This document shows, piece by piece, positions 1-64,000 of a stretch of 64,000 bases of DNA. Position 1 is the first letter of the stretch; each line of letters begins with the position of its first letter. The notes under the pieces were generated by a model. It was not told where the DNA came from. It did not search any database and saw nothing but the letters and a program-made list of their open reading frames with translations. Source of the DNA: Candidatus Woesearchaeota archaeon (GTDB lineage: Archaea; Nanobdellota; Nanobdellia; Woesearchaeales; JACPBO01); contig JAUSCS010000006.1 of the NCBI GenBank assembly GCA_030651135.1, positions 318,851-382,850 on the forward strand, written 5' to 3'. The position numbers were made by a program, and so were the translations under genes.

Positions 1-1956
1 GGTTGCTCTGCTTTCAATGTTTCAAATGAAAGTTGCATCGAACTGGTTACAATAGGAAATGGCTTGAAGGATGATAATGAGAGTGTTTTTTTATATGATG
101 AGAATAACGCCCTTGTCAGCAATTTTTCTTGGAATATGACTATAAAGTCTTCTGGAAGATCTTGGCAATTTTATAACAACAGCTGGCAGGAAGGAAGCCC
201 AACGCCCGGCGCAATAAACAACATTTCTGCGCAAACAAACCAAACCAATCAAACAAATGCAACGATAAAAGGCCTCGAATTGACTGCTAATCTAAACGAT
301 ATCATCTATTTGGGTGGTGAATATACTGGCCTCTTTAAAATAGAAAACTTAGACCATATAACTGGTCAAACAGACCACATCAATGCAACAGTTTATTACA
401 ACATAACTAACGAGTCATCTCTGATAAAAGAAGGTTATTTTAACATCACAAATCTCAATTCTTACACAACTTCAGATACAGGTGAATTCACCCCAAATAT
501 GGCTGGCAATTACTCTCTCTGCGGTTTGATCGTTAATTCAACTGTCAATGACGCAAATTCATCAAATGATTTTGCATGCAAAAACTTCACAGTCATTGAT
601 ACAAGCTCAGTTCCCTGCAACATCTCAATAAATCTCAGTTCTGAAAATACAATTTACCTTACAAACGAATCAATAAAGTTTTACAACAATCTGAATAATG
701 AAACCTTTCTTTATACGATTGAATACTGGAAAGAAGATTTATTCGGAGCGCAGATTGGAAGCAGGACAAATACAACCAACACAAACCAGAAATCATGGAG
801 CCCGAGCATAGACGAGCTTGACCAAGTTTTCTTCATAAAAAACAGGATTGCTTATGTTGCCTGCAACGACACGAACAGCACAGACGATTACTCTGAAAAG
901 ATGGTTGTTGTAAGGGGAGCAGCCAGGACTGACAATTCAATCATACAGATAGATGAGGTTTATCTTGGAACTGATGATAAGGCGAAATTCGGAGATTCCT
1001 TGAGATTCAAGGTCATCATTTACAAAGGGAATTCAACAAAAACAAGTGTTCAGGCATGGCTTGAAGATGGCAGCGAAGAGAAGATAAGCAAGACAACAAG
1101 CACAAATATTTATGGAAATTACCAGAATCATACAATAACAATACCTGTGCAGATCGAAGCCAACTGCAACGGCGCAATCTCAGATGGAAACTATAATTTA
1201 GTTGTTGAAGGGTTAGATGCTGCTGATGAGGAAACAGTCTATGTTGAAGGAACAACAAGCAGCCTGTGCCAGACTGTGACAAGCTATAAAACATCAAGTT
1301 CGGATACCAGCAGCCAGACACCTTTGAACCTTGAGCAGGAAAGCGAAGCTCCAACAACGAGCTTTGTTTATGACAAAGTAAGATTTAATATCGCCTCGCC
1401 AACCGCGATCGAATTTGGCAAGGGATTTGTTGTGAATATTACGGCAATAAACACAGCTGACGGCGAGAAGGATTTCGATGCATGGGCTTATGTTTTCAAA
1501 GGAAGGAAAAGCATAACTGATCCGATGCAGAATAAGAAGCATCTGGCTTTAGGTAAAAATGAGTCTCTGCAGTTTTACTTGCCCATTATTGTTGATGATG
1601 AAAATATTGATCCGGGAGATTACAAATTAATGGTTAAACTGAATTCATCAGCAAGAAAATCATTAAAATCCGTTTCAAAGGCAGTAGAGCTGATTTTTAA
1701 TCAGGAATATTCCGGAAAAGAAGCAATATCCCTTAAAAGCCAGGGAGAAACTGCAGGCAAAACACAAGCGGAATTCGATTCCGAAAGCTTTAATAATGAA
1801 CTTGAATTTGACAGCATAAATAAAGTAACAGGCAGCGTTGTTTTAAACGCAGATGTTTATGAATCGACAACAGTGAAAGCAAAGAAATTAGTCAAATATT
1901 TCATTGTCAGCGCATTTGGCCTGTTTGTCATAATGCTCATATGGAGAAAGGTTTGA
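1..1956 (+). CDS. Partial surface protein: lamin-tail and CARDB-like domains, C-terminal membrane anchor
   Basis: The reading frame is open from base 1, so the gene starts upstream of the window. The first ~75 residues end in a lamin-tail-like signature (SGRSWQ, then GSPTPGAINN). Asn/Thr-rich beta-strand segments follow, with many N-glycosylation-type sequons and CARDB-like adhesion repeats. A hydrophobic helix (about residues 610-628 counted from base 64) followed by WRKV anchors the C-terminus. This is inferred to be an extracellular protein tethered to the membrane. Its stop codon shares a base with the start of the next gene, so all four genes to 3570 are probably co-transcribed, which is odd for a surface protein beside a condensin subunit. 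The exact adhesion or enzymatic role is unknown. Confidence 0.75.
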   Translation, partial: GCSAFNVSNESCIELVTIGNGLKDDNESVFLYDENNALVSNFSWNMTIKSSGRSWQFYNNSWQEGSPTPGAINNISAQTNQTNQTNATIKGLELTANLNDIIYLGGEYTGLFKIENLDHITGQTDHINATVYYNITNESSLIKEGYFNITNLNSYTTSDTGEFTPNMAGNYSLCGLIVNSTVNDANSSNDFACKNFTVIDTSSVPCNISINLSSENTIYLTNESIKFYNNLNNETFLYTIEYWKEDLFGAQIGSRTNTTNTNQKSWSPSIDELDQVFFIKNRIAYVACNDTNSTDDYSEKMVVVRGAARTDNSIIQIDEVYLGTDDKAKFGDSLRFKVIIYKGNSTKTSVQAWLEDGSEEKISKTTSTNIYGNYQNHTITIPVQIEANCNGAISDGNYNLVVEGLDAADEETVYVEGTTSSLCQTVTSYKTSSSDTSSQTPLNLEQESEAPTTSFVYDKVRFNIASPTAIEFGKGFVVNITAINTADGEKDFDAWAYVFKGRKSITDPMQNKKHLALGKNESLQFYLPIIVDDENIDPGDYKLMVKLNSSARKSLKSVSKAVELIFNQEYSGKEAISLKSQGETAGKTQAEFDSESFNNELEFDSINKVTGSVVLNADVYESTTVKAKKLVKYFIVSAFGLFVIMLIWRKV

Positions 1957-2552
1957 TGGACAAGAAGGAAATCAATAAGAAAATTGCTGAAGGCTGGCTT
2001 CATACGAGGCTGATAGTTGAAATGCTTGGGAAGCCAAAGGAACACTTAGACCAAACTATGAAGCAGTATATTGAAAAATTAAAAGATGATAAAGATATCA
2101 TTGTCATAAAAGAAGAATATTCAGAGCCAGAGGATAAAGAAGGGATGTTTGCTGAGTTTGTCGAGCTTGAAATGCTTTTCAGAAGCATAGAAGTGCTTAC
2201 ATTCTTCTGCTTTGATTACATGCCATCAAGCGTGGAGATAATTGCTCCTGAAAAAGTTTCTTATGTCACAAGGGATGTTATGGCTTTCCTGAACGATCTT
2301 CAGGCAAGGCTGCATACAATTGATTTGAAACTGAAAACCATTACGCAAGAAAATACAAATCTCACCCATAATGCATTTACTCTTTTGAGGAACCTTATAT
2401 TGCTGTCAATAAGGCAGGGTGATAAGTCTGCGGCAGAATTATCAGAGATAACGGGCATAAAAGCAGAAGAGCTGATGAAATTCCTGGATATTTTTGAGAA
2501 AGAAGAGAATAAAATAAAAAAAGAAGGAGACAAATATACAACAATAAAATAA
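1956..2552 (+). CDS. Conserved hypothetical protein upstream of scpB
   Basis: Starts at the ATG overlapping the preceding TGA (TGATG), with GGAGAAAGG just upstream; an in-frame ATG 15 bases earlier is less well placed. The protein of about 198 residues is alpha-helical and charged. The C-terminal third (LSIRQGDKSAAELSEITGIKAEELMK, interrupted here by position: roughly residues 145-175) looks like a helix-turn-helix. Its position directly before scpB suggests a chromosome-organisation role analogous to ScpA, but no kleisin motif was recognised, so it is left unnamed. Length and wHTH-like end would also fit a regulatory subunit. Confidence 0.7.
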   Translation: MDKKEINKKIAEGWLHTRLIVEMLGKPKEHLDQTMKQYIEKLKDDKDIIVIKEEYSEPEDKEGMFAEFVELEMLFRSIEVLTFFCFDYMPSSVEIIAPEKVSYVTRDVMAFLNDLQARLHTIDLKLKTITQENTNLTHNAFTLLRNLILLSIRQGDKSAAELSEITGIKAEELMKFLDIFEKEENKIKKEGDKYTTIK

Positions 2553-2560
2553 AGGGCAGA

Positions 2561-3430
2561 ATGGACAAAAAAGAGGTTGAAGCATTATTATTTTCATCCG
2601 GCAGAAAGATGAATGTTGAAGAATTGGCTAAGTTATGCCGTTCTAATCCGGAGCTTGTAAGGGAACAGCTCATAATATTGCAGGCAGAATATGAAGAAAA
2701 GGAATCGCCTTTGATGCTTGTCGAGGAAGGCAGCAGCTGGAAGCTTACTGTAAGGGAGAGATACCTTGATCTTGTAAAAAACATTGTTACAGAAACAGAG
2801 CTGAGCAAAAGCTGCATGGAAACACTTGCTGTTATTGCATTCAAGTATCCTGTTGTGCAGGCAGATGTAATAAAAATAAGAACTAACAAGGCATATGAAG
2901 ACATTAAATTATTGGAAGAAGCAGGGTATGTTGTAAAGGAAAAATTCGGCAGGACTTTTAAATTGAAATTAACTGAGAAATTCTTCCACTATTTTGATCT
3001 TCCTGAAAAAGACCTGAAAGAGAAGTTTTCTGATTTTAAGCAGATTGAAGAAGCTATTGAGCAGAAGGAAAAAGACATCGAGGAAGCAAAGCAGAAAAAC
3101 ATTGATAAGCTAAAGCAGGAAAAAGATGAAACTGAAAAAAAGAGAAAAGAAGCTGAAGAAGAGATTGAAAAGCTGGACAAGCTCGAAGTTTTTGAAGAGC
3201 CGAAGATTGAAGAAGATAAAGAGAAGCTTGGTGATCTGGAAGTTGTTGATGAGCCTGAAGAAGCGGAAAAAGAAACTGAGGAAGGAAAATCCGGAGAGGA
3301 AGCAAGCGAAGAAAAAGAAACAACTGCAGAAGAAGCAGAAAAAGACAAAGAAGAAAGTCCGGAAGAAGCTGATGCAGAGCAAGAAGAATCTGAAAGCGAA
3401 GAAAACAGCAAAGAAACAGAGGAAGAATGA
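2561..3430 (+). CDS. scpB: ScpB-like SMC-associated winged-helix protein with acidic tail
   Basis: Residues 1-150 match the ScpB layout of two winged helices. The opening VEALLFSSGRKMNVEELAKL and the second block CMETLAVIAFKYPVVQADV, leading to RTNKAYEDIKLLEEAGYV, are typical. ScpB binds the kleisin of SMC complexes and helps condense and segregate chromosomes. Residues ~160-289 form a Glu/Lys-rich, probably disordered or coiled tail that ordinary ScpB lacks. The gene follows 1956-2552 by 8 bases and its TGA overlaps the next ATG. No smc gene is in the window. The family assignment is firm; the tail's role is unknown. Confidence 0.8.
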   Translation: MDKKEVEALLFSSGRKMNVEELAKLCRSNPELVREQLIILQAEYEEKESPLMLVEEGSSWKLTVRERYLDLVKNIVTETELSKSCMETLAVIAFKYPVVQADVIKIRTNKAYEDIKLLEEAGYVVKEKFGRTFKLKLTEKFFHYFDLPEKDLKEKFSDFKQIEEAIEQKEKDIEEAKQKNIDKLKQEKDETEKKRKEAEEEIEKLDKLEVFEEPKIEEDKEKLGDLEVVDEPEEAEKETEEGKSGEEASEEKETTAEEAEKDKEESPEEADAEQEESESEENSKETEEE

Positions 3431-3570
3431 TGCTTCTATTAAAATGCCCAAAATGCAAGCAGGAAATGAAATATCAAAATAAAGATGGAATTCTCACGAA
3501 GAAGATCAAGAAATGCGTTTACTGCGGCCATGGATTTAAGGTTGGGGATAATATTGTGAAGAAATTGTGA
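3430..3570 (+). CDS. 46-residue zinc-ribbon protein
   Basis: A short gene starting at the ATG that overlaps the scpB stop (ATGATG context). Two CxxC knuckles, KCPKCK near the N-terminus and KCVYCGH about 20 residues later, form a zinc ribbon, and most other residues are basic. Translational coupling with scpB supports it being real. Small ribbons like this bind nucleic acid or act as accessory subunits; no specific function can be read from the sequence. Confidence 0.7.
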   Translation: MLLLKCPKCKQEMKYQNKDGILTKKIKKCVYCGHGFKVGDNIVKKL

Positions 3571-3656
3571 ATTTGAAGATGTTCTGACAATGTATGTGGT
3601 TGCTATTATCTGTTCCAACGATTGAAATGAGCGCCGCAGTTCCAGAGGCCGCCGAA

Positions 3657-3670
3657 AAGTTTTTATAGTG
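3657..3670 (+). promoter_or_regulatory. Archaeal TATA box for the lipoprotein gene
   Basis: The purine-rich GCCGAAAAG followed by TTTTTATAG resembles BRE plus TATA. It lies about 60 bases before the ATG at 3724, leaving a short leader. Confidence 0.5.
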
Positions 3671-3723
3671 ATATGGAGTAAATATCTTTGAAGGATATTT
3701 TGAATGGACGGAAAACAGCTATT

Positions 3724-4908
3724 ATGAAAATAAAAAAATCCGGAATTGCGATATTGGTTGTTTCTTTATTCTTAGTTTTTACATTAAGTGGCTGCACCTC
3801 GCAGAATCCAGGCGGTAATCAGACTTGGGCAGGCGGAGGAGGAGGCAGGACTGGCAGCAGTAATGGAGACGCCTCAGGAGGAGATTCTGGTTCATCTGGA
3901 AGCCAACCTCCGGCAACAGGAGATTCTGGTGGTGGTTCATCCGGCGGTGATTCTGGCAGCGGAACGTCGGGTGGAGATAGTGGAGGATTGCCTCCTGCAG
4001 AAAATCCTGATGGAAATGGGCAGCAGGATATGAGCGCATGGAAAGAGTATATTCAGCAGATTGTGGATGATCCGGATGCAACAATCAAGGCAGATTTGAA
4101 TGCGCTCAGTTTAGCGCAGATGTCCGGACTTGATACTTCTGATGAATTCTATAACATGATAATCGGAAAGATACGCGCTAAGATTGACAATACCCTCAAA
4201 AGAACAGACCTATGCCAAAACGATTTGATTCCATTGATAGAGCTTGCTCAGCTCACAGGCATAGATGATCTGGCAGATGAGGGCATATATCGTCTTGGAA
4301 AGGTTACTGCTGTGGATGATCTTGTAACAGGCGCTGAAAAACTCTATTTAACTGTGCCGCGCGACTGCAGCTCAGTCGAATTCAAATATGATTCTATCAA
4401 CACAAACGGCAATTACAAAACTTCAATGACCGCATCAATACTCGGGGATTTGAAAGAACAAACTATATTAGATTGGGTTAATTCCGATGCCAGAACATAT
4501 GTCTGGCAAAGAGGAAAGATCGAGTGGACATATTCTGATGTATCTTCTGATAGCTGTTTGACTATAACAAAATCGAGTATCGGAAGAGCAGACCTAACGA
4601 AAAACGATGGTTCTGTTGAAGTTTATAAAGATGGAACATTTTCTGGCCAGATTATCAGCAGGTCAATCCAGATAGAAGTTTCAGAGACAGTGCAGCCGGT
4701 GGATCCTGAAGAAGACTGCTCGGAATATACCCCGAGAAGCTACACTGAGATTGGCAGCATTGGCGCATATATTCAGGGAAGCTGGGCAGACAAATATAAA
4801 ATAACCGTCAATGTCAAGAAAGAAACACCTCAGGAAGAGGTAGATGCAGGGAACTCTAAAGAAAGCACGATCACAATAGCAAATCTCCATATACCGTTTC
4901 CAGAGTGA
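3724..4908 (+). CDS. Secreted lipoprotein with Gly/Ser linker
   Basis: Begins at ATG 3724 rather than the TTG 36 bases upstream, because the signal peptide (MKIKKSGIAI, hydrophobic core, lipobox LSGC) starts there. After the lipidated Cys comes a ~60-residue Gly/Ser/Asp/Pro linker, then a ~300-residue folded domain containing Cys residues (CQNDL, DCSS, DSCLT, EDCSEY). It is inferred to be anchored to the outer face of the membrane. No catalytic motif was recognised and the C-terminal domain is unassigned. It is transcribed from its own promoter after a 150-base gap. Confidence 0.75.
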   Translation: MKIKKSGIAILVVSLFLVFTLSGCTSQNPGGNQTWAGGGGGRTGSSNGDASGGDSGSSGSQPPATGDSGGGSSGGDSGSGTSGGDSGGLPPAENPDGNGQQDMSAWKEYIQQIVDDPDATIKADLNALSLAQMSGLDTSDEFYNMIIGKIRAKIDNTLKRTDLCQNDLIPLIELAQLTGIDDLADEGIYRLGKVTAVDDLVTGAEKLYLTVPRDCSSVEFKYDSINTNGNYKTSMTASILGDLKEQTILDWVNSDARTYVWQRGKIEWTYSDVSSDSCLTITKSSIGRADLTKNDGSVEVYKDGTFSGQIISRSIQIEVSETVQPVDPEEDCSEYTPRSYTEIGSIGAYIQGSWADKYKITVNVKKETPQEEVDAGNSKESTITIANLHIPFPE

Positions 4909-4973
4909 CTGGCAATTTCCATTCAGGATCAGACTTTTTTTAGCCTCTCAAGATTATTGGATATAACACATGC

Positions 4974-5048
4974 CTGTTAGCCGAGTCAGCCTTACGAATG
5001 AAATGAAGTGTGGCTGACCGAGCGGTAGCAGTTGCTGGCTCGGCAAAT
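4974..5048. repeat. GC-rich inverted-repeat element
   Basis: CCTGTTAGCCGA is followed by a stem GTCAGCC/GGCTGAC and an outer GCCGAG/CTCGGC pair. The same 12-base lead, CCTGTTAGCCGA, occurs at 8844-8855 within the dispersed repeat described below, so this is probably a fragment of that family. It superficially resembles a tRNA acceptor but has no T-arm. Confidence 0.5.
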
Positions 5049-5102
5049 TTTAGTTATAGTTTATACGCCGGGTTTATTACGTAAAGGCACAAAAACCAAA
5101 AG

Positions 5103-5125
5103 ATTAATATAGTACATGTGTACTA
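5103..5125 (+). promoter_or_regulatory. TATA box with overlapping operator palindrome
   Basis: TATA-like ATTAATATA at 5103-5111 runs into the inverted repeat TAGTACATGTGTACTA at 5110-5125 (7-base arms, 2-base spacer). It sits between the TATA box and the expected transcription start of the RHH gene, a classic autorepressor operator position. Confidence 0.6.
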
Positions 5126-5138
5126 CACTCATATCACC

Positions 5139-5387
5139 ATGACAATGGCAGTAACTCAGGTCAGGTTGCCTCAAGGCATTATAGAAGAAGTAGATAGATT
5201 AGTAGAAAGAGGCCTCTACACTAATAAGTCCGATGTTGTTAGAGATGCACTTAGAAAATTAATACTTGAAAAGCAAGTTGGCTCAATTCCAAATACAGGA
5301 GATTCTGTTAAGGAAATAAGAACTATTCGAAAGAAGCTATCAAAAGAGGCATTCGATCTCAGCGCCATTAACACATTAGGAAATTAA
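5139..5387 (+). CDS. CopG-family ribbon-helix-helix transcriptional regulator
   Basis: The N-terminal strand AVTQVRLPQGIIEEVDRLV, followed by GLYTNKSDVVRDALRKLI, is a textbook RHH fold of about 45 residues. A short polar tail follows, for a total of about 82. Such proteins dimerise and insert the beta-ribbon into palindromic DNA. The start at 5139 (or ATG 5145) fits a near-leaderless transcript from the TATA box at 5103; ATG 5118 would lie inside the operator. No co-directional toxin follows, so an autoregulated stand-alone regulator is more likely than a classic toxin-antitoxin pair. Confidence 0.8.
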   Translation: MTMAVTQVRLPQGIIEEVDRLVERGLYTNKSDVVRDALRKLILEKQVGSIPNTGDSVKEIRTIRKKLSKEAFDLSAINTLGN

Positions 5388-5528
5388 ATCTTCAGGTTTC
5401 TTTACAGTTATATGTTCCTTTGCAAAGTTTATCAGTTCATTATAAAAATTTTCGACATTCTGGAAAATTGCGTTCCGCAAAGTAATTTTTAGTGGCTCGT
5501 GTTCAATCAAAAAAGCAAAGCGATACAT
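5376..5528 (-). CDS. Possible 50-residue hypothetical protein
   Basis: An ATG-initiated frame encodes a compact 50-residue sequence (MYRFAFLIEHEP... ending EDLIS) and overlaps the 3' end of the RHH gene by 12 bases on the opposite strand. The amino-acid composition looks protein-like, but there is no clear ribosome-binding site or recognised domain. It may be a remnant of a larger gene. Confidence 0.3.
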   Translation of the reverse strand: MYRFAFLIEHEPLKITLRNAIFQNVENFYNELINFAKEHITVKKPEDLIS

Positions 5529-5682
5529 AAAAAACAAAAATAAAGGGGGACATTTCGTTTTAGTCGTTCGTTAGGGAGTGGGGTGATGGCGCTATTATGT
5601 TCTCAAAAATTAATTGAAAATCACCCTCCATAATCGATGCTTTTAAAAACATGGCCTGTTTTTTGAGTAATTACACAATACA

Positions 5683-6909
5683 ATGTCATTTCAACACCTT
5701 AATCTCATCGAACCGCTTCAAAGGGCGCTTGCGCAACAAAGTTATATTACGCCGACGCCGATACAATTGAAGGCTATTCCTGACCTTTTAATGGGCAAAG
5801 ATCTGATAGGCATAGCTCAGACAGGAACGGGTAAAACTGCCGCATTTGTGCTGCCTATTCTCCAGCGGATGACTGAAAAATATCCTCGTGTGCTTCGTAC
5901 ACTTGTGCTTGCGCCGACGCGAGAACTTGCTGCGCAGATTGGCGATAGTTTTGCTGCGTACGGCAAGTTTCTTAAATTTAAACATACGGTTATTTTCGGC
6001 GGCGTTGGTCAAGGGCAGCAAGTTGATGCTGTAGCCCGAGGCGTTGATATTGTTGTTGCGACACCTGGACGGCTGCTTGATTTAATGAATCAAGGCAAAG
6101 TGAGTTTAAAAGATATTGAGTTCTTTGTTTTGGATGAAGCTGATAGAATGCTTGATATGGGCTTCATTCAGGATATCAAGAAAATCATCGCAAAATTACC
6201 GCACAAACGGCAATCACTTTTTTTCTCTGCAACGATGCCGCCACAGGTTAGTCAGCTTGCGCATCAACTGCTGAGGAATCCTGTTCATGTTGAGGTTGCG
6301 CCGCAAGCTACCACTGTTGAAAGTGTCAAACAGTGTGTATTTTTTGTTGATTCAGCTGCTAAGGAAAAACTGCTCTTAGATCTTCTATTGCAAAAGCATC
6401 TTACTCGTGTCTTAGTCTTTACTTGCACAAAGCATCGCGCAAATAAGGTCGCAGCTTATCTGTGCAGCCATAATGTCGATGCCGTTGCAATTCATGGCAA
6501 CAAGTCGCAAGGTGCTCGAACACAGGCGCTTCAGAGTTTTAAATCCGGCAGAACTAAAGTGTTAGTCGCGACGGATATTGCTGCGCGCGGTATTGATATT
6601 GATGATATCTCTCACGTTATTAATTTTGAACTTCCTAACGAGCCTGAAGGTTATGTTCACCGAATTGGCAGGACTGCGCGGGCAGGGGCGGATGGTACAG
6701 CGTATTCTTTTTGCGCTGCTGCTGAACGGGATTTTCTTAGGGATATTGAGAGATTGATCCGATTGAAGATCGAAGTTATGCCTCATGCTTATCATTCAGA
6801 TCAAGCGCAGAATGCTGCCGGTGCGGCTGCTCGGCCGCCGCCAAGGAATCAAAGAGGGCGCTCGAGAAGGTTTAGGCCTCATCAGGGCAAATCACATTTT
6901 AGACGGTGA
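5683..6909 (+). CDS. rhlE: DEAD-box ATP-dependent RNA helicase, RhlE-like
   Basis: All DEAD-box motifs are present in order: Q motif TPIQ (residues 25-28), AQTGTGKT (45-52), PTRELA (78-83), DEAD (151-154), SAT (182-184), ARGID (301-305) and HRIGRTAR (326-333). A basic RG-rich tail ([13 protein letters not shown]) ends the protein. The 408-residue size and bacterial-style sequence match RhlE, which unwinds short RNA duplexes in ribosome assembly and RNA turnover. Codon choice is more GC-rich (gcg, cgg, cgc) than the neighbours. Together with its isolated position between repeat-rich spacers, this suggests acquisition from a bacterium. Confidence 0.9.
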
Positions 6910-6963
6910 TGGATGTGTGTGGTTTGTTGATTACTATGTTTTAACTTTTAGCTACTAAAAATT

Positions 6964-6984
6964 ATTGAACTTAACATCGGAATT
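6964..6984 (+). repeat. Direct repeat copy 1 (21 bases)
   Basis: Identical to 8691-8711 (ATTGAACTTAACATCGGAAT plus one T). The two copies bracket the lipoprotein gene at 7174-8352. Confidence 0.8.
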
Positions 6985-7036
6985 CCTGTTCTATTCTTTT
7001 TCCATACACAAGTGTGGGAAACCTGCGTCCACAGAG

Positions 7037-7102
7037 TTGTGTTTAAGTTCCAATCAATTCGAGCGTAGTGAGTGTAAATGTGCGAAGCACGGGGGGAGTT
7101 CG
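7037..7102 (+). repeat. Left arm of inverted repeat bracketing the thioredoxin-like lipoprotein
   Basis: TTGTGTTTAAGTTC (7037-7050) is the exact reverse complement of 8678-8691. CGGGGGGAGTTCG (7090-7102) is the exact reverse complement of 8652-8664. The palindromic GTGCGAAGCAC (7080-7090) recurs at 8641-8651. Confidence 0.75.
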
Positions 7103-7173
7103 TTGTTCTATCAATCTTTGTCGAAGTCTAAATGAGTATGTTTAAATACTAATTACTTTTAACTAACAATAGG

Positions 7174-8352
7174 ATGTTAAGAACCAAAAAAAAGAGCGTA
7201 AGTTTTCTTTCTATTTTTGCCCTTTTGGTTTTCATTATTTTTATTAGTGGCTGTACACAGGCTCCGCCAACAGCAGCAGACGTTGCAAAGTGCCTTGCTG
7301 CTAGCGGCGCAAAATTATATGGCGCATCTTCATGTTCTGATTGCGATGACCAAAAAGCGCATTTTGGAGGGGATTTCAAATATATCACATACATCGAATG
7401 CGATGGTGTTGGTTCTGAAGAATGCAAGAAAGAAGGCATAACTAAATATCCTACTTGGGTCTTTAAAGATGGCCAGAAATTAAGTGGGGTGCAATATTTG
7501 GAGGATCTTGCAAAGCATTGTGATACTCCCAGGATTACTTCAAAAAAGGAGGAGCCTTCTGTTCCAAAAGAAGAATCAGGAGTAGAGGAGTCAAGAGTGA
7601 TTCCAAGACAAGGTGGCGCTAGAGTAAATGCTCCGACAAAATCAATGTATGAAGGAACTTATGAAGGCAAGTTAGAGTATGAATACAATCCTACTTGTCC
7701 GCATATTAAAAAGACTCTTCCTGATGGGCGAACTTATTTAGCTCCTGATGGCACAGGTTGGATTCCTGCAACTCTTATGCTTCGAATCAAATTAGGGTCT
7801 ATTCCTGAACATGATGATGAAGGTAACGATCACGTGTATAGTAGGCGTGACCTTTTTGATGTTAGGGTTTTAAACGTATGGTTTGATGACCCTGACTTTC
7901 AGACTGGGTCTGATGGTTATAAACCAGTTAATAATCGTTATTCTGAACTAGTTATGCCTTGGCTTCCAAGAGACCCGGCTGATCCTGCGCATAATGTAAT
8001 TATGGAAGACGGAGAAAGTTTACAGCTTGATTGGACTGGCATGGTTTTTAGTTTACTTGAAAACCCTAATGATCGGACGAGCAAGGCCCTATCAAGTTTT
8101 TCCTTAACAGGCAATTTTGCCAATCCCACTGGTTTTTATGTGAGTGATGATGCAAAAGTTATTCGTAGCATTCCTATACCGCACCAAGACTATATGGGTG
8201 ATGAAGGTTGGTCTGCATATCAAGATACTTGGAATGCAAATATTGAGAAAGGTTCTGGACCTTTGTCTCTCGATAAACAACTCGAACATTGGAAGGCAGG
8301 ATGCCGAACAAGGTTTAAGACCTGGAGTCTCACAAGAATTTCTGATTCATAG
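7174..8352 (+). CDS. Lipoprotein with thioredoxin-like CxxC domain
   Basis: The signal peptide has a lipobox (FIISG region ending ISGC) at residues 1-27. Residues ~45-115 resemble the thioredoxin-like domain attached to VKOR proteins: LYGASSCSDCDDQK carries the CxxC, followed by YIECDG and the cis-Pro-like KYPTWVFKDG. The lysine/proline-rich linker leads to a ~230-residue domain of unknown family with several His/Asp/Trp residues. It is inferred to act in extracytoplasmic thiol chemistry. The TATA box ~27 bases upstream implies a leaderless transcript. Inverted and direct repeats flank the gene, so it looks like cargo of a mobile unit. Confidence 0.75.
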   Translation: MLRTKKKSVSFLSIFALLVFIIFISGCTQAPPTAADVAKCLAASGAKLYGASSCSDCDDQKAHFGGDFKYITYIECDGVGSEECKKEGITKYPTWVFKDGQKLSGVQYLEDLAKHCDTPRITSKKEEPSVPKEESGVEESRVIPRQGGARVNAPTKSMYEGTYEGKLEYEYNPTCPHIKKTLPDGRTYLAPDGTGWIPATLMLRIKLGSIPEHDDEGNDHVYSRRDLFDVRVLNVWFDDPDFQTGSDGYKPVNNRYSELVMPWLPRDPADPAHNVIMEDGESLQLDWTGMVFSLLENPNDRTSKALSSFSLTGNFANPTGFYVSDDAKVIRSIPIPHQDYMGDEGWSAYQDTWNANIEKGSGPLSLDKQLEHWKAGCRTRFKTWSLTRISDS

Positions 8353-8453
8353 AAGCTTAGGACATGACAAGATATAATTAATGCCCCATATTTCCGTCTT
8401 CTTATACGGGAATCTTACATGTTGTTTATAATTTCCAAGGAGGTTAGAACAGC

Positions 8454-8567
8454 ATGAAGATCGATACTTCATTGAAGAAGGAAGTATCTGGAAGAGATGT
8501 TTTAATAAAATATGATTTCCCTGAGGAGATTATTGAAAAAGATGTCAATGCCCCTTTTGTCTTGTGA
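8454..8567 (+). CDS. 37-residue peptide with strong ribosome-binding site
   Basis: ATG is preceded at a good distance by AAGGAGGT (about 8438-8445), one of the strongest Shine-Dalgarno sequences in the window. The peptide (MKIDTSLKKEVSGRDV... to NAPFVL) resembles the start of a longer cytoplasmic protein, so it may be a truncated remnant. No family recognised. Confidence 0.45.
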   Translation: MKIDTSLKKEVSGRDVLIKYDFPEEIIEKDVNAPFVL

Positions 8568-8640
8568 ATACTCCCCCCATTTAATTTTAGAACTCCCCCT
8601 TTCTACAATAAACTAGATTTTACGAAGGAAAATACAATAT

Positions 8641-8711
8641 GTGCGAAGCACCGAACTCCCCCCGTAAATCGTAATTAGAACTTAAACACAATTGAACTTA
8701 ACATCGGAATT
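8641..8711 (+). repeat. Right arm of inverted repeat plus direct repeat copy 2
   Basis: Holds GTGCGAAGCAC, CGAACTCCCCCCG and GAACTTAAACACAA, all matching 7037-7102 in inverted order. The 21-base direct repeat at 8691-8711 is identical to 6964-6984. Confidence 0.75.
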
Positions 8712-8802
8712 TAACGAAGTTTTTTCTCCTCTAAAATCCGAGCCTCGAAAAATGAGGCAACCCGCATTTTTCAGAGTTGCGAGGATTTTGAGAGATGAGA
8801 AA

Positions 8803-9016
8803 AAATTTGGGAAACCGAAGTGCAACGAGGTTTCCGTTAAATTCCTGTTAGCCGACCCGAGCGAAGCGAGAGTGCAACGGGGTCGAGCATTTTTTTCCGC
8901 AGAAAAAAAGCGGAGAAGTTTTCTTACTGCCGAAAATCAGATAGGTGCCGTAGTTTTTACTTACTTTAACATCAATAACTGCGGAGCAGACAATAGTTTA
9001 GTCGTGGGGGTGGGGC
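8803..9016 (+). repeat. Dispersed terminal-repeat element, copy A
   Basis: Starts with AAATTTGGG, a hairpin GGAAACC/GGTTTCC, then CCGTTAAATTCCTGTTAG. A 46-base core at 8913-8958 matches 59895-59940 (reverse strand) at 41 of 46 positions. CCGAAAATCAGATAGGTGCC (8930-8949), TTTTTACTTACTTTAA (8954-8969) and GGGGGTGGGGC (9006-9016) all recur as exact reverse complements within 15520-15662, so copy A is one end of an inverted pair. Confidence 0.8.
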
Positions 9017-9166
9017 GTTCGTCGTTCTTATTTAACTTTTTAAACTTCAATTTAATAGGTACTTACTTAATTAGGTAGTTAGTCAGTTGGTTAGTTAGAC
9101 GGTATAAATATGTTTATTTGATATATGCTAAGATTTGTATTCAAGTATAAATATAACATTAAAAAA

Positions 9167-9217
9167 CGAAAAGTATTTAAATGAGAACACTTTTATCATT
9201 AAAAAAGTGACGGAGGT
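9167..9217 (+). promoter_or_regulatory. BRE/TATA and Shine-Dalgarno of the HTH-HEPN pair
   Basis: CGAAAAGTATTTAAATG (9167-9183) is a good BRE/TATA. GGAGGT (9212-9217) is 8 bases before the ATG at 9226, so this transcript is leadered, unlike many core genes here. Confidence 0.55.
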
Positions 9218-9225
9218 CGTCTAAA

Positions 9226-9792
9226 ATGGATGCTGAAAGATTAAAAGAAATAACAACTGCCGCTAATGATGCTGTAAAAGATTTACCTGCTGATTTAAAG
9301 CAGAGTGCTTTTCAAACAATATTAAACAAATTATTGGAAACGGGAATTACGAAAGGAAAAAATATACCCCAAAAAGGTACTCCCAAAGCAAAAAAGAAAT
9401 ATAAGAAAAGCAACGCTTCAAAACCCAATGAATTTGACGAATTAACCAAAAAGCTCATCGCAGGGATTAATCGAACAGAATATCCTCTGATGTTTAACTT
9501 AAAGAATGCGCTTGATAAGTCATTATATACACTTAAAATAGCTAAAGATAAATTAAATATTGACGGACTGTTACCCTCTCAAGTTTCAGCAGTATTGTGG
9601 GATAATTTCAGACTAAAGACGACACAGTATGCTGTTAGCATGCAATTAATGAATGCTAAAAAATACGTAAATCGAAAACAGGTATCTGTCAAAGGTGGAG
9701 TGGGTTACAAATACCACCTTGCACATGAAGGAGAAAAATATATCGATACAAAATTAGCAGAGATGAATACTAGCGATGCCACAACTAACTGA
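9226..9792 (+). CDS. Hypothetical DNA-binding-type protein
   Basis: 188 residues with a lysine-rich linker (residues ~45-65) between an N-terminal helical part and a C-terminal part that looks like a winged helix (LLPSQVSAVLWDNF, then GVGYKYHLAHEGEKYI as a possible wing). It overlaps the next gene by 17 bases, implying coupled translation with the HEPN protein. Its placement inside an inverted-repeat-bounded island beside an R-M operon suggests a defence or addiction role, but no family was recognised. Confidence 0.6.
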   Translation: MDAERLKEITTAANDAVKDLPADLKQSAFQTILNKLLETGITKGKNIPQKGTPKAKKKYKKSNASKPNEFDELTKKLIAGINRTEYPLMFNLKNALDKSLYTLKIAKDKLNIDGLLPSQVSAVLWDNFRLKTTQYAVSMQLMNAKKYVNRKQVSVKGGVGYKYHLAHEGEKYIDTKLAEMNTSDATTN

Positions 9793-10546
9793 GCTTATAA
9801 AAAAGCTGAATGCAAAAAAGATAGATTGGTCAAAATACCCTTCTATAAAAGGATTTGAACAGAATAAGCTCAGGGCATATTTTATTCTTCATGTATTAGA
9901 AGTAGAATTGGGAATAAAGCAGCTTTCTGCGTCAGAGATAGCCTCTATTTTAAAAATAAAATTCAAAAAAAATACAACTTCACAAGCAATAAGAGGAGCT
10001 TTAAACCCATTCCTTGGTGATGAGGTAGAAGTACTACAAAGAGAAGATGGAGTTACAGTATATTCTTTATTGCCTCCTGCACAGAAAATTATAGGGGTAG
10101 ATGATCTATCCATAAACTTATCATTTAGTCCTAAAGAAATTGTAATTCCTATTGAAATTTTTGACGAAACAAAAGATTACATTAAAAAAGTAGCCATACA
10201 AATCAATGGGTGTTACAGGGACAAGTACTATGATGCTTGTTCAACAATGTTACGTCGTTTATTTGAAACACTTATTATAGAAATTTATGAGAATAAAAAA
10301 ATAGAGGATAGAATTAAGGATGTGGATGGACAATTTTTAAAGTTGAATGCCCTAATAAGTAGGACTATAAATGATAAAGATATTAAAATGTCATCGCAGA
10401 CAAAGCAACACTTACCAAAAATCAAGCTATTTGGAGATACTGCTGCACATTCTAGAAAAATAATTCTTAAAAAACATGATATAGACTTGTATAAAGATGA
10501 GATTAGATTAAGTGCTGAAGATTTAGTATCTGAAATAAAATTTTAA
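9776..10546 (+). CDS. HTH plus HEPN (DUF4145-like) protein
   Basis: Residues 1-110 contain a helix-turn-helix (LSASEIASILKIKFKKNTTS) with a wing. Residues ~140-256 are all-helical and resemble the DUF4145/HEPN group: YYDACSTMLRRLFETLIIEI, then KLFGDTAAHSRKII. The usual catalytic RNxxxH is replaced by GDTAAH, so RNase activity is doubtful. Its architecture parallels the HEPN protein at 59021-59815. It ends convergently, 9 bases from the R-M operon. Likely an abortive-infection or toxin-type module, by inference. Confidence 0.65.
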   Translation: MPQLTELIKKLNAKKIDWSKYPSIKGFEQNKLRAYFILHVLEVELGIKQLSASEIASILKIKFKKNTTSQAIRGALNPFLGDEVEVLQREDGVTVYSLLPPAQKIIGVDDLSINLSFSPKEIVIPIEIFDETKDYIKKVAIQINGCYRDKYYDACSTMLRRLFETLIIEIYENKKIEDRIKDVDGQFLKLNALISRTINDKDIKMSSQTKQHLPKIKLFGDTAAHSRKIILKKHDIDLYKDEIRLSAEDLVSEIKF

Positions 10547-10555
10547 GTTTATTTT

Positions 10556-11596
10556 TCAAACGCCTCTTTCAACACAGCTTCCATCAATAATTCTGATTTT
10601 ATTTGTTTCTAGTCCGTCTTTTATAATTTTTGTAATATTATTAAAAATGGTTAATGTTTTTCCTTTCAAAGGCTTATCTTTTATTGATTTTAATTTTCTG
10701 ATTAACTTTTGAGGTACACCTTCAAGTTCATCAATGGTAATTATTGTTACACCTGGTTCGTTTCTCAACAGTTTCCATTCTTTATCATCTGGTTTATGTG
10801 TATCTAAAAATTCAACATCTTCTCTCGTCATCTTAGGCCATAAATAATAAAATTTCTTTTCTGGGAAAAAATACTTTGTTAGAAACATTTCACCAACGGC
10901 TATATGACCGGCTCTTTGGGAACCATCAGTAAAATTTCTTTTCATTCTACCGGAATACTTTATAATATGATCTTTCTTGACAATAGTTGACCTTTTCTTA
11001 GCAAATTCATCCCAAGAACCACCATATAACTCTTGAAATTTTCCGTTAAAAATTGCAAACATGGCTTTAAGCTTATTATCTATGAATTTGTTTAATGTAT
11101 CTTCTTGACCGTGAGCTAATAGTAATTCTCGCAATTCATCCAAATCATCTATTATCAAATATTTACCTTTTTCAACTTTGGAAGCAAAATAAGCCATTCC
11201 AAATAAATCTTCTTGAATTTTGTGAATCCCTCTTTTAAGATAATACACTCCGATTATGCCCGCTTTAACAGCACCAAGAGCATGATGAAAACGCTGATAT
11301 TGTGCATTTCCAGAAGAACCACGATTTAATGCATCTGTTCCTTCTAAAGCGATAACAGGGATTTCCGTTGTAGTTTTTCCTGTTAATGGATCTTTCCAAT
11401 TTCCTCTTTTTACCCAACAAGCATCACAGGAACCATATGCAATACCATTAACACCAAAAGTAAGCCCGCCATCACTAAATGCTTTTTGATCATCATTGCT
11501 TGATTGTGGAAATACTCTTAGTGAGAGCCCATTACATCTTGTCCCAATCTTTTGTAAGATTTCTCTTTTAATTATTTCATCGCTTGAAAGAGCCAT
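10556..11596 (-). CDS. Putative second restriction endonuclease subunit
   Basis: Last gene of the R-M operon, overlapping the preceding nuclease by 20 bases. The 346 residues have no family that I recognise with certainty. The segment IPVIALEGTDALNRGSSGNA followed by QYQRFHHALGAV has the acidic/Gln pattern seen in many type II enzymes, and an early CDAC could bind metal. By position (methylase, methylase, nuclease, this gene) it is best read as a restriction subunit or partner. A DNA-binding or accessory role is also possible. Confidence 0.5.
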   Translation of the reverse strand: MALSSDEIIKREILQKIGTRCNGLSLRVFPQSSNDDQKAFSDGGLTFGVNGIAYGSCDACWVKRGNWKDPLTGKTTTEIPVIALEGTDALNRGSSGNAQYQRFHHALGAVKAGIIGVYYLKRGIHKIQEDLFGMAYFASKVEKGKYLIIDDLDELRELLLAHGQEDTLNKFIDNKLKAMFAIFNGKFQELYGGSWDEFAKKRSTIVKKDHIIKYSGRMKRNFTDGSQRAGHIAVGEMFLTKYFFPEKKFYYLWPKMTREDVEFLDTHKPDDKEWKLLRNEPGVTIITIDELEGVPQKLIRKLKSIKDKPLKGKTLTIFNNITKIIKDGLETNKIRIIDGSCVERGV

Positions 11597-12653
11597 TGCA
11601 AATTTCCCCTATTTTATTAAAAATTTCTTCATAAGATAAATTATTTACAAAATTAATTATATCTTTTACTCCTGAAATCTTTTTATTTCTTTTTTCTTGA
11701 AAGAATTTAATGAACTCATCATTAGTCAGGTTAGCGATTAAATAATATTTTAGATAATTAGATAGCCAAGAAGCATATTCTTTTTGTTTATCAACCTGAA
11801 ATAGCACATCATTAGACATTCTTTCAATTATTTTAATTTTATAATCATCATCAATTGTAATTAACCCATATTTTGGATTTGAAGGAAGTTGTTTTGATGG
11901 ATGTATTTCATAGCATTTATTGAAGAATTTTGTTTTCAAATATTTTTCAATTTGATTTTTAATTTGACTGGTACTAGTTTTTGCTTCCCCAACTACACAA
12001 AATACTTTTTCATTTTTAGATTGTTTTTCAATATTCCATCCCAGTCTGATTAATGATAACTCTATTAAATGAATTTTATTAAATGTAATCGCCTCATTTA
12101 GTTTATACCCTCCAAAGTCAGGAGAACCGGCACTATGACTTAAAGGGATTTGGTTTTCAACTATGTAATCTTGATTTTTCATTACTTCACATGCAAGATA
12201 TTCCATAAATGGTTCCATTCCATTTCCTTTCTTTGATTTTTCAATTCTTTGAATAATATATTTAGTTGAAGGTCCAGAAATTTCCGATATAAATATCCTG
12301 AGTTTTGTTTGCAATTCTATTTCAGACTCAAACTCAACGGGGATAATTATCTTTTCTCCATCAAATAGGTATTTTTTAGATTGTGCTATTATATGGGGGG
12401 TATTTTTAAGAGTAGTATTATCAAATATTCCAGTTACAAATTTATAATCCAGAGCGTTATAAAATAATTTCATTAATCCTTTAGGTGTAAATAGATATAA
12501 TGGGTCGTCCAAGTATCCTGCACCAGTAACGGCAGAATATATAAATGCTGTAAAAGAATCAACAATTATTCCTTTACCTAACTTCGTATCAATTATTTTA
12601 TAGCCAAAGTTTTTATTCATAATATTTATGAATTCTTTTGAATTAATTTCCAT
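11577..12653 (-). CDS. PD-(D/E)xK restriction endonuclease
   Basis: The protein of 358 residues carries a clear PD-(D/E)xK site: AGSPDFGGYKL supplies the first Asp (around residue 175) and FCVVGEAKTSTSQ supplies E-x-K (around residue 220). A helical C-terminal half follows. It overlaps the upstream methylase by 11 bases and the downstream gene by 20 bases. It is inferred to cleave unmethylated DNA at the site protected by the two methylases. The recognition sequence cannot be predicted. Confidence 0.7.
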   Translation of the reverse strand: MEINSKEFINIMNKNFGYKIIDTKLGKGIIVDSFTAFIYSAVTGAGYLDDPLYLFTPKGLMKLFYNALDYKFVTGIFDNTTLKNTPHIIAQSKKYLFDGEKIIIPVEFESEIELQTKLRIFISEISGPSTKYIIQRIEKSKKGNGMEPFMEYLACEVMKNQDYIVENQIPLSHSAGSPDFGGYKLNEAITFNKIHLIELSLIRLGWNIEKQSKNEKVFCVVGEAKTSTSQIKNQIEKYLKTKFFNKCYEIHPSKQLPSNPKYGLITIDDDYKIKIIERMSNDVLFQVDKQKEYASWLSNYLKYYLIANLTNDEFIKFFQEKRNKKISGVKDIINFVNNLSYEEIFNKIGEICNGSFKR

Positions 12654-14208
12654 TTGGCACCATTCCCATAAATTGACCTATGCTTTTTATAGATAAATGT
12701 GATATATCCATTTGATATTCATTGAAGTATAATTCATTTATTAAATTAACAGAAATGAGGTCATAAATTGTTGCAGGATTACTCTTCTTATTTTTTGTGA
12801 CAATATTCATCAAAATTTCTTGAGCAGATATTTCTGTTCTATGTGTAGATTCATATTTTCCTTTAATAAATGTAAGGTATAAATCCGTTTTAGGAGAAAA
12901 TTTTGCCCAATTTTTATTATAAGAGTGACCATTAGTATCAACTACTTCAGTATTTTCTAAAACAAAATTATATTTTTTGAAAATATCAAGAACACCTTTC
13001 CAAATTTTAAATTCTTTGTTATGGAAGCAAAGAGTGTATCTTTTTCCATCTTTCAAAACCCTATTAGCTTCAGCAACGCTCTTCTCTAAAAGATCTAAAA
13101 ATTCAGGGATACCTTTGCTTTGAACTGGATTTATAACCACTTCTTCTTCAATTTTATATTGATAATTTAACCAAGAATTCCAGATAAATGAAAGTTCAGA
13201 ATATTGGACAGCTTCTCCATAAGGAGGATCTGTAATAATATAATCCACCGAATTCTTTTTTAATCCTGTCTTAAAACAGGATTTATTATAAAGTTTATAA
13301 TTTCCTATTTCGGTGTCTCCAATTTTCTTCTTTAATGCTCTTTTACTATCCAGTACTAATTCAATCCGGTCTAAAAATCTTAACCAGGGGTTCTCTTCAA
13401 AATAATCATTTGGAATCCAGTAATTATTAACATTCAAAGGTCTAACATTTTCTCCTTTTAGTTTACTTGCATGCAATACTGTATTTGAAAAAGCCAACAA
13501 GAATAAATTAATATATTGGAAGTTTGAAGATTTGATTATATCTAACAGTTCTGATAAGAAATACAAATTTCTAGGAGTATACATGTCGGTCACTTTCTTA
13601 ACGCCTTTATAAGAAAATCTATCTTTATAGAATTTTTCTGGAAACTTATTATTAGGTATCCATTTTGTAATTTTGTATTTTTTTGTTGATTTTGCCAATT
13701 CCTCACTAGTTACTTTTCTAATTAATTTTGTTTTTTTCCCGCAATCAGAACAAAATAGGTATGCTGTTTCTTTACCTTTAAAACTTGGCCCTATGTTTGT
13801 GTGTTGTATTATTAGATTATTACCACAGATCGAACAAATATCAGAAACAGTATATAACTCTTTAACTAATGGCAAAAGTTTCTGTTTAATTAATTCTAGT
13901 TCATTAAAGAATAATTTCTCATTAAAATGATTAAGGATGGTACTTTCAGAGATGAAAATACTAATCGGGTTTAAATCAAAACCAACAAAATTTCTTTTCA
14001 TAGAAACAGCTTCCAACGCAGTAACTCCACTACCTAAAAACATATCTAAAACGCTATCGCCTTCTTTGGAATATTTTTGTATACAACTAGAAATAGGATA
14101 CCACGGTTTTCTTGCCCAATATTTATGTAAATCATACACTTTAGACATTTCTTTATTGTCCTCTTCCGAAATTTTACTTACTAAATATTTAACTTCAGTT
14201 TTTATCAT
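12643..14208 (-). CDS. DNA methyltransferase (N6A/N4C type)
   Basis: Motif I appears as VLDMFLGSGVTALEA near residue 55 followed by FVGFDLNP. The catalytic motif IV is TDPPYGEA near residue 315, giving the beta-group order seen in N4-cytosine and some N6-adenine methylases. A zinc-finger-like CSICGN...CSDCGK lies between them. The length (521 residues) and opening YDLHKYWARKPWYP resemble DUF1156-type and Eco57-like methylases. It overlaps the upstream methylase by 14 bases. Confidence 0.8.
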   Translation of the reverse strand: MIKTEVKYLVSKISEEDNKEMSKVYDLHKYWARKPWYPISSCIQKYSKEGDSVLDMFLGSGVTALEAVSMKRNFVGFDLNPISIFISESTILNHFNEKLFFNELELIKQKLLPLVKELYTVSDICSICGNNLIIQHTNIGPSFKGKETAYLFCSDCGKKTKLIRKVTSEELAKSTKKYKITKWIPNNKFPEKFYKDRFSYKGVKKVTDMYTPRNLYFLSELLDIIKSSNFQYINLFLLAFSNTVLHASKLKGENVRPLNVNNYWIPNDYFEENPWLRFLDRIELVLDSKRALKKKIGDTEIGNYKLYNKSCFKTGLKKNSVDYIITDPPYGEAVQYSELSFIWNSWLNYQYKIEEEVVINPVQSKGIPEFLDLLEKSVAEANRVLKDGKRYTLCFHNKEFKIWKGVLDIFKKYNFVLENTEVVDTNGHSYNKNWAKFSPKTDLYLTFIKGKYESTHRTEISAQEILMNIVTKNKKSNPATIYDLISVNLINELYFNEYQMDISHLSIKSIGQFMGMVPNGN

Positions 14209-15313
14209 TTTCTTTTTCCTTTCGAAATATTAAACAATAATGATGTAATATGTTTGCTGTCCATGTGTGTGGATACCCATAAGGTGCTAAACCCATTTTA
14301 TCCTGTATCCATACTTTTTCATCTTTTAAAGCATATTTTTTAGATAGAATCTTTGCAATATCCCAAGCTAAAGGATAAAACTTTCCCCCTTTCTTAATAT
14401 TTTTAACAATAACTACTAAATATGACTTATCATTCATTAAATCGTATATGTCCAAATATATTTTAGTAACATCATCTAGAAATTTATCGTAATCAGAAAT
14501 GTTTCCTAAATCAATATTACTATCGGAATATTTTATATCCAAACCTTTCGCAGTTCTAATCTTTTCAAAAGAACCAGTGCTTCTATTCAATACATCCCAA
14601 TATGGTGGCGAAGAAATACAAAAATCAAATTTTTTATTTTTAAAATAATCTTTTACATTTCTAGAGTCTCCATTAATAATATTCTCTTTAAATTCAGGAA
14701 CTCTTTTTAATGCTGAATTAAAATATTTTGTATTTAATTCTATACCATAACCTACTCTTCCTGTTCTTTTACAACCTACTAATGTACTCCCAATACCTGT
14801 AAATGGATCTAAAACGGACATTCCCTCTTTCGTAAAAAATTTAATAAAATGTTCCATCATCGTAGGTGAATATGTTGCCGGATGATCTTCTGTATCTCCA
14901 CAAATTTCTCGTTCTTCTTTTATATCACTTAAAAGTGCATTAAATATGAACCAACTGCATGAAAATAGTGTCCACTCTTTTCCAGTAAGATGATTAAGTC
15001 TGTTTTTAAGGTCATAGGATCCTTCTTCGGGCTCTAATAATATTGCGTGGGCATTTTCTACGTTTCCTGAAGCATCAAATAATTTAACATTACTCCAATT
15101 CGCAATAAACTTTTTAGGAATATCATTTTTATATTTAGTAAAAATCTCTTTAAGTCGTTGTTTTGCTCGTTCATTCTTTTCTTTATCATTTACAGGAGTA
15201 ATTTTTCTGCCTTCCGCTTTATGATAAAAATAGATTTCTCCAATTTCCTTCATAAATTCATTCAATAAGACTTTTTTACTTCCTGTTTTAATTTTTGGAG
15301 TCATATCAACCAT
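14195..15313 (-). CDS. Second DNA methyltransferase (SPPY type)
   Basis: Motif I (VLDPFTGIGSTLVGCKRTGR, GYGIELNTKYF) and catalytic motif IV (SSPPYWDVLNRS) mark an N4-cytosine/N6-adenine methylase. The motifs sit mid-protein after a ~140-residue N-terminal domain. The start at 15313 (MVDMTPK) overlaps the stop of the small RHH gene, and a longer frame to 15331 is unlikely. Two methylases in one operon usually means that each strand of an asymmetric site is modified separately. Confidence 0.8.
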   Translation of the reverse strand: MVDMTPKIKTGSKKVLLNEFMKEIGEIYFYHKAEGRKITPVNDKEKNERAKQRLKEIFTKYKNDIPKKFIANWSNVKLFDASGNVENAHAILLEPEEGSYDLKNRLNHLTGKEWTLFSCSWFIFNALLSDIKEEREICGDTEDHPATYSPTMMEHFIKFFTKEGMSVLDPFTGIGSTLVGCKRTGRVGYGIELNTKYFNSALKRVPEFKENIINGDSRNVKDYFKNKKFDFCISSPPYWDVLNRSTGSFEKIRTAKGLDIKYSDSNIDLGNISDYDKFLDDVTKIYLDIYDLMNDKSYLVVIVKNIKKGGKFYPLAWDIAKILSKKYALKDEKVWIQDKMGLAPYGYPHTWTANILHHYCLIFRKEKENDKN

Positions 15314-15452
15314 TTTTGTGATTTTCCTCAAGTTCTTTTTTCATTAATGTTTCAACTTTCCTAGATAGAATCATATTATTTTCTTCACAATACTTTTTAT
15401 ATTTTTCATATACTTTCTCATCTAGACTTAATGCAAAAGTTTTTCTGCCCAT
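15306..15452 (-). CDS. 48-residue RHH-type controller protein of the R-M operon
   Basis: The sequence MGRKTFALSLDEKVYEKYKK, then a helix ending VETLMKKELEENHKNG, fits a ribbon-helix-helix (beta-strand plus two helices). Its stop overlaps the methylase start at 15311-15313. TATA-like TTTATAAATC (15476-15485, reverse strand) is about 26 bases upstream, so the message is leaderless. The palindrome ATATGGATTCATAT lies across its start codon. It is inferred to time R-M expression, as C proteins do. Confidence 0.65.
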   Translation of the reverse strand: MGRKTFALSLDEKVYEKYKKYCEENNMILSRKVETLMKKELEENHKNG

Positions 15453-15485
15453 ATGGATTCATATAAAATTATATGTTTATAAATC
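15451..15485 (-). promoter_or_regulatory. R-M operon promoter and probable operator
   Basis: The reverse-strand TATA (15476-15485) is followed by AT-rich dyads and by ATATGGATTCATAT (15451-15464, 5-base arms), which overlaps the first codon of the RHH gene. This is suited to autorepression. Confidence 0.5.
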
Positions 15486-15519
15486 TTACGTCCACTTGTC
15501 CAGTGGTAGTCGTTAGTCA

Positions 15520-15698
15520 GCCCCACCCCCAGTCGTTTAAAGTAAGTAAAAATTTGGGTGAAGCGGAGGCGTAACCGTTTAGCAAATGTTAGATGAAGTA
15601 TGGTATTTCATTATTCTCGTTTTCGTTGGACTGCTAAACGAAGGCACCTATCTGATTTTCGGGAATAGCGTAAGCGTATGAACCTACTAGGCAGTAAG
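15520..15698 (-). repeat. Dispersed terminal-repeat element, copy B (inverted partner of copy A)
   Basis: GCCCCACCCCC (15520-15530), TTAAAGTAAGTAAAAA (15537-15552) and GGCACCTATCTGATTTTCGG (15643-15662) are exact reverse complements of blocks in copy A, in mirrored order. The GGCAGTAAG end (15690-15698) is separated by a ~27-base insertion carrying GCGTAAGCGT. The AAATTTGGG...ACCGTTTAGC backbone (15550-15592) is also inserted. Confidence 0.8.
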
Positions 15699-15921
15699 AA
15701 AATTTTGGCTAACGTATGCGATTTAACGAAGTCGTTTAAGTTCCGCAGAACATTAAACGATTTGGGTCGAACGACTGCAAGGAGTGAGCCGTTAAATCGC
15801 TGTTAAATACCCCGACTGAAGCAAGTGAGTGTAAAATAAATTATCAAATTTCTCACTTGCGTAAGGAGAGCGCAGCGTGGTCGAGGTTTAAATTCCCGCA
15901 GGAATATTAAACCGAAGAAGT

Positions 15922-16026
15922 CTTTTGTTACCGTAAATATATGCTATTGCCGTAGTTTTTTTAATGAATCGTTTAATCAATTCCTGCGTAGTAGACTAAA
16001 AGTTAGTCGTAAGGGGGGAATCGGGA
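15922..16026 (-). repeat. Dispersed terminal-repeat element, copy C
   Basis: ATGCTATTGCC (15941-15951), TTTTTTTAATGAATCG (15956-15971) and GGGGGGAATCGGGA (16013-16026) recur as exact reverse complements at 21163-21173, 21055-21070 and 21036-21049. CTTTTGTTACCGTAAAT (15922-15938) recurs inverted at 21181-21215, split by about 17 bases. Confidence 0.8.
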
Positions 16027-16296
16027 TTAATATCCTCTTTCTTTCATTCTTTTATTTACTAGTGACCTGTCAACTCTGACATTAGCAACAATTCTGTCGT
16101 AACTTCTTCCTACCGGAACTATCGTAACTGTTTCACCACTTATCAGATTTCGAAGTGTACTCGTGGCAGACTTACCACCAAATTGATTTTTTTCTGGTGC
16201 ATTAACATTTGCCAGACGTATTTTATTAGTTCCATTTATCATTCGATTTACGATAAAAGTATCGCCATCGATAACTTTAGTAACTGTTCTTCTCAT
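16027..16296 (-). CDS. Minimal staphylococcal-nuclease-like protein
   Basis: The 89-residue protein starts at the ATG with GGAGGTG six bases upstream; the GTG at 16305 lies inside that site. TVTKVIDGDTFIV, KIRLANVNAPE and TLRNLISGETVTIVP followed by SYDRIVANVRV reproduce the SNase core in order. It has the Asp of DGDT and the Arg of IRL. It is much shorter than secreted thermonucleases and lacks a signal peptide, so activity is uncertain. It is the last gene of a three-gene module typical of small viruses or plasmids. Confidence 0.65.
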   Translation of the reverse strand: MRRTVTKVIDGDTFIVNRMINGTNKIRLANVNAPEKNQFGGKSATSTLRNLISGETVTIVPVGRSYDRIVANVRVDRSLVNKRMKERGY

Positions 16297-16311
16297 ATTT
16301 TTCACCTCCGT

Positions 16312-16506
16312 TTAATATGCAAGTCTCTTCATTACTCCGAAGATACCCAATAAGCCTAAAATCACACCTATGCCTACTCCAAAAGTGATAGCTGTACTTC
16401 CTGCATTAGGCGAGATATTCAATCCTTTCAGAGCGATACCTGCAACGATAAGAGTTCCAACAATACCTGAGGCGCCAAGCCCCAATGCAAATATTTTTTG
16501 TGCCAT
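16312..16506 (-). CDS. 64-residue two-helix hydrophobic Gly-rich protein
   Basis: Starts at MAQKIFALG with GGAGGTAG seven bases before it. Two transmembrane-length helices (residues ~5-28 and ~40-60), rich in Gly/Ile/Ala and joined by a short NISPNAGST turn, make up nearly the whole protein. This build resembles the tiny coat proteins of spindle-shaped and filamentous viruses, and also holins and small secretion subunits. Between two nuclease-like genes, a viral structural or lysis role is plausible but unproven. Confidence 0.55.
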   Translation of the reverse strand: MAQKIFALGLGASGIVGTLIVAGIALKGLNISPNAGSTAITFGVGIGVILGLLGIFGVMKRLAY

Positions 16507-16521
16507 TTTTTCTACCTCCAT

Positions 16522-16815
16522 TTAGTAAGCGATAACTAGCTTAAACTCAGTATTTGGTCTTGAATTAGCGTACCGTTCAAACGCCGCAATTTGCTCTTTA
16601 TCCTGTTCAACAGATTCTTCTGTTTCTACCTCTACAACTTTCTCCCAACCCCATTTTCTAGCTATCACATCAGGTATGTGACCATTAATAATGTCTGGTT
16701 TGCTCCAGCCTGCTAAGTCAGCCCATACGCTATATCCCTGATTTCGAAAGATAACTGCTTCGGCTTCAACTTTCCGATCATGTTTACTCTGTTTTTCTGG
16801 TGTTCTTCTTGCCAT
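16522..16815 (-). CDS. Small PD-(D/E)xK-like protein of archaeal viruses/plasmids
   Basis: The 97-residue basic protein has HIPDVIARKWG and VVEVETEESV, which line up with the PD and ExK strands of the restriction/resolvase nuclease fold, although the expected Lys is Thr (EVET). GGAGGAAT precedes the ATG. It is the first gene of the 16027-16815 module. Similar short proteins occur on archaeal plasmids and viruses. The changed active site makes catalysis doubtful. Confidence 0.55.
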   Translation of the reverse strand: MARRTPEKQSKHDRKVEAEAVIFRNQGYSVWADLAGWSKPDIINGHIPDVIARKWGWEKVVEVETEESVEQDKEQIAAFERYANSRPNTEFKLVIAY

Positions 16816-16860
16816 AATTTATTCCTCCGTGCAAAAGCACAGCCTCAAAATAGACTACTT

Positions 16861-16949
16861 GTTTATAAACTTTATGCATTATAAGTAGTTTTATACCTAT
16901 AAGTTGTTTAAACGTTATTAAGTAGAAGTAGTACAACAAGTTTATAAAC
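16861..16949. promoter_or_regulatory. Divergent promoter with mirrored TATA boxes
   Basis: GTTTATAAAC occurs at 16861-16870, serving the reverse-strand module, and AAGTTTATAAAC at 16938-16949, 22 bases before the ATG at 16971. The first gives a leadered transcript with GGAGG, the second a leaderless one. The shared motif suggests that the HTH protein encoded rightward could control both. Confidence 0.5.
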
Positions 16950-16970
16950 TCAGCCATTTTACTTAGAAGT

Positions 16971-17975
16971 ATGGGAAATGAGCGCCGATCAAAAACAGAT
17001 CTCATCCTTTCTGTCTTAGATAATATTCATGAACAGGAGAAGACTATTGGTGAGCTATCGTTAATACTAAAAACAAATTGGAATAGCGTTAAAGATACGT
17101 TGGAATTTCTTAAAAAAATAGGGCAGGTTGAAGAAAGAACTATTAACTCTGAAAAAAAATATATTGCAGTAAAATATGGAATTGGAGATAAAAATATCCC
17201 TACTTATTTTAACCTCCCTATACAAAAAAATGTTGAACATTTCGCAGGTTATATCTATAAAAAGATCACACATTATTTTCGCTCTACTAAACAAATTACA
17301 CCCAATACGACACAACTCCAAAAAATATCTGTCAAAATATTTGACGACCAATGGATACGGGCTAAGATCAGTGTTCCAACCGGTTGGTACCGATTTGGAA
17401 AAATATCTATTTTTGGAGTTAGAAGGGGAGACACTTTCGATGAATACAAAGATGAGGAATTTGATAATGATAACAAATTACAGACAATTATAAAAAAAGC
17501 AGTTCAAGATTTTGCTGATGAGCAATATACATTTAATGCTAGAAAGAAGCAATACGAAACTGAAAATAAACAGCAATATTTATTACTATTAGAACTAGAA
17601 AAAATGCAGTTGCTTCTTTCTAATCCTGAAAAAAATAAGGATATTCTCCTAAGAAACTTAGATAGTTTCATTAATTCAATACCACCAGAACAAAAAACAG
17701 CAGAAGTTATAAAATTGTTTTACGACTTTAAGTCTATGTTACAAGAATTTATAACAAATAAACCAAAGATGAGCAACGATATTAAAGATTTACTGTGTCA
17801 GACATTCCAGCGCTTATGGGATGTAGTAGCTACACTTAATTTTTATGATTCTTTATTAGAACAGAAATCATATTCAAAAGAAACACTTGATCAATTTATA
17901 TTGCCAGATATCTTACAAAAAGAGTTAATGGCGCGACTGACATTTGACGAATTAAAAGGAAAGATTGCTTCATAA
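16971..17975 (+). CDS. Winged-helix regulator-like protein with helical C-terminus
   Basis: Residues ~5-65 form a winged helix (DLILSVLDNIHEQEKTIGEL, NWNSVKDTLEFLKKIGQVEE, wing KKYIAVKYG). The middle has mixed strands. Residues ~170-334 are predicted helical and coiled, with long Lys/Glu/Gln stretches. It is divergent from the SNase/2TM/nuclease module across mirrored promoters, the classic position of a viral or plasmid repressor. The rest is unassigned. Confidence 0.6.
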   Translation: MGNERRSKTDLILSVLDNIHEQEKTIGELSLILKTNWNSVKDTLEFLKKIGQVEERTINSEKKYIAVKYGIGDKNIPTYFNLPIQKNVEHFAGYIYKKITHYFRSTKQITPNTTQLQKISVKIFDDQWIRAKISVPTGWYRFGKISIFGVRRGDTFDEYKDEEFDNDNKLQTIIKKAVQDFADEQYTFNARKKQYETENKQQYLLLLELEKMQLLLSNPEKNKDILLRNLDSFINSIPPEQKTAEVIKLFYDFKSMLQEFITNKPKMSNDIKDLLCQTFQRLWDVVATLNFYDSLLEQKSYSKETLDQFILPDILQKELMARLTFDELKGKIAS

Positions 17976-18020
17976 TCCAATGAGTCGTATTCCCATAAGC
18001 TACTAAAGAAGTGCAGATAA

Positions 18021-18032
18021 GCTTTATAAATG
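18021..18032 (+). promoter_or_regulatory. TATA box of the BcgI-like R-M operon
   Basis: GCTTTATAAATG lies about 35 bases before the ATG at 18064, with AAGAGGA near the start. Confidence 0.5.
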
Positions 18033-18063
18033 CCCTAATATTTATATTAAAAGAGGAAAAAAG

Positions 18064-20043
18064 ATGGTGAACGAAAGAAAAAACGAGGCAAAAAAGGACA
18101 TTTTATTATATAACTACATAAAAGATAAAAAAAAATATAAAAATTCTTGGGATATTAAAAAAACAGATAATAAGGTCGTTCAGTCCATACTAGATAAAGC
18201 AAGTAAAAAGAAAACAGGGAATAGGGGAGAACCAGACTTGTTATACATTAATGAAGCTAACAAATTGTTAATACTAATCGAAAATAAAGATTCTATTAAA
18301 CAACATCAATCAAAAAATGGAGATGATGCTGAAAATTATGCTGTTGATGGAATAAAACACTATCTTTCTTTTTTCAAAGAGAGTTATACAAATAGTTTTT
18401 CTGAAACCACAAAAAAATATTTAAGAAATTGGAAAATTATAGGAGTAGCTGTATCTGGAAATATTTTAGATTCGTATAGCCATCTTATTTCTACATTTAT
18501 TATAACCAAAAATGAAATAAAAGACATTGAAACTAAAGAAATCTTAAACGAAGATGATTATCTTTCATTTTTTGACAATGTTGATATGGAAAAATTAATT
18601 AAAGAAGTATCGGAATCATCTAAAAAAATAAATAATAAACTTCGTTCTTTGGATTCTCAGAAAAGACCAGTTTTACTTAGTGGATTGATGATATGTTTAT
18701 TTACAAGAGGGAATAAAAATGATTTTAAAGATGGATATATTGGTTGGGAATCAAAGACCATTATAAATAATATACCTGAAACTATAACACAAATACTAAA
18801 AGACGAAGGAATACCGAAAGACAAAATAGAAGTTTTGACGAATGAGCTATCTTTTATCAAAACCGATCAAGACTTAAATAATACTTCTATCTTAAAAGAG
18901 ATTCTGGAAGAATTAGATAAAAATGTCATCCCTTTATTCTCCAAAGAAACAAATTATGATATTTTGGGCAAGTTCTATGAAGAATTTTTAAGATATGCCG
19001 GTATTAGTAATGTGAAAAATGGAATAGTTTTAACCCCAAGCCACATTACCAAATTATTTACAGAATTAGTAGAAATAAAAAATAATGATGTAATCCTAGA
19101 TACTTGTTGTGGAACTGGAGCATTTTTAATATCTGCTATGAATAAGATAATTTTAGAAATAAATCAATCAAATATTAGGACTAAAAATGAGTTAATCAAA
19201 AAAATAAAACAAAATCAATTAATCGGATTTGAAAAAAGTTCTACCATGTATGCTTTATCTATTTCTAATATGCTATTCAGGGGAGATGGAAAGTCAAGAA
19301 TATTTAATGCAGATTCATTTTCTGACGAATCAAAATATATACTTAATAATTTAAAAAAAGAAGGTATAATCCCAACAATAGGATTCATCAATCCTCCTTA
19401 TGGGGGTCAAGATAATAAAGACAAACCCACTAAAAAAGAGATTCAATTTTTAGAAAATATGCTTGATAAAGTAAGTAAATTTGGAATAATAATCGCCCCT
19501 CTTTCAGCTTATATCAAAGAAGAAGAGATTAGAGAAAGAATATTATCAAAACATACTCTAAAATATGTCATAAATATGCCTAAAGAACTATTTCAACCAA
19601 ATGCTTCTACGCACACAGCAATAGCTGTTTTTGAAACCAATATACCTCATAATAATAAAAAAGTGATATTTTATGATTTAAAAGATGATGGCTTTGTTTT
19701 ATCTAAAAATAGGGGAAGAACGGACGCTTTAAATAAATGGTTGGATATCAAGAAGAGATTATTTGAAGAAATAAATAATCCCGAAAAATATGCGGACGAT
19801 ATTCATTTAATAAAAACAAAAATAGGAAAAGGTGACGAGTGGATTATTCAAGCACACGCCAAAACAGATTATAGTAGCTTAGAGAATAAAAATTTTATTA
19901 ATAGTATAAAAGAATATGTTGTTTTTTCAACAAAATTAAAATTAGATTTATTAGACAAAGATGTTGATGAAATTACTTTACTTGAGATTTTGAATGAAAA
20001 CAAAATAAGCGCAGATAGCGTCTTAAGAGAAAAAGATGAATGA
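18064..20043 (+). CDS. BcgI-like fused endonuclease / N6-adenine methyltransferase subunit
   Basis: Residues ~50-90 contain a PD-(D/E)xK site (NRGEPDLLYINE, then LLILIENKDS). Residues ~300-500 are the N6-adenine methylase: motif I VILDTCCGTGAFLISA, motif IV GFINPPYGGQ, then a HsdM-like helical end. Nuclease and methylase in one chain (659 residues) with a separate specificity subunit is the BcgI/type IIB or IIG design. The gene overlaps the specificity gene by 8 bases. A type I HsdM is excluded by the N-terminal nuclease and the lack of HsdR. Confidence 0.8.
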   Translation: MVNERKNEAKKDILLYNYIKDKKKYKNSWDIKKTDNKVVQSILDKASKKKTGNRGEPDLLYINEANKLLILIENKDSIKQHQSKNGDDAENYAVDGIKHYLSFFKESYTNSFSETTKKYLRNWKIIGVAVSGNILDSYSHLISTFIITKNEIKDIETKEILNEDDYLSFFDNVDMEKLIKEVSESSKKINNKLRSLDSQKRPVLLSGLMICLFTRGNKNDFKDGYIGWESKTIINNIPETITQILKDEGIPKDKIEVLTNELSFIKTDQDLNNTSILKEILEELDKNVIPLFSKETNYDILGKFYEEFLRYAGISNVKNGIVLTPSHITKLFTELVEIKNNDVILDTCCGTGAFLISAMNKIILEINQSNIRTKNELIKKIKQNQLIGFEKSSTMYALSISNMLFRGDGKSRIFNADSFSDESKYILNNLKKEGIIPTIGFINPPYGGQDNKDKPTKKEIQFLENMLDKVSKFGIIIAPLSAYIKEEEIRERILSKHTLKYVINMPKELFQPNASTHTAIAVFETNIPHNNKKVIFYDLKDDGFVLSKNRGRTDALNKWLDIKKRLFEEINNPEKYADDIHLIKTKIGKGDEWIIQAHAKTDYSSLENKNFINSIKEYVVFSTKLKLDLLDKDVDEITLLEILNENKISADSVLREKDE

Positions 20044-21025
20044 ATTAGATAAATCAAAGTGGAAAACATTTGAGTTTAATAAAGTGTTTAATTTTAATAG
20101 AGGAAAAAGGTTAACCACCATAGATCAAACAGAGGGAAATATTGCATATATTTCTTCTACAATGATAAATAATGGTATTGATAACTATATCAATCCTCCA
20201 GCCTATATGAAAATATATCGTAATGTTCTAACTGTAAATAATAGTGGTAGTGTCGGCTATTGTTTTTATCATCCTTATCCAATAGTGTGTTCAGATCATT
20301 GTACTGTCATAATGATCAAAGACCAGTCAATAAAAATGAATCCACATATTGCATTGTTTCTAAAACCAATTATCGAGTCCATGAAACAAAAATATAGTTT
20401 TGCTAGAGAAATCAGCGATTACAGATTAAATAAAGAAAAGATTTTACTTCCAGCCGACAAAGAAGGCAATCCTGACTGGAAATACATGGAAGAACACACT
20501 AAGAAATTGTCTAAAAATATTCATTTTAATAAAATAATTAAGAAAATAAACTCTAAAAAAATAAATACTACCAAATGGAAAGAGTTTATAATTGAAGATT
20601 TATTCAAAAATAATATGAAACGAGGTATGCGATTAATTGAAGTTGATAGGACTAAAGGAGACTGTTGTTATTATTCAGCATCAAATAAAAATAATGGGTT
20701 AACAGATATGATCGGAAATCCGTTATTCATAGAGAAAGATGCCATTATTTATTCTACTTTTGGAGATTGTTTTTATGTTGAAGGAGAATTTACAGCTAGT
20801 GATGAAATATGTATATTAAAACATGATAAGTTAAATAAATTTAATGGATTATATGTGGTAACAATACTTAAAGAAAATAAATATAAATACGGGTTTGGTA
20901 GAAAAGCATTTTTAAATAAATTAGTTAAAGATGTTATTAAACTTCCAGCAGATAAAGAAGGCAATCCTGATTGGGAATTCATGGAAAATTATGTCAAGTC
21001 ATCCCCCTATAGTTCAAATCTTTAG
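20036..21025 (+). CDS. BcgI-like specificity subunit with two target-recognition domains
   Basis: Two homologous halves (residues 1-~165 and ~180-329), each starting with a WKxF...F module and ending in PADKEGNPDW plus a helix (KYMEEHTKKL, EFMENYVKS), are visible also as a DNA repeat near 20450 and 20942. Each half supplies a target-recognition domain for one half of a split DNA site. It overlaps the nuclease/methylase gene by 8 bases, so the two are made together. Confidence 0.85.
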   Translation: MNELDKSKWKTFEFNKVFNFNRGKRLTTIDQTEGNIAYISSTMINNGIDNYINPPAYMKIYRNVLTVNNSGSVGYCFYHPYPIVCSDHCTVIMIKDQSIKMNPHIALFLKPIIESMKQKYSFAREISDYRLNKEKILLPADKEGNPDWKYMEEHTKKLSKNIHFNKIIKKINSKKINTTKWKEFIIEDLFKNNMKRGMRLIEVDRTKGDCCYYSASNKNNGLTDMIGNPLFIEKDAIIYSTFGDCFYVEGEFTASDEICILKHDKLNKFNGLYVVTILKENKYKYGFGRKAFLNKLVKDVIKLPADKEGNPDWEFMENYVKSSPYSSNL

Positions 21026-21035
21026 ATTATTCGAG

Positions 21036-21215
21036 TCCCGATTCCCCCCCGTTTCGATTCATTAAAAAAATTTGGGAGAGCGAAGCGAACCGTTAAATAA
21101 ATGTTAGAATTAGTTGCGAAGCAATTTAGTTTTTTCTCGTCTCCGTCTCACGATTTAACGAAGGCAATAGCATTTTTATTATTTACGGCACCAGCCTCGT
21201 TAGAGGTAACAAAAG
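21036..21215 (+). repeat. Dispersed terminal-repeat element, copy D
   Basis: Inverted partner of copy C: TCCCGATTCCCCCC (21036-21049), CGATTCATTAAAAAAA (21055-21070), GGCAATAGCAT (21163-21173) and the split ATTTACGG...GTAACAAAAG (21181-21215). The AAATTTGGG...ACCGTTAAATAAATGTTAG backbone is at 21068-21107. Confidence 0.8.
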
Positions 21216-21224
21216 ATTGTATTT

Positions 21225-21270
21225 AACAACTATTAAACGCAGTTTTAATTGCTGTTTAATAGTTGTTTTT
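21225..21270. repeat. Perfect 14-base-arm hairpin followed by T-run
   Basis: AACAACTATTAAAC pairs with GTTTAATAGTTGTT, and a GCA/TGC pair extends the loop side. TTTTT follows. It could terminate the R-M transcript, or be the site used by the adjacent recombinase. Confidence 0.65.
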
Positions 21271-21285
21271 CGTGTTTAAGCGAAA

Positions 21286-21297
21286 CTTTTATATACG
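21286..21297 (+). promoter_or_regulatory. TATA box of xerA
   Basis: CTTTTATATACG is centred ~27 bases before ATG 21320, which favours that start over the upstream in-frame codon. Confidence 0.55.
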
Positions 21298-21319
21298 TAT
21301 TGTTATTTTCTGTTTTTAT

Positions 21320-22138
21320 ATGGTTGCCATGGTGAGTGATGACATGAATGATCATGTGGCTGATAATGAGCCCTACCTTGACAAGCTTTGCGAAGAGCTG
21401 AGGCTGAGGAAATACTCTAAGCAGACTGAAAAGACATATCTTAATTTGATAAAGAATTTTCTTGCATCTGGAAAACAGCCAAGGGAATATCTTTTGGGAT
21501 ATACCGAGAAGAGCAGATCTGCCATCCGCTCAGTTTATTTTGCCCTTAAGTTTTTTTATGAGCACGTCTTAAACCAAAAGTTTGACGAGAAAATACCTCT
21601 TGCAAAAAATGGCGGAAAGCTGCCTACAGTCTTAAGCAAGGAAGAGATAACCAAAATGTTTGAATCGACATTAAATCTCCGCCACAGGCTGATTCTCATG
21701 TTTTTATATTACACCGGAGTAAGGCTCGACGAAATAGTAAACTTAAAATGGGAAGATCTTGATTTTGACAGAGATGTAATCCACCTTAAAATAACAAAAG
21801 GCAGCAAAGACAGGGTTATTTTCTTTCATCAAAAGCTAAAGCAGTTTATTGCGATGTTCAACTTAAAGAAAGAAGGCCTTATTTTTCTTTCAAATCTTGG
21901 CAGGAAATACAACAAAAGGACCATACAAGTTATAGTTAAAAGCGCGGCAATGAAAGCAGGCATAAATAAAAGGGTAACTCCCCATACATTTAGGCACAGC
22001 TTCGCAACTCATCTGCTTGAAGCTGGCGCAGATATAAGGCATATCCAAAAATTATTGGGTCATGCAAACCTGCAGACAACGCAGATCTACACTCATGTAG
22101 CAAACAGGGACATAAAAAGGCTGGCAGATTTATTGTAG
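21320..22138 (+). CDS. xerA: Tyrosine recombinase, XerA type
   Basis: The 272-residue protein has an N-terminal SAM-like core-binding domain (YLDKLCEELRLRKYSKQTEK) and a catalytic domain with the full set: R135 (TGVRLDEI), K160/K163 (TKGSKDR), H222xxR225 (HTFRHSF), H248 (LLGHAN) and nucleophile Y257 (QIYTHV). It lacks the extra patch of integron integrases. XerA resolves chromosome dimers at dif in archaea. It sits directly outside two repeat-bounded islands, so it could also act on them. It may be the core genome copy that marks the island edge. Confidence 0.85.
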   Translation: MVAMVSDDMNDHVADNEPYLDKLCEELRLRKYSKQTEKTYLNLIKNFLASGKQPREYLLGYTEKSRSAIRSVYFALKFFYEHVLNQKFDEKIPLAKNGGKLPTVLSKEEITKMFESTLNLRHRLILMFLYYTGVRLDEIVNLKWEDLDFDRDVIHLKITKGSKDRVIFFHQKLKQFIAMFNLKKEGLIFLSNLGRKYNKRTIQVIVKSAAMKAGINKRVTPHTFRHSFATHLLEAGADIRHIQKLLGHANLQTTQIYTHVANRDIKRLADLL

Positions 22139-22214
22139 TCTGTTATTTTGATCTATGTTAAAACACCAAAATTCTGTCATTTTAAGCCTTATCTCGCCAT
22201 TTTAGAAACGATAG

Positions 22215-22228
22215 GTTTTTAAATAAAA
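22215..22228 (+). promoter_or_regulatory. TATA box of gyrA
   Basis: GTTTTTAAATAAAAG-type box; expected start near 22245, which supports translation from ATG 22261 (with GAGGA upstream) rather than 22231. Confidence 0.45.
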
Positions 22229-22260
22229 GTATGCTTTTATTTAATGAGGACATTCTAAAA

Positions 22261-25200
22261 ATGGATCAAAATTCTGAAGAAAATAACAATAAAAAACAGG
22301 AAAGAATAGTCAACAGAGTGATTGAAGATGAGATGAAGCAGTCATATCTTGATTATTCCATGTCAGTTATAGTCGGAAGGGCATTGCCGGATGTAAGAGA
22401 TGGATTGAAGCCAGTGCATAGAAGGATTCTTTTTGCAATGAATGATATGGGCATGCACCATAACAAGCCTTTTAAAAAATCTGCTAGGATAGTAGGTGAG
22501 TGCCTCGGAAAATATCATCCGCACGGAGATATTGCAGTCTATGATGCAATGGTCAGGATGGCGCAGGATTTCTCGCTGCGTTATCCTTTGATAAATGGGC
22601 AAGGCAATTGGGGTTCTGTCGACGGAGATTCTGCTGCCGCCATGCGGTATTGTGTAACAGGAGATACACTAATAGTAACTAGTAAAGGAATTATGTCTAT
22701 GGCGAGCATTTCTAAAGATAAAGAATCAAGAATCAATTTAAAAGTATTGTCATATGATGGAAGAATAAATCATGCTTCAAAATTTTTCAATTCAGGAAAA
22801 CATAAAACAATAAAGTTGGTAACTAAATCAGGATATTCTATTGAAGGTTCTTATAACCATCCTCTTCTAATCTGGAGAATAGGTCAAAATTTTAAACCGA
22901 TTATCTCGTGGAAAACTCTTGAGAATTTTGAAGAGGGGGATGTAGTGATAATAAAGAGGGGCGGTAATTTATTCTCAAAAAAACCTTTAGACTTAAGAGA
23001 ACATCATCCTAAAAAAGGCTTCAAAAATGATGTCGCTCTCCCAGAACGAATGAATAATGATTTAGCATTTTTATTGGGTGCTTTAGTGAGTGAAGGAAGC
23101 TTTCACAATAAGCAAATATCATTTAATAATAAAGATATGAAGTTTTATGATAAAGTCAAGTCAATTATTTTATCGCAATTTAAAGGAATTCAACTATATG
23201 AAAGAAAAATAAAAGGGGCTTGCACAGAATTAAGCATTTATGAACAAAAGGCAGTTATTTTCTTGCAGAATATAGGTCTAGAATCCTCTAAATCTGATAA
23301 AAAAGAAATTCCATTTTCTGTTTTAATATCCTCGAGAGAAAATATGAAATCCTTCTTAGAAGCGTTGTTCGAGGGTGATGGAAGTGTGGCATTAGTAATA
23401 GATAAAAGGCATGGAGGGAAAGCTATTCAATTGAATTATAATTCTAAAAGTGAGATTCTAATAAAACAAATCAAGACACTTTTATTAAATTTCGGGATAG
23501 TCTCTAGCAAACCTTACAAAGACAAAAGAAATGAATGTTTTAAATTAGTAATATCTTCCTGTGAAGGTATATTACGATTTCATAAAGAACTTGGTTTTTT
23601 TTCAAAAAGAAAAAAAACAACCCTAAAATCAATAGAAAGAATCAACCCATCAAGATTAAGCAAAACTGATTTTGTTCCTTTTTTGAATGATTATCTAAGA
23701 AACAAATACGCTTCTGAATTTATACTGAGGAATAATTTTGATAGATACAATTCATTAACTAAAAATTATTCTGTACTCGTAAGGGTGATTGATCATGAAG
23801 ATAAATGTCTGATAGATTGGATTTTAAAAAATAGATTTTATTTTGATCAAATAAATAAAGTAGAGAAAACAGAAACCCTAAAAGAAGTGTTTTCAGTAAA
23901 GGTAGATAGTAAATGTCATTCTTTTGTTGCCAATGGATTTATAAATCATAACACAGAGGCAAGATTAAGCAAGATTGCAGAAGAACTGCTGCAGGACATT
24001 GAAAAAGAAACTGTAAAATTTGTTGATAATTTTGACGGCAGCTTGAAAGAGCCAACAGTATTGCCTTCAAAAATCCCAAATCTGTTAATCAATGGATCAA
24101 GCGGAATTGCAGTCGGCATGGCAACAAACATTCCGCCGCACAATATTTCAGAAGTTTCAGAAGGCGTAATCGCTGCAATTGACGACCCCGACATTACAAC
24201 TGAAAAACTGATGTGCTTCGTACGCGGCCCGGATTTTCCTACAGGCGCATCAATTCTCGGATTAGGGGGAATAAAACAGGCATACGAAACCGGAAGAGGC
24301 AGTGTAATTGTAAGGGCGAAGACAGCTATTGAAGAGAAGAAAGAACGAAAAAACATCATTGTAAATGAAATACCTTATCAGGTGAATAAATCAATCATGA
24401 TAGAGCAGATTGCAGGCCTTATAAGAGATAAAAGCCTTAGCGGAGTTTCTGATTTAAGAGATGAAAGCGACAGAGAAGGCATGCGCGTTGTCATTGAGCT
24501 GAAAAAGGATGCAAATCCTGAAGTTATTCTTAACCAGCTTTACAAGCACACATCAATGCAGACAACATTCGGCATAATAATGCTTGCATTGGTCAACAAC
24601 GAGCCCAAGGTTTTAAGCCTGAAGGGAATGGTGCAGCATTTCATAAAGCACCGCCAGGATGTTGTAAGGAAGAGAACAGACTTTGATCTTAAGGAAGCTG
24701 AAAAGAAAGCCCATATTTTGGAAGGCTTAATCATAGCATTAAATGACATCGACAATGTTATACAAAAAATAAAAAAATCAAGGGATGCGGCAGAAGCAAA
24801 GATCATGCTGATTGGCGATTACAGGCTTACTGAAGTGCAGTCATTGGCAATTCTGGATATGAGGCTGCAAAGATTAGCATCATTGGAGCAGGAAAAAATA
24901 AAAAATGACCATAAGGAGCTGCTAAGGATCATAGAAGAGCTCAGGGCAATACTTTTAGACGAAGCCAAAATTTTAGGCTTGATAAAAAACGAATTGATTG
25001 AAATCAAAAACAATTACGGCGATGGAAGAAGAACGCAGATTGAAGAATCAGTTGCAGATGAAATATGCACAGAAGACCTTGTAAAGCCGGAAGAAATGGT
25101 TGTCACAATGACGCATGAAGGCTATATAAAAAGGCTTTCTGTTGACGCATACAAGCTGCAAAAAAGAGGCGGCCATGGAGTTATAGGCGCAGGCAAAAAA

Positions 25201-26043
25201 GAAGAGGATTTTGTTGAAGATCTGTTTATTGCAAACACACATTCGTATATTTTATTCTTCACAAATAAAGGAAAAGTGCATTGGCTTAAGGTCTATGAAA
25301 TCCCAGAAGTATCGAGAATTGCAAAAGGAACAGCTGTTGTTAATTTGCTGGATCTTGGCAAGGATGAAAAAGTCAGCGCATTTGTTCCTATCAGGGAATT
25401 TGATGACCGGCATTTCATTGTGTTTGCAACAAAGAAAGGCACAGTGAAGAAAACAAATCTTGCAGAATATTCAAGGCCAAGGGCAGGCGGAATAATCGCG
25501 ATAACATTGGAAGAAGGAGATGAGCTGATAAATACGAGCCTTACAGACGGAAAGCAGCAGATAATTCTTGCAACAAAGAATGGGCTTGCTGTCCGCTTCA
25601 GGGAAGAGGATGTAAGGGCAACCGGAAGATCAGCCCAGGGCGTCAGGGGAGCAAGATTAAGGCAGAATGATGAAATAGTTGGAATGGTGATCGGTGATGA
25701 TTCCAAAACTTTGCTGACTGTTACAGAAAACGGCTATGGGAAGAGAACTCAGATTTCAGAATACCGCTTAGTCAGCCGCGGCGGAGTTGGCGTAAGAAAC
25801 ATTATCTGCAGCGAAAGAAACGGCTGTGTTGTTGCTGCCAAATCAGTGATTGACGATGATGAGCTGATATTTATAAGCAAGAACGGGATTGTCCTGAAGA
25901 CAAAGGCAAGCGGCATTTCAGTTATCGGAAGGGCGACTCAGGGAATGACAATCATGAAGCTCGAAGAAGGCGACAAGCTGGTTGCAGCTGCAAGGATTGT
26001 CAAAGAGGAGAATGGAAACTCTGAAAATAAGCAAATTATTTAA
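22261..26043 (+). CDS. gyrA: DNA gyrase subunit A, intein-containing precursor
   Basis: After splicing, the mature protein is ~826 residues. It has the 5Y-CAP breakage domain ([16 protein letters not shown]; catalytic Tyr130 in AAMRY) and the tower and coiled-coil. The GyrA-box equivalent ([11 protein letters not shown]) opens a six-bladed C-terminal propeller, with repeats such as [11 protein letters not shown]. GyrA with GyrB introduces negative supercoils in an ATP-dependent way. gyrB is not in the window. Type IIA gyrase is bacterial in origin but common in DPANN and euryarchaea. The 1302-base intein interrupts it exactly after the catalytic Tyr. Confidence 0.95.
22651..23952 (+). mobile_element. 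GyrA intein with LAGLIDADG homing endonuclease
   Basis: 434 residues from Cys ([13 protein letters not shown], block A) to Asn ([11 protein letters not shown], block F), followed by Thr of TEARL. Block B is GSYNHPLLI. The endonuclease blocks are [11 protein letters not shown] and [11 protein letters not shown], each with its acidic residue. The insertion lies at the catalytic Tyr/Thr junction, the same site as mycobacterial GyrA inteins. All residues needed for splicing are present, and both endonuclease motifs look intact. The insert is more AT-rich than the flanking gyrA exteins, which fits later arrival. Confidence 0.95.
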
Positions 26044-26091
26044 ACTCAAAAATAAAAGCATATTGAACTCGTGTTTTCAAGGTGATCAAAA

Positions 26092-26235
26092 ATGAGATGC
26101 GTACTTCACGGAAAGGAAACTATAGGGTTGTGCGGATGGTGCGGAGCAGCGATCTGCAATCAATGCATTGGCAAAAGCAGCGGAAAGAAGATCTACTGCA
26201 GGAAATGCTCTGAGAAGCTGCCTGATAAAGATTAG
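26092..26235 (+). CDS. 47-residue B-box-like zinc-finger protein
   Basis: CVLHGK, CGWCGAAICNQC and YCRKC give the Cys/His spacing of a B-box or FYVE-like two-zinc module, which fills the whole protein. It ends convergently with the membrane-protein gene, overlapping by four bases. Small proteins of this kind are frequent in archaea; function unknown. Confidence 0.65.
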   Translation: MRCVLHGKETIGLCGWCGAAICNQCIGKSSGKKIYCRKCSEKLPDKD

Positions 26236-27179
26236 TTAACTGTAACAATAATCTCTTCTTTTGGCTTATTTTCTTCTTGTATAACTTCAGATTTTATTTC
26301 CTCTTTGATTATCTTTTCCTCAACTCTGCTGTACTCTTCAACCTGGTATTTGATCTCGCTCCTTATCTTTTCAATGTCGCCGAGCATGTTGAGGATTTTT
26401 TTGTTAACGCTTTCTTTTTTGTAATAGTCCTTTATCTGGACGATCATGTTTATTATTGAATTCACGTTCTCAGACGTCATCTCGCTTTTCCAGCTAATGC
26501 CTTTTATATTCAGGGTAACAACCAATTCCAGCAGTTTATTCATCGAGGTTTCTATGCTCCTCAATATAAGCTCCAGCTTTAATTCGTCAACCTTTTTAAC
26601 AAATTCCCTGTTTTTTCTGTTCGGGCATATTATATTAAAGAGATCGTACAAATTAGTGTCAAATGTTGTTGTTGTGAGCCATAAGTCCCTTATCTCCTGC
26701 TTTGATGCAGTTCCTGAATTGATCTTGTCAACAAGTTTGCTGGCTTCTGCTCTGAACAAATACAATCCTGATCTCAGCCTGTTTATTTTTTCATCAAATG
26801 AAATGTCATAAAGCTCGTTCAGTATTACATCCTGCTTTATCGAAACAAGCTTTGAAATCAGCAGGCCGAATATTACAAACAAAGCAAGAAAAGCCTCTAT
26901 TATTGAAACTATCCTTGATGCGCCCTGCGCGAAAAGGTCATTATAGCTCAGATGAGAAGCAGATACGGCATTGATAAAGCTGAAATATTGAATTGTAGCA
27001 AAGCTCTGGACAGAGGGATTTAACGCTTCCTGCTTATACGATATGCCGTTGCCAGGCACAAAAGATAGCAGGAAGAAAACAAGGCCGAATATGAAAATAT
27101 AGATGAACCAGTACAGAAAAGCTTTTTGAAAAGTAAGCTTATCAATGAATTCACTGAAAGTGAGCCTTTTTTTTTCCAT
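26232..27179 (-). CDS. Two-TM channel-like membrane protein with coiled C-terminus
   Basis: 315 residues. TM1 is at ~20-42, then a pore-loop-like stretch YFSFINAVSASHLSYNDLFA, then TM2 at ~90-115 (ALFVIFGLLISKLVSIKQ). This order and the YFSF..., SYND...GASRI pattern follow 2-TM potassium channels, but the filter TVGYGD is replaced by SHLSYND. The remaining ~190 residues are cytoplasmic helices with an acidic Glu/Lys tail. It is probably a divergent ion-channel homologue, and potassium selectivity is doubtful. Confidence 0.55.
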   Translation of the reverse strand: MEKKRLTFSEFIDKLTFQKAFLYWFIYIFIFGLVFFLLSFVPGNGISYKQEALNPSVQSFATIQYFSFINAVSASHLSYNDLFAQGASRIVSIIEAFLALFVIFGLLISKLVSIKQDVILNELYDISFDEKINRLRSGLYLFRAEASKLVDKINSGTASKQEIRDLWLTTTTFDTNLYDLFNIICPNRKNREFVKKVDELKLELILRSIETSMNKLLELVVTLNIKGISWKSEMTSENVNSIINMIVQIKDYYKKESVNKKILNMLGDIEKIRSEIKYQVEEYSRVEEKIIKEEIKSEVIQEENKPKEEIIVTVN

Positions 27180-27360
27180 GTCAAAAACCGCCAGTTACAA
27201 ACTGGCTGAATATTGTTGTCATTTACCGCATCAAGCGGTTAATTTGAAATGTGAATATTTCTAATTTGCTCAAAAATGCAAACATTTTTGACATTTGAGC
27301 ACAATCAGAAATTTTCTAAAAAATTTCTGATGTTTTGCCATGCGAGCAATCCCCATACAT
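27180..27360 (-). repeat. Hairpin-cluster element, copy 1
   Basis: Four or more consecutive stem-loops: CCAGTT-ACA-AACTGG, ACCGC-ATCAA-GCGGT (27225-27239), a nested GCTCAAA...TTTGAGC stem enclosing AAAAATG/CATTTTT, and CAGAAATTTT-CTAA-AAAATTTCTG. It shares GTCAAAAACCrCCA, ACCGCATCAAGyGGTT and TTTTTGACATTT, in the same order, with 63661-63812. No gene lies in the 27180-27444 gap. Confidence 0.65.
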
Positions 27361-27444
27361 CATTTATTCAGTATAGAAATTAGTATACTGGTATATACTT
27401 CTTATATTTAAATGTTTCGAAAATTTAAAGTTCAGTTCTGATAC

Positions 27445-29220
27445 TTACACGACAAACTTTCCTTTTTTAAGAATCCACAGCTTATTGCCTTTTTTGTCTA
27501 TGCCGTAAATATCAAGCTTCTGCCTTGGCGCGTCTATCACAATGTCTGTGTGATATTCTGTTGCACGATCAGCCTCAAATCCAGAGCCAAGAGCTATATG
27601 GATCATATTTGCTATCTTCTCGTTCACAATCAGATAATTGCAAAGCTTTGCATTCGGATTGGTGTTAATCGCAAATTCACCGATTCTGTTGAAGTTATCT
27701 TTCTTCAGCTTTATCAAATCAAATGGCAGGCTTTTATTCTTTTCCTGCTCCAGAATCTGCTTCCATGCTTCTTTTTTCTTTTTCTCAAATTTTTCAATTA
27801 TTGCTTTATCGCCTTTCAGCACTTTGTAGCAGTCTCCATAGCATTCCACAACCAAAGGATTTTTTTCTGAAAGCATATAGCTTTGGTCAAGGCTTATCAC
27901 AACATCTCCTACAAAAGTTCCTTTAAGATATTCTGGAGTCATGAATGCCTCTCCTCCCGGAATGTTGGCCATTGTTCCTGCCTTGATTCCTGTTTCCTTG
28001 AAATAATCCTGATTTATTTTGTTCCTTGTTTCAACATCAGAGCCTCTAACCTTTCTTCTCCCGCCATCTCTTTTTATCATTCCTACTTCAAACTCTGTTC
28101 TGCCGCCCTCAACACTTTCCCCGCTTACAATTATCTTATCGCTTTTATCCACAATTTCCCTTATTTTGTCATCCCTTGCTTTCATCTTCAGCCAGTCTAT
28201 TCTGCAGCTCTCGATAAAAACATCTATCGGCAAAGTTTCTGTAAACCCAACTCTTGCTTTTGGATCTCTGTCTTCCAATTTTGTCTGCGGATAATAATCT
28301 AGCTTGTAGATTATCTGCCCCGGCGAGCTCCATCTTGATTTTTTATTCAGCGTTGGATAGCCGATAACCTCCCCGAACAAATGTTTTCCGCCATACCCTT
28401 TGCCCCTCACAGAGAATGTTGCATCAGGGATTTCCAGCCTGTTGATCTTCAGCAATTCTGATAATTTTTTGAATTTAACAAAAACAGGCTCATCAATTTC
28501 TTTATCGAGCTCACAGCCCAAAAGCGTTGCCCTAAGCTCGGAAATCCTCTCGCCTTTTTCAAGCATTGACATCTTTGATGTTGTTGTGCCCATTCTTAAT
28601 CCAGAAGCATAGCCCTTTATAGCAAGCATCATGGCATAAGCAATTGCATAAGAATCAAGATAATCCTCAAGCGGCAGTTCAAGATCCTTCTCTTTTGGAA
28701 CTGTCTCAAACCCGATTGAAACATTCTCGCCTTTTTTCAGGTCATAAACCTGATTCCATATTATCTTCGCAGTTTCAATTAAGTCATCAAATCTATAGGG
28801 AACAAACCATTCATCATAATATGGCGGCTTAAACATTCCCTTAAATCCCTTTTCCCCTTCTTCAAGAATCAGTTCAGGCGGATTGAAAATATCAATAAAT
28901 CTTCCTTTTGCCTTCTTTTCAGCTTCATCAATAAATTCTTTCAGCGCAATGGTTTTTTTATCTTTAATGCCTTTTTTCAGTTCCCTGAAGCATTGCCATA
29001 CATCTTTCAAAACATCAAGCGAAGATGAGCTTTTCTCAAAAGCAACTGCATTCAGCTCCCCGCCAAGCTCATGAATCGCCTTTGACAGCGGCGCAATCGA
29101 GTAATATGCTTTTTTATTGTCCAGGTTAAAATAAATCAAAACACTCTTATTTTTTAGGTTTTTAAGGATTTTTTTATAGTCTTCTACCGCAGAATTAAAT
29201 TTGTCAAGATTGTATTTCAT
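27445..29220 (-). CDS. M29-like aminopeptidase, long form
   Basis: The C-terminal ~250 residues carry the M29 (AmpS/AmpT) metal-site blocks in order: MANIPGGEAFMTPE, RIGEFAINTNPNAKL, MIHIALGSGFE and YHTDIVIDAP. These supply the Glu, Glu, His, His and Asp ligands for a two-metal aminopeptidase that trims peptides in the cytosol. At 591 residues it is ~180 longer than usual because of an extended N-terminal domain. It is followed on the same strand by an M24 peptidase gene 9 bases upstream, suggesting a peptide-degradation operon. Confidence 0.75.
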   Translation of the reverse strand: MKYNLDKFNSAVEDYKKILKNLKNKSVLIYFNLDNKKAYYSIAPLSKAIHELGGELNAVAFEKSSSSLDVLKDVWQCFRELKKGIKDKKTIALKEFIDEAEKKAKGRFIDIFNPPELILEEGEKGFKGMFKPPYYDEWFVPYRFDDLIETAKIIWNQVYDLKKGENVSIGFETVPKEKDLELPLEDYLDSYAIAYAMMLAIKGYASGLRMGTTTSKMSMLEKGERISELRATLLGCELDKEIDEPVFVKFKKLSELLKINRLEIPDATFSVRGKGYGGKHLFGEVIGYPTLNKKSRWSSPGQIIYKLDYYPQTKLEDRDPKARVGFTETLPIDVFIESCRIDWLKMKARDDKIREIVDKSDKIIVSGESVEGGRTEFEVGMIKRDGGRRKVRGSDVETRNKINQDYFKETGIKAGTMANIPGGEAFMTPEYLKGTFVGDVVISLDQSYMLSEKNPLVVECYGDCYKVLKGDKAIIEKFEKKKKEAWKQILEQEKNKSLPFDLIKLKKDNFNRIGEFAINTNPNAKLCNYLIVNEKIANMIHIALGSGFEADRATEYHTDIVIDAPRQKLDIYGIDKKGNKLWILKKGKFVV

Positions 29221-29229
29221 CGTTTAAAG

Positions 29230-30294
29230 TCACATTTCAACTATTATTAAATCTTTTGGTATTTTTGTCAGAAGCTCTGCATTTTTCTTCTTGATCAGCA
29301 CGCTGTCCTCGATCCTTATCCCGAATTTTCCCTCAAAATAAATGCCTGGCTCCACTGTTATTGTGAAATTCTCTTTTAATTTATTGTCGAAATATTCGTG
29401 AATGTTGATCCCGAAGCTGTGGCCCAGGCCATGGATGAAGTTTTTATTATATTTTTTTAATTTTTTTCTAACAGTCTCTTCAATAATTTTGTAGTTTTTA
29501 TTCTGCCTTAATTCTTTTATTGTTTCTTTTTGAAGGTTTAATAGCAGAGTATAGATTTCAATTTCCTTCTCATTTGGTTTTCCGATATAAACTGTCCTGG
29601 TTGTATCAGTGCAGTAATTTTTGTATTTCACGCCAAAATCAATTATGCAGAAGCCTTTTTTCAGCTTTGCATTGCTCGTTTTGTGGTGGGGCATTGAGGA
29701 ATTCTCTCCAGATGCAACTATTGTTGGAAATGCCAGGCTGCAGTTATTCTTTTTAGCCTCTTTTTCCAGAAATTCAGCAGCATCCTTTTCTGTTTTGAAT
29801 TTCCTGAAATCCTTAATGCATTTTTTTAGAATTCCGTCTGAGATCCTGCATGCCTTTTTTATTATTGCAACCTCTTTTTCAGTCTTTTTCTGCCTTAATT
29901 CGTTTAATATCTTCGAAATATCTGCAAATTTAATGTTTTTAAAGGATTTTTTTATCTCCTTATACTCATTTAATGAGACTATATTCTTATTTATTCCCAT
30001 TCTCCTGACATTTTGCCTTTTCAGCAGCCCTTTGATAAAATCAAACAGCCTTTCTTTTCTGTCTTTTTTCTCAATCTTTATTATGCTTTTTATTATAGAT
30101 GATTTTTTTGCCCTTTCCAGCTCCATTGCAGCAGCAACAAACTTTACAAGATTTTTTGCAGCCACCAAAATCCCGAAATCAGTTTCAAACTGGGTGAAAT
30201 ACAGCAGATTAGGGTCTTTTGACCTGTAATTCATGATGATCGCTGCATCAATCTTCTTGCTCTTCAGGATTTTCTGGAACTCTTTCAGCCTCAT
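29230..30294 (-). CDS. pepQ: Xaa-Pro aminopeptidase, M24 family
   Basis: 354 residues: N-terminal creatinase-like domain (1-~125) and pita-bread catalytic domain. The five metal ligands are visible: Asp in CIIDFGVKY, Asp in YCTDTTRT, His in FIHGLGHSFG, Glu in VEPGIYFEG and Glu in IRIEDSV. It removes residues ahead of proline, or cleaves Xaa-Pro dipeptides. Which of PepP and PepQ applies cannot be settled. First gene of an operon with the M29 enzyme. Confidence 0.85.
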   Translation of the reverse strand: MRLKEFQKILKSKKIDAAIIMNYRSKDPNLLYFTQFETDFGILVAAKNLVKFVAAAMELERAKKSSIIKSIIKIEKKDRKERLFDFIKGLLKRQNVRRMGINKNIVSLNEYKEIKKSFKNIKFADISKILNELRQKKTEKEVAIIKKACRISDGILKKCIKDFRKFKTEKDAAEFLEKEAKKNNCSLAFPTIVASGENSSMPHHKTSNAKLKKGFCIIDFGVKYKNYCTDTTRTVYIGKPNEKEIEIYTLLLNLQKETIKELRQNKNYKIIEETVRKKLKKYNKNFIHGLGHSFGINIHEYFDNKLKENFTITVEPGIYFEGKFGIRIEDSVLIKKKNAELLTKIPKDLIIVEM

Positions 30295-30337
30295 ATTTCC
30301 ATAAAGAATATATATGACTTAAAAAACTTTCTACATT

Positions 30338-31528
30338 ATGGAAACTTTCATTCTCAAAAACGGCGTAAAGGTTGTTTTCTGCAGAAGAAAAACCGAGTCT
30401 TTGGCTATTGAAGTGGGAATTAAAGTTGGCAGCGACAATGAAAATGCAGGCAATAACGGAATCTCCCATTTTCTTGAGCACATGCTTTTCGAAGGCACAA
30501 AAAAAAGGACAACCCTGCAGATTGCAAATGAAATAGAAAGCCTGGGCGGGGATCTGAATGCGGCAACAACAAATGAAAGAACACTTGTTTATGTAAAGCT
30601 GCCTAAAAAGCACTTTGAAGTTGCTCTGGATGTTCTGTCAGACATCATTCTAAACCCGATATTTGATAAAAAAGCCATTGAAAAGGAAAGAAAGGTAATC
30701 CTTAGTGAGATTAATTTGGTAAATGACGAGCCTCGTTTTTATCAATGGATTTTGTTCCAGAAAGAATTGTTCAGGGGAAGCCAGGCAGCTCTCCCGACTT
30801 ACGGCGCAGTTGATATTGTTAAAAAACTAAAAAGAAAGGACTTTGTTGATTATTACAAAAAGCACTATGTTGGCTCAAATATAGTTATCTCGATTGTTGG
30901 TGATCTTGAAAACGTGAAAGAAAAGGCTGAGGAATATTTCAGCTTAATTGAAAAAGGAGTTCCCGGCAAGAGAATAGAAATAAAAAACAAAAATAAAAGC
31001 TCATCAATAACTGAAAAAAAGCACATAAGCCATTCTTATGTTGTTCTGGGTTACAAAACAGTTGACAGAAAGAGCAGGGAAAGCTATGTTTTCGATATAA
31101 TAAGGGCAGTGCTCGGAAGGGGCCAGTCTGGAAAACTGTTTGACGAGATAAGGACAAAAAGAGGATTAGCTTATGAAGTTGGTGTGCTTAATGACAACGG
31201 AATAGACCACGGATTTTTTTCTGTATATTTCAACTGCGGAAAGGAAAACATAGATAAGATCATCAATATAACAGTAGGCGAATTCAAAAAGCTTCAAAAG
31301 CTGACTTTAAAAGAGCTCAACGAGGCAAAAACATTTTTAGAAGGCGAATTCATTGTGGAAAATGAGGACAGCAGGCATTATGCAGATTTCATTAACTTTG
31401 AGCAATTCGCAGATGCGCCTGAAGATTATATCGGGGAAATAAGAAAGGTTACTTTAAATGACGTAAAAAGAACAGCAGGAAAATACCTTAATGAAGATTA
31501 TGTTTTGGCAATTGTAAAGCAGAAATAA
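30338..31528 (+). CDS. M16 zinc metallopeptidase
   Basis: The inverted zinc motif H44-F-L-E47-H48 (ISHFLEHMLFEG) and the distal ligand E124 (VILSEINLV, 76 residues on) are exact for M16. The second, inactive half (residues ~200-396) has the usual RGLAYEVG block. It resembles mitochondrial processing peptidase beta/PqqL-type enzymes that degrade or process short peptides. It is divergent from the M24 gene with only 43 bases between, so three peptidase genes share one promoter region. Confidence 0.9.
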   Translation: METFILKNGVKVVFCRRKTESLAIEVGIKVGSDNENAGNNGISHFLEHMLFEGTKKRTTLQIANEIESLGGDLNAATTNERTLVYVKLPKKHFEVALDVLSDIILNPIFDKKAIEKERKVILSEINLVNDEPRFYQWILFQKELFRGSQAALPTYGAVDIVKKLKRKDFVDYYKKHYVGSNIVISIVGDLENVKEKAEEYFSLIEKGVPGKRIEIKNKNKSSSITEKKHISHSYVVLGYKTVDRKSRESYVFDIIRAVLGRGQSGKLFDEIRTKRGLAYEVGVLNDNGIDHGFFSVYFNCGKENIDKIINITVGEFKKLQKLTLKELNEAKTFLEGEFIVENEDSRHYADFINFEQFADAPEDYIGEIRKVTLNDVKRTAGKYLNEDYVLAIVKQK

Positions 31529-31530
31529 AA

Positions 31531-32490
31531 CTATTTCCAGTTCTTCCTTATCGGCGCAATTATTGTTTCTAAATATTCTGTAACAGCATTCTTCAGGTCA
31601 AGCGGATACAGCTTTCCCTCCGCATATGCGCTCTCCAGAGTTTTGTAATCGTCAATCTCCAGATTTCCTCCGAACTTTGCCGGCCTCTTTATTTCAAATA
31701 TGTCTATTCTGGGGAATATTATCAGCCTTGCAATCTGCAGAATCGGATTATCTTTCGCGACCTTTTCAGGGCAGTATGCCTTGTTGATTGTCCTTTTTAT
31801 TTCATCATAGCTGTCTGTAACAGCAATGCCTGAGCCAGGAATTGATTTTGACATCTTTTCACCAGGGCCCTTAAGCGATGTTATCAGCGGAGTATGAACA
31901 GCAACAAAAGGGTGCTTCAATATTTGCATCATATCCTTCCCCATCATATGCACTTTTCTCTGCTCCATTCCTCCTTCTGCAACATCTGCATTGAGATATT
32001 TTATATCAGCAACCTGCATTAAAGGATACAATAATTGGGAGATTGTGGCATTTTCAATGTCTCTTGCTATCTCCTGCATGCTTCTTAACCCTCTGTTGAT
32101 TGTTGAAGCCTGGGCAAGCCTCATTACATCCAATTGATACTCTTTATCAAACTGAAAACTGCTTCCAAGAACAACCTCTGCATCTAATCCAATTGCTTTG
32201 ATTGTTTTTCTCCAGTTTTCAACTTCTTTTTTGATCTCTTCTTCGCCGCCTTTTCTATTCAGGAATGCATGAATATCTGCAAGCAAAACTTTGATGTCAA
32301 ATCCTGCCTTGCCAAAATCAATAAGTTTTGTGATTGTGACAAAATGCCCCAGATGCAAAGGGCCAGAAGGCTCATAGCCGCAATAAACAATGGGCTTTTT
32401 CTTTTTCTCCAAAACAAGCTTCAGCTCTTCCTCTGTAACTATCTCTTCTGTGTTTCTTTTTATCAAGCTCAGTCTTTCGTCAACGTTCAT
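31531..32490 (-). CDS. tyrS: Tyrosyl-tRNA synthetase, archaeal type
   Basis: The 319-residue class I synthetase has the HIGH-like PLHLGHF and the KMSKS loop (GEKMSKSIPGSG). The catalytic CYGYEPSG start and LMQVADIKYL tyrosine-site segment are archaeal. It lacks the bacterial S4 domain. Start 32490 (MNVDERL) lies ~25 bases after a TATA-like ATTTTTATATG; the frame extends to 32514 but that would precede transcription. Confidence 0.92.
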   Translation of the reverse strand: MNVDERLSLIKRNTEEIVTEEELKLVLEKKKKPIVYCGYEPSGPLHLGHFVTITKLIDFGKAGFDIKVLLADIHAFLNRKGGEEEIKKEVENWRKTIKAIGLDAEVVLGSSFQFDKEYQLDVMRLAQASTINRGLRSMQEIARDIENATISQLLYPLMQVADIKYLNADVAEGGMEQRKVHMMGKDMMQILKHPFVAVHTPLITSLKGPGEKMSKSIPGSGIAVTDSYDEIKRTINKAYCPEKVAKDNPILQIARLIIFPRIDIFEIKRPAKFGGNLEIDDYKTLESAYAEGKLYPLDLKNAVTEYLETIIAPIRKNWK

Positions 32491-32586
32491 TTTATTCAAA
32501 AGTATCAGCAACATATAAAAATGTTTCTATAGCCACTGGACAACTGCGCTCAAAATATTTATAAACAAAACAATAACAATCAAATT

Positions 32587-33420
32587 ATGCTCAGTGTCAG
32601 CTCGCTCTCCGGCTATATGTACTGCCCAAGAAAATTCTATCTTTCAGAAGTCCTGAAGATCTTTGAAGCCCCAAAAGACGTTCTTGTGAAAGGAACAATA
32701 AGGCATCAGGTGTATGATCATATCAACAAAAATGAGGAAAGTTTCATAAAAGCAATTAAAAAAGACGTGAATTTCGGCATCTTAGTCGGCAATTACAAAA
32801 CAGCTTATTCTAAAATCCTTAGAAACATCATAATAAGCAACAAAGGAATGATAAAACAGGTAAACTTAAGCATGGAGAAAATTTTCAGGGAAAGCTGGCC
32901 GCTCATCCTGGCTGAATCAGAGCAAAGGGCATTAAACATCTCCTCGTTCATAAAGAAACACAATGTTTTTGGCGAAGAGCTATGGCAGATGCTCACCCCA
33001 AAGATAATGTCCGAATTCAGAGTAGAGTCCAAAACACTCATGCTGAAAGGCATTGTTGACAAGGTAGAGGATTATGCTGATGAGTTGGTTCCTTATGAGC
33101 TTAAAACAGGGAAATGCCCAAATGAAGGCGTCTGGCCAGGCCACAAGGTGCAGATTGGCAGCTACATGCTTCTGCTCAGAGAATCTTCAAAAAAATCAGT
33201 CAAAGAGGGATTTATCAAATACCTTGGCAACAATCAATTAAGGCAGGTGACAATGAACCCGTTCCTTGAAGATGAGATACTGAAGTTAAGGGACGAAGCC
33301 TTTGAAGTCATAAACAGCAGGACTGCACCGGATTTCTGCGAAAACAGGAATAAATGCGTCAAATGCGGCCTAAGAGAGCAGTGCTTCAGTATAAACGCGC
33401 TTCAAAAACCAAAAATTTAA
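32587..33420 (+). CDS. Stand-alone Cas4-like exonuclease with Fe-S cysteines
   Basis: 277 residues with the Cas4/AddB/Dna2 layout. The first Cys is in SGYMYCPRKFYL. The nuclease strands are LKGIVDKVED (Asp) and LVPYELKTGK (E-x-K), with VQIGSYMLLL giving the QxxxY motif. Three more Cys (CENRNKCVKCGLREQC) complete a 4Fe-4S cluster. No CRISPR array or other cas gene is near, so a repair or recombination role is more likely than adaptation. TATA ATATTTATAAAC is ~26 bases before the ATG (leaderless). Confidence 0.8.
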   Translation: MLSVSSLSGYMYCPRKFYLSEVLKIFEAPKDVLVKGTIRHQVYDHINKNEESFIKAIKKDVNFGILVGNYKTAYSKILRNIIISNKGMIKQVNLSMEKIFRESWPLILAESEQRALNISSFIKKHNVFGEELWQMLTPKIMSEFRVESKTLMLKGIVDKVEDYADELVPYELKTGKCPNEGVWPGHKVQIGSYMLLLRESSKKSVKEGFIKYLGNNQLRQVTMNPFLEDEILKLRDEAFEVINSRTAPDFCENRNKCVKCGLREQCFSINALQKPKI

Positions 33421-33482
33421 ATATAACTTAAGTAATCAGATAATCTACTTCATAATAATCAATAATAGAACAAGGTGGAAAA

Positions 33483-33746
33483 ATGGCTGAAGATGACAAA
33501 AAATTCTCAAGACAGTTGATTGGGAAAACAGTTGTTAGCAAAACAGGCAAAAGATTCGGCGAAGTCGGCGATATTGTTTTCGAGACAAGAACAGGCGAAT
33601 TGATACATCTTGTCCTGACAAACCCGACAAATTACGCATTAAAGCTAGAATTGGAGAAAGACAAGGACAGCCATATTCTGATCCCATTCAGCGCAGTTGC
33701 CGCAATAGGCGACTTTATGGTCATTGCTGAAGAAGACATAATTTAA
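33483..33746 (+). CDS. PRC-barrel domain protein
   Basis: 87 residues: SRQLIGKTVVSKTGKRFGEV, then GDIVFETRTGELIHLVL and LIPFSAVAAIGD, the signature of a single PRC-barrel. Preceded by AAGGTGG. In archaea such proteins are abundant and are linked to RNA metabolism (RimM-like) or cell division (CdpB-like). Here no division gene is adjacent, so the role stays open. Confidence 0.85.
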   Translation: MAEDDKKFSRQLIGKTVVSKTGKRFGEVGDIVFETRTGELIHLVLTNPTNYALKLELEKDKDSHILIPFSAVAAIGDFMVIAEEDII

Positions 33747-33949
33747 AATTAATATTTCTTTTATTTTATTTTAAGGTAATTTTCTTAAGTTCACGCTTAA
33801 TTTATATTGCTCGAAAAATCCAGCCAGCCATGGCGCCTATGTATGAGGTCGCTGTTAGTTGGGGAGACTGCAAGTCGACCGACCGAAGGGACAGTTATTT
33901 TCAAGGGCGTCCCATCTACGGAGCGAATAGCGACTATCAAGAACAAGAT

Positions 33950-34720
33950 TCAAAGGGACAATTTCTCTACAAAGAAATCAGTAATCAATTTTTTCATCTC
34001 CTTGTATTGTGATGGATTAGCATAATCATGATTTGCTCCTTCAACAACATTAACTTTAGTGTTAACTATTCTTGCAAAATTGTGGCTTTCGCTTATTGGA
34101 ACAACAGAATCACTTCCTCCATGAACAATCAATACTGGACAAGTAATGTTTTTAGCCATTTTAAAAGTATCATAGGTAATGAGATCTTCCCAAAAGGCGT
34201 AATTTAATTCAAAGTTTTCACCATGTTCATTATAATGCATGACGCCTTCTTGTTTCCATTTTCTAATCCTTTCATCACCTAGCCTTTGTTTCCAAAAATC
34301 AATAGGCTCTGTTACAGGAGATTTCAGAGCTAATGCTTGCATCTCGGAATCCTGAGACGCAGCAATAAGAGAAATTAGACCACCAAAACTCGAACCAACT
34401 AAACCAATATCATAATTACCTCTGCTACGGACAAAAGAGATTGCGGCTTTGAGACTATCGACACATTTTGATAGTGTCACATCTCTTGTAACAGTATATT
34501 TTGCACCTTTACAATAATGTTGTCCATGCCCATAGTAATCGTATCTTAGGACACCAATCCCTAATTTGTTTAGTTCATTTTGTAATTCCACATATAATCT
34601 AGTTTCTTTACTAGATGAAAATCCGTGAGATATTATTACAACCATCCTTGCTTGTTTAGGTATTGAAATTGTACCTAAAATTTGATTTCCATTTAAATCT
34701 GAAAAAGTTACTTCTTCCAT
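33950..34720 (-). CDS. Alpha/beta hydrolase (peptidase/esterase-like)
   Basis: 256 residues. Oxyanion block VIISHGFSSSKETR, nucleophile GSSFGG (VGSSFGGLISL), acid VHGGSDSVVP and catalytic His in GANHDYANP give a complete triad. The start at 34720 (MEEVTFS) sits ~26 bases after TATA GATTTATAATG. A perfect 14-base inverted repeat (GGGACAATTTCTCT) lies at 33955-33968, inside the last codons, and at 34772-34785, outside the promoter, so the gene and promoter look like one inserted unit. Substrate unknown. Confidence 0.8.
   Translation of the reverse strand: MEEVTFSDLNGNQILGTISIPKQARMVVIISHGFSSSKETRLYVELQNELNKLGIGVLRYDYYGHGQHYCKGAKYTVTRDVTLSKCVDSLKAAISFVRSRGNYDIGLVGSSFGGLISLIAASQDSEMQALALKSPVTEPIDFWKQRLGDERIRKWKQEGVMHYNEHGENFELNYAFWEDLITYDTFKMAKNITCPVLIVHGGSDSVVPISESHNFARIVNTKVNVVEGANHDYANPSQYKEMKKLITDFFVEKLSL
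33955..33968 (+). repeat. Inverted repeat, left arm, at hydrolase 3' end
   Basis: GGGACAATTTCTCT; exact reverse complement at 34772-34785. It encodes part of the hydrolase C-terminus (EKLS). Confidence 0.7.
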
Positions 34721-34771
34721 ATTGTGAGCTATTATTAAAATCATTATAAATCTTATGTTTGTTTTGTACTA

Positions 34772-34785
34772 AGAGAAATTGTCCC
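34772..34785 (+). repeat. Inverted repeat, right arm, upstream of hydrolase
   Basis: AGAGAAATTGTCCC, partner of 33955-33968. Together they bracket 803 bases. Confidence 0.7.
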
Positions 34786-34950
34786 CCTCTCATTTTTAGC
34801 CATTGAAAATAAGTGTAACTAACTCAGGTTTCCCGCAGGGAGCAGTCACCCCTCGTTGGCACTCTCACCAGAGTTTTTATTAATGTAAGACCATAACTTT
34901 ACTTTACACTTTAGAAACTTATTTAAATTAACCAAATATCCTTTATTCTT

Positions 34951-35922
34951 ATGGGGATGGAAGAAAGCAACGCAATATGGATCGAGAAGTATCGCCCTAG
35001 GAATTTCTCCGATATGAAGGGTCAGAAAGAGATTGTAAAGAAGATCAAGGCATTTGTCGAGCAGAAAAACATGCCACATTTATTGTTCTCAGGCCCGGCA
35101 GGTGTTGGAAAGACAACATTGGCATTGATCATTGCAAGGCAGCTTTTTGGCGATGGATGGCAGAGTGATTTTCTCGAGTTAAATGCAAGTGACGAGAGGG
35201 GAATAGACATTGTCAGGAATAAAGTCAAGGATTTTGCAAGAACAAAGGCAATCGGCAATGTTCCGTGGAAGATCATTTACCTTGATGAATGCGACGCTTT
35301 GACAAAAGAAGCGCAGCAGGCATTAAGGCGAACAATGGAAAATTTTACAAGAACAACAAGATTTGTTCTTTCATGCAATTACAGCAGCAAAATTATTGAT
35401 CCGATCCAGTCAAGATGCGCAATCTTCAGATTCAAGCCATTGGAGAAGCACGACGTTATCGAGATCATAGATGTAGTTGCAAAAGCTGAAAATTTGAAAA
35501 TCGAACAGAAGGCAAAAGAAGCATTGTTTGAGATAAGCGAAGGAGACTGCAGAAGGGTTGAAAACATCCTGCAAAGCTGCGCAGCTATTGAAAAAAACAT
35601 AACAGAGGAGCTTATCTATTCAATGGCGTCTGTTGCAAAGCCGAAAGAGCTTAAAGCTGCGCTGGAGCTTGCAATTCAAAATAAATTCATAGATGCAAGA
35701 AACGCATTGCTGAAAATAATGCTTGATTACGGCCTGAGCGGCCTTGACATGATAAAGCAGATCCAGAAGGAAGTATGGGCTTTAGAGATCGACGACAAAA
35801 GCAAGGTTCATTTAATTGACAAATGCGGGGAAATAGAATTCAGGATGACAGAAGGCGCTGATGAGTTCGTGCAATTAGAGGCTTTGCTGAGTCATTTCGT
35901 TCTTGTTGGAAGCAAAGAATAA
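34951..35922 (+). CDS. rfcS: Replication factor C small subunit
   Basis: AAA+ ATPase of 323 residues: IWIEKYRPRNFSDMKGQ opening, Walker A SGPAGVGKT (residues 47-55), Walker B IIYLDECD (~108), and the arginine-finger SRC motif (QSRCAIFRF). RFC loads the PCNA clamp onto primed DNA with the large subunit, which is not in the window. The transcript looks leaderless (TATA ACTTATTTAAATT). Confidence 0.95.
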   Translation: MGMEESNAIWIEKYRPRNFSDMKGQKEIVKKIKAFVEQKNMPHLLFSGPAGVGKTTLALIIARQLFGDGWQSDFLELNASDERGIDIVRNKVKDFARTKAIGNVPWKIIYLDECDALTKEAQQALRRTMENFTRTTRFVLSCNYSSKIIDPIQSRCAIFRFKPLEKHDVIEIIDVVAKAENLKIEQKAKEALFEISEGDCRRVENILQSCAAIEKNITEELIYSMASVAKPKELKAALELAIQNKFIDARNALLKIMLDYGLSGLDMIKQIQKEVWALEIDDKSKVHLIDKCGEIEFRMTEGADEFVQLEALLSHFVLVGSKE

Positions 35923-35950
35923 ATAAAAAATAATAAAAGAATTAAAAAAT

Positions 35951-36880
35951 CTACTGTTTCTTAAGTCTCAGCTGCTGATGGATTAGCTCCCTATAGTCAT
36001 AATCCATGTCAAGCCTTAATTCCTTTGTGTAAAGATCGTCTTTCGAAACAGCATTCTTTGTCCTGCACTGTATTGTTGCCTTACTGTCAGAATCAAGCCT
36101 TGCTTCATTTAATTTGCCGCCTGACTTGCATTCCCATATGCTTGGCTCTGAAACGCTGAAAGTTAATTCATCATATCTTGTGCTGAACCCGGTTCCTGGC
36201 TTTGTAACCTCTCCGCTGCCTTCATTTTCAATAGCAATCTCAACCATAAACTTGCCTGTGCCAATGCTTTTCTCTTCTGCTGATACTGCCTGTATTGGAG
36301 CTCCTGAAGAATATGCTGCTTTTGTTTCTTCTATTGTGCATATTTCCTTGTTGTTTGGGTCGCCTTTAAAGCACACCGTAGGAACAGAAACCCTTGTCTT
36401 ATACCTGTAAGAAACTCTTGCGTAGATTTCCAAGTCCTTTGTTCCTCCGCTGAGGTTGGTTAAATATTTTGCATCCTCAGTTCCCGGAGTTAAATCCAAG
36501 GTGATTTGTCCGCCATCTTTGTTTGTGTCTGAAACCTCGTCTACTGATTCATTATTTGATATGCTTCCGCCTGCAACAATGCCTGAAAATTCTGCAAGGC
36601 TTATGCCAGTAAGATTCACAGAAAGCATCCCAGATTCAATCTTCTGTTCTCCTTTGTTTTTAACTGTTAACTCAATCGGAAATGCTTCGCCTTCAAATAT
36701 TTCATATATCTTTGTCTGCTCATTGTAAACGCCAAAAGGCTCAAAAGTTGCAGTTATTCCCTTTGTTCCGCCGATGTATGGAGACTGCTGAACATTCACA
36801 TCAGTATTGCCGCCTTCGCAAGCAACCAATAGAATACCAATCAAAAATATTGAGAACAACATAATTGTTTTTTTATCCAT
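35951..36880 (-). CDS. Surface lipoprotein of a tandem paralogous family, member 1
   Basis: Signal peptide with lipobox LVAC at residues ~18-21. The rest is a beta-rich domain starting GTKGITATFEPFGVYNE and EGEAFPIELTVKNKGE, then cysteine pairs (VCFKGDPNNKEIC). Two neighbours upstream share the same opening, spacing and the AYSSGAPIQAV-like motif before the second half. It is inferred to be an adhesion-like, CARDB-style scaffold on the outside of the cell. No enzymatic motif. Confidence 0.75.
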   Translation of the reverse strand: MDKKTIMLFSIFLIGILLVACEGGNTDVNVQQSPYIGGTKGITATFEPFGVYNEQTKIYEIFEGEAFPIELTVKNKGEQKIESGMLSVNLTGISLAEFSGIVAGGSISNNESVDEVSDTNKDGGQITLDLTPGTEDAKYLTNLSGGTKDLEIYARVSYRYKTRVSVPTVCFKGDPNNKEICTIEETKAAYSSGAPIQAVSAEEKSIGTGKFMVEIAIENEGSGEVTKPGTGFSTRYDELTFSVSEPSIWECKSGGKLNEARLDSDSKATIQCRTKNAVSKDDLYTKELRLDMDYDYRELIHQQLRLKKQ

Positions 36881-36923
36881 TTTTATTTCCTCCTTAGTTA
36901 TTTTAAGCTATTTTAAGCTAATA

Positions 36924-37892
36924 TCACTCTATATTTATAATCTTTATTGTTTTTTGTATTGTGGAAGTGTAGCCATAATCCAATCTTACCTGCAATGTTG
37001 TTGTATAAGCCGACCCGGCTGTTATCGGTTTTTGGAAAGAACAGGTCATTACACCATATCCGTCAACAAGCCTTATTGGATCATCATAAGTTCCTTTCGG
37101 AGTGCATTCTGCCTGCCCGGCTCCTGGAAGCTGAACGCCAAGTGAGCCTCCGTCCAATACCAGCTTGTTTACATCAGCGAAATCAAGCAAAGAAGGGCAT
37201 TTGTTGTTGTTAAAGGCATCAGTGGTGAAAACACGGCCGCCTCCTGAATTTTTTACATAGATCTTGAAAATGACTTTGTCTTTAGTAACATCCTCTTCTA
37301 CCTTTGTTACAGCAATAGGAGCTCCCTGCCCGCCGCTTAAAGAAACATCATGAATAGTGCATACCTGGGGCTCATCTGATGTTCTGTATGGCTCAGGATC
37401 TATGCAGATAGAAGCCTCTGCTATCGTCTTATAAGTATAACATGATGAAACAACTATTGTCGGCGAATAAGAATCGCCTTCAAAAGGAACCTTGACTGTC
37501 GCCCTGAATGTTTTTGCTGCATAGCCGCCAACTGGATTATTCTCAGTTATGCCCTGTAGGGTAGAAGGCAGGATATTGCCGCCATCCCATCCCTGATCCT
37601 GAAATGCGTTCACATCATAGCCGCTGATGTAAAGATTGCCCTGTAATGAGTCTGTTTCAGGGTAAGCCCCTCTATTTTTTACTTCAACTACAAAATCCAC
37701 CTTGTCACCGTCAAACATCCTATCTGGAGGGGCATTCTTCATAAAGTTCATAACTAGACCTTGCGTCCCTGTGTGGAACTTCAAATCGATCGGCCTGTCA
37801 GCATCTTGCCCGCCATAGCCTGAACAACCAATTAGAAAGACGACTGCTAAAATTACTGCAAATAAAAGTTTAAGCTCTTTTTTCATCTTCAA
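36924..37892 (-). CDS. Surface lipoprotein of a tandem paralogous family, member 2
   Basis: Lipobox LIGC (residue ~23). It has TGTQGLVMNFMKNAPPDRMF, then DGDKVDFVVEVKNRGA, the same layout as member 3 with NAPP and (N/K)xGA motifs. SGGQGAPIAVTKVEE recurs in member 3 as SSGQGAPVAITRIEE, so these two are the closest pair. Several conserved Cys suggest disulphides. In line with member 3 and the 663-residue membrane protein, it is probably part of one surface complex. Confidence 0.75.
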   Translation of the reverse strand: MKMKKELKLLFAVILAVVFLIGCSGYGGQDADRPIDLKFHTGTQGLVMNFMKNAPPDRMFDGDKVDFVVEVKNRGAYPETDSLQGNLYISGYDVNAFQDQGWDGGNILPSTLQGITENNPVGGYAAKTFRATVKVPFEGDSYSPTIVVSSCYTYKTIAEASICIDPEPYRTSDEPQVCTIHDVSLSGGQGAPIAVTKVEEDVTKDKVIFKIYVKNSGGGRVFTTDAFNNNKCPSLLDFADVNKLVLDGGSLGVQLPGAGQAECTPKGTYDDPIRLVDGYGVMTCSFQKPITAGSAYTTTLQVRLDYGYTSTIQKTIKIINIE

Positions 37893-37940
37893 GTGAATAC
37901 CCTCTTTTATTTCATATATAAAACTTTCGAAATGAAATCA

Positions 37941-38885
37941 CTATACAATCAATTTTCTTACAATCTTCACTTCTTGCGATATTGTTTCTGTATAGCCGTA
38001 TTCTAAATCAATCTCCAGGCCGGTAAGGAAACTGGCTGCTTCTGTCGATATGCCATTATTCAGCTCGCATATTATAAAATCCTCGCTTTCCCGTAATGTC
38101 AAAATATCTCCTTCTTGCTCAGGCACACATTTAAAATCTCCGTTTTTCAAGGAGTATGTAGACAGCTTTACATCCTTTACTTTTATTTTATTCAATACAT
38201 CTTTGCTCAGTTTAGATCCGCAGGCTTCATTGACTTTATCAGGCAAAACAACCTCTCCTCTTCCCTGGTTTCTTACATAAATCTTATAAGAAGGCCTTAT
38301 CTGATTTTCTCCTTCAGGAAGCATTGTTTCCTCTATTCTTGTTATTGCAACCGGCGCTCCCTGGCCAGAGGAAGAATAATAGTCAGAAACCCTGCAAGAT
38401 CTTGTTCTTTCCTTTAAATTGTAAACATCTGTGTCAATGCACACATCTGCTTTAAGTGTTGTCTGATATTGATAGCAGGCTGTTACATATATCTGGGTTT
38501 TGTGAGACTCGCTTTGTGTCTCAGGTATTTTTACCTCACTTATCGAATAAACCTCTCTTTTTTGCTCGCCATAGCGCATCGTTATTTTTCTGCCATAAAG
38601 ATTAATTTCCCTGTTATCTATATCCTGCGGCGTATAATAGTCTTTTTCCAGGGATATTGCAAGAATTCCTTTTTCTATATCAGCAGCGCCTTTGTTTTCA
38701 AGATTGACTATTATCTGGAATGGCGACCCGTCATAAACTTCTCTCGGCGGAGCATTGGTAAGAAAGCTGAATCGCAGCCCTTCAACTCCCTTGTACACAT
38801 CCTCAAACTTGTAATTATTGTCTGTTTGGGGAGTGCAGGCAGCTATGAAAATCACAAATGCCAGAATCATTATGTATTTTTTCAT
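37941..38885 (-). CDS. Surface lipoprotein of a tandem paralogous family, member 3
   Basis: Lipobox IAAC (residue ~16). GVEGLRFSFLTNAPPREVYDG and FQIIVNLENKGAADIEKG match member 2. The SGQGAPVAITRIEE block divides two beta domains. It overlaps the 663-residue membrane-protein gene by four bases, so the two are translationally coupled. No partner is known. Confidence 0.75.
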   Translation of the reverse strand: MKKYIMILAFVIFIAACTPQTDNNYKFEDVYKGVEGLRFSFLTNAPPREVYDGSPFQIIVNLENKGAADIEKGILAISLEKDYYTPQDIDNREINLYGRKITMRYGEQKREVYSISEVKIPETQSESHKTQIYVTACYQYQTTLKADVCIDTDVYNLKERTRSCRVSDYYSSSGQGAPVAITRIEETMLPEGENQIRPSYKIYVRNQGRGEVVLPDKVNEACGSKLSKDVLNKIKVKDVKLSTYSLKNGDFKCVPEQEGDILTLRESEDFIICELNNGISTEAASFLTGLEIDLEYGYTETISQEVKIVRKLIV

Positions 38886-40873
38886 TGTGCAATAGATTTT
38901 TCAATATCGACAGTTATGTCTTTTTTTGTTGTATAGCTGTAAGTTACATTTGCTCTGATGTATTTTGTTGAAACGGGTGTTGTTCCTAAAAGTGCAGGCC
39001 TATCATTTATTTTTGCAAAGCACCTTATTGAGCGGAATGTTTCTATTGCGGCATCTTTTGAAAGAATAGATTCTTTTTGAAGTGATTTTGCAAGCACATA
39101 TTTATTATAGCCGTCTTCTCTAACCCCGAATTTTAAATATTGGCAAGGATCTATAATCTCAAGGCCTTCAGGAATCTCTACTGTAATGCCCTTCACATCA
39201 TTGATTACACCGCCCCACTGATTTTCTATTGTAACAGCTACTAAAATTTTTTCATCTCCAATTTCATCTTGTTCCGGGACAGCTATTGGCGGGTCTCTTG
39301 AGCCGATTCCCAGCATTATCGGGCCGTTTGTGTATATTGCATTGGGATTTTCTTCCAGCCCATAATGCCTAAAGACATCAATTCCTGATTTTTGGAAATC
39401 CTCATATTTTTGTTTGTCTATGAAATATGTCTTCAAATATCCCATTGTTGTGAATTCAAAGCTTGCAGAGAGCTCTATCTTCATCGAGCCTGCTGTTGCA
39501 CCAGAAACCCAGCAATCAATAGATTCTTCTACAACGTCATACATGGGAATTGTGTCTGGCGATACCTCTCCAGCCAGGTTCTTATCATTATTGCAGGCAA
39601 TAGTTATGGTTGTTGGTTTACCGTCCTTATTTCTTTCAAGGCTTTTTCCGTGCAGCCTTGCATAAACACTTACAGTCTCGCCCTCATAAAATTTAGGGCT
39701 TGCAGATTTTAACTGGTCGATATAAACTCCGAGAGGGGTATTCTGGTTCTGCTCAATTGTTCCCTCATAATAGCCGCCAGAAGCGTATATAAGATATTGG
39801 TTCCAGCTTTTGCCGATATTTGCAAATATGCCTATTGTTGCGTCCCAAAAATCACCAAATGCATTATAAACAAGGCGCCAGAAATCACCGAATGCCCCAA
39901 ACGCGTCAGGCTGCATTGCAGCTTCCACACCTGGAATCGCATGAAGATTCGGGATATTCGATAATGTGCCCGCCTCTATCGCAGCATATGCGCTGGTCAG
40001 GAAAATAAAGAGCCAGATGAATATTGTGATATTTCTGAGCCATTTGAAGAATTTATTGTTTGGCGGGGCAATAAAAACAAAATAAACATAATAAACAGGA
40101 AAGAACAAAAGCACTATGTTTATTATTGCATCGTCAACTCCCAGATTTGAAAAGTACGGCAGATAAACTGGCAGAAATGTTGCTAAAAAGCCAAGCATTA
40201 CAGACTGAAATAATGCATCCCAGCTCGCTTTTTCAAAAAGAAAATAAAGAACCGTTAAAACAAAAGCAAGGACTAAAACTATGTAGATTGTATTTCCAAG
40301 CGCGCCCAGGGGCAGGAACATTCTTTGTATGTCCGGCATATATCTATAAACCAAAGAGTAAAATACTATGGTTAGAAATAATCCGGCAATTCTTCCAAAA
40401 TGAAACTTTAATCTGCCGACGCCATATTCAGGTCCTGCAGCTTCAAAAAATTTTTGAGCAATGAGCGGCCACTCCTTTTCCTTAAAATAAAAGAAAAAGA
40501 GCACAACAGAAGCTCCAATCAGATAAACCAGAATTCTCAGCGAGAGATTTGAAAAGCCAAATCCAGCATCAAGAAGATGAAAAATCATTAAAGCGAGAAA
40601 GATGAGCGTTATGAGTGTTGTGTCTCCTCTTTTTTCTCCTATGTACTTTTGAACACCCTGCACTCTAACTGCTGCTTCTCGCATTCCGCTTTGAACCCGC
40701 TGCCCAGGCGACATCATTCGCTCAGCAGCCATCTGCTGCTCTTGAACCGCCAATTGCGCCAAAGGCCTATTTCCACCATCACCTTGCGCCGTGCGTTTTT
40801 TTAGGTCAGCTATACGCCCCATAATCTCTTCTTTGCTCATTCCTGCATATGTTGACCCTTTCGGTAGAGGCAT
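38882..40873 (-). CDS. Polytopic membrane protein with family-related extracellular domain
   Basis: 663 residues. The cytosolic N-terminus (residues ~1-85) is polar and Gln/Ala/Arg-rich. About eight TM helices follow between ~90 and ~310. The last ~270 residues are an external beta domain beginning QLKSASPKFYEGETVSVYAR, which resembles the start of the neighbouring lipoprotein domains. The likely role is the membrane base to which the lipoproteins attach. No transporter or enzyme family recognised. Confidence 0.7.
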   Translation of the reverse strand: MPLPKGSTYAGMSKEEIMGRIADLKKRTAQGDGGNRPLAQLAVQEQQMAAERMMSPGQRVQSGMREAAVRVQGVQKYIGEKRGDTTLITLIFLALMIFHLLDAGFGFSNLSLRILVYLIGASVVLFFFYFKEKEWPLIAQKFFEAAGPEYGVGRLKFHFGRIAGLFLTIVFYSLVYRYMPDIQRMFLPLGALGNTIYIVLVLAFVLTVLYFLFEKASWDALFQSVMLGFLATFLPVYLPYFSNLGVDDAIINIVLLFFPVYYVYFVFIAPPNNKFFKWLRNITIFIWLFIFLTSAYAAIEAGTLSNIPNLHAIPGVEAAMQPDAFGAFGDFWRLVYNAFGDFWDATIGIFANIGKSWNQYLIYASGGYYEGTIEQNQNTPLGVYIDQLKSASPKFYEGETVSVYARLHGKSLERNKDGKPTTITIACNNDKNLAGEVSPDTIPMYDVVEESIDCWVSGATAGSMKIELSASFEFTTMGYLKTYFIDKQKYEDFQKSGIDVFRHYGLEENPNAIYTNGPIMLGIGSRDPPIAVPEQDEIGDEKILVAVTIENQWGGVINDVKGITVEIPEGLEIIDPCQYLKFGVREDGYNKYVLAKSLQKESILSKDAAIETFRSIRCFAKINDRPALLGTTPVSTKYIRANVTYSYTTKKDITVDIEKSIAQ

Positions 40874-40954
40874 TTCTTAACCTCGCTTTAAGAATAATTG
40901 TATCATCTTTTTCATTTTCATTATTCTGAATAATTACTTGATAAAAATCAAAAT

Positions 40955-42142
40955 TCAATCCAGCGTTACTCTCAACTCAGCAATATTCAAGGTTGTTATC
41001 GGGGTTACCTTGATGTAATTGCTCTCCTTCAGCCAGTATGATGGCAGCACTTTTGAATAGCTTATTTCAGTCTGGTCAATGTTTGTAATGTGCCCATTCA
41101 CATTTATTGTTCCTCTTTTACTTTCAGTATCATCTACAAACTCCAATTTAACAGTTACTTTTTTATTTCCATTTGTTACATCACTCCGCTGCGTTGAATT
41201 CAGCTCGAAATAATATGTTACATCCCTTGTTTCCTTAAGCTCAGTTTCAACCTTTATGTTGTCTATGAGATAGCTTCCTTTTTTAGTTTCAAATGTAATA
41301 TAGTTCTCTCCTGCTTCAAGTATAGTTGGTGTAACTGCTATTTTGTTTACATGATAGCACTCTGGCACAGATGACGAGAGAAGCCTGTCATTGATGTTTA
41401 TCTCCAAAGCCCCAGACTCTTTTTCCTTGCAGTTTGGCGTAAACTTAAGAGCTGCTTTTTCTATATTCAAATACTCGCTGTCTGTTATTATGAACGTATT
41501 CTGGCTCTTCTGCCTGCTTATATCCGTTATATCCGCAAGCACTTTTATGTTTTCTATGCTGTACTCGTTTGTCCTCCAAAATGCTGCGCCGACTCCGCTG
41601 ACTTCAAAGCTCAGAATATTATCCTGTTTTAGCAAATCTTTTTTCAAGTCAATCGGCTCAATGTTATATGTAGTTATTTCATATTCATATACTGTAATGC
41701 CATTTAATTTAATCGTGAGGATGCCTGAATGCTTTTGCGCAGCAAATGAAAGTATGGCGTTGTTTGTATTCGGCATATCGTCTATTGCAAAGCTGAAATT
41801 GTATGTTTTCTTGTCAAACCATGCGTTTTTTATGTAAAATGGGTTTACTTTTACTAATTCCTGCGATCTTGTCAGCTCAAATAGATTTATATTAGGAATG
41901 TTATGCGGCTCTGCTTCTTCTGCAGGATCCAGCCTTCCTGGAATCTTAACCAGCAAAGTGATATTCGCGCTCGTATTTGCGCTGCCAGTTCCTCCGCTTC
42001 CCCCTCCATTGCCGTTTTCACCCAGTAGGTCGCTCCTATCCTCCGGCGGCAGAAACAATATGTAAAGAATAATCAATAAAGCTATTACCGCTATCAATGT
42101 GGCAGCTTGCCCTGCTGTTTCCTGAGCTCTTTTTTTAAACAT
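40955..42142 (-). CDS. Membrane-anchored beta-sandwich protein with pilin-like N-terminus
   Basis: The N-terminus MFKKRAQETAGQAATLI, followed by a hydrophobic helix, resembles archaeal type IV pilin-like signals (basic residues, then RAQ, then helix). A Gly/Ser linker leads to ~320 residues of beta repeats (LSFAAQKHSGILTIKLNG, LSFEVSGVGAAF, TIKVETELKE). The galactose-binding-like jelly-roll pattern repeats at least twice. It is inferred to be extracellular. Upstream gene of the surface cluster, divergent from pelota. Confidence 0.65.
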   Translation of the reverse strand: MFKKRAQETAGQAATLIAVIALLIILYILFLPPEDRSDLLGENGNGGGSGGTGSANTSANITLLVKIPGRLDPAEEAEPHNIPNINLFELTRSQELVKVNPFYIKNAWFDKKTYNFSFAIDDMPNTNNAILSFAAQKHSGILTIKLNGITVYEYEITTYNIEPIDLKKDLLKQDNILSFEVSGVGAAFWRTNEYSIENIKVLADITDISRQKSQNTFIITDSEYLNIEKAALKFTPNCKEKESGALEININDRLLSSSVPECYHVNKIAVTPTILEAGENYITFETKKGSYLIDNIKVETELKETRDVTYYFELNSTQRSDVTNGNKKVTVKLEFVDDTESKRGTINVNGHITNIDQTEISYSKVLPSYWLKESNYIKVTPITTLNIAELRVTLD

Positions 42143-42169
42143 TGCAGTTCATTTAAACAAATAAATAAA

Positions 42170-42181
42170 TTTATATATAAA
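42170..42181. promoter_or_regulatory. Palindromic TATA box between divergent genes
   Basis: TTTATATATAAA is a perfect palindrome, centred ~24 bases before pelota's ATG and ~33 bases before the start of the beta-sandwich gene on the other strand. It could drive both. Confidence 0.5.
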
Positions 42182-42199
42182 CTTTATTGTTTTTAGGCC

Positions 42200-43261
42200 A
42201 TGAAGCTGATTTATTCCAATATGAGGAAGGGGGAAGTGAAAATAAGGGTCGAAAGCTTAGATGACCTGTGGTATTTAAGCAATCTGATTGACGAGGGAGA
42301 TTTAGTTAAAGGAAGGACTCTCAGAAAGATCAAAATCGGCGAGGAAGGCGCAAGAAAGCAGGCCGTCATTAAAAAACCCGTTTTTATCGCAATAAAGGTT
42401 GAAAAAGCTGAATTCAGCAAAACATCAGATGTTTTAAGGGTTCTGGGTACAATTGTCGAAGGCCCTGAAGACATCCCAAGAGGAGAGCATCATTCTTTTA
42501 ACGTCGAGATCGGCTCGATTATAGAACTCGTAAAAGAAAAATGGCTGCGATACCAGCTGGATAAATTAAAGGAAGCATGCTCAGAGGAAGCATCCCGCAT
42601 TTTGATATGCATTCTGGACAGAGAGTCTGCATTGTTTGCTTTGTCAAAAAAACAGGGTTATGATTTGTTGGGCAAAATGAAAGGTGAGGTTGAGAAAAAA
42701 GCAGTAAAGGAGAGAATAAAAGCAGAGTTCTATCTCGATGTGATAAAAACAATGCAGGAATATATTAAAAGATACAAAATAGACAGCCTAATCCTTGCAA
42801 GCCCGTCATTCTGGAAAGAAGATCTGGTTAAGCAGATTAAAGATGATGAATTGAAGAAAAAGATAGTTCTTGCAACATGCTCTTCTGAAGGCGAAGAAGC
42901 CATCAATGAAGTGCTGAAAAGAAAAGAAGTTCAGACAGTTTTAAAAAAAGACAGGATTGCAAAGGAAATGAACCTTGTCGAAGAATTGCTGGTTAATATT
43001 GCCAAAAATGCCCTTGCCGCCTATGGTATACAGGAAGTCGAGAATGCGGCAAATATGGGTGCAGTTAAGATTTTGATAGTTGCAGATTCTTTGATCAGGA
43101 GCTCAAGGGAAGAAAAGACTTATGACAGGCTGGACACAATAATGAAAACCGTTGACAGTGCAAAGGGAGAAGTGCACATCATAAGCTCGGATCATGACGG
43201 CGGAAAAAGATTAAACGGCCTGGGCGGGATTGGAGCGGTGTTAAGATATAGAATAAGTTAA
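42200..43261 (+). CDS. pelA: Pelota (Dom34) mRNA surveillance factor
   Basis: 353 residues in three eRF1-like domains: MKLIYSNMRKGEVKIRVESL domain 1 (Sm-like), the central domain without the GGQ of true release factors, and a C-terminal aspartate-rich domain ending GLGGIGAVLRYRI. Pelota splits stalled ribosomes with ABCE1. The leaderless start fits the palindromic TATA. Confidence 0.93.
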   Translation: MKLIYSNMRKGEVKIRVESLDDLWYLSNLIDEGDLVKGRTLRKIKIGEEGARKQAVIKKPVFIAIKVEKAEFSKTSDVLRVLGTIVEGPEDIPRGEHHSFNVEIGSIIELVKEKWLRYQLDKLKEACSEEASRILICILDRESALFALSKKQGYDLLGKMKGEVEKKAVKERIKAEFYLDVIKTMQEYIKRYKIDSLILASPSFWKEDLVKQIKDDELKKKIVLATCSSEGEEAINEVLKRKEVQTVLKKDRIAKEMNLVEELLVNIAKNALAAYGIQEVENAANMGAVKILIVADSLIRSSREEKTYDRLDTIMKTVDSAKGEVHIISSDHDGGKRLNGLGGIGAVLRYRIS

Positions 43262-43282
43262 ATATGCTGTGGAGTGCCATTA

Positions 43283-43708
43283 ATGAATAAAAAATACTGG
43301 TTCGATACCTGCATTTGGAGAGATTTCTATGAAGACAGATTTAGTAAAGCTGGAAACCCTCTCGGAAAATATGCCAGCGATGCATTCATGGCGGTTTTAA
43401 AAAATAAAGACAATATATTGTTTTCAGAATCATTAGTTCAAGAATTAAAGAAAGATTATGATGAAAAGGACATTAATGATATGCTCAACCTATTGTTCCT
43501 CGCCAAAGTTTTAACTAGGGTAGATATTGCAAAAGAAGAGTATCTCGAAGCAAAGAAATTAGCAGAGGAGAGAAAAATTCCTTTTGTTGACTGCCTTAAT
43601 GCTGTGCAGGCGAGAAATAATAAAGCAACAATGGTATCCCAAGATGAGCATTTTACTAGGAATCTTTCTGATATCGTAAAAGTGATGAAACCGCAGTCTC
43701 TTAGCTAA
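43283..43708 (+). CDS. PIN-domain ribonuclease, probable toxin
   Basis: 141 residues beginning MNKKYWFDTCIWRDFYED. The acidic residues of the PIN site are in FDTCIW (Asp), SESLVQELK (Glu), VDCLNAVQA (Asp) and SQDEHF (Asp). PIN toxins cut RNA. The start is ATG 43283; the GTG upstream lacks spacing for a ribosome-binding site. It converges with an RHH gene with an 8-base 3' overlap, which is unusual for toxin-antitoxin pairs. Confidence 0.75.
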   Translation: MNKKYWFDTCIWRDFYEDRFSKAGNPLGKYASDAFMAVLKNKDNILFSESLVQELKKDYDEKDINDMLNLLFLAKVLTRVDIAKEEYLEAKKLAEERKIPFVDCLNAVQARNNKATMVSQDEHFTRNLSDIVKVMKPQSLS

Positions 43709-43967
43709 ATCTCTTGCCTAATTCTGCCAACAATTCCTTGCTTACTGCTTCTTTTGTCATTCTGTTTTCTTCGTGCGTAGTCTTTTTCCTGGCTTTGCCC
43801 CTGTATTTTAGAAACTCTTTAACCAGCTCTTCTTTGCCAAGTTCTGCCACTTTATCCCTTACTGCTTCCCTTATAAACTCTGTTCTGGAGTTGAAGTTAT
43901 GTTCGGATATGGTTTCGTCTATCTTTTTTAGTACATCCTCTTGGAATTTTACAGTTACGGCTTCCAT
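43701..43967 (-). CDS. Ribbon-helix-helix protein, possible antitoxin
   Basis: 88 residues: MEAVTVKFQEDVLKKIDETI and FNSRTEFIREAVRDKV form the RHH. The C-terminal Lys/Glu-rich tail could wrap a toxin. It overlaps the PIN gene tail to tail. AT-rich TATA-like sequence (TACAATGTATTAC region) lies upstream. Role as the PIN antitoxin is inferred only from adjacency. Confidence 0.75.
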   Translation of the reverse strand: MEAVTVKFQEDVLKKIDETISEHNFNSRTEFIREAVRDKVAELGKEELVKEFLKYRGKARKKTTHEENRMTKEAVSKELLAELGKRFS

Positions 43968-44069
43968 TGTATGCCAAAGTAATACATTGTAATATTTAAA
44001 GATTTCTGTTTTTTTCCACTTTTTTACTTTTTCGAATGATTTAAATATATAGTTTCAATATTCTGTTTC

Positions 44070-44930
44070 ATGAGCATTCCGCTTGGCATAATCTTCGGGA
44101 TCATTGCAATGATCGGCTGGGGAGTAGCTGATTTTTTTGCTGCAAAAGCCGTCAGAAAAACTGGCGTGCTTAAAACATTTCTTTGGAGCCAGATAATCGG
44201 CTTAATTTTATTTTTTATAATATTCTCTTTATTTTTTAAATTGCCGCTGCTGTCATTCAATACAATCGGCATAATCTCAATTGCCGGTTTTCTTGGTGTC
44301 ATTTCATGGCTGGCTTTTTATAAAGGAATGCAGATAGGAAAAGTTTCAATTGTCAGCCCGATTGCTGCTTGTTGGGCGGTTGTTACAGTAATCTTGAGCC
44401 TGATTTTTCTTAATGAAAAGTTAACCATGCTTCAGGCTGTTGGTGTTGGTTTGGCTATTTTAGGCGCTGTCATGGCATCTTTCAAGCTGCACGATCTATT
44501 GAAATTAAGGCTGAAAAATATTGCAATAGGCGTAGAATATGCTATAATTGCATTGTTGGGATGGGGTGTATATTTTGTTCTTATTGGTTTTTTAGCAGCT
44601 GAATTAAAATGGTTCCTGCCAATATTTCTTATAAAAACAGCTACGGTTTTTTATTTATTCATATACTCCGGCGTAGCAAAGAAAAATATATCCTTCCCAA
44701 AAAATGCTGCATCATTCATACTCTTAATTGGCATTTTGGAATTTGCTGCCTTCTTATCCTATGGACTTGGCATTAGTTATGAATACACTGCCGTAGTCGC
44801 CCCAATCGGCGCAGCTTTCCCGATGGTTACTGTGATCCTGGCCAGGATATTTTTTAAAGAAACTTTGGAATTAAATCAGAAGATAGGCATTGTTTCCGTC
44901 TTGGCTGGCTTGGTTTTATTATCTATATAA
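44070..44930 (+). CDS. EamA/DMT-family transporter
   Basis: 286 residues with ten predicted TM helices in two five-helix EamA repeats (GIIAMIGWGVADFFAAKAV, and the second from ALLGWGVYFVLIGFLA). Conserved LNEKLTMLQAVGVGLAILG and the matching second-repeat ARIFFKETLELNQKIGIV. Such proteins export metabolites; substrate unknown. Own promoter (ATTTAAATATA) ~25 bases upstream. Confidence 0.85.
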   Translation: MSIPLGIIFGIIAMIGWGVADFFAAKAVRKTGVLKTFLWSQIIGLILFFIIFSLFFKLPLLSFNTIGIISIAGFLGVISWLAFYKGMQIGKVSIVSPIAACWAVVTVILSLIFLNEKLTMLQAVGVGLAILGAVMASFKLHDLLKLRLKNIAIGVEYAIIALLGWGVYFVLIGFLAAELKWFLPIFLIKTATVFYLFIYSGVAKKNISFPKNAASFILLIGILEFAAFLSYGLGISYEYTAVVAPIGAAFPMVTVILARIFFKETLELNQKIGIVSVLAGLVLLSI

Positions 44931-44933
44931 AAA

Positions 44934-46310
44934 TTACATCTCCCTGATGTTTTGAATTAATTTATTTATTACTTCTTTTGCATCACCATACACCATTACT
45001 GTGTTGGGATACCCAAAAAGCTCATTGCTGATCCCGGAAAAGCCCGCTCCTCCGGCGCTTCTTTTAATAACCATTACGGTCTTTGCTTCATACGCCTTTA
45101 GAATCGGCATGCCGTAAATTGGGCTTCCCTTGTTTTGGGTTGCTGCTGGGTTGACAATATCATTTGCTCCAACAATAAGCGCAACATCTGTATGCTTGAA
45201 TTCGTGGTTTATATGGTCCATTTCCTTTAATTTATCATAAGGCACATCTGCCTCTGCAAGCAGAACATTCATGTGGCCGGGCATTCTGCCTGCAACAGGG
45301 TGGATTGCAAAATCAACTTTCACTCCCTTTTTTTCCAGAGTATCCATAAGATCGTAAACTGCATGCTGCGCTTGCGCCACCGCCATTCCATAGCCGGGGA
45401 CAATGATCAGCGAATGCGCGTAAGCAAGTATAGGCGCAGCTTCCTCAACATCCATTGACTTAATATTTTTTTCAGCAGAGTCCTTGCTCACCGTAGATTT
45501 TGCAGCGCTTCCAAATCCTCCGAACAAGACATTTGCAAAAGAGCGGTTCATTGCCTTGCACATCAATATTGCAAGAATAAGGCCGGAAGAGCCATCTAAT
45601 GCGCCAGCCACAATAAGCACTTTGTTGTTAAGTACAAATCCCAGGCCAGCTGCAGACAATCCTGCAAATGAATTTAAGATTGCAATTACTGTCGGCATAT
45701 CTGCTCCGCCTATTGCCATGACAAGAAGAACGCCAAATACAAGGGCAAGAGCAGCCATTATGAGAAACATCAATGTATTCGCAGGGTTAAACAGCAAATA
45801 AGCGCCGGCAGCAATGGCGCTGATAAAAACAACTGCGCTTATTATTCTTCTTCCGGGATAAATAAAAGGCCTTCCTGAAATAAGCCCCTGTAATTTTGCA
45901 AATGCTATAATGCTTCCTGTAAATGTCAGATATCCCAAAATAACCTCTGCTGCAAGAATGATCATTGTAAATGTATCGATTTTTGGCGTATACTGAAAAT
46001 ATTCAGCAGTTCCAACTAATGCAGCAGCAAGCGCGCCAAATGCATGGGAGATTGCTGTTCTTTGCGGGACAGCAGTCATCGGCATTTTTAATGCCATGGC
46101 CGCTCCTGCAACTCCGCCGATTACAACAGCAATAATGACAATGTCATATCTTTGCAAGCCAGCCGCCATGATTGTTGCTATAATCGCCAATATCATGCCG
46201 CTGGCTCCGGCAAAATTCCCTCTTCTTGATGTTTTCACTTCACTCATCCATCTGAGGGAGAGTATGAACAGCACAGCTGAAACAACATAGATAAGCTCAG
46301 CAAGGATCAT
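44934..46310 (-). CDS. pntB: NAD(P) transhydrogenase beta subunit
   Basis: 458 residues: about nine TM helices, then the NADP-binding domain III (~285-458) with IVPGYGMAVAQAQHAVYDL, HPVAGRMPGHMNVLL, VALIVGANDIVNPAA and KRSAGGAGFSGI. Together with PntA it couples hydride transfer between NADH and NADP+ to proton flow. It is the last gene of pntA1-pntA2-pntB with 4-base overlaps. Confidence 0.95.
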   Translation of the reverse strand: MILAELIYVVSAVLFILSLRWMSEVKTSRRGNFAGASGMILAIIATIMAAGLQRYDIVIIAVVIGGVAGAAMALKMPMTAVPQRTAISHAFGALAAALVGTAEYFQYTPKIDTFTMIILAAEVILGYLTFTGSIIAFAKLQGLISGRPFIYPGRRIISAVVFISAIAAGAYLLFNPANTLMFLIMAALALVFGVLLVMAIGGADMPTVIAILNSFAGLSAAGLGFVLNNKVLIVAGALDGSSGLILAILMCKAMNRSFANVLFGGFGSAAKSTVSKDSAEKNIKSMDVEEAAPILAYAHSLIIVPGYGMAVAQAQHAVYDLMDTLEKKGVKVDFAIHPVAGRMPGHMNVLLAEADVPYDKLKEMDHINHEFKHTDVALIVGANDIVNPAATQNKGSPIYGMPILKAYEAKTVMVIKRSAGGAGFSGISNELFGYPNTVMVYGDAKEVINKLIQNIREM

Positions 46311-46609
46311 TTTTTCCTCTCCTGCTTGAACATCTTCAGGATTCTTTCTGTAATCATAAATCCGCCTATGGCGTTTGTTGCAGCGCAGGCAATGGCAGCA
46401 GCAGCCAGCGCAACAATTAAAATATTATTTGCATGAGCCATGACAATAAGTGCAGCAACAATGACGACAGAAGATATGGCATTAGTCAATGACATAAGAG
46501 GAGTGTGCAATAATCTTGAAACATGCCTTATCAGCTCCAATCCAAGCAGCGATGAGATCAGGAAAATCAATAAATTAATTATTATATCTGAAGAGGTTGC
46601 TTCTATCAT
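46307..46609 (-). CDS. pntA2: NAD(P) transhydrogenase alpha subunit, membrane part
   Basis: 100 residues with three TM helices (LLIFLISSLLGLELIRHVS, then AISSVVIVAALIVMAH, and AAIACAATNAIGGFMIT). It matches the separate PntA C-terminal domain in organisms where alpha is split. HTPLMSLTNAISSVV is a conserved proton-channel segment. Overlaps both neighbours by four bases. Confidence 0.92.
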   Translation of the reverse strand: MIEATSSDIIINLLIFLISSLLGLELIRHVSRLLHTPLMSLTNAISSVVIVAALIVMAHANNILIVALAAAAIACAATNAIGGFMITERILKMFKQERKK

Positions 46610-47751
46610 GCTGCACCGCCTTTCTGTAATTCTTTCGCAGCAGTCTCATTTATTATCCTGCCTTCATGAGTTACCAATGAGCCTGCAATAATTTCATCAG
46701 TAAGATCAATATGCAATTTTCCTGCTTTAATAATAGTTGACAATAAAGCAAAAATATTTTTTGCATACATCTGCGTTGAATGGACAGGAACAGTTGCCGG
46801 GATATTTTTCACTCCAATGATCTTAACTCCGTGCTTTACAGCAATTTCACCTGGCTCTGTCAAAGCGCAGTTTCCTCCCTGGACAGCAGCCATATCAACA
46901 ATAACCGAGCCAGCTTTCATTGATTTCACCATTTCTTCTGTCACAAGAATCGGAGCTTTTTTTCCAGGAACCAGTGCAGTGCATATTACAATATCTGCAT
47001 TTGCAACCCTCTTGCTGACTTCTTCAGCCTGCCTTTTTAGGAATTCCGGCGATGCAGCTTTGGCATATCCTCCCTTATCTTCTGCATCCTTGTCAAATTT
47101 AACTTCAATGAATTTTGCCCCTAAGCTTTCAACCTGCTCTTTGACAGAAGGCCTTACATCAGAAGCTTCCACTAAAGCGCCAAGCCTCTTTGCAGTTGCA
47201 ATTGCCTGCAATCCTGCAACACCTGCTCCAAGAATAACAACCTTTGCTGGATGCAATGTGCCTGCAGCAGTCATCATCAAAGGAAATATTTTTCCTAATT
47301 CATTAGCTGCCATAATGACTGCTTTGTAACCGCCAATATTTGCCTGCGATGTCAGTGCATCCATTTTTTGCGCCCTTGAAATGCGCGGAATCAGATTCAT
47401 CGAGAAACACGTTATTTTCTTGTCAGCCATTGTTTTTATTATGTCCAATGACGATGAAACATCCATGAATGACAGCCAGCAGGCATTTTCTTTCATATGA
47501 TGATGTAATGGCGGATTTACTGCAAGGATTATATCTGCAGAAGAATAAAGCTTGTCATGGCCGATAACTGCGCCTGCTTTTTTATATTCTTCGTCTGAGA
47601 AGGATGATCTCTCGCCTGCGCCAGCCTCAACATGGACTTCAAGGCCGTGCTCGATCATAGCTTTAACAGTTTCAGGTGTAGCTGCTGCTCTTGTTTCCCC
47701 TTCCCCCACATCTTTAATTATAAAGACGATCAGTTTTGGATCTTCTGCCAT
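46606..47751 (-). CDS. pntA1: NAD(P) transhydrogenase alpha subunit, NAD-binding part
   Basis: 381 residues, alanine-dehydrogenase-like. The Rossmann site is VVILGAGVAGLQAIATAKRLGA, with FSMNLIPRISRAQKMDALTS and VDMAAVQGGNCALTEPG as signature blocks. It binds NAD(H) on the cytosolic side of the complex. Together the operon may supply NADPH in a cell with few biosynthetic genes visible here. Confidence 0.94.
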   Translation of the reverse strand: MAEDPKLIVFIIKDVGEGETRAAATPETVKAMIEHGLEVHVEAGAGERSSFSDEEYKKAGAVIGHDKLYSSADIILAVNPPLHHHMKENACWLSFMDVSSSLDIIKTMADKKITCFSMNLIPRISRAQKMDALTSQANIGGYKAVIMAANELGKIFPLMMTAAGTLHPAKVVILGAGVAGLQAIATAKRLGALVEASDVRPSVKEQVESLGAKFIEVKFDKDAEDKGGYAKAASPEFLKRQAEEVSKRVANADIVICTALVPGKKAPILVTEEMVKSMKAGSVIVDMAAVQGGNCALTEPGEIAVKHGVKIIGVKNIPATVPVHSTQMYAKNIFALLSTIIKAGKLHIDLTDEIIAGSLVTHEGRIINETAAKELQKGGAA

Positions 47752-47877
47752 TGAACAGGAGCAGGGGAACAGAGCTGATTAAAATAGTTTTCTAATTTCA
47801 TAGATCAGTATCCTAACTCCAAAAAAGTTGCGGAAGAAAAAAAGAAATATAAACCTTGTTTATGGAGTCTTGGTTAG

Positions 47878-48255
47878 TTATATTTCCGCGTCAGTATATC
47901 TCTGAATTACTGGTCTCGTACTCTTAGTTAGTTCCATTGCCAAGTCGCTAAGCTCTTTGTCGTCTAGGGGCTTTTTTAAATGGATTTCTGTTGGGCCTCC
48001 TCTGCGCCCGGGTCTAATCTCTATCTTACTAGTTGGTAAATTAAAACAGCCTTTTTTTAAGAGATCTGTTTGAAACTCACCGCCATCTCTATGACTTAAC
48101 ATATAATCTACAAGTTCATTTTTAGACTTGAATACGTTCGATGTTGAGCCCAAGGCTGCAAACTCTGGTGGGTCGGAATACCCATAACCGACCTTTTGTA
48201 TGCATTCATGTCCACCATAATACACTTCAGTTTTCCACACATATATATTGTCCAT
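47878..48255 (-). CDS. Hypothetical protein
   Basis: 125 residues from ATG 48255, chosen because AAGGAGGT lies seven bases upstream. MDNIYVWKTEVYYGGHECIQ opens a soluble mixed alpha/beta protein with a RPGRRGGPTEI turn. No family recognised. Divergent from the TrmB gene with 130 bases between. Confidence 0.6.
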   Translation of the reverse strand: MDNIYVWKTEVYYGGHECIQKVGYGYSDPPEFAALGSTSNVFKSKNELVDYMLSHRDGGEFQTDLLKKGCFNLPTSKIEIRPGRRGGPTEIHLKKPLDDKELSDLAMELTKSTRPVIQRYTDAEI

Positions 48256-48385
48256 TTTCATTACCTCCTTGTTCATTTATTTTATTTACTAATAAGTGAT
48301 AATACTGACAACTATATTAATCTTTATCCTCCCAAAAGAGACTATAATAGAAAGATTTAAAAAGAATGAGAACAATCATAAAATA

Positions 48386-49117
48386 ATGGATGTTGCAATC
48401 TTAGAAGATTTGGGATTAACTCAGGCGGAAATCAAAGTCTATGTGGCTCTTTTGGAGTTAGGCAGCTCTACTGCCGGCCCAATCCTGGAGAAATCAAATT
48501 TACAGAATTCTGTAGTTCACAGAGCCCTGAACTCTCTCATAGAGAAAGGCCTGATCAGTTTCATATTAGAGGGAAAAAGAAGGATTTACCAGGCCACAGA
48601 CCCTGAAAACTTTTTTAATTTCATTGATGACAAAAAGAAAAGGTTCGGGGAGCTTTTGCCCGAACTGAAAGAAAAACAAAAACTGGCTAAAAAAGAAGAG
48701 GGCGCATCAATTTTTAGGGGAAAAAGGGGAATTAATGAGCTTTATAATGTCTTACTAAATTCCGGGGGAAAGGAATACAATACCTTCGGCGGCGGAACAA
48801 GAGTCACCCATGATGTTATGGGTGAAACATGGTGGAAAAACCTTCATGTTAAAAGACTAGAAAAAAAGATTAAGTGCAGGCAGGTATTTGATGAAACAAT
48901 CAGAACATTCGGAGAGGAATTAAACAAAAAACCATTAACCAGCATCCGTTTTTTATCAGAAAAATTCGAGCAGCTTCAGGAAACAGTCATTATTGGAAAT
49001 TATGTTGGAATTGCTATTTTTACAGAACGCCCTTACGGAATATTGATTAAAGACAAAACTGTTGCAGATGGCTACAGAAAACAGTTTGAGATCCTTTGGA
49101 AAACAGCAATCTCCTAG
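48386..49117 (+). CDS. TrmB-family transcriptional regulator
   Basis: 243 residues. The winged helix is LGLTQAEIKVYVALLELGSS, then STAGPILEKSNLQNSVVHRALNSL, followed by a helical linker and a C-terminal effector-type domain (GGKEYNTFGGGTRV, RQVFDETIRTF). The start at 48386 is 34 bases after a TATA-like GATTTAAAA; the longer frame to 48296 runs through the promoter. TrmB proteins control sugar or central metabolism in archaea. Target unknown. Confidence 0.8.
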   Translation: MDVAILEDLGLTQAEIKVYVALLELGSSTAGPILEKSNLQNSVVHRALNSLIEKGLISFILEGKRRIYQATDPENFFNFIDDKKKRFGELLPELKEKQKLAKKEEGASIFRGKRGINELYNVLLNSGGKEYNTFGGGTRVTHDVMGETWWKNLHVKRLEKKIKCRQVFDETIRTFGEELNKKPLTSIRFLSEKFEQLQETVIIGNYVGIAIFTERPYGILIKDKTVADGYRKQFEILWKTAIS

Positions 49118-49137
49118 ATGTGAAAATTCATTCATAA

Positions 49138-49686
49138 TTATTCGCCATTTTTGTCCTCAGAAAGCAATTTCTCCATCTCTCTTGTAAACTCTTTTGCTCT
49201 CTGCAATGAGGTCTTGGCTTTTGACTGCTTTTCAACTTCTATTGTCTTATATTGTATCAGGCTTCTCTTGTTTCTTTCAAACTCAAATGATTCTATTAAA
49301 GCATCTGCTTTCAATCCTGCAAGATTCAGTGCTTCTTCTTTTGTTTCCTCGTATTCTTCAATTAAAGATTCTTTCAGTTTTCCCTTAACATAAACAATTA
49401 TTGCGTCCGAAGTTACTTTATGGACAATTTTTTCTCCCACCTTGTAGCCAAGTTTAAAAAGTACAGCATTTGCATAATAATACATTGCGTAATATGAGCA
49501 GACTATTACCCATAATTCCGAAATATTCCTTTGGCTGATTTCTTCTGCCACTCTCAGGCTCTCCTTTGCATTCCTTAAAAGAATGTTTATCACTTGTTTG
49601 TCCATAACCGCTTTTTTTAGCAGCCCATCTCTCAAGTAAGATTTTACATTGCTTTCAGCTTCCTTTATTCTTTTATCTGTTAACAT
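49138..49686 (-). CDS. HEPN-domain protein of a HEPN-MNT module
   Basis: 182 residues, all helical. VICSYYAMYYYANAVLFKLG is the typical HEPN core, with AKESLRVAEEI before it. An RxxxxH motif is not obvious, so RNase activity is uncertain. It overlaps the nucleotidyltransferase gene by 14 bases, the standard HEPN-MNT toxin-antitoxin order with the nucleotidyltransferase first. Confidence 0.75.
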   Translation of the reverse strand: MLTDKRIKEAESNVKSYLRDGLLKKAVMDKQVINILLRNAKESLRVAEEISQRNISELWVIVCSYYAMYYYANAVLFKLGYKVGEKIVHKVTSDAIIVYVKGKLKESLIEEYEETKEEALNLAGLKADALIESFEFERNKRSLIQYKTIEVEKQSKAKTSLQRAKEFTREMEKLLSEDKNGE

Positions 49687-50242
49687 TTTCCATCACCCTG
49701 TAATATTCCTCTATTCCGATTAATATAATATTGTTTTTAATAGCTTCGCTTACAGCTGTAAACTCCTTGCTTTTTGCCATATGGATAAAATCTTTGAAAC
49801 TCACATGGGTTAAATGTATTTTGTCAGGCAATAGCGAAAGAGTGGCTTCTATTTCTTTGCCATCTCCGCCAATAGCCAAAATATCAATATCCGAATGTTT
49901 GTTTGCAGTTCCTTTTGCATGAGAGCCAAAAAGCAAAGCTATAAACAAAAAGTTTAGCTCTGCCAGCCTGTTGTGGAGCACCAGAAAATCCTTGTTCTTA
50001 AACAGGGCCATTCTTCTCAGGTATTCTGCATCGTAAACTTTGTTGCTGAATCTATTTGTGAATTCACAAATCTTTGAATTGCCTATCTTAGTGACTTTAA
50101 GCAGGCCTTCTTTCTCAAGCATTGCTACCTTCTCATATGCGATTCTGTAATTGATTTTTAGGGCTTCAGCTATCTTTTTTATGGTAAATCGCTCTTCTTT
50201 CCTGCAAAGCAGGAGCTTCAATATATCTATATCGCCGTTCAT
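49673..50242 (-). CDS. wHTH plus MNT nucleotidyltransferase
   Basis: 189 residues: winged helix at 1-~60 (FTIKKIAEALKINYRIAYEKV) and minimal nucleotidyltransferase at ~90-165 with LLFGSHAKGTANKHSDIDIL, the GSx10DxD site. In HEPN-MNT pairs the MNT protein can AMPylate and silence HEPN. The fused HTH suggests autoregulation at the promoter in 50243-50290 (TATTACTTACGG, repeated as an imperfect dyad). Confidence 0.8.
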   Translation of the reverse strand: MNGDIDILKLLLCRKEERFTIKKIAEALKINYRIAYEKVAMLEKEGLLKVTKIGNSKICEFTNRFSNKVYDAEYLRRMALFKNKDFLVLHNRLAELNFLFIALLFGSHAKGTANKHSDIDILAIGGDGKEIEATLSLLPDKIHLTHVSFKDFIHMAKSKEFTAVSEAIKNNIILIGIEEYYRVMENVNR

Positions 50243-50317
50243 AACTATTACCTATTGTAATAATACTATTACTTACGGTAATATTTAAACTTTTCGATTA
50301 TAAAGTTCAGGCAATTT

Positions 50318-51763
50318 TCAACTATTGACGTGGCGGCTTTGATCTTTTATTTTTTTCAAATACTCTCCCCTCAGGATCAATGCCTGCATTGCCTTTGCTG
50401 ATTTGCTCAGATCGTTGTAATCCGGGATCTTGTGCGTTTTAAGCAGTTCTATGCTCTCCCTGCTGAACTTCCCCCCCATGTAAGTGCACACAATTGGCTT
50501 TGAAGGGAATTTTTTATTTGCTTCAATGACAATCTTTGCGTCTTCAATGGAATCAGTCATTGCCTGCAGCGTCTGTATCACGATAAGGCTGTGTATGTAC
50601 TCTTCGCCAAGCAAAGTATTGATCGCAGCTTCATACCTTTCAGGCAGGGCATCTCCAATAATGTCAAGCGGATTCCTTCTTGAATATGCAGGATGCATCT
50701 TTCCGCTTTTATCCAATTTATTTATCGTACTTTGCTTCAGCTCAACAACATTCACTCCATACTCAGAGCATTTGTCTGCGCATAAAACTCCGCATCCGCC
50801 GCCATTGGTAACAATCGCAACTGCATTCTCCCGGCATGGCTGCTGCTCAGCCAATGCTTTTGCAATATCAAATAATTCTTCAACTGTATCTGCAATTATT
50901 AACCCGGATTGCCTGAATGCAGCCTCATATACTTCATAGCTTCCTGCCAATGATCCAGTATGAGATGAAACAGCGCTTTTTCCAGTCTGCGTTTTTCCGG
51001 CTTTCAGAACAACTACTGGCTTTATTCTGCTGACTTTTTTTGCAATCTCCATAAATCTTCTTCCGTCATCTATCCCCTCGATATAAAGCGCAATTGCATT
51101 TGTTTCATCATCATTGCCAAGCCATTCTAAAAAATCATAAACATCAAGATCTGCCCCGTTGCCATAACTGATTACAGCACTAAAACCATACCTTTCTTCA
51201 ATCGCCCAGTCAATAATAGAATCAGCAAGCGCGCCCGACTGGCTGATAAATGCAACATTTCCTTGAGGCGGTGTTGAAGGGGCAAAGCTTGCATTCATTG
51301 AAGCAGCAGGCCTTATTATGCCGAGGCAGTTTGGCCCAACCAATGGAATTTTTGCAGCTTTGGCTAGTTTAACAACTTCGTCTTGTAATTTTTTACCCTC
51401 CTCCCCCAACTCTGCAAATCCTGCTGAGATTATAATGGCGCCCTTGACTTTTTTCTTTGCGCACTCTTTCATTATTGCAGGAACGATCTTTGCAGGCAAG
51501 GCAATAACAGCAAGATCAATTTCATCAGCAACATCTCCAAGTTTAGCATAGCACTTTATTCCAAGAATCTCGTCTGCATTCGGGTTTATTGGATAAATGC
51601 TGCCTTTAAACGGCTTGCAGTACTTGCATTTGAAAACACAGCCAACTGTAAGATTCCTTAAAATAGCGTGCCCGACAGATTTCTCATCCCTTGATGCGCC
51701 GATTATTGCAATCGATCTCGGATTAAATATAGCATCAAGTTTTTTTATTTTATTTTTCACCAT
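50318..51763 (-). CDS. acdA: ADP-forming acyl-CoA synthetase, alpha subunit
   Basis: 481 residues: CoA-binding domain with SIAIIGASRDEKSVGHAIL, ligase domain with SQSGALADSIIDW, and catalytic His in AVSSHTGSLAGSYE. It converts acyl-CoA, ADP and Pi to acid, CoA and ATP, a main route of substrate-level phosphorylation in fermenting archaea. CVFKCKYCKPF in the first domain is a cysteine cluster not usual here. The beta gene lies two bases upstream on the same strand. Confidence 0.9.
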   Translation of the reverse strand: MVKNKIKKLDAIFNPRSIAIIGASRDEKSVGHAILRNLTVGCVFKCKYCKPFKGSIYPINPNADEILGIKCYAKLGDVADEIDLAVIALPAKIVPAIMKECAKKKVKGAIIISAGFAELGEEGKKLQDEVVKLAKAAKIPLVGPNCLGIIRPAASMNASFAPSTPPQGNVAFISQSGALADSIIDWAIEERYGFSAVISYGNGADLDVYDFLEWLGNDDETNAIALYIEGIDDGRRFMEIAKKVSRIKPVVVLKAGKTQTGKSAVSSHTGSLAGSYEVYEAAFRQSGLIIADTVEELFDIAKALAEQQPCRENAVAIVTNGGGCGVLCADKCSEYGVNVVELKQSTINKLDKSGKMHPAYSRRNPLDIIGDALPERYEAAINTLLGEEYIHSLIVIQTLQAMTDSIEDAKIVIEANKKFPSKPIVCTYMGGKFSRESIELLKTHKIPDYNDLSKSAKAMQALILRGEYLKKIKDQSRHVNS

Positions 51764-51765
51764 TT

Positions 51766-52407
51766 TTATTTCCCGGCAATAAACCTTGCATCAACAATCT
51801 TTGCAGTTTTTTTATTCACAATCACAGGATTGAAATCAAGCTCCACGATATTCTTCTCTTTAATCGCTAATTTTGATAATTTTAAGATGATGTCAGCAAT
51901 TGCATTAATATTCGCCTTTTCCGATCCTCTTGCTCCTTTCAGCACTTCATAGCCCTTTATCTCTTTGATCATCTCCATTGCCTCATTCTTATCAATCGGC
52001 GCAATCCTGAAAGAAACATCCTTCATTATCTCAACAAAAATCCCGCCCAGGCCGAACATAAGCACAGGCCCGAACTGGGCATCGCGCTTCATTCCGATGA
52101 TCACAGCAGTTCCGCGCTCCATCTTCTGCACAACAACCCCGTTTATTTTCGCATTTTTAATATTTTTAATTATTTTGCAGTATGCAGTTTCAATTTCTTC
52201 CTTTGACTTTAAATCCACAATAACTCCGCCGACATCGCTTTTATGAATAATGTCAGGAGAATCTATTTTTAAAACAACAGGATATCTCATCTTATCCGCT
52301 ATTTTGCACACTTCAGATTCAGATTTTGCTAATTCTGATGATGGAAAAGGCAGTTTATATTTTCTCAAAATCTTTTTTGCATCTATAAAACCAAGATTCC
52401 TCATCAT
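51766..52407 (-). CDS. acdB: ADP-forming acyl-CoA synthetase, beta subunit
   Basis: 213 residues, ATP-grasp fold: YPVVLKIDSPDIIHKSDVGGV nucleotide-binding strand, MERGTAVIIGMKRDAQFGP and VLMFGLGGIFVEIMKDVSFR. The His and Gly pattern matches AcdB. It forms a heterotetramer with the alpha subunit encoded next. Confidence 0.9.
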   Translation of the reverse strand: MMRNLGFIDAKKILRKYKLPFPSSELAKSESEVCKIADKMRYPVVLKIDSPDIIHKSDVGGVIVDLKSKEEIETAYCKIIKNIKNAKINGVVVQKMERGTAVIIGMKRDAQFGPVLMFGLGGIFVEIMKDVSFRIAPIDKNEAMEMIKEIKGYEVLKGARGSEKANINAIADIILKLSKLAIKEKNIVELDFNPVIVNKKTAKIVDARFIAGK

Positions 52408-52591
52408 GCACTATTTTTTATTGCAGCATATTTAAACATTATGGAAAAGAACTGTTTCCACTCCAGAGTCGTATGGCTCCTTTTATACAGGCATATAGTA
52501 TCAAAAAATGATTAAAAAAAGTAACATATAAATAGTAGTACCATTATGATATCTTATTATAGAGTGATTTTTTTCACGGAGGGGTGTAAAA

Positions 52592-53410
52592 ATGATTGTA
52601 AAAGAAGAATTTTTAAGCAAACTCAGGAGATATTTTTCTCTAAATTTGTATGAAGTGAAGATCTGGACAGCTTTGCTGTCGAGAGGCGTATCAACAGCAG
52701 GAGAGCTTTCTGATATTGGAAATGTTCCAAGAAGCAGAAGCTATGATGTATTGGAAAGCTTGGAAAAGAAAGGATTTGTCATAATGAAGCTTGGCAAGCC
52801 AATAAAGTACATTGCAGTTCCTCCTTCTGAAGTTATTGAAAGAGTAAAGAAGAACATGAGAGAAGATGCCGATGATAAAGTAAAAAGATTGGAAGAGCTT
52901 AAGGGAACAGAGGTGATAGGCGAGCTTAACACCTTGCATAAAGAAGGCATTGAATTAGTTGAGCCGAGTGATCTTTCAGGCAGCCTGAGAGGAAGGCACA
53001 ATCTGTACAACCACATCGAGCTGACAATAAGGAATGCTGAAGAAAGCGTTACAATAATGACGACAACACAAGGGCTGATAAGAAAAATTGAAGGATTAAA
53101 GCCTACATTTGAAAAACTAAAGAAAAGAGGCGTCAAAATAAGAATAGCCGCTCCGATTACAAAAGAAGCCGCAGCTGCTGTAAAAGACATTTCAAGCGTG
53201 GCAGAGATAAGGAATACGAACAGCAAGGCAAGGTTCATAATTGTCGACGGAAAAGAGCTGATCTTTATGGTGCTTGATGACAAAGACGTCCATCCAACCT
53301 ATGATGTTGGAATCTGGATCAATTCACCTTTCTTTGCAGGAGCATTAGAAGAGTTGTTCGAGCTTGCATGGAAAGAAATGAAGCCTGCTGAAAAACTCAT
53401 CAAGGCATAA
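52592..53410 (+). CDS. TrmB-family transcriptional regulator
   Basis: 272 residues. The winged helix is LNLYEVKIWTALLSRGVSTA with GNVPRSRSYDVLESLEKKG. A coiled linker follows, then a phospholipase-D-like sensor domain (LRGRHNLYNHIELTIRNAEE and VKIRIAAPITKEAAAAV) common in TrmB. CGGAGGGGT precedes the ATG. It is divergent from acdBA across ~180 bases, so control of that operon is plausible. Confidence 0.85.
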   Translation: MIVKEEFLSKLRRYFSLNLYEVKIWTALLSRGVSTAGELSDIGNVPRSRSYDVLESLEKKGFVIMKLGKPIKYIAVPPSEVIERVKKNMREDADDKVKRLEELKGTEVIGELNTLHKEGIELVEPSDLSGSLRGRHNLYNHIELTIRNAEESVTIMTTTQGLIRKIEGLKPTFEKLKKRGVKIRIAAPITKEAAAAVKDISSVAEIRNTNSKARFIIVDGKELIFMVLDDKDVHPTYDVGIWINSPFFAGALEELFELAWKEMKPAEKLIKA

Positions 53411-53501
53411 ATTCATTTTTATTTCTTTTTTCAATTCTTTTTGACAATGTAAAATTTCGACATTTTTATATATCAAACCATCTAACCCATTATAGTTGAA
53501 A

Positions 53502-55025
53502 ATGGACTTAAAAAAGCTAATTAACACTTTGCATCCTCTAGAAAGGAGAGTTCTGCCTTTTTTAGATAAATATAGCTATCTAAATGACTTAGTTAACATA
53601 ACTGGGCTTAAAGAAGTCGAAGTAATGCGCGCATTGCAATGGTTACAGAACAAAAACATAATAAAACTCTCAGAAGAGTCAAAAGAAGTGATAAATATCG
53701 ATGAAAATGGCAGAAAATACATTAAAGAAGGATTACCAGAGATTAAATTACTAAAATCGCTTAAAAAATCAGATTTAACATTAAATCAGGCAAAAGATAG
53801 AGCAAATTTGAGTAAAGACGAATTAAACATCTGTTTGGGCGTTTTAAGGAAGAAAGCAGCCATTTTTATCACAAAAGACAAGGACATTATAATAAAGCTT
53901 ATGGATCAAGGAAGGAAAATTCTTGATAATGGCAGCCTGGAAGAAATTTTCTTAAAAAACCAATTTCCCATCGAGCTTAAACTTTTAAAAGAAGAAGAGA
54001 GATTTGCTTTTGAAGAGCTTAAATCAAGAAGGAAAATATTAAAATTGGATCTTGTAAAAATTAAAAGAGCAGAGCTTACTGATACAGGCAAAAAAATTCT
54101 TGAAGCAGGGATTGATGTAGGAAATATACTTGACAGGCTAACCTCAGCAATGCTTAGAGACAGCTCTTGGAAAGAAAAGGAATTCAGAAGATATGACATC
54201 AAGATAAATGTTCCCTCTGTTTTCGGCGGAAGAAAGCAGCATTACAGAAGATTCCTGGATGAAGTGCGGCAGAAATTTCTTGCGCTAGGATTTACAGAGA
54301 TGTTCGGCCCCATAGTTGAAACAAATTTCTGGGACATGGATGCATTATTTATGCCGCAGTTCCACTCAGCCCGCGACATCCATTCCGCTTACCATATAAA
54401 AGATCCGAAATTTGCAAAGGATCTTCCAAAAGACCTTGTTGATAAAGTTAAGAAAGCGCATGAAAATGGATTTGGAACCGGAAGCAAAGGCTGGCAGTAT
54501 GAGTTTGATGTTAAATTAACAGCGCAGCATTTGCTTAGAACCCAGGGAACAGCTTTAAGCGCAAGAATGCTTGCTTCAGACCAGTTAAAAATTCCTGGAA
54601 AATATTTTGCAATTGCCCGCTGTTTTCGCCCTGATGTTGTTGATGCAACGCATTTGGCGGATTTTAACCAGGTTGAGGGCATCATAGCTGAAGAAGGCCT
54701 CAATATGAGGCATTTATTTGGCTTATTGAAGCTCTTTGCAAAAGAATTCGCAAACACAACAGAGATAAAGATAACGCCAGCTTATTTCCCATTCACAGAG
54801 CCTTCTGCAACATTATACGCAAAGCACCCTGAAATGGGATGGATCGAGCTTGGCGGCTCAGGAATCTTCCGCCCTGAAATGACAAAGCCGCTCGGAATAA
54901 ATGTTCCTGTCTTGGCATGGGGCATTGGAATTGACAGATTGGCAATGTTCAAGCTCGGAATAAAAGATATAAGAGAATTATTTTCGCATGATCTTGGATT
55001 TTTAAAAAAGGAGAAGATGGTATAA
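53502..55025 (+). CDS. pheS: Phenylalanyl-tRNA synthetase alpha subunit
   Basis: 507 residues, archaeal/eukaryotic type. Three winged helices form the N-terminus, then the class II core: motif 2 near AIARCFRPDVVDATHLADF, and motif 3 in LAWGIGIDRLAMFKLGI. Start 53502 lies ~28 bases after TATA ATTTTTATATATC. It overlaps pheT by one base. Confidence 0.95.
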   Translation: MDLKKLINTLHPLERRVLPFLDKYSYLNDLVNITGLKEVEVMRALQWLQNKNIIKLSEESKEVINIDENGRKYIKEGLPEIKLLKSLKKSDLTLNQAKDRANLSKDELNICLGVLRKKAAIFITKDKDIIIKLMDQGRKILDNGSLEEIFLKNQFPIELKLLKEEERFAFEELKSRRKILKLDLVKIKRAELTDTGKKILEAGIDVGNILDRLTSAMLRDSSWKEKEFRRYDIKINVPSVFGGRKQHYRRFLDEVRQKFLALGFTEMFGPIVETNFWDMDALFMPQFHSARDIHSAYHIKDPKFAKDLPKDLVDKVKKAHENGFGTGSKGWQYEFDVKLTAQHLLRTQGTALSARMLASDQLKIPGKYFAIARCFRPDVVDATHLADFNQVEGIIAEEGLNMRHLFGLLKLFAKEFANTTEIKITPAYFPFTEPSATLYAKHPEMGWIELGGSGIFRPEMTKPLGINVPVLAWGIGIDRLAMFKLGIKDIRELFSHDLGFLKKEKMV

Positions 55026-56686
55026 TGCCAACAATAACCTTTTCATTCAAAGACCTGCAGAAGCTTGCAGGGAAAAAGATCTCTGCAGAGGAGCTTTCAA
55101 AATTCATAGAATACGGAAAAGGCGAGCTTAAAAGCTATGATGAAAAAGAAGATGAAGTTTCAGTTGATTTTGATGACACCAATCTGCCATATTTATGGAG
55201 CGCAGAGGGGATTGCAAGATTGATTAAGGGGATTTCAGGAAAAGAGAAAGGAATTCCAAAATTAAAAATTGAAAAATCAAATTACAAGCTGGTTGTTGAC
55301 AGGAGCGTCAATAAGGTAAGGCCTTACATAGCCGCATTCGTTGCAAAAGGATGCAAGGTTGATGATTATTTGCTCAAGCAGATAATACAGCTGCAGGAAA
55401 AGCTCTGCGAAACTTACGGCAAGAAAAGGCAGAAACTCGCAGTCGGCCTTTATTCATATAAAAAGATAACTTTCCCGGTGATCTACAAGGCAACAGATCC
55501 TGAAAGCATAAAATTCATTCCCCTTGACTTCAGAAAGGAAATGACGCAGAGCGAGATATTGGAAGAGCATCCAAAAGGAAAAGAATATGCATGGATCCTG
55601 AAAGATTTTTCAAAATATCCTATTTTAATTGACTCTAAAAAAGAGGTTTTAAGCTTTCCTCCAATAATAAATTCCTCGCTTACAGGCAAGGTTGAGATCG
55701 GAGAAGAAGACCTGTTTTTTGAATGCACAGGCACAGACCTTGACTCAGTTAATCTGGCTGCAAACATATTTGCGCAGGCATTTTATGAGCGCGGATTTAA
55801 GATTTATTCTGTAAATATAAAATATCCCAATAAAACAATAAAAACACCTTTCATGTTCAATGAAACAATAAAAATAAAGAAAGAGCAGATAAAAGAAATG
55901 CTTGGCTTGGATCTGAAAGACAGCGAAGTTAAAGTGCTGGCTGAAAAAGCAGGCTATAATTTCAAAGGGTATAAAATAGAAATTCCATGCTATAGAAAAG
56001 ACATTCTGCATCCTGTTGATATTATTGAAGACATCGCAATAATGTATGGCTATGACAAGATCGGCGAGGAAAAGCTAAAAAGCTACACAATTGGAGAAAC
56101 AAAGGAAATAATAAATTTTGTTGATAAGATAAGAGAAATCATAATTGGCCTTGGCTATCAGGAAATAATGAGCCCCTTATTGTCAAACAAGGAAATTCTT
56201 TATGAGAAGATGAATATTAAGGATTTCGGAACAGTTGAGCTGGAAAATTACATGTCTGAAAATTACTCTGCTGTCAGAAGCTGGCTGCTGCCGATTTTGA
56301 TGGAGGTTTTAGCTAAGAACAAGCACATTGATTACCCGCAGAAGATCTTTGAGCAGGGCATTGTAACTGTAAGAAACAAAGAAGAGATAAAAGATTATGA
56401 AAGGATCGCAGTTTTAGCTGTCCATGACAAGGCTGATTTCACAGAGATAAAGCAGGTGTTTGATCATCTTTTTAGATGCCTCGGCTTGCAGTATGTTATT
56501 GAGGATGCTGATCATTCTTCTTTTATCGAAGGCAGAGTTGGCAGGATCTCTGTCAATGGCATTGCTGTTGCCTATATCGGAGAAGTGCATCCTGCTGTGC
56601 TGGGCAATTTCAACTTAGAGATGCCTGTTGTTGGGTTTGAGCTCAATATTACTGATCTGTTTGAAGCGATGAAGAAGAAAGAATAA
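55025..56686 (+). CDS. pheT: Phenylalanyl-tRNA synthetase beta subunit
   Basis: 553 residues, the short archaeal form: B3/B4 editing domain (~110-270), B5 (IKKEQIKEMLGLDLKDSEVK, with HPVDIIEDIAIMYGYDKI) and the inactive class II-like fold (MSPLLSNKEILYEK to the GEVHPAVLGNFNLE end). The last ~28 bases (GTTTGAAGCGATGAAGAAGA to the stop) are duplicated at 57339-57370, after the next gene. Confidence 0.95.
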   Translation: MPTITFSFKDLQKLAGKKISAEELSKFIEYGKGELKSYDEKEDEVSVDFDDTNLPYLWSAEGIARLIKGISGKEKGIPKLKIEKSNYKLVVDRSVNKVRPYIAAFVAKGCKVDDYLLKQIIQLQEKLCETYGKKRQKLAVGLYSYKKITFPVIYKATDPESIKFIPLDFRKEMTQSEILEEHPKGKEYAWILKDFSKYPILIDSKKEVLSFPPIINSSLTGKVEIGEEDLFFECTGTDLDSVNLAANIFAQAFYERGFKIYSVNIKYPNKTIKTPFMFNETIKIKKEQIKEMLGLDLKDSEVKVLAEKAGYNFKGYKIEIPCYRKDILHPVDIIEDIAIMYGYDKIGEEKLKSYTIGETKEIINFVDKIREIIIGLGYQEIMSPLLSNKEILYEKMNIKDFGTVELENYMSENYSAVRSWLLPILMEVLAKNKHIDYPQKIFEQGIVTVRNKEEIKDYERIAVLAVHDKADFTEIKQVFDHLFRCLGLQYVIEDADHSSFIEGRVGRISVNGIAVAYIGEVHPAVLGNFNLEMPVVGFELNITDLFEAMKKKE

Positions 56687-56690
56687 TGGC
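56659..56690 (+). repeat. pheT 3'-end direct repeat, copy 1
   Basis: Codes for FEAMKKKE plus stop in pheT. It matches 57339-57370 at 30 of 32 positions, spaced exactly 680 bases. Confidence 0.85.
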
Positions 56691-56730
56691 AATCTTATCA
56701 AAACATTAAAATACCATAAGGCGTTCAGAG

Positions 56731-57333
56731 ATGGAATCATTGAAAAGTAAACAATTATGGGAAGAATTTTTTAAAGATTTTTGTGAAGAATGTAAAGAAC
56801 TTTATAAAATCAAGGGATTTACTTATAGCATTCCTAAGGAAGAGCATATTCGTTCTGCATTATACTCTTTCTTGAAAACAAAAGGATGTAAGATGGAAGT
56901 GGAGTCTGACTTTTTTGAAGGATATAGAAAGGATGGTTACCCGAAACAAGCAGGTGAATATGATATTAGAATAATATCTCCATTTTCATCAGTTATTGAA
57001 ATAAAAAGGGCTTCTGCATTAAAAGATTGGCAAAACGGTTATTCGGATTTTTTAGAAAAGTGGAGAGATGATATTAAGAAGCTAGAAAAAATAGGAAAAT
57101 TAGCTCCTACCACTCCAAAAACTGAAGAAGATTGGAATAAAATAAACCGTAAAAGTGAAAAATGTTTTGTATTGATTACATTTTCAAATAAGCCCCTTTA
57201 TGACAACTTAAAAAAGAAGAGCATCGATGAGTTCAATTCAAATCTAAATGGTTTTGACCTTATTGAACATTTTGAAGAAGAGAACATTGGTGAAGAAATA
57301 GCTTGTGATCTTTTTATTTGGACGAAAAAATGA
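56731..57333 (+). CDS. PD-(D/E)xK nuclease-like protein in a pheT insertion
   Basis: 200 residues. GEYDIRIISPFSSVIEIKRAS supplies Asp and E-x-K of the restriction-nuclease core (~residues 77-95). A helical N-terminus and long charged helices surround it. The gene is the only content of a 680-base segment framed by the pheT tail duplication. Codon use is AT-richer than pheT. A nuclease role is inferred from the motif alone. Confidence 0.6.
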   Translation: MESLKSKQLWEEFFKDFCEECKELYKIKGFTYSIPKEEHIRSALYSFLKTKGCKMEVESDFFEGYRKDGYPKQAGEYDIRIISPFSSVIEIKRASALKDWQNGYSDFLEKWRDDIKKLEKIGKLAPTTPKTEEDWNKINRKSEKCFVLITFSNKPLYDNLKKKSIDEFNSNLNGFDLIEHFEEENIGEEIACDLFIWTKK

Positions 57334-57338
57334 ATATG

Positions 57339-57370
57339 GTTTGAAGCGATGAAAAAGAAAGAATAATGAC
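57339..57370 (+). repeat. pheT 3'-end direct repeat, copy 2
   Basis: GTTTGAAGCGATGAAAAAGA followed by AAGAATAATGAC; differs from copy 1 by two bases, one of them in the Lys codons. Confidence 0.85.
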
Positions 57371-57658
57371 CTTCACCTAATTTTTGCTAAACGGTTACGC
57401 TTTGCTTCACCTAAATTTTTGCCAACTATAACTAGCTGGGAGGTTCATATTCTAAAATTGCTTAATTCAATTTACTAAATTATGATCCTCTTCAAACTTA
57501 ATAGTCATTATAAGAGTTTATATCGTATATAGATATACAATGGGCTTATAGCTACCATTAAAGAATTTATGATGGTGATTTATACTTCCGTCTACAAATA
57601 TTAAAATGATAACATTTATATATAAGATAATATCTTGTGCCTTGTGGAGGGGGTATTT
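57371..57658. other. Spacer with repeat backbone and promoter of the micro-HTH operon
   Basis: The reverse-strand AAATTTAGG...ACCGTTTAGC backbone lies at 57377-57418. TATA ACATTTATATATAAG is at about 57611-57625. GTGGAGGGGG precedes the ATG at 57659. No gene seen. Confidence 0.6.
57377..57418 (-). repeat. Dispersed repeat backbone, copy E
   Basis: Reverse strand reads AAATTTAGG, a short TGAAGCAAAGCGTA hairpin-like insert, then ACCGTTTAGCAAAAATTAG. It is closest to 15550-15592. Confidence 0.75.
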
Positions 57659-57829
57659 ATGGATGAAAAAATATTGAATGAGCTGAAAGAAATAAAAAAA
57701 TTGATGTGTTTTCAATTACTGGCATCAGGTGTTACTCCCAAAGGGATAGCCAAGATGTTGGGTCTATCAGAGAAAAGAGTTAGGAATATGTTTCCGGTGA
57801 AAGAGATTAGAGGAGATAATCATGAATAA
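57659..57829 (+). CDS. Micro-HTH protein A
   Basis: 56 residues. Helix 1 is ILNELKEIKKLMCFQLLASG, and the HTH is TPKGIAKMLGLSEKRVRNMF. It starts the seven-member array, with GGAGGGGG before the ATG. The TPKGIAKMLGLS core is similar to sigma-region-4 or Trp-repressor HTH units. The C-terminal PVKEIRGDNHE lacks the lysine tail of its siblings. It overlaps the next gene by 8 bases. Confidence 0.8.
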   Translation: MDEKILNELKEIKKLMCFQLLASGVTPKGIAKMLGLSEKRVRNMFPVKEIRGDNHE

Positions 57830-58031
57830 TGAAAAAGAGATTATCGAAAAACTGAACCTGTTAGTTAAACTTAGTGCTGCTAATTTAGCTACAGGTAAGG
57901 ACTTTAAAGAGCAGGTTAGGCTACTATCATCGGTAGGATTATCACCAAAAGACATTGCAGATGTACTAGGCAAAACACCCAATAATGTCAGTGTTACATT
58001 AAATTATCTTAAAAAAATTAAAAAGGTGTGA
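57822..58031 (+). CDS. Micro-HTH protein B
   Basis: 69 residues. The N-terminal helix NEKEIIEKLNLLVKLSAAN is followed by LSPKDIADVLGKTPNNVSVT, the best-preserved HTH of the array (recognition helix PNNVSVTLNYL). The C-terminus KKIKKV is basic. It begins before the stop of protein A. Confidence 0.8.
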   Translation: MNNEKEIIEKLNLLVKLSAANLATGKDFKEQVRLLSSVGLSPKDIADVLGKTPNNVSVTLNYLKKIKKV

Positions 58032-58034
58032 AAA

Positions 58035-58223
58035 ATGGATGAAAAACAGTTTAAGAAATTGTCATCAGACTTAGATGCTATCAAGAAGCTATTGGTGCTA
58101 TTGTTAAAAAAATATGAAGTAAAAGGCGATTTAATAGCCAAAGCATTAGGTGTATCAGAAGGAAGATTAAGTCAAATTTTCCCTCAAAAGAAATATAAGA
58201 AAGGAGGAGCAAAAAATGCCTAA
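58035..58223 (+). CDS. Micro-HTH protein C
   Basis: 62 residues. LSSDLDAIKKLLVLLLKKYE is the leading helix, and KGDLIAKALGVSEGRLSQIF the HTH. The tail PQKKYKKGGAKNA is strongly basic. It starts 3 bases after B ends and overlaps D by 8 bases. Positions IAKxLGxS are shared with A. Confidence 0.8.
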   Translation: MDEKQFKKLSSDLDAIKKLLVLLLKKYEVKGDLIAKALGVSEGRLSQIFPQKKYKKGGAKNA

Positions 58224-58404
58224 AAAAATTAAAGATAACGAAAAACGTTTAGAAACAATAGAATACCTATTAGCAGGAATCTTGCTTGGAAAAAAGCCAA
58301 ATATCAAAGAAGTTTCAAAAATAATAGGATGCTCAGATAATGTTTTAACAAAGCTTTACCCTGAAAAAAAGGTGAAAAAAAGTGGCGGAAAAAATAAGAA
58401 GTGA
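58216..58404 (+). CDS. Micro-HTH protein D
   Basis: 62 residues. NEKRLETIEYLLAGILLGKK, then NIKEVSKIIGCSDNVLTKLY, then PEKKVKKSGGKNKK. Same plan as C (FPxKK/YPEKK plus KSGGKNKK tail). GGAGG lies in the coding end of C, so translation is coupled. Confidence 0.8.
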   Translation: MPKKIKDNEKRLETIEYLLAGILLGKKPNIKEVSKIIGCSDNVLTKLYPEKKVKKSGGKNKK

Positions 58405-58615
58405 AAGGGAATTGCTTGAATCTATAGAACATAAACTGGATAAGCTAATTGGAGTCACCGCTATACAAGGTAAGGAAGATAAACTACGGGCTAAGATTTT
58501 AAAGTCTTTAGGTTTTAAATACAGAGAAATAAGCGAACTCACAGGAATCGCTGAAGGAACATTGAAAATATGGGATCATCGATCTAAAAAGGGAGGAAAA
58601 AATGCCAAAAATTGA
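58382..58615 (+). CDS. Micro-HTH protein E
   Basis: 77 residues from a GTG start within gene D (23-base overlap). SERELLESIEHKLDKLIGV leads, then a longer linker and LGFKYREISELTGIAEGTLK as the HTH. The tail is RSKKGGKNAKN. It is the member with the largest overlap and the only non-ATG start. Confidence 0.75.
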   Translation: MAEKIRSERELLESIEHKLDKLIGVTAIQGKEDKLRAKILKSLGFKYREISELTGIAEGTLKIWDHRSKKGGKNAKN

Positions 58616-58778
58616 AAAGAATGAGAAAGAAATTCTTGAAGATATCAAAAATCTACTCATTTTGCAGTTAGCTAAAACAGGTGCTACAGATGAAGAAGTT
58701 GCAAAGGCCTTAAATTGTGGTACTAGTACACTTAGAAAGAAGGTTTCTTTTGCAGGGAATAAGAAGAAAAATGGATAA
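58602..58778 (+). CDS. Micro-HTH protein F
   Basis: 58 residues. NEKEILEDIKNLLILQLAKT, then ATDEEVAKALNCGTSTLRKK, then a GNKKKNG tail. GGGAGGAAAA precedes the ATG. Too short for ordinary ORF cut-offs, but it follows the same plan and keeps the 14-base overlap with E. Confidence 0.75.
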   Translation: MPKIEKNEKEILEDIKNLLILQLAKTGATDEEVAKALNCGTSTLRKKVSFAGNKKKNG

Positions 58779-59019
58779 CGAAGAACTAGTAAAAATCAGA
58801 CTATTATTAGAATCCTTGGTTAAGAGGCAAACTGCCAAAGACCTTAAAGAATTACCTTCTAACGAAAAAAGAATCTACGAGTTAACTGGCAAAATTGGGC
58901 AAACTGAGATGGTTAAGAAATTAAAAATTAGCTCTAAGACCATTTCAAAAGCCTGGAAAAATTTGGAAGAAAAGGGATTACTTAAAAAAGAAGGTTCCAA
59001 ATATAAAAAAATGATGTAA
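58771..59019 (+). CDS. Micro-HTH protein G
   Basis: 82 residues. EELVKIRLLLESLVKRQTAK leads, then a winged-helix-like part: GQTEMVKKLKISSKTISKAW, NLEEKGLLKKEGSKYKKM. It is the most divergent member and looks more like an ordinary wHTH. The start overlaps F by 8 bases and the stop is one base from the HEPN start. Confidence 0.75.
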   Translation: MDNEELVKIRLLLESLVKRQTAKDLKELPSNEKRIYELTGKIGQTEMVKKLKISSKTISKAWKNLEEKGLLKKEGSKYKKMM

Positions 59020-59020
59020 A

Positions 59021-59815
59021 ATGGTAGTTGACTCCAAAACATTAAAGGATAATGCAATTACATTATTAGAAAAAGCTACAAGAGCAAAAAAGATATTGCA
59101 AAAAGCAGACGGAAAAAGAAACTATAAAGAAATTGCAAAATTGTTAAAAATTAATGAAAAGACTATTAGCCCAATTCTTAGCTTAGCAAAAGACTTGGGA
59201 TTCGCAGAAAAAATTAAAGCTGGAATTTACAAAAAGATAACTTCAAATATGAAGTACATACCTGAAGTAAAAAATTCTCAGAAAAATACTGATCCACTTG
59301 CTAGTAAAGTGAAAAGAAAGGCTGATAAAGTGAATAATGACCCCAAATTTGTAAAATCCTTGCCGAAATGCGTTTCTGGAGGGCATGACTTTTTGTCTTT
59401 GACTACGAAAATGAAAGATGCATATGAACTACTTTATCTTACCGAGAATTTCCTCCGAGAAATAATCAGGCAAGTTTTATCAAAGTATCCAGATTGGTGG
59501 AATAAAAGGGTTCCTCCTGATGTAATATCTAATGTTCAAAAAGAAAAGGATAGGGCCAAATACAATGATGCCTCAAAAAAAGACGAATTGGAATACACCC
59601 ATTTAGGTGACTTAAACAAGATTATCCTTGATAATAAAAATTGGAAAGAATTCCAACCATTCCTCAATACTAAAGATAAAACTAAATTATCTACTAAATT
59701 AACAGAAGCGATCCCAATGAGAAACGCGGTTGGTCATTGTATACCTCTAAGAGCGGGCGATGATCAGAGATATGCCGAAATGAGATTCAAAGATATTCTT
59801 AGCTTGTTTAAATAA
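59021..59815 (+). CDS. wHTH plus HEPN ribonuclease, effector of the micro-HTH operon
   Basis: 264 residues. Residues ~5-75 are a winged helix (NYKEIAKLLKINEKTISPIL). Residues ~125-264 are a Swt1/DUF4145-like HEPN domain: AYELLYLTENFLREIIRQVL, WWNKRVPPDVISNVQ and EAIPMRNAVGHCIPL, the last containing the catalytic R-N-x-x-x-H. HEPN RNases cleave RNA in toxin-antitoxin and abortive-infection systems. It is the last gene of the array, so its expression depends on all seven micro-HTH genes. This is the only member with a plausible catalytic site. Confidence 0.8.
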   Translation: MVVDSKTLKDNAITLLEKATRAKKILQKADGKRNYKEIAKLLKINEKTISPILSLAKDLGFAEKIKAGIYKKITSNMKYIPEVKNSQKNTDPLASKVKRKADKVNNDPKFVKSLPKCVSGGHDFLSLTTKMKDAYELLYLTENFLREIIRQVLSKYPDWWNKRVPPDVISNVQKEKDRAKYNDASKKDELEYTHLGDLNKIILDNKNWKEFQPFLNTKDKTKLSTKLTEAIPMRNAVGHCIPLRAGDDQRYAEMRFKDILSLFK

Positions 59816-59836
59816 TTCTTGAAAAATTATATAACT

Positions 59837-59940
59837 GAACTCCCTCCAGTCCTAACGGACATCTAGTCTGCTATGCAGAAATCTATTAGTAGGCAAAAAC
59901 TACGGCACCAATCGGACTTTCAGCACTAAGAAAACTTCTC
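59837..59940 (-). repeat. Dispersed terminal-repeat element, copy F
   Basis: GAACTCCCTCC (59837-59847), TAGTCTGCTATGCAGAAAT (59864-59882, 16/19 to reverse complement of 15980-15998) and the 46-base core 59895-59940 matching 8913-8958 reversed at 41/46. Ends the micro-HTH region, nine bases before eL14's stop. Confidence 0.8.
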
Positions 59941-59948
59941 AGATCGTT

Positions 59949-60368
59949 TCACTCTTTTGTTTTCTCTTCTTTCTTTGCCTTGGGTTTTGCTTCTTCAATT
60001 ACCATTTCTTTTACCTTCTTCTCAGCCTTCGGCTTTTTAGCTTCTTTCTTAGCAGGTTTCTTCCCTTCTTTTGCTGCTGCCTTTTCCTTTCCCCTTAGCT
60101 TCTTCGGCTTCTCTGTTTTCTGCTTTGGCTTTGTTGTTATCACTTCAATACCTAATTCCTTGAACACTTTAACAACATCATCATGCGAAGCATTTTTCTC
60201 TATTTTTAGAATCTGGCTTAATGGCTCCAAATGAAGGATATTGCACTTCCTTCTCCTTGTTTCGCCGTCAATCAGAACAAACCTACCTTCTAGAATATCT
60301 ACAACAACACACTTCAGGCCAGCATCCCTTCCTGCCAGCTTCACACATAATCTTCCGATTTCAAACAT
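59949..60368 (-). CDS. rpl14e: Ribosomal protein eL14
   Basis: 139 residues from MFEIGRLCVKLAGRDAGLKC, placed after GGAGG. The KOW-type eL14 core ends near residue 85; a Lys/Pro/Ala-rich tail (KPKKLRGKEKAAAKEGK...) extends it. eL14 is archaeal/eukaryotic and binds 23S rRNA. In-frame upstream codons precede the ribosome-binding site. Confidence 0.92.
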   Translation of the reverse strand: MFEIGRLCVKLAGRDAGLKCVVVDILEGRFVLIDGETRRRKCNILHLEPLSQILKIEKNASHDDVVKVFKELGIEVITTKPKQKTEKPKKLRGKEKAAAKEGKKPAKKEAKKPKAEKKVKEMVIEEAKPKAKKEEKTKE

Positions 60369-60428
60369 TTTTTCCTCCGATCTCCCTTCTAAGGAATATG
60401 TCGCCAATATTCCAGGAGATTTCTCTGT

Positions 60429-60701
60429 TTAGTCTTTAATACTCTCTTTTATCTTTAAGCGCATGCATCCTGAGCAAAGCATTCCGCCATACGGCCTTTC
60501 CGGCCTTTTCTTACTTTTTCCCATCTGCTTCATCTTGAAAGGCAGTTCCCTAGGAACGCCGCTAAGAACAGTTCCGCAGCCGGCGCAATGCGCCTTAGAT
60601 GGCTTTCGCCTTCTGTAGTGGAGCACAGTCTTTCCGCCAGGCGTTTTTACAAAAACCCTTCTGAATGTCCTTGACTTTGTTTTTCCTTCTCTGATTGTCA
60701 T
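60429..60701 (-). CDS. rpl34e: Ribosomal protein eL34
   Basis: 90 residues: TIREGKTKSRTFRRVFVKTPGG, zinc ligands CAGC and CSGC, and RPERPYGGMLC, all conserved in eL34. Archaeal/eukaryotic ribosome marker. Next to eL14, as in many archaeal clusters. Confidence 0.93.
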   Translation of the reverse strand: MTIREGKTKSRTFRRVFVKTPGGKTVLHYRRRKPSKAHCAGCGTVLSGVPRELPFKMKQMGKSKKRPERPYGGMLCSGCMRLKIKESIKD

Positions 60702-60749
60702 ATTGATCAATCAAGAGAAATAAGGGTTCATTTAAAAAGGTTGTGGTGC

Positions 60750-61304
60750 CTATTTCCTTAATTTCACATACCCGATCCAGACCAACACAATCAAAACAAT
60801 ACCTAGTTCTATGAATCTCAGCAGATCAGGCATGCTGCCCCAATACCTTATTGTGCCGTAAATAACGCTCAAGATTCCGCCGCCCATCAGGCCTGAGCTG
60901 ACAGAAGCCAAATTCAACACAATTCCGCCGACAATAATTGCAGCCAAGCCGATGATCAATGTAATTATAAACACATTTCTGTTGTATATTTCGTTGCTGT
61001 CCATAAATTTCTTGTCGCACATTTCGCAGTAATAAGATTCAATGCATCCTTTATCATCATAATTGGCCAATAAGTTGCCCTTCTTTTCATTGCAGTCATT
61101 TGTCAAGTTTTCATCGGGTGCCACATAACTGCAGTTAAAATTGCAGTCGGGTTTTGTTTCTAAATAAGGCCTTGGAAATTCCCTTCCTTTGCAGAAATCA
61201 TCATATTTCGGGCTTTTGTAGAAAGTAGCGATCCCATAGCCTACAAAAAGAGCAAAGATTATTGCAATGCCGATCGCCAGCAGAACTTGTTTAACCTTTG
61301 ACAT
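60750..61304 (-). CDS. Four-TM protein with Cys-rich external loop
   Basis: 184 residues. TM1 at ~8-27; a ~75-residue loop with about nine Cys (DFCKGREF, CNFNCSY, DCNEKKG, CIESYYCEMCDKKF); TM2-4 from ~110 to 182. The Cys spacing suggests disulphides or metal binding outside the cell. It resembles small conserved archaeal membrane proteins of unknown function. Located between eL34 and the Nudix gene. Confidence 0.65.
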   Translation of the reverse strand: MSKVKQVLLAIGIAIIFALFVGYGIATFYKSPKYDDFCKGREFPRPYLETKPDCNFNCSYVAPDENLTNDCNEKKGNLLANYDDKGCIESYYCEMCDKKFMDSNEIYNRNVFIITLIIGLAAIIVGGIVLNLASVSSGLMGGGILSVIYGTIRYWGSMPDLLRFIELGIVLIVLVWIGYVKLRK

Positions 61305-61401
61305 AGGGCATATTATGACTATGTTACTTATAAACTTTTCTTTAAGTTATCGTATCGATGGGCCTGCGAAGCGACTGATAATCTGACACAGAACCCGAAA
61401 A

Positions 61402-61818
61402 TCACTTGCTAAGATAGCTTACGAATGCCTGAATTAAATTATCAATAAGATTATACTTTTTGTATTCATTTGGATTGATCCAAAGGTATTCTTCATGATC
61501 TTCGCTTAGCGTAATTTTATCTGAGTCAGCGAAACATTCAAAAAAGGTTCCAACAATTTGCCACTGCTCACCTCTAATATTGGGCCTCCATTCATTTACA
61601 AAAAAGGGCCTTCCGATTTTAACATTCAGTCCCGTCTCTTCTTTAATTTCTCTCAATAAACTTTCATCAAATCGTTGACAAGGTTCAACGCGACCGCCAA
61701 CAACATCGAATTTTCCTATATTTGATCCATCACTATATTTTGAAGACTCTTTAAGTAAAAGCACTTTTCCATTATGAACTATGAACGCTTTTGTAGCGGC
61801 AAACATTTTATCAACCAT
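61402..61818 (-). CDS. Nudix hydrolase
   Basis: 138 residues from MVDKMFAATKAFIV. The Nudix box is GGRVEPCQRFDESLLREIKE followed by ETGL, giving Gx5Ex7REUxEExGU. Such enzymes hydrolyse NDP-X compounds, for example damaged nucleotides. The frame extends upstream to 61881 but the start is unclear; 61818 fits homologue length. Isolated between core genes. Confidence 0.8.
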   Translation of the reverse strand: MVDKMFAATKAFIVHNGKVLLLKESSKYSDGSNIGKFDVVGGRVEPCQRFDESLLREIKEETGLNVKIGRPFFVNEWRPNIRGEQWQIVGTFFECFADSDKITLSEDHEEYLWINPNEYKKYNLIDNLIQAFVSYLSK

Positions 61819-61952
61819 GTGAATGGAAAACATTAATGAGTTAATATAATTTTCGGGTTCAAGTAATATTACGCACAACACTCTTTAATCGCATTGCCAC
61901 TGGACATCTCTGCCCACAACTTATTTAAAGGACAAGTTATTACATAAGTGCC

Positions 61953-62804
61953 ATGGATCCCAATAACACATTAGCTGTATTTCAAGGGAAGAAGATAAGG
62001 AGAACTTTACATGAGGGAGAATGGTGGTTTTCTGTAATAGATGTAGTGGCTGTTTTAACAGAACAAGAAGACTTTCAAACAGCAAGGAAATACTGGAATA
62101 AGCTAAGCCAAAGGCTGAGAGAAGAAGGAAGCGAAGCGGTGACAAATTGTCACCAGTTGAAACTTCCTGCTGAAGATGGCAAATTAAGGGAAACAGACTG
62201 CGCTAATACCAAAAATATGTTCAGAATCATCCAATCTATACCTTCTCCCAAGGCAGAGCCTTTCAAGCAGTGGCTTGCTCAGGTTGGCTATGAACGAGTT
62301 CAGGAAATAGAAGATCCCGAACTTGCTCAAAAACGAATGAAGGAGCTTTATAGAGCTAAAGGTTATTCTGACGATTGGATAGAAAAAAGAGTTCGTGGAA
62401 TTGCCATAAGGGACGAATTGACAGACGAATGGAAGAAAAGAGGAGTAGAAGCTGAAAGGGAATTTGCCATTTTAACAGCAGAAATTTCTAAAGCAACTTT
62501 TGGCATGACTCCGAACGAATATAAGAACTTTAAGGGACTGAAAAAAGAGAACTTGCGAGACCATATGGATGATTTGGAACTGATTTTTTCAATGTTAGGA
62601 GAAAAAGTATCGACAGAAATCACGAGAAAAGAAGATGCGCAGGGATACACAGAAGTTGAAGGTACTGCCAAAAGAGGCGGAAGAGTAGCTGGCAATGCAC
62701 GAAAAGACACAGAAAAAGAATTAGGGCGCCCTATCACATCAAGAGAAAACTATCTTTCTGAACCAGAGAAAAAGAAAAAGTTAGAAGATAAGAGTAAAAA
62801 GTAA
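61953..62804 (+). CDS. dinD: DinD/Bro-N family protein
   Basis: 283 residues. The Bro-N domain (IRRTLHEGEWWFSVIDVVAV) spans ~10-110, followed by the DinD-type C-terminal part: KATFGMTPNEYKNFKGL, RDHMDDLELIFSMLGEKVS and ITRKEDAQGYTEVEGTAKRG. In E. coli DinD is SOS-induced and modulates RecA. Leaderless from TATA TTATTTAAAG. It is typical of horizontally spread genes and sits between EMC3 and the ribosomal genes. Confidence 0.85.
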   Translation: MDPNNTLAVFQGKKIRRTLHEGEWWFSVIDVVAVLTEQEDFQTARKYWNKLSQRLREEGSEAVTNCHQLKLPAEDGKLRETDCANTKNMFRIIQSIPSPKAEPFKQWLAQVGYERVQEIEDPELAQKRMKELYRAKGYSDDWIEKRVRGIAIRDELTDEWKKRGVEAEREFAILTAEISKATFGMTPNEYKNFKGLKKENLRDHMDDLELIFSMLGEKVSTEITRKEDAQGYTEVEGTAKRGGRVAGNARKDTEKELGRPITSRENYLSEPEKKKKLEDKSKK

Positions 62805-62840
62805 TCCTCATATTAATCACTCAATCATTAAAGATTGCAA

Positions 62841-63608
62841 TCAATAAACCTTCATCAGCTTCCTCAGGCCCATGCTGAAGATCAAAGACAGAATGATATA
62901 AGTCCCAAGCCAGCCGAATCTTCCTTTTAACCAACCGCCTTCTTGGATGCCAAATAGGTTCATAACAATCATCTTCTCATTCCCGACTGTTATCTTCTTG
63001 ATCATGCTGTCTTTCAATATGATCTCAGGCTGTTTGTAAGTGCGTCCTTTTGTGATCAGCAATTCATTGCTGTAAGTCTTGTTATTCAGAGAATATGTTA
63101 ATTTATATTCTCCTTCCTTCCCATTCAATTTAAACATAGCTTTATTATTGACAATCTGCTGCGTTGCATTTCCAAGCACCATAATCCCTTCAGGCATTAT
63201 GCTTAATGCCGCTGCTCCTGTTGCTCCTTCAACAAGATCAAGCGTCACATTAAAATCCTGGCCAGGCAGTATTGGATGATAATCAAAATTAGCAGCAAGC
63301 CATCCGTAAATAAGTATTATAGGCAGCAGAGTGATCAATGTCGGCCTCATCGAATGCGACATATATTTCATATTAATTTCCATTGATTTTTTCTGTATTT
63401 CCATAACCCTTTTAGGATCACTCTTATTCTGCTTCATCTCAGCCTGATACTTCTTAAGATCGTCTTTCATCTCTTTCATCAGTTTTTGATTCGTCAGATA
63501 CTTGTAAGCAACTATTATAATAAGTGAAATCAGGAGAGAAATTATAAAAATAGCCAAAAAAGTATTCAGCTGGAGAAGAGGCCCTAAAACAGGATCTAAA
63601 AAGCTCAT
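62841..63608 (-). CDS. EMC3/TMCO1-like (DUF106) membrane protein insertase
   Basis: 255 residues from MSFLDPVLGPLLQLNTFLAI. TM1 ~14-36, coiled-coil Lys/Met-rich segment (EMKDDLKKYQAEMKQNK), TM2 at PTLITLLPIILIYGWLA, and TM3 at the C-terminus (YIILSLIFSMGLRKLMKVY). A ~100-residue beta domain is inserted between TM2 and TM3. Family members belong to the Oxa1 superfamily and insert proteins beside SecY, whose gene lies just upstream here. Confidence 0.88.
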   Translation of the reverse strand: MSFLDPVLGPLLQLNTFLAIFIISLLISLIIIVAYKYLTNQKLMKEMKDDLKKYQAEMKQNKSDPKRVMEIQKKSMEINMKYMSHSMRPTLITLLPIILIYGWLAANFDYHPILPGQDFNVTLDLVEGATGAAALSIMPEGIMVLGNATQQIVNNKAMFKLNGKEGEYKLTYSLNNKTYSNELLITKGRTYKQPEIILKDSMIKKITVGNEKMIVMNLFGIQEGGWLKGRFGWLGTYIILSLIFSMGLRKLMKVY

Positions 63609-63884
63609 TTTACACTCCACCTACAAATTTGCGCATCATGGGATTCATGCCCATCAACCTGTCAAAAACCACCATCATAGATATAGGGTATATTGCTACG
63701 TTCCACCGCATCAAGTGGTTTTTGAGCATGCTCAAAAAATTTCCATAATGTGCCGATACATTGACTTTCAGCCACCAATGCCGATATTGGTGGAAAATTT
63801 TTGACATTTTACAAAAAGCTTGGCTAAAAGTATGCAATGAGGCATTAGCAATGCCTCGGAACGATTGTAGTTGCTGATTCATTT
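63609..63884 (-). repeat. secY-tail duplicate plus hairpin-cluster element, copy 2
   Basis: 63625-63656 (reverse strand) encodes LMGMNPMMRKF, matching the secY tail at 63897-63928 at 27 of 32 bases, offset 272. Between them lie CCAC-CGCATCAA-GTGG, the palindrome TTTTTGAGCATGCTCAAAAA, CCACCAAT/ATTGGTGG and GAGGCATT-AGC-AATGCCTC hairpins. GTCAAAAACCrCCA and the ACCGCATCAAG hairpin are shared with 27180-27360. Confidence 0.75.
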
Positions 63885-64000
63885 TCATCCACTCATAAAC
63901 TTTCTCATCATTGGATTCATGTCCATCATGTGCTGCTTTGCAATATCTTCATATAATCTATAAATAATCATAACAGCCAGTAAAATTCCAGTTCCGCTGC
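63885..64000 (-). CDS. secY: SecY protein translocase subunit, C-terminal fragment
   Basis: The last 37 codons before the stop at 63885-63887 read SGTGILLAVMIIYRLYEDIA, then KQHMMDMNPMMRKFMSG, the last helix and cytosolic tail of SecY. The gene continues beyond the window. SecY forms the translocation pore for the lipoproteins and surface proteins found here. Confidence 0.9.
   Translation of the reverse strand, partial: SGTGILLAVMIIYRLYEDIAKQHMMDMNPMMRKFMSG

Follow-up and report, generated by a model that had tools for sequence, protein, structure and literature searches.

The stretch of DNA analysed here, the window, is 64,000 nt long, spans G000:C6:318851-382850 and carries pheT, the archaeal-type gene for the phenylalanine-tRNA ligase beta subunit, with rpl14e as its right-hand neighbour on the other strand (Table 1). 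Between them lie two further segments: segment A, a single gene enclosed by two copies of the pheT 3' end, and segment B (57371 to ~59949), with seven tiny HTH genes and an HTH-HEPN gene. Elsewhere in the window, four intact structured sites of two types, L and S, all on the plus strand, stand around two gene clusters, E1 and E2. In a genome of the same genus (G001), whose pheT product is 94% identical in amino acids, pheT and rpl14e are convergent and nearly adjacent.

Table 1. Features of the window (positions from its first letter).
Feature	Position	Strand	Match or remark
Site I, L-type end of cassette E1	8690..9020	+	Covariance model R1, E 6.7e-13
Site IIa, S-type end of cassette E1	15528..15705	+	
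Site IIb, L-type end of cassette E2	15710..16020	+	Covariance model R1, E 6.3e-15, for a copy not independent of the family from which the search pattern was built
Site III, S-type end of cassette E2	21045..21240	+	
XerA-type tyrosine recombinase beside site III	21263..22138	+	NF040815 210 bits, just under cut-off 220; conserved in G001
pheT, phenylalanine-tRNA ligase beta subunit, archaeal type	55025..56686	+	TIGR00471 (NCBIfam pheT_arch) 542 bits, cut-off 283
Tail copy 1, working pheT 3' end plus TG	56659..56688	+	
Segment A, inserted single-gene cassette	56689..57338	+	GC 30.2% (low); absent from G001
TATA-like TTAAAATA, ~20-27 nt 5' of the ATG	56704..56711	+	Read in the sequence
Orphan 200-aa ORF	56731..57333	+	PD-(D/E)xK-like motif GEYDIRI...VIEIKR
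Tail copy 2, displaced pheT tail	57339..57368	+	
IV, truncated S-type structured end	57371..57440	-	Directly abuts tail copy 2
Tiny HTH ORF 1 of 7	57635..57829	+	HTH_23 3e-5, slightly under its cut-off
Tiny HTH ORF 2	57822..58031	+	Relatives in G013, G119
Tiny HTH-like ORF 3	58035..58223	+	
Tiny HTH-like ORF 4	58216..58404	+	
Tiny HTH ORF 5, sigma70 region 4-like	58382..58615	+	2e-4, below cut-off; relatives in G013, G119
Tiny HTH ORF 6	58602..58778	+	
wHTH ORF 7, MarR-like	58717..59019	+	Start uncertain, maybe near 58770
HTH-HEPN gene, PDC-M34B-like defence candidate	59021..59815	+	PADLOC PDC-M34B 2.3e-18
V, inner tail of L-type end	59866..59949	-	Outer L core missing
rpl14e, right-hand neighbour	59949..60407	-	NF003320; last codons differ from G001

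The repeated pheT tail and the extent of the insert

The 3' end of pheT is present twice, as the direct repeat GTTTGAAGCGATGAA[G/A]AAGAAAGAATAATG, whose copies are identical at 29 of 30 positions and spaced 680 nt apart. The pheT stop codon (TAA, 56684-56686) falls inside copy 1, and the single difference is a codon that reads AAG in copy 1 and AAA in copy 2 as well as in G001. With up to three mismatches allowed, the repeat has just these two matches in the window, against none in 100 shuffles; among 871 ORF ends in the examined loci, the only other match is a weak one in locus L126. A preliminary description had reported a 32-base repeat with two changes, 680 bases apart, around a sole gene. 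Both statements held: the repeat is the 29/30 core with two further leading bases, and a single ORF stands between the copies. It had also proposed looking for the repeat elsewhere and at the pheT 3' ends of relatives. The first search returned only the same two copies in the whole genome (1.415 Mb, 13 contigs). The second went against a general pattern, with the tail repeated downstream in none of 29 other Woesearchaeales pheT loci (30 loci including this one), and we rejected a recurrent insertion hotspot at pheT on these counts. We likewise rejected a tRNA insertion site, as the window is without any tRNA, and the exact 27-bp pheT tail has no match in IMG/VR. A simple tandem duplication of coding sequence, named in advance as one finding that would overturn the proposal, is not favoured: the shared stretch is just 30 bp long, and the copies are separated by foreign DNA.

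How far does the foreign DNA reach? Alignment to G001 ends at 56687 and restarts at 59967, and G001 has 6 bp in this place versus 3.28 kb here; the whole interval 56688-59966 is therefore extra. The foreign insert behind pheT is thus ~3.3 kb, a composite of segments A and B. Because the extra interval extends to 59966, tail copy 2 lies inside the insert and not at its end, and no third copy of the tail was found at the insert's right end. Close spacing of pheT and rpl14e is probably ancestral, since another genome (G035) also has a lysine-rich, rpl14e-like tail close downstream of pheT. G001 has no relatives of A or B, and the two segments have a GC content of 30-32%, compared with 37.7% for pheT. 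The earlier proposal of inserted DNA at pheT is thus supported by its absence in G001, its low GC, and a gene without convincing relatives. The unit then delimited was too small, however, for the insert runs on to ~59966 and the right repeat is not its right end.

The orphan ORF of segment A has coding-like GC at its codon positions (37/30/23%), and its 200 aa compare with at most 132 aa for the longest ORF in 2000 shuffles of the segment. The TATA-like box upstream of it is a possible promoter of a leaderless transcript. The product had been called PD-(D/E)xK-like; the motif can indeed be seen by eye, and the assignment stands at the level of the motif. Profile searches gave no match in PADLOC, PHROGs, or PDB, solely sub-cut-off matches to unrelated models in Pfam and NCBIfam, and no known homing-endonuclease domain in Pfam, NCBIfam, or PHROGs, and the AlphaFold model was unusable (pLDDT 41). 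No convincing relatives turned up among phages, plasmids, IMG/VR, GTDB contigs, or the genomes searched, up to 378 of them at a time; one of these searches yielded nothing but fragments with E>0.006. Segment A has no terminal repeats of its own. As had been observed, no integrase is encoded between the tail copies, nor is there one in the full 3.3-kb insert.

Segment B has relatives. An HTH-HEPN gene behind an array of five to seven tiny HTH genes, most of them overlapping, is a recurring arrangement (57635-59815; loci L053 and L054), and at least three genomes keep the two together as a conserved module. Genomes G013 and G119 have the same layout, with no relative of segment A. The HTH-HEPN gene, which also matches HEPN_Swt1 (1e-4), has relatives in these two genomes and in G118; there the V tail recurs behind the HEPN gene, together with a collapsed L site. 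This cargo may act in defence or addiction. When the window was compared with itself, each end of 57371-59949 proved to have matches elsewhere in it: IV is 79% identical to 15528-15598 (E 9e-13), and 85% and 87% identical to the S sites of L100 and L155, while V is 75% identical to 8904-8991 reversed (E 9e-15) and has counterparts beside the L sites of L132, L143, L126, and L099. Intact L and S ends do not enclose B, and because both IV and V are truncated, B would be at most a remnant of an L/S-ended cassette. Farther along the window (61953-62804) lies a virus-like Bro-N domain gene, near PHROG 15286 (3e-102).

L and S sites and the cassettes between them

A search with 15490-16030 gave significant matches confined to the window, with none in G001, and the covariance model found strong matches in the window at sites I and IIb only. 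A pattern built from the window sites matched 31 of 353 genomes of the order, and its reversed form matched none. The same pattern found 52 stretches among GTDB contigs, mostly of DPANN archaea, with a few CPR and other bacterial bins; some of the bacterial occurrences may be binning errors. Relatives of the L/S repeats come mostly from Woesearchaeota/Nanoarchaeota records, which together with the archaeal type of pheT suggests that the window stems from this group. In the window's own assembly, locus L044 (G000:C4:14000-33000) has bacterial-type genes (murein-synthesis, FtsW-like), and contig C4, which also holds one integrase locus, is probably bin contamination.

Most of 44 copies of the L site fold as a three-way junction. 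The 5' arm, TAACATCGGAATTTAACG, which lies outside the search pattern, pairs with the 3' arm, whose invariance is partly due to its inclusion in that pattern. In a 20-copy alignment, 97.1% of cells pair, versus 93.2% in shuffles, and both sides have changed in 18 cells, versus 5.8; slid controls gave at most 50% pairing. The S site appears to be a circular permutation of the same junction. A known RNA family was considered and rejected, as Rfam 15 gave no match, either at gathering score for the window or at E<=1 for three loci. L sites were tested for an excess at gene 3' ends, which was not found, and they have no preferred gene orientation; many copies are solitary, lying between genes. A 21-bp sequence is identically repeated (6964-6984 and 8691-8711), and its copy at 6964 shows L-site arms joined to each other (TAACATCGGAATTCCTGTT), resembling a collapsed or excised site; L153 has a comparable collapse near 755-780.

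Where an L and an S site occur in the same orientation on one contig, the genes between them are mostly for restriction-modification (E1, E2, L107, and L143), a plain tally over few paired cases. The cargo comprises two N6/N4 methyltransferases in E1, between sites I and IIa, and a type IIG-like methyltransferase with a specificity subunit in E2, between IIb and III; L107 has a C5 methylase, and in L143 a GmrSD/HNH restriction enzyme accompanies an EcoRI-type methylase. Since nothing in G001 matches the 5' flank of E1, that genome offers no empty-site comparison for E1/E2. In a prediction test on a region of G082 (L155), an L-type site (~5390-5680) was followed by HsdR, HsdS, HsdM, and an S site (15483-15677). 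A second interval in L155 holds a methyltransferase and a class-V aminotransferase, so the cargo is not always restriction-modification.

The XerA-type recombinase next to site III is one candidate for a trans-acting mover of these cassettes. Against the IntI model TIGR02249 it scores 185 bits, below the cut-off of 265, and on this ground we did not accept the cassettes as integron members. Just beyond it (22231-26043) is a gyrA-like ORF. Its 1270-aa product carries, after about residue 140, a long insertion with ends resembling those of an intein (CVTGDTLI ... VANGFINHN).

Origin of the insert

It is tempting to read the pheT-rpl14e interval as the product of two or more foreign pieces, B first and then A, which brought its own tail by nuclease-promoted tail replacement. 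We favour this history, at a confidence not quite reaching an even chance. B would have arrived behind the pheT stop as a defence cassette, with its HTH array and HEPN gene, and would later have lost its outer ends. A would have come second with its own copy of the pheT tail, joining by recombination at the tail so that pheT now ends in the incoming copy and the native one, copy 2, was displaced downstream to lie next to B. The product of A is probably a nuclease; by cutting the pheT tail or DNA close to it, this nuclease would promote the insertion of A through break repair, with the tail that A carries keeping pheT intact. We infer the order, independence, and movement of A and B from sequence comparison, because we found neither a donor of A nor a genome that has just A, or just B at pheT; no excised or polymorphic state was encountered. 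Copy 2 reads as native because it shares AAA with G001, where copy 1 has AAG; this polarity turns on a single base, which is weak evidence, and Campbell-type integration with a crossover upstream of that base would give the same pattern.

Tandem integrase-less islands remain the main rival to tail replacement by A. The 30-bp repeats would then be attL and attR of a mini-island (CIME) served by a tyrosine recombinase in trans and placed in tandem with B by accretion. Several features fit: there are direct repeats, one of them at the 3' end of an essential gene with its stop restored, tandem accretion of CIMEs is documented in bacteria (PMC5704250), and the assembly has five tyrosine recombinases above the Pfam cut-off, one in the window (and another on a contig with bacterial-type genes). 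However, the repeats do not enclose the whole insert, and B lacks a third site at its right end. The insert is without a recombinase, and neither the 29 other pheT loci, all with unrepeated tails, nor IMG/VR, from which the exact tail is absent, yielded a related integrase element at this site. Site-specific integration restoring the tail, as first proposed, is possible, although the missing integrase and the unrepeated tails elsewhere tell against it. We see nothing that speaks positively for an integrase-driven island behind pheT and consider this explanation unlikely.

Two further histories deserve weighing. A fragment carrying A could have been joined by short-homology or non-homologous repair, duplicating 30 bp of pheT by accident, with neither mobility nor a specific nuclease. 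That this is a single instance, that the gene in A is an orphan, and that A has no terminal repeats of its own are all as expected of an accident. Yet the duplication is neatly terminal, running from 5 bp past the ORF stop to just beyond the pheT stop with both genes intact; selection on survivors could also explain such neat termini. We regard an accident as quite improbable. It is very doubtful that A and B came together as one element whose boundary carried the pheT tail of a donor species: the segments are contiguous, are alike in low GC, and are both missing from G001, but the fusion of copy 2 with a truncated S end looks like an older junction, and the B-type cargo of G013 and G119 comes with no relative of A.

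Beyond the pheT locus, the structured ends raise the possibility of a previously undescribed mobile cassette of DPANN archaea, perhaps also of CPR bacteria, with mostly restriction-modification or defence cargo and two permuted three-way-junction ends, transposase-less and moved in trans, and of A as a prokaryotic tail-replacing nuclease ORF. We offer this only tentatively; the mobility of the structured-end cassettes and its mechanism are putative. Should L and S ends indeed be the marks of mobile cassettes, this would help to explain how very small archaea that depend on hosts gain restriction and defence genes without a transposase or integrase, and the sites would provide a sequence handle for finding more. 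A tail-replacing nuclease, if A is one, would mean that a type of mobility known from mitochondria extends to prokaryotes. By itself, the local repeat is a modest curiosity; of more interest is the family of structured-end cassettes, of which B appears to be a member.

Comparison with known systems

A close parallel to segment A is found in fungal mitochondrial DNA, where mobile endonuclease ORFs duplicate the carboxy-terminus of a gene (Allomyces atp6; Glomus atp6, atp9, cox2, and nad3) and the displaced copy is nearer to a relative's sequence (PMC3630166). In segment A, likewise, a nuclease-like ORF follows a gene and is flanked by two copies of that gene's 3' terminus, and the displaced copy is nearer to G001, here by one informative base. 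Unlike the fungal ORFs, A lies in an archaeal chromosome, duplicates 30 bp, and has no LAGLIDADG or GIY-YIG match, its nuclease type being putative and motif-level. A also resembles the CIMEs (PMC5704250) in being integrase-less, between direct repeats of a gene 3' end and in tandem with another foreign segment. It differs in its size of just 680 bp, in the lack of a repeat at the far end of the tandem, and in that no related integrase-bearing element is known for the pheT-tail site.

The HEPN protein of B matches PDC-M34B of PADLOC, but it has an N-terminal HTH and is preceded by the seven tiny HTH genes. The L/S cassettes, in turn, recall integron cassettes, including the archaeal ones (PMC9668308), in being bounded by foldable DNA sites, and a XerA-type recombinase adjoins the E1/E2 pair. 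An ordinary attC site is a single imperfect hairpin with R and L boxes; the L sites instead form three-way junctions, and each cassette has two different sites. The L/S cassettes also differ in being ~3-10 kb long with whole operons, and the recombinase beside E1/E2 falls under the IntI cut-off.
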